Shown here one piece after another: positions 1 to 7,512 of a stretch of DNA of 7,512 nt. The stretch is from a bacterium (lineage in GTDB: Bacteria > JACRDZ01 > JAJRWM01): positions 1-7,512 of the forward strand of contig JAJRWM010000063.1 of assembly GCA_024276815.1 (NCBI GenBank), given 5' to 3'. Position numbers and translations under genes: made by a program. Position 1 is the first letter of the stretch. Every line of letters begins with the position of its first letter. The notes beneath the pieces are model-generated. The model was not told the origin of the DNA and searched no databases. It worked only from the letters and a program-made list of their open reading frames with translations.

Positions 1-71
1 AGCCTGAGATTTTCTTCGGACAACGTGTCAATCTGCTGCTGCTTCTCGAAACATGGCTCACAAAATCCCAT
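1..71 (-). CDS. 5' fragment of a gene leaving the left edge; possible IS66-like transposase N-terminus
   Basis: On the minus strand an ATG at 71-69 opens a reading frame of 23 codons that continues past the window edge. An in-frame TAA lies about 30 nt upstream of the ATG, so the gene cannot start much earlier. The peptide begins MGFCEPCFEKQQQ, with a CxxC pair at residues 4 and 7, followed by a Gln/Glu/Leu-rich stretch that looks like the start of a coiled coil (IDTLSEENL). A short Cys pair followed by a leucine-zipper-like segment resembles the N-termini of some IS66-type transposases as I remember them. The palindromes next to it would suit a mobile-element end. The ribosome site (CAGGGT before ATG) is weak. 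The family call rests on very little sequence, and any protein with an N-terminal zinc knuckle and coiled coil would also fit. Confidence 0.35.
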   Translation of the reverse strand, partial: MGFCEPCFEKQQQIDTLSEENLR

Positions 72-94
72 ACCCTGCTTATCGACTGCTCCCG

Positions 95-181
95 GACATT
101 ACCTTAACCCCCTCCCCCCACTTCACTGACGCCTTACGACACACGGTAACCCGTCAGTGAAGTGGGGGAACCAGTAATGTC
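95..181. repeat. Nested inverted repeat with a 17-bp perfect hairpin
   Basis: The arms CCCCCACTTCACTGACG (115-131) and CGTCAGTGAAGTGGGGG (152-168) are perfect reverse complements. After a 2-nt mismatch, TTAC (134-137) pairs with GTAA (146-149), leaving an 8-nt loop. An outer pair, GACATTAC (95-102) and GTAATGTC (174-181), encloses this core almost symmetrically. No T-run follows on either strand, so it is not a classical intrinsic terminator. It could be a miniature mobile element, the end of an insertion sequence linked to the fragment at 1-71, or a transcript-stabilising hairpin. The pairing is read directly; the role is unknown. Confidence 0.8.
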
Positions 182-232
182 ATGCCAGCGTATGCAGGAA
201 TCTAGTGGATTCCCGTTGGCACAGGAATGACA
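178..232. repeat. REP-like intergenic palindrome
   Basis: The segment begins TGTCAT and ends ATGACA. Its centre carries GGAATC-TAGT-GGATTCC, so the outer and inner parts of the two halves are reverse complements, with imperfect pairing between. The layout and wording (TGTCAT..CC..GGAATC / GGATTCC..GGAATGACA) match a type of short palindromic repeat scattered between genes in many proteobacterial genomes. It overlaps the outer arm of the preceding inverted repeat by 4 nt. Assignment to a known repeat class is from memory. Confidence 0.6.
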
Positions 233-254
233 AAGAAGGTCTTTTCCCCGGAAG

Positions 255-277
255 ACTGACGGGTTACGACACACGGA
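255..277. repeat. Second, partial copy of the hairpin sequence at 125-147
   Basis: ACTGACGGGTTACGACACAC followed by GG here matches ACTGACGCCTTACGACACAC followed by GG at 125-146. The only differences are CC changed to GG at 132-133/262-263, and the offset is exactly 130 bp. The change makes ACTGACGGGTTAC (255-267) the exact reverse complement of GTAACCCGTCAGT (146-158), so this copy is both a direct repeat of the left arm and loop and an inverted repeat of the right arm. This suggests rearranged copies of one element. It ends about 10 bp before the -35 box of the downstream promoter. Confidence 0.7.
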
Positions 278-286
278 TAATTTTTC

Positions 287-315
287 TCGACAAAATTCAA
301 AATTCAAGGTATATT
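287..315 (+). promoter_or_regulatory. Predicted sigma-70-like promoter for the hdr-glutamate synthase operon
   Basis: TCGACA (287-292) and TATATT (310-315) are separated by exactly 17 nt. They match the consensus boxes at 5 of 6 and 5 of 6 positions. The surrounding DNA is AT-rich, unlike the GC-richer genes. Transcription would begin near 322 and give a leader of roughly 210 nt before the ATG at 531. No sigma-54 -24/-12 pair was found. It is a sequence-based prediction. Confidence 0.5.
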
Positions 316-439
316 AATTAGCCATTTATGGTTGGTATGCTAAAATCAGTCGCTGTCTGGGAAGAGAATATAAGACAGTCCGTTTGATCCGGCCGGAAAG
401 ATTTTCAAGTTGAGATAAACTTTCAGCGGTTGCAAAGAC

Positions 440-517
440 ACCGGACGCTTTAAACCGTCAAACGGCGGCTCGGGATTAAATAATGGAAACGATTACCGTT
501 GAAAGCGTCTGGTAATC
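440..517 (+). promoter_or_regulatory. Structured 5' leader with competing stems before the HdrBC gene
   Basis: Hand pairing of the leader finds a 12-bp stem, 440-451 (ACCGGACGCTTT) with 502-513 (AAAGCGTCTGGT), with one G-U pair. It ends 4 nt before the AGGAG ribosome site (518-522). Inside it AACGG (461-465) can pair with CCGTT (496-500). A mutually exclusive alternative is GATTACC (491-497) with GGTAATC (511-517), which abuts the ribosome site. Further upstream CCGTTTGA (380-387) is the reverse complement of TCAAACGG (458-465), and CTGTCT (353-358) of AGACAG (373-378). Alternative stems next to a ribosome site are typical of riboswitches and attenuators. I recognise no known class, there is no clear terminator hairpin with a T-run, and the regulatory role is inferred. 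Confidence 0.45.
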
Positions 518-530
518 AGGAGTCTCTATC

Positions 531-1856
531 ATGAGTAATTACGCCTATTTCTGGGGCTGTCAAATCCCCTTCCGCTTCGCCTTTATGGAAAAATCCACCC
601 GGCTCGTACTGCCCCTGCTGGGCATTCACGCACAAGACCTGGACGGACTGACCTGCTGCCCGGAAAAATCACTGATCAAAACCATGGATAAATTCACCTG
701 GTATCTAACCGCCGCCCGCAACCTGGCCCTGGCGGAAAAAGCCGGTCGCGACTTTTTGGTTATTTGCAACGGTTGCTCCAGTTCCCTTAAATCAGCGGCC
801 AAGGATATCAAGTGGAATATCCAGTTGCAGGAACAAATAAACCAACGGCTGGCCAGGGTCGGTCTCGAATACAAGGGAACCGCCAAGGTCAAACATATCA
901 TCGAAGCGCTGGCCGATGAGGTGACGCCGGCCGTTATCCGCAAGAAAGTGGTCAAACCGCTGCACGGAATGCGGATTGGTGTCCATTACGGCTGCCACAT
1001 GATGCGTCCGAGCGACGCCGTCCTTTTCGACGATCCGCTCAATCCCCAGAAATACGATTCGCTTATCGAAGCTTTGGGCGCTAAAAGCCTGGACTACGCC
1101 AGCAAGCTGTTGTGCTGTGGTAACGCTTTCAACGTCTCGGATGTCGCGGACGCCTCCGTGTTGTCGGTTCGCAAAAAACTGAGTGAACTGACGGAATTAA
1201 AAGCCGACGCGCTCAGCGTGACCTGTCCGGCCTGTTTCATGCAATATGACGGCAAACAGTACATCATGCAGAGAAGCGGTGAGAAACTGGACATTCCCGT
1301 GCTCACCTTGATTGAGTTAATGGGCCTGGCTTTCGGTCTCTCGCCGGAGGAGTTGGGAATCGGGAATCACCGGGTCAAGCCGGACAGCTTTTTCAGCAAG
1401 TGGGATGACCGGCTACAGGAATTGGTTAAACTTGAAAAAACTCTTGATCTGAAAATGCTTCAGGATTGCTACAACTGCGGAGCCTGTATGTATGATTGTC
1501 CCTCCGCTCAGGTTTGCGACGATTTCAACCCCCGGCAAATTGTCGGACGCCTGCTGACCGGCGAAATTGACGGGTTGATCAACGATCCGAAAATCTGGGA
1601 ATGTCTCGAATGCCATACCTGCTCCGAGATGTGCCCGCAGGGATTTGGCATGGAAAAGGTCTTCACCCTCCTCAAGCATCTGGCTGTGCAAAGAGGGGTT
1701 ATGCCGTCCCCGACCCGGGCCGGAATCGATATCTTTAAAAAGACCGGCCGTTTGGGGGAACCAAGTAAGGCGAGTCGCAAAAAACTGGGCTTGGGTGAGT
1801 TTCCGTCTTCCGGCCAGGAAGAGTTGGAAAAACTACTAAAAGATACTGATAAATAA
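531..1856 (+). CDS. Heterodisulfide reductase-like HdrB-HdrC fusion protein
   Basis: This is a 441-residue soluble iron-sulfur protein. The N-terminal half (about 1-270) is HdrB-like, with two complete cysteine-rich CCG motifs: C10, C42-C43, C79, C82, and C155, C195-C196, C232, C235. In known HdrB each such set holds a non-cubane [4Fe-4S] cluster that acts on disulfides. The C-terminal part (about 290-400) is HdrC-like, with two CxxCxxCxxxCP motifs (C313/316/319/323 and C358/361/364/368) for two cubane [4Fe-4S] clusters that wire electrons to the first half. No signal peptide or membrane segment is visible. The start is supported by AGGAG at 518-522, 8 nt before the ATG. The domain order B then C is opposite to HdrD, DsrK and GlpC-type proteins, where the ferredoxin-like part comes first. 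No HdrA flavin subunit is seen here. It is the first gene of the operon, 53 nt before the amidotransferase. Likely roles are electron transfer with a thiol/disulfide partner or ferredoxin. The substrate is unknown, and methanogen CoM/CoB chemistry should not be assumed. Confidence 0.88.
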   Translation: MSNYAYFWGCQIPFRFAFMEKSTRLVLPLLGIHAQDLDGLTCCPEKSLIKTMDKFTWYLTAARNLALAEKAGRDFLVICNGCSSSLKSAAKDIKWNIQLQEQINQRLARVGLEYKGTAKVKHIIEALADEVTPAVIRKKVVKPLHGMRIGVHYGCHMMRPSDAVLFDDPLNPQKYDSLIEALGAKSLDYASKLLCCGNAFNVSDVADASVLSVRKKLSELTELKADALSVTCPACFMQYDGKQYIMQRSGEKLDIPVLTLIELMGLAFGLSPEELGIGNHRVKPDSFFSKWDDRLQELVKLEKTLDLKMLQDCYNCGACMYDCPSAQVCDDFNPRQIVGRLLTGEIDGLINDPKIWECLECHTCSEMCPQGFGMEKVFTLLKHLAVQRGVMPSPTRAGIDIFKKTGRLGEPSKASRKKLGLGEFPSSGQEELEKLLKDTDK

Positions 1857-1909
1857 TAGCTGAAAATTGCTCTGATTTTGAACGATAGAACTTTTAAGGG
1901 GTAAGGTAT

Positions 1910-3004
1910 ATGAGTTGGCGTTATGAGAAGGATATTTCCGGCTGCGGTCTCGCCGGGATCATCAATACCAGGCGCGAGTTGATTAATGGTAAGGTCATCA
2001 TGAAATCAATCGCTTTGCAGCATGACCGCGGTAATGGTCTGGGGGGCGGGTTCGCCGCCTACGGGATTTATCCGGACTATAAGGACCACTACGCTTTTCA
2101 TGTCATGTTTGAACATGAAAAGTGCCGTCACGAGTTTGAGCATTATCTTAAAATAAATTACCAGATTGACCGGGAAGAATTGATTCCGACCCGCACCCAC
2201 CCGAAGGTGCCCACCCATCCGATACTGTGGCGTTACTTCGTCACGATCAAACCGGATCGTCCTGATTTAAAAGAAGATGAAATCGGGGACCAGGATTTTA
2301 TCGTTAAAACCGTTATGCACGTCAATCTCAATATTGACGGCGCCTACGTCTTCTCCTCGGGCAAAAACATGGGCGTTTTTAAAGGCGTGGGCTATCCTGA
2401 GGATATTGGCGAGTTTTTCTGCCTGGAGAACTACGACGCCTATATCTGGACCGCGCACAACCGTTTCCCGACCAACACTCCCGGCTGGTGGGGCGGCGCT
2501 CATCCTTTTGCCCTGCTGGAATGGACCATCGTTCATAACGGGGAAATATCCTCTTACGGGATTAACAAGCGTTACCTGGAGATGTTCCATTACACTTGCA
2601 GCCTGATGACTGACACGGAAGTCGTGGCCTATCTGCTGGACCTGCTATTGCGCAAGCACAACCTGCCGAGAGAACTGGCGTTGAAAGCCCTGTCGGCTTC
2701 TTTCTGGAAAGATATAGATAAAATGGACAAAAGAGAAAGAACCATGTTTACCGCGATCCGCCAGGTTTACGGCAGCGCGGCTCTTAACGGACCGTTCGCG
2801 ATCCTGATCGGCCATAACAACGGCCTGATCGGGATTAACGACCGTATCAAGCTGAGGCCGCTGGTCGCCGCGCGCAAGCAAGACACTTATTACCTGGCTT
2901 CGGAGGAGTCGTCGATTCGCGAGGTTTGTCCTGAGCCGGAACGTATTTGGCATCCGAAAGCCGGCGAACCGGTAATTATTGACTTGGAAAAGGAGGTTAA
3001 GTAA
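1910..3004 (+). CDS. Glutamate synthase glutamine amidotransferase subunit (class II, split type)
   Basis: This 364-residue protein is the glutaminase part of a split, archaeal-type glutamate synthase. It would hydrolyse glutamine and pass ammonia to the FMN subunit. Class II (Ntn) signatures are present: the CGLAGI nucleophile motif at C12, RFPTN at 185-189, HNGEI at 209-213 and TDTE at 234-237. The nucleophile in this family must be the N-terminal residue, so the first 11 residues are probably a propeptide removed by self-cleavage. The ATG is preceded by AAGGGG (1896-1901) with 8 nt spacing, and no ATG lies closer to C12. The stop codon directly abuts the ATG of the next gene, and the last codons carry that gene's ribosome site. 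PurF, GlmS and asparagine synthetase share the fold, but they carry further domains absent here, and the two neighbours are the remaining synthase parts. N-methylglutamate synthase subunit A is a related alternative. Confidence 0.9.
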   Translation: MSWRYEKDISGCGLAGIINTRRELINGKVIMKSIALQHDRGNGLGGGFAAYGIYPDYKDHYAFHVMFEHEKCRHEFEHYLKINYQIDREELIPTRTHPKVPTHPILWRYFVTIKPDRPDLKEDEIGDQDFIVKTVMHVNLNIDGAYVFSSGKNMGVFKGVGYPEDIGEFFCLENYDAYIWTAHNRFPTNTPGWWGGAHPFALLEWTIVHNGEISSYGINKRYLEMFHYTCSLMTDTEVVAYLLDLLLRKHNLPRELALKALSASFWKDIDKMDKRERTMFTAIRQVYGSAALNGPFAILIGHNNGLIGINDRIKLRPLVAARKQDTYYLASEESSIREVCPEPERIWHPKAGEPVIIDLEKEVK

Positions 3005-4513
3005 ATGGTGAAGAGTACGATCCCTCCCATGTTTCAGGTTGTTGTGGATAAAGAAAAATGCCGCAAGTGCAAACGCTGTGTCATGAGTTGCAGTTATGGA
3101 GCTCTTGGTTTTACTGACCGGGTGGTGCCTGATGACAAGAACTGCGTCGCCTGTCATCGCTGTGTCGCCATGTGTCCGGAAAACGCGATCATGATCAATG
3201 AATCGCCGTTGGCTTACCGGCCTCATGCCAGTTGGACCGTCGAACATCGTCAGGGTATTTTAAAACAGGCGGAGACCGGCGGTATGCTGCTGACCGGGAT
3301 GGGCAACGACAAGCCCTATAAAATATTTTGGGACCATCTGGTGATTGACGCCTGCCAGGTCACCAACCCTTCCATTGATCCGTTGCGCGAGCCAATGGAA
3401 CTTCGTACTTATCTGGGTAGCAAACCGGACAAGCTGGAATTTGAAACGGACAAAAATGGTCAGCCCTCGCTTAAAACTCAACTGACGCCCAATATCCTGC
3501 TGGAAACCCCGATTGTTTTCGCGGCCATGTCCTTTGGTTCGATCAGTCTTAACGCTCATCGGGCCTTGGCTCGCGCCGCTTATGAAAGCGGTATTTTAAT
3601 GAACACCGGCGAAGGCGGTCTTCACAAGGATCTATATAAATACGGCGAACGGGCGATTGTCCAGGTCGCTTCGGGACGTTTTGGCGTCCATCAGGAGTAT
3701 CTGAACCAGGGCTCGGTCATCGAGATCAAGGTCGGCCAGGGCGCCAAGCCCGGCATCGGCGGGCACTTGCCGGGCGAGAAAATAAACAGCGAAGTTTCTC
3801 AAACCCGCATGATCCCTATTGGTTCGGACGCTTTAAGCCCGGCGCCCCATCATGATATTTACTCGATTGAGGATTTGCGTCAATTGATTTACGCCCTGAA
3901 AGAAGCCACCAATTATCAAAAACCGGTCTCGGTAAAGGTCAGCGCGGTTCATAATATCGCGGCCATCGCTTCCGGTATTGTCAGGGCCGGGGCCGATATT
4001 GTCACCATCGACGGTTTCCGGGGCGGTACGGGGGCGGCGCCCACGATTATTCGGGACAATGTCGGCATACCCATTGAGATGGCCCTGGCCGCCGTGGATG
4101 ACCGGCTGCGTAAAGAGGGTATCCGCAACCAGGCGTCTATCATAGCCGCCGGCAGTATCCGCAGCAGCGGTGACTGGGTAAAGGCGCTGGCCTTGGGCGC
4201 TGACGCCGTGGTGATCGGAACCGCGGCTTTAATCGCCATGGGCTGCCGGGTCTGCCAGAAATGCTACATGGGCAAGTGCACCTGGGGTATCGCGACCCAG
4301 AATCCGCAACTGACCGCCCGGCTGAACCCGGAAGTCGCCACGGAGAGACTTAAGAATCTGATTCGGGCCTGGAGCCTGGAATTAAAAGAAATATTAGGGC
4401 TTTTAGGCGTGAACTCCATTGAGAGTTTGCGGGGGAATCGGGAACGGCTGCGGGCGATTGGCCTGACCGATTCGGAGGCCAATATACTAGGAGTGAAACA
4501 TGCCGGCGAGTAA
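3005..4513 (+). CDS. gltB: Glutamate synthase FMN core with N-terminal 2x[4Fe-4S] ferredoxin domain
   Basis: This 502-residue protein is the synthase core. It converts 2-oxoglutarate plus ammonia to glutamate using FMN. Residues 15-60 form a bacterial ferredoxin domain with two CxxCxxCxxxC motifs (C19/22/25/29 and C47/50/53/57). The rest is the FMN-binding barrel, with MSFGS near 175, the QGAKPG..GG..PG segment near 246-258 and DGFRGGTGAAP at 336-346. The C-terminal cysteines C414, C420 and C425 give the CX5CX4C spacing that holds the [3Fe-4S] cluster of GltB, and there is an extra Cys at 417. The ATG follows the previous stop with no gap. A near-ideal AAAAGGAGG (2989-2996) sits inside the preceding gene, 8 nt upstream, so translation is probably coupled. 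The fused ferredoxin domain replaces the usual direct link to GltD and suggests electrons arrive from ferredoxin or another Fe-S protein. It is about one third of a canonical GltB because the amidotransferase and GXGXG parts are separate genes. Confidence 0.92.
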   Translation: MVKSTIPPMFQVVVDKEKCRKCKRCVMSCSYGALGFTDRVVPDDKNCVACHRCVAMCPENAIMINESPLAYRPHASWTVEHRQGILKQAETGGMLLTGMGNDKPYKIFWDHLVIDACQVTNPSIDPLREPMELRTYLGSKPDKLEFETDKNGQPSLKTQLTPNILLETPIVFAAMSFGSISLNAHRALARAAYESGILMNTGEGGLHKDLYKYGERAIVQVASGRFGVHQEYLNQGSVIEIKVGQGAKPGIGGHLPGEKINSEVSQTRMIPIGSDALSPAPHHDIYSIEDLRQLIYALKEATNYQKPVSVKVSAVHNIAAIASGIVRAGADIVTIDGFRGGTGAAPTIIRDNVGIPIEMALAAVDDRLRKEGIRNQASIIAAGSIRSSGDWVKALALGADAVVIGTAALIAMGCRVCQKCYMGKCTWGIATQNPQLTARLNPEVATERLKNLIRAWSLELKEILGLLGVNSIESLRGNRERLRAIGLTDSEANILGVKHAGE

Positions 4514-5276
4514 AACGAAAAAAACTGGGAAAACCATAACTATTGACGCTAAAGGCGTTTATTATCGTGAGTTGAATCATTCAATCCGTACCGCGTTGAA
4601 GGCCGGCGGCAAGGAATTTCACCTGAAGAACATTAACGGTCAGCGCTATATTGGCGACGGGCTGGTTGGCAGGGATGTCAGGATAACCATTGACGGCGTG
4701 CCGGGCAACGATCTGGGCGCGTTTATGGACGGTCCGACGATTGTCGTTAACAGCAACGCCCAGGACGGGATATCCAATACCATGAACGACGGTAAAATCA
4801 TTATTCACGGCGATGCCGGCGATGTTTTGGGTTACGGTATGCGGGGGGGGAAGCTTTTTGTCAGGGGTGACGTCGGTTATCGGGTCGGTATTCACATGAA
4901 AGAGTTTAAGGCTAAAATACCGGTGATTATCGCCGGCGGCGTCGCTGGCGATTTTCTGGGTGAATACATGGCTGGCGGTATTCTGATCCTGTTGGGCGAG
5001 AAGAAGAAGAACGAGATGATGGTAGGCGATTATCTGGGCACCGGTATGCACGGCGGCGTTATTTATCTGAAATATTCCGACGATATCAAAGAAGATCGTC
5101 TGGGCAAGGAAGTCGCGGTGATGGAACTGGATGACGCTGACAATAAAGTTCTGGATAAACTGCTCAAAGAATATTGTCAGGATTTCAGAATGGATTATGA
5201 TAAAACCCGCCAGCAGCGATTCGTCAAACTCAAACCGGTATCCCACCGTCCCTACGGCAAGCTTTACGCCTACTGA
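4500..5276 (+). CDS. Glutamate synthase GXGXG-domain subunit
   Basis: This 258-residue protein corresponds to the C-terminal GXGXG domain of the large glutamate synthase chain. Repeated turns with Gly-x-x-x-Gly spacing (GNDLG, GDVLGYGM, GYRVG, GDFLGEYM, GDYLGTGM) run from about residue 60 to 195 and would form a right-handed beta-helix. In GltB this domain has no catalytic residues; it bridges and orients the amidotransferase and FMN domains. After the helix comes a roughly 60-residue acidic then basic tail ending in GKLYAY. The ATG lies inside the previous gene (14-nt overlap, different frame) and is preceded by AGGAG at 4489-4493, 6 nt upstream, so translational coupling is likely. FwdC and MgsB share the fold, but the adjacency to the amidotransferase and FMN core fixes the assignment. 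It is the last gene of the operon. Confidence 0.9.
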   Translation: MPASKTKKTGKTITIDAKGVYYRELNHSIRTALKAGGKEFHLKNINGQRYIGDGLVGRDVRITIDGVPGNDLGAFMDGPTIVVNSNAQDGISNTMNDGKIIIHGDAGDVLGYGMRGGKLFVRGDVGYRVGIHMKEFKAKIPVIIAGGVAGDFLGEYMAGGILILLGEKKKNEMMVGDYLGTGMHGGVIYLKYSDDIKEDRLGKEVAVMELDDADNKVLDKLLKEYCQDFRMDYDKTRQQRFVKLKPVSHRPYGKLYAY

Positions 5277-5322
5277 CCGGTCTGCGCCCCGGGGACTTTA
5301 CCCTTCGGCACACATCAAAACC

Positions 5323-5384
5323 CCTCGCAAGGATTTGCTTCGCTTACGCATTACCTGATACATAGCCGGGTATCCTTAGCGAGG
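5323..5384. repeat. Imperfect inverted repeat between the two operons
   Basis: CCTCGCAAGGA (5323-5333) is the reverse complement of TCCTTAGCGAGG (5373-5384) except for one bulged base. GCTTCGC (5337-5343) inside it can instead pair with GCGAAGC (5399-5405), and GGTGGA (5383-5388) with TCCACC (5439-5444), so several pairings compete with the neighbouring hairpin. The segment is non-coding as far as I can see, and looks like a degenerate mobile palindrome or a transcript 3' end structure. Confidence 0.5.
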
Positions 5385-5405
5385 TGGAATCAAAAGACGC
5401 GAAGC

Positions 5406-5440
5406 GAGACCTCTTCAAGCTGTAAGCTTGCGGAGGTCTC
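5406..5440. repeat. Strong hairpin without T-run
   Basis: GAGACCTC (5406-5413) pairs perfectly with GAGGTCTC (5433-5440). After one G-U pair and one mismatch, CAAGC (5416-5420) pairs with GCTTG (5426-5430) around a TGTAA loop. It lies 130 nt after the end of the glutamate synthase operon. No T-run follows on the plus strand, so it may protect the mRNA end, act as a Rho-assisted stop, or belong to a repeat family. No better terminator candidate is visible in 5277-5470. Confidence 0.6.
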
Positions 5441-5475
5441 CACCCGCCACAATCCCGAAAAGAACAAATTCCTGT

Positions 5476-5504
5476 TTGATTTAGTCGGCTTGGTCTTGTA
5501 TATT
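5476..5504 (+). promoter_or_regulatory. Predicted sigma-70-like promoter for nifU-nifS
   Basis: TTGATT (5476-5481) and TATATT (5499-5504) are separated by 17 nt, matching the consensus boxes at 4 of 6 and 5 of 6 positions. Transcription would start near 5511, giving a leader of about 54 nt with AGGAG at 5553-5557. The region is AT-rich and lies just upstream of the only gene start here. It indicates that nifUS can be transcribed separately from the glutamate synthase operon. Confidence 0.55.
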
Positions 5505-5509
5505 ACAAG
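5495..5509. promoter_or_regulatory. Perfect palindrome over the nifU -10 box; candidate repressor operator
   Basis: CTTGTA-TAT-TACAAG is a perfect 6-3-6 palindrome. It covers the whole predicted -10 box, where a bound dimer would block RNA polymerase. Fe-S biogenesis operons are often controlled by Rrf2-family repressors such as IscR, so an Rrf2-type regulator is a reasonable candidate. The sequence is not the enterobacterial IscR consensus, and no regulator gene is visible in the window. The palindrome is observed; the function is inferred. Confidence 0.5.
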
Positions 5510-5564
5510 TATTGGAGTTATCCTGGAAAAAATTTAATCTTAAAAATATGTCAGGAGTAATTTA

Positions 5565-6410
5565 ATGTGGGATTATACCGAAAAAGTAAAGGAACACTTT
5601 CTTAATCCTCGGAATGTTGGCGAAATCGAGCAACCGGACGCGGTCGCCGAGGTCGGCAATATTACCTGCGGCGACGCCTTGAAGCTTACTTTGAGAATCA
5701 ACCGGGAATCCGGGAAAATAGAAGACGCCAAGTTCAGGACCTTCGGCTGCGGCAGCGCGATCGCTTCCTCTTCCGCTCTGACGGAATTGATTATCGGCAA
5801 AACAATTGAGGAGGCCTCAAAGGTCACCAACAAGGAGATCGCCGACTACCTGGGGGGGTTACCCAAAGAGAAGATGCACTGCTCGGTGATGGGTATGGAG
5901 GCGCTGGAAGCGGCGCTCGCTGATTACCGCGGGGAAACGCTGCCCGAAGAACACATGGATGAGGGTGAAATCGTTTGTAAGTGCTTTGGCGTGACCGATA
6001 CCAAGATCCGCCGGGTTATCAGGGAAAACCATCTCAGTACAGTTGAAGAGGTAACCAATTACTGTAAAGCCGGCGGCGGTTGCGGCGGCTGTATCCCTGA
6101 TATCGAGGCGATTCTGGCCGAGGAAGGCGTTCAGCCGACCGAGAAAAAAGCGGTAAAGCCTAAAAAACTAACCAATATCCAGAAGATGCTGCTGGTGCAG
6201 GAAACCATTGAAAGGGAAATCAGGCCCTTGCTGCAAGCCGACGGCGGGGATATTGAACTGATCGATATTGAAGGTAACGAGGTTTTGGTCAGTTTGCGGG
6301 GCATGTGCGCGGAATGTCCCAGCGCGACCTTCACGCTTGACGGCGCCGTGGGCAGAAAGCTGAGGGAATTCGTCTCCCCGGATCTGGTCGTGAGAGAGGT
6401 GAAGTCATGA
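5565..6410 (+). CDS. nifU: NifU, three-domain iron-sulfur cluster scaffold
   Basis: NifU takes sulfur from NifS and iron, builds [2Fe-2S]/[4Fe-4S] clusters and delivers them to apo-proteins in the cytoplasm. All three domains are present in 281 residues. The IscU-like scaffold (1-123) has C35 (ITCGD), C62 (FGCGSAIASSS) and C106 (MHCSVMG). The central BFD-type ferredoxin domain has C138, C140, C173 and C176 for a permanent [2Fe-2S]. The Nfu domain (about 205-281) has the C248-x-x-C251 pair that holds a transient [4Fe-4S]. Scaffold cysteine positions equal those I recall for Azotobacter NifU (35, 62, 106); the whole protein is about 30 residues shorter, mostly in linkers. AGGAG at 5553-5557 supports the start. 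Three-domain NifU occurs in nitrogen fixers but is also the housekeeping system in many anaerobes and epsilonproteobacteria, so it does not by itself imply nitrogen fixation. Confidence 0.96.
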   Translation: MWDYTEKVKEHFLNPRNVGEIEQPDAVAEVGNITCGDALKLTLRINRESGKIEDAKFRTFGCGSAIASSSALTELIIGKTIEEASKVTNKEIADYLGGLPKEKMHCSVMGMEALEAALADYRGETLPEEHMDEGEIVCKCFGVTDTKIRRVIRENHLSTVEEVTNYCKAGGGCGGCIPDIEAILAEEGVQPTEKKAVKPKKLTNIQKMLLVQETIEREIRPLLQADGGDIELIDIEGNEVLVSLRGMCAECPSATFTLDGAVGRKLREFVSPDLVVREVKS

Positions 6411-7512
6411 ACACAGTCTACGTGGACAATAACGCGACTACCGCGGTCGCTCCCGAAGTATTCGAAAAGATGAGGCCGTTTCTGACAGACCTGTATGGCA
6501 ATCCTTCCAGCATGCATACTTTCGGCGGTCAGGTGGCCAAACACCTTGAGCGCGCCCGGGAAAACATTGCCGCCTTGATCGGCGCCGGGCCGGAGGAAAT
6601 TATCTTTACCAGTTGCGGCACCGAAAGCGATAATACCGCCATCTTCAGCACGCTGGACTGTTATCCTTTGAAAAAGCATATTATCACGACCAGGGTGGAG
6701 CATCCGGCTGTTCTAAACACCTGTAAGAACCTGACCAAGAAAGGCTACCGGGTATCCTTCCTGCCGGTGGACAAAAAGGGGCGGCTTGATCCGGATGACC
6801 TGAAAAACGCCCTGGACGAGGACACCGCTTTAGTCTCTATCATGTACGCCAACAATGAAACGGGAGTTATCTTTCCCATCGAGAAGATCGCCCGGATAGT
6901 CAAGGATAGAGGCGCGATATTTCATTGTGACGCGGTTCAGGCGGTGGGCAAAATCCCTCTGGACATGAAAGATAGCGCTATTGACTTACTGGCTCTTTCC
7001 GGGCATAAGTTGCACGCTCCCAAGGGAGTTGGCGTGTTGTACGTTCGTAAAGGCACCAAGTTCAAGCCTTTTATCAAAGGTGGGCATCAGGAGCGGGGAC
7101 GACGGGGAGGGACGGAAAATGTCGCCTCGATTGTCGGCTTGGGAGAAGCGGCCCGGTTAGCGGCCAGCCATTTAGAGGAAGAAAACACCAGGGTTAAGGC
7201 TCTGCGTGATAAGTTGCAAGCTGGTATTATCGCCAACACCAAGGATGTCCAGGTTAACGGGGATACGGAAAACCGACTGCCTAACACCCTGAATATTGGC
7301 CTTGAATATATAGAGGGCGAGGCGATCCTTTTATTATTGAACGAGTTGAACATCGCCGCCTCCTCCTGGTCGGCCTGCACTTCCGGGTCATTGGAACCAT
7401 CCCATGTCCTGCGGGCCATGGGAGTGCCGTTCACCTCAGTTCACGGCTCGGTTCGCTTCAGTCTGAGTCGGTACAACACGGAGGCGGAGATTGATTATAT
7501 TATCAAAGAGCT
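6407..7512 (+). CDS. nifS: NifS cysteine desulfurase (3' end beyond the window)
   Basis: This is a PLP-dependent cysteine desulfurase that removes sulfur from L-cysteine and passes it as persulfide to NifU. The 368 codons present are about nine tenths of a typical 400-residue NifS, and the frame is open to the right edge. Its start overlaps the nifU stop (ATGA at 6407-6410), with GAGG at 6394-6397 as ribosome site, so the two are coupled. Visible landmarks are YVDNNATT at the start, TSCGTESDN in the cofactor-binding region, VEHPAVLNT with the histidine that stacks on PLP, HCDAVQAVGK, and SGHKLHAPKG with the PLP lysine K201. The catalytic cysteine is C324 in SACTSG, followed by SLEPSHVLRAM, the NifS/IscS class I type. 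The residue two before the SAC motif's alanine is Trp (SSWSAC), where I recall Gly in this family. Confidence 0.96.
   Translation, partial: MNTVYVDNNATTAVAPEVFEKMRPFLTDLYGNPSSMHTFGGQVAKHLERARENIAALIGAGPEEIIFTSCGTESDNTAIFSTLDCYPLKKHIITTRVEHPAVLNTCKNLTKKGYRVSFLPVDKKGRLDPDDLKNALDEDTALVSIMYANNETGVIFPIEKIARIVKDRGAIFHCDAVQAVGKIPLDMKDSAIDLLALSGHKLHAPKGVGVLYVRKGTKFKPFIKGGHQERGRRGGTENVASIVGLGEAARLAASHLEEENTRVKALRDKLQAGIIANTKDVQVNGDTENRLPNTLNIGLEYIEGEAILLLLNELNIAASSWSACTSGSLEPSHVLRAMGVPFTSVHGSVRFSLSRYNTEAEIDYIIKE

Follow-up and report, generated by a model that had tools for sequence, protein, structure and literature searches.

Glutamate synthase is a central entry point for nitrogen into metabolism, and NAD(P)H, ferredoxin and F420 are regarded as its electron donors. 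The DNA analyzed here raises the question of what supplies electrons to a split glutamate synthase that is preceded by an HdrB-HdrC fusion protein and has no GltD in sight. The window is an entire 7,512-bp contig (G000:C228) of a genome that is 91% complete and consists of 246 contigs. Since it is the whole contig, genes past either end are not visible.

The HdrBC-glutamate synthase gene run

Four genes follow each other on the plus strand. ORF calling and domain profiles placed the hdrBC fusion gene (441 aa) at positions 531-1856, and its structural model matches HdrB (5odc_B). The HdrB part (residues 1-290, positions 531-1400, plus strand) was delimited by invariant columns and alignment to solved HdrB, and the HdrC part (residues 305-392, positions 1443-1706, plus strand), found by domain profiles and alignment, carries two CxxCxxCxxxC motifs for two [4Fe-4S] clusters. 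Domain profiles, in the case of gltB1 together with its motif, then identified gltB1 (1910-3004, plus strand), the class II glutamine amidotransferase subunit; gltB2 (3005-4513, plus strand), the FMN subunit with the glutamate synthase FMN barrel; and gltB3 (4500-5276, plus strand), the GXGXG beta-helix subunit. An N-terminal dicluster (2[4Fe-4S]) ferredoxin domain in gltB2 (3038-3193, plus strand) was recognized by Pfam Fer4_7 and other profiles. Successive intergenic gaps of 53, 0 and -13 nt make an operon likely. The same-strand run of four genes described in the original prediction was thus right in both coordinates and gene calls. No long ORF was found in the 530 bp 5' of hdrBC, and neither an Rfam search nor promoter and terminator scans of the window yielded anything of use. 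Downstream of gltB3 lie nifU and then nifS, which were rejected as parts of the system because none were seen at the loci of relatives.

With the amidotransferase, FMN barrel and GXGXG parts all found, the definition of a split glutamate synthase is met. The C-x5-C-x4-C ligands near FMN, with an extra Cys, and the amidotransferase SGC motif are intact, and the catalytic Cys of gltB1 is expected after a short propeptide, at the junction of DISG and CGLAG. Both dicluster motifs of the N-terminal gltB2 domain were seen in linked homologues. Judged by these parts and ligands, the genes are taken to encode a putative split glutamate synthase; its enzyme activity is inferred, without biochemistry.

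Searches for gltD found no such gene in the window or in its genome (91% complete), so that the absence noted at first for the window alone extends to the genome. The sole Fer4_20 protein found there is NfnB-like and adjoins an NfnA-type subunit. Nfn and GltD proteins must be distinguished via their gene neighbourhood (PMC5736913; the Nfn subunit letters of that paper are swapped relative to ours). A hidden gltD was also rejected: in this genome and its relatives, each Fer4_20 match examined turned out to be either an NfnB next to an NfnA or some other multidomain protein, and the related genomes examined contained no GltD, only NfnAB. The requirements for an NADPH-dependent GltBD are not met, with the GltD subunit absent and an NfnAB pair only, and a gltD elsewhere that partners the synthase, an outcome that would have refuted the idea, did not emerge. 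The synthase FMN subunit has one close homologue per genome, located inside the Hdr cluster, apart from G014 with two partial copies. No other electron-input gene was recognized in the window or in the clusters read.

Conservation and identity of the HdrBC protein

HdrB contains two complete CCG motifs (C10, C42, C43, C79, C82 and C155, C195, C196, C232, C235), from which two noncubane [4Fe-4S] clusters are expected. These cysteines and those of the HdrC [4Fe-4S] motifs are invariant among fused relatives and align with solved HdrB. Both HdrB motifs are intact in 44 of 45 synthase-linked homologues, the remaining one being interrupted by N. The AlphaFold2 model of HdrBC (mean pLDDT 77) matches HdrB of 5odc and 8rwn, with a TM-score of 0.86 by target length against 5odc_B. 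The top matches are true HdrB and HdrC from soluble complexes; weaker likenesses were found to SdhE (distant, NCBIfam) and to LutA and EtfD (Foldseek). With two HdrB CCG motifs and two HdrC [4Fe-4S] motifs the protein qualifies as HdrBC. It does not qualify as a CoB-CoM heterodisulfide reductase: the score against TIGR03288 (CoB-CoM HdrB) is 273.6 bits, below the cut-off of 345.15, and hdrA is absent from the cluster. The linked Hdr genes of relatives are not paired with hdrA either, an arrangement that would have spoken against the original prediction. The genome of the window also has a separate hdrC/hdrB/hdrA-type cluster.

A blind scan with HdrBC peptide patterns turned up 14 relatives, which belong to Peptococcaceae, Nitrospirota and "Deltaproteobacteria". 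An amidotransferase gene lies downstream of HdrBC in 13 of them, and the 14th is stopped by a contig end. Profile searches detected HdrB of the linked type in 5 of 295 genomes of a Nitrospirota-centred phylum, 17 of 395 of a Delta-centred phylum and 16 of 398 of a Firmicutes-centred phylum, separated from other HdrB by sharp score gaps of 1e-250 to 1e-72, 1e-112 to 1e-84 and 1e-122 to 1e-80. The total is 42 genomes in four lineages (the window, 17 Firmicutes, 5 Nitrospirota and 19 Delta), and the adjacency is thereby not unique to one genome. Three further genomes of the phylum to which the window belongs were without the linked type, which leaves the window's genome as the only known case there.

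The synthase is adjacent or in the same neighbourhood in 41 of the 42 genomes, and the remaining locus ends at a contig edge. None of 22 lower-scoring HdrB loci had synthase genes within 1.5 kb. On the basis of this survey and these control loci chance adjacency is rejected; the association of HdrBC with the synthase is not chance. Gene order varies (hdrBC-gltB1-B2-B3; gltB3-lpd-...-hdrBC-gltB1-B2; gltB1-B2-B3-lpd-...-hdrBC; gltB1-B2-B3-hdrBC), and hdrB and hdrC, fused in the window, are separate genes in the Delta genomes. The same gene set is kept despite these varied orders and the fused or separate state of hdrB and hdrC. In a tree that was built quickly and some of whose branches are long, the linked HdrB proteins form one side of a branch with SH-aLRT 98, and the HdrB and synthase trees contain the same groups, in line with a separate HdrB clade inherited in parallel with the synthase. 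It appears that certain anaerobic bacteria make glutamate with a synthase whose customary GltD is replaced by HdrBC. One genome with the linked HdrBC, G746, consists of a single 2.4-Mb contig and so probably stems from a cultured isolate, which may open the idea to direct testing.

Electron supply and alternative explanations

In Firmicutes the clusters contain further genes that bear on the electron donor. Dihydrolipoyl dehydrogenase (lpd) is present in 16 of the 17 genomes and a lipoyl carrier gene in 12 (11 E2-type, 1 GcvH-type); the G839 cluster has neither. In 11 genomes an E2-type lipoyl domain of 77-88 aa, its lysine in a T[SN]KA motif, is encoded directly before hdrBC, and the GcvH-type carrier of G919 lies directly after gltB1. 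That two types of carrier occur in this cluster points to the lipoyl group itself as the feature that counts. Between lpd and hdrBC, lipA was found in five and lipB in four Firmicutes clusters, and those of the lpd, lipA and lipB genes that were tested exceed NCBIfam cut-offs. The sole lipA match of G715 and G896 lies in the HdrBC-synthase cluster; G005 has lipA elsewhere in its genome. GcvH searches gave no match in these three genomes. In G715, G896, G841, G921, G726 and G005 the other strong Biotin_lipoyl match has a biotin-type EAMKL motif (weaker partial matches were not all read). A locus of another genome, G365, has the order lpd-hdrC-hdrB-formate dehydrogenase, followed by gcvH, lipB and lipA, with no glutamate synthase nearby; by its gene content it may be the HdrBC-lipoyl module reused without the synthase. 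The formate dehydrogenase is in two open frames with a short gap between them, perhaps a selenocysteine codon. These lpd, lipoyl-carrier, lipA and lipB genes lend unforeseen support to the earlier suggestion that glutamate formation could be coupled to a thiol/disulfide couple.

It is established that the noncubane clusters of HdrB react with disulfides or dithiols and that HdrC relays single electrons. We hypothesize that HdrBC is a dedicated, dithiol-fed electron-input module that replaces GltD, the dithiol in Firmicutes most likely being a dihydrolipoyl carrier; with genomic evidence only, we put the probability of this reading at roughly 0.6. A protein-bound dithiol would be oxidized by the two noncubane clusters of HdrB, and the electrons would pass through the two [4Fe-4S] clusters of HdrC into the FMN subunit, with its N-terminal 2[4Fe-4S] domain as the proposed entry point, and then on to the cysteine-bound Fe-S cluster and FMN of that subunit. 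At FMN, 2-oxoglutarate and glutamine-derived ammonia would be converted to glutamate. In Firmicutes the dihydrolipoyl carrier protein would be re-reduced by NADH via dihydrolipoyl dehydrogenase, giving a path NADH, Lpd, lipoyl, HdrB, HdrC, ferredoxin domain, FMN. The dihydrolipoyl couple, near the potential of NADH, lies well below what glutamate synthase needs, so this path would be downhill overall; as HdrA is absent, no HdrA-type flavin bifurcation is expected. A potential near -0.29 V has been given for the dihydrolipoyl couple (PMC6067878). The Hdr module had been proposed as electron donor from the outset: the adjacency and the absence of GltD favour that role, while complex formation and the direction and path of the electrons are still inference.

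The donor in each lineage is likewise inferred. The window lacks lpd and lipoyl genes, as do the Nitrospirota and Deltaproteobacteria clusters, so that a lipoyl-linked HdrBC module, defined by lpd and a carrier in the cluster, is present in Firmicutes and not in the window. For the window's organism, the contig carries no gene for the donor. Its genome has GcvH (found by a search with its own family) and a LipA fragment at a contig edge, making a lipoyl donor possible, not shown; lipoylated GcvH is the best candidate. The sole match to the lipoyl profile PF00364 in this genome was AccB-like and was rejected. Wherever a Deltaproteobacteria locus extends far enough upstream, a YfhL-like 2[4Fe-4S] ferredoxin gene directly precedes hdrB; it was seen in no other lineage, Firmicutes clusters included. 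Given this gene and the lipoyl-free clusters, lineages may use different donors, or ferredoxin may serve in all of them, and the Delta ferredoxin is our main ground for caution on the lipoyl reading.

The same gene is the main support for HdrBC as a ferredoxin adaptor, in which a small dicluster ferredoxin would reduce HdrC (or HdrB), from which electrons reach the FMN subunit, and the HdrB thiol site would be vestigial or regulatory. Ferredoxin-dependent glutamate synthases do exist, but with a ferredoxin domain of its own the FMN subunit would need no adaptor, both noncubane ligand sets are kept in nearly all homologues, and the Firmicutes clusters have lipoyl genes without such a ferredoxin; we regard this explanation as unlikely, without setting it aside. 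Hdr chemistry is reversible in principle, and HdrBC might instead drain electrons from the synthase to a disulfide, or sense the thiol state and switch the enzyme off, for which it counts that lipoyl/Lpd systems track the NADH/NAD ratio. With no other electron-input gene recognized, however, a purely regulatory HdrBC would leave the synthase without a donor of its own beyond free ferredoxin. We consider either role improbable.

Adjacency by itself never proves interaction, and in G785, G746 and G820 several genes separate hdrBC from the synthase. That the two are merely neighbours, with HdrBC in an unrelated role and placed there by chance or co-regulation, is nevertheless hard to reconcile with 41 of 42 linked loci against 0 of 22 controls, four lineages, shuffled gene orders and parallel trees, and we give it little credence. 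Even less is to be said for a link to menaquinol through HdrBC, after the kind of the CCG proteins SdhE or GlcF. The similarities to SdhE, LutA and EtfD point that way, but HdrB and HdrC from soluble complexes are the better matches, the clusters showed no membrane subunit, and menaquinol is a weak donor for the glutamate synthase step; we consider such a link very improbable.

Comparison with known systems

If the dithiol-fed HdrBC reading is true, glutamate synthase gains another kind of donor, lipoic acid gains a role in nitrogen assimilation, and genomes whose only lipA found sits in a glutamate synthase cluster are explained. HdrBC with a lipoyl carrier is also suggested to be a converter that can be reused to connect NADH with Fe-S enzymes. 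Whether there is indeed a class of glutamate synthases that runs on protein-bound dithiol electrons, with HdrBC and a lipoyl carrier as a general plug-in from NADH (via Lpd) to Fe-S enzymes that also serves the G365 formate dehydrogenase, and with lipoic acid acting in nitrogen assimilation, is in our judgement evenly balanced. We found no description of an Hdr-linked or lipoyl-linked glutamate synthase in open-licence PMC papers (subscription papers were outside the scope), in agreement with the original prediction, which knew of no Hdr-linked one. The "Hdr/glutamate synthase" fusions known as HdrL or type III HdrA (PMC2702500, PMC12054007) are similar only in that the name joins both; they are HdrA-type proteins with a GltD-like NAD(P)H domain and not glutamate synthases.

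NADPH-dependent GltBD has the same GATase, FMN and GXGXG chemistry and an Fe-S chain into FMN, whereas here GltB is divided among three genes, a 2[4Fe-4S] domain is built into the FMN subunit, and HdrBC is found but GltD is not. That synthase clusters accept different input modules is known from the FrhB-linked, F420-dependent glutamate synthases, whose subunits are likewise clustered with an exchangeable oxidoreductase (PMC9012536); the input here would be HdrBC (with Lpd/lipoyl in Firmicutes) and no F420 protein. Methanogen HdrABC-MvhAGD shares the HdrB fold, both noncubane cluster motifs and the HdrC dicluster, but the window has a fused protein that scores below the CoB-CoM HdrB cut-off, in a cluster without HdrA and with glutamate synthase as its proposed partner. 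A lipoate-binding protein (LbpA) is essential for the Hdr-like sulfur-oxidizing system (sHdr), which has HdrB-type noncubane clusters and a lipoyl protein in common with the Firmicutes clusters, and for which Lpd has been proposed as the NAD link (PMC6067878). No sulfur-oxidation genes were seen in the window or the clusters, so they do not belong to the sHdr gene set with lbpA. The Firmicutes carrier differs from that system in being E2-type (GcvH-type in one genome) and accompanied by LipA/LipB genes, and the output would be glutamate.

Surroundings of the synthase genes

The split glutamate synthase genes are followed, after 288 nt and on the same (+) strand, by nifU and nifS (5565–7510), the former encoding NifU_N, BFD and NifU domains. 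In the loci of the relatives, no nifU or nifS adjoining the synthase was seen. The upstream region of the window carries an imperfect 23-nt inverted repeat, of which a further, incomplete copy is also present (115–168 and 255–276); the two resemble a dispersed palindromic element.

HdrB(C) loci in other genomes and the NfnB gene

In the loci from Deltaproteobacteria, hdrB is immediately preceded by a gene for a YfhL-like dicluster ferredoxin (L012, L014–L017, L060–L062, L064–L076 and L127–L132), ahead of which an aldehyde dehydrogenase gene was found in several loci. The Firmicutes genome G746, a single contig of 2,401,520 bp, has an lpd-hdrBC arrangement (L125, C1). In G365, the order lpd-hdrC-hdrB-formate dehydrogenase, followed by gcvH-lipB-lipA, was observed (L190, 4105–13136 on C5). 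This is apparently the same HdrBC-lipoyl module, joined to formate dehydrogenase and not to glutamate synthase. In the window's own genome, the gene for NfnB, the GltD-like half of the NfnAB pair, is broken by an in-frame TAG (L028, 502–1902 on C18) and could be a pseudogene or reflect a sequencing error.

Cluster motif next to the FMN

Judging from the motif alone, the cluster next to the FMN in gltB2 (3005–4513) and its homologues may be [4Fe-4S] rather than [3Fe-4S], because one additional cysteine is present: they have C-x2-C-x2-C-x4-C at this position, whereas classical GltB has C-x5-C-x4-C.
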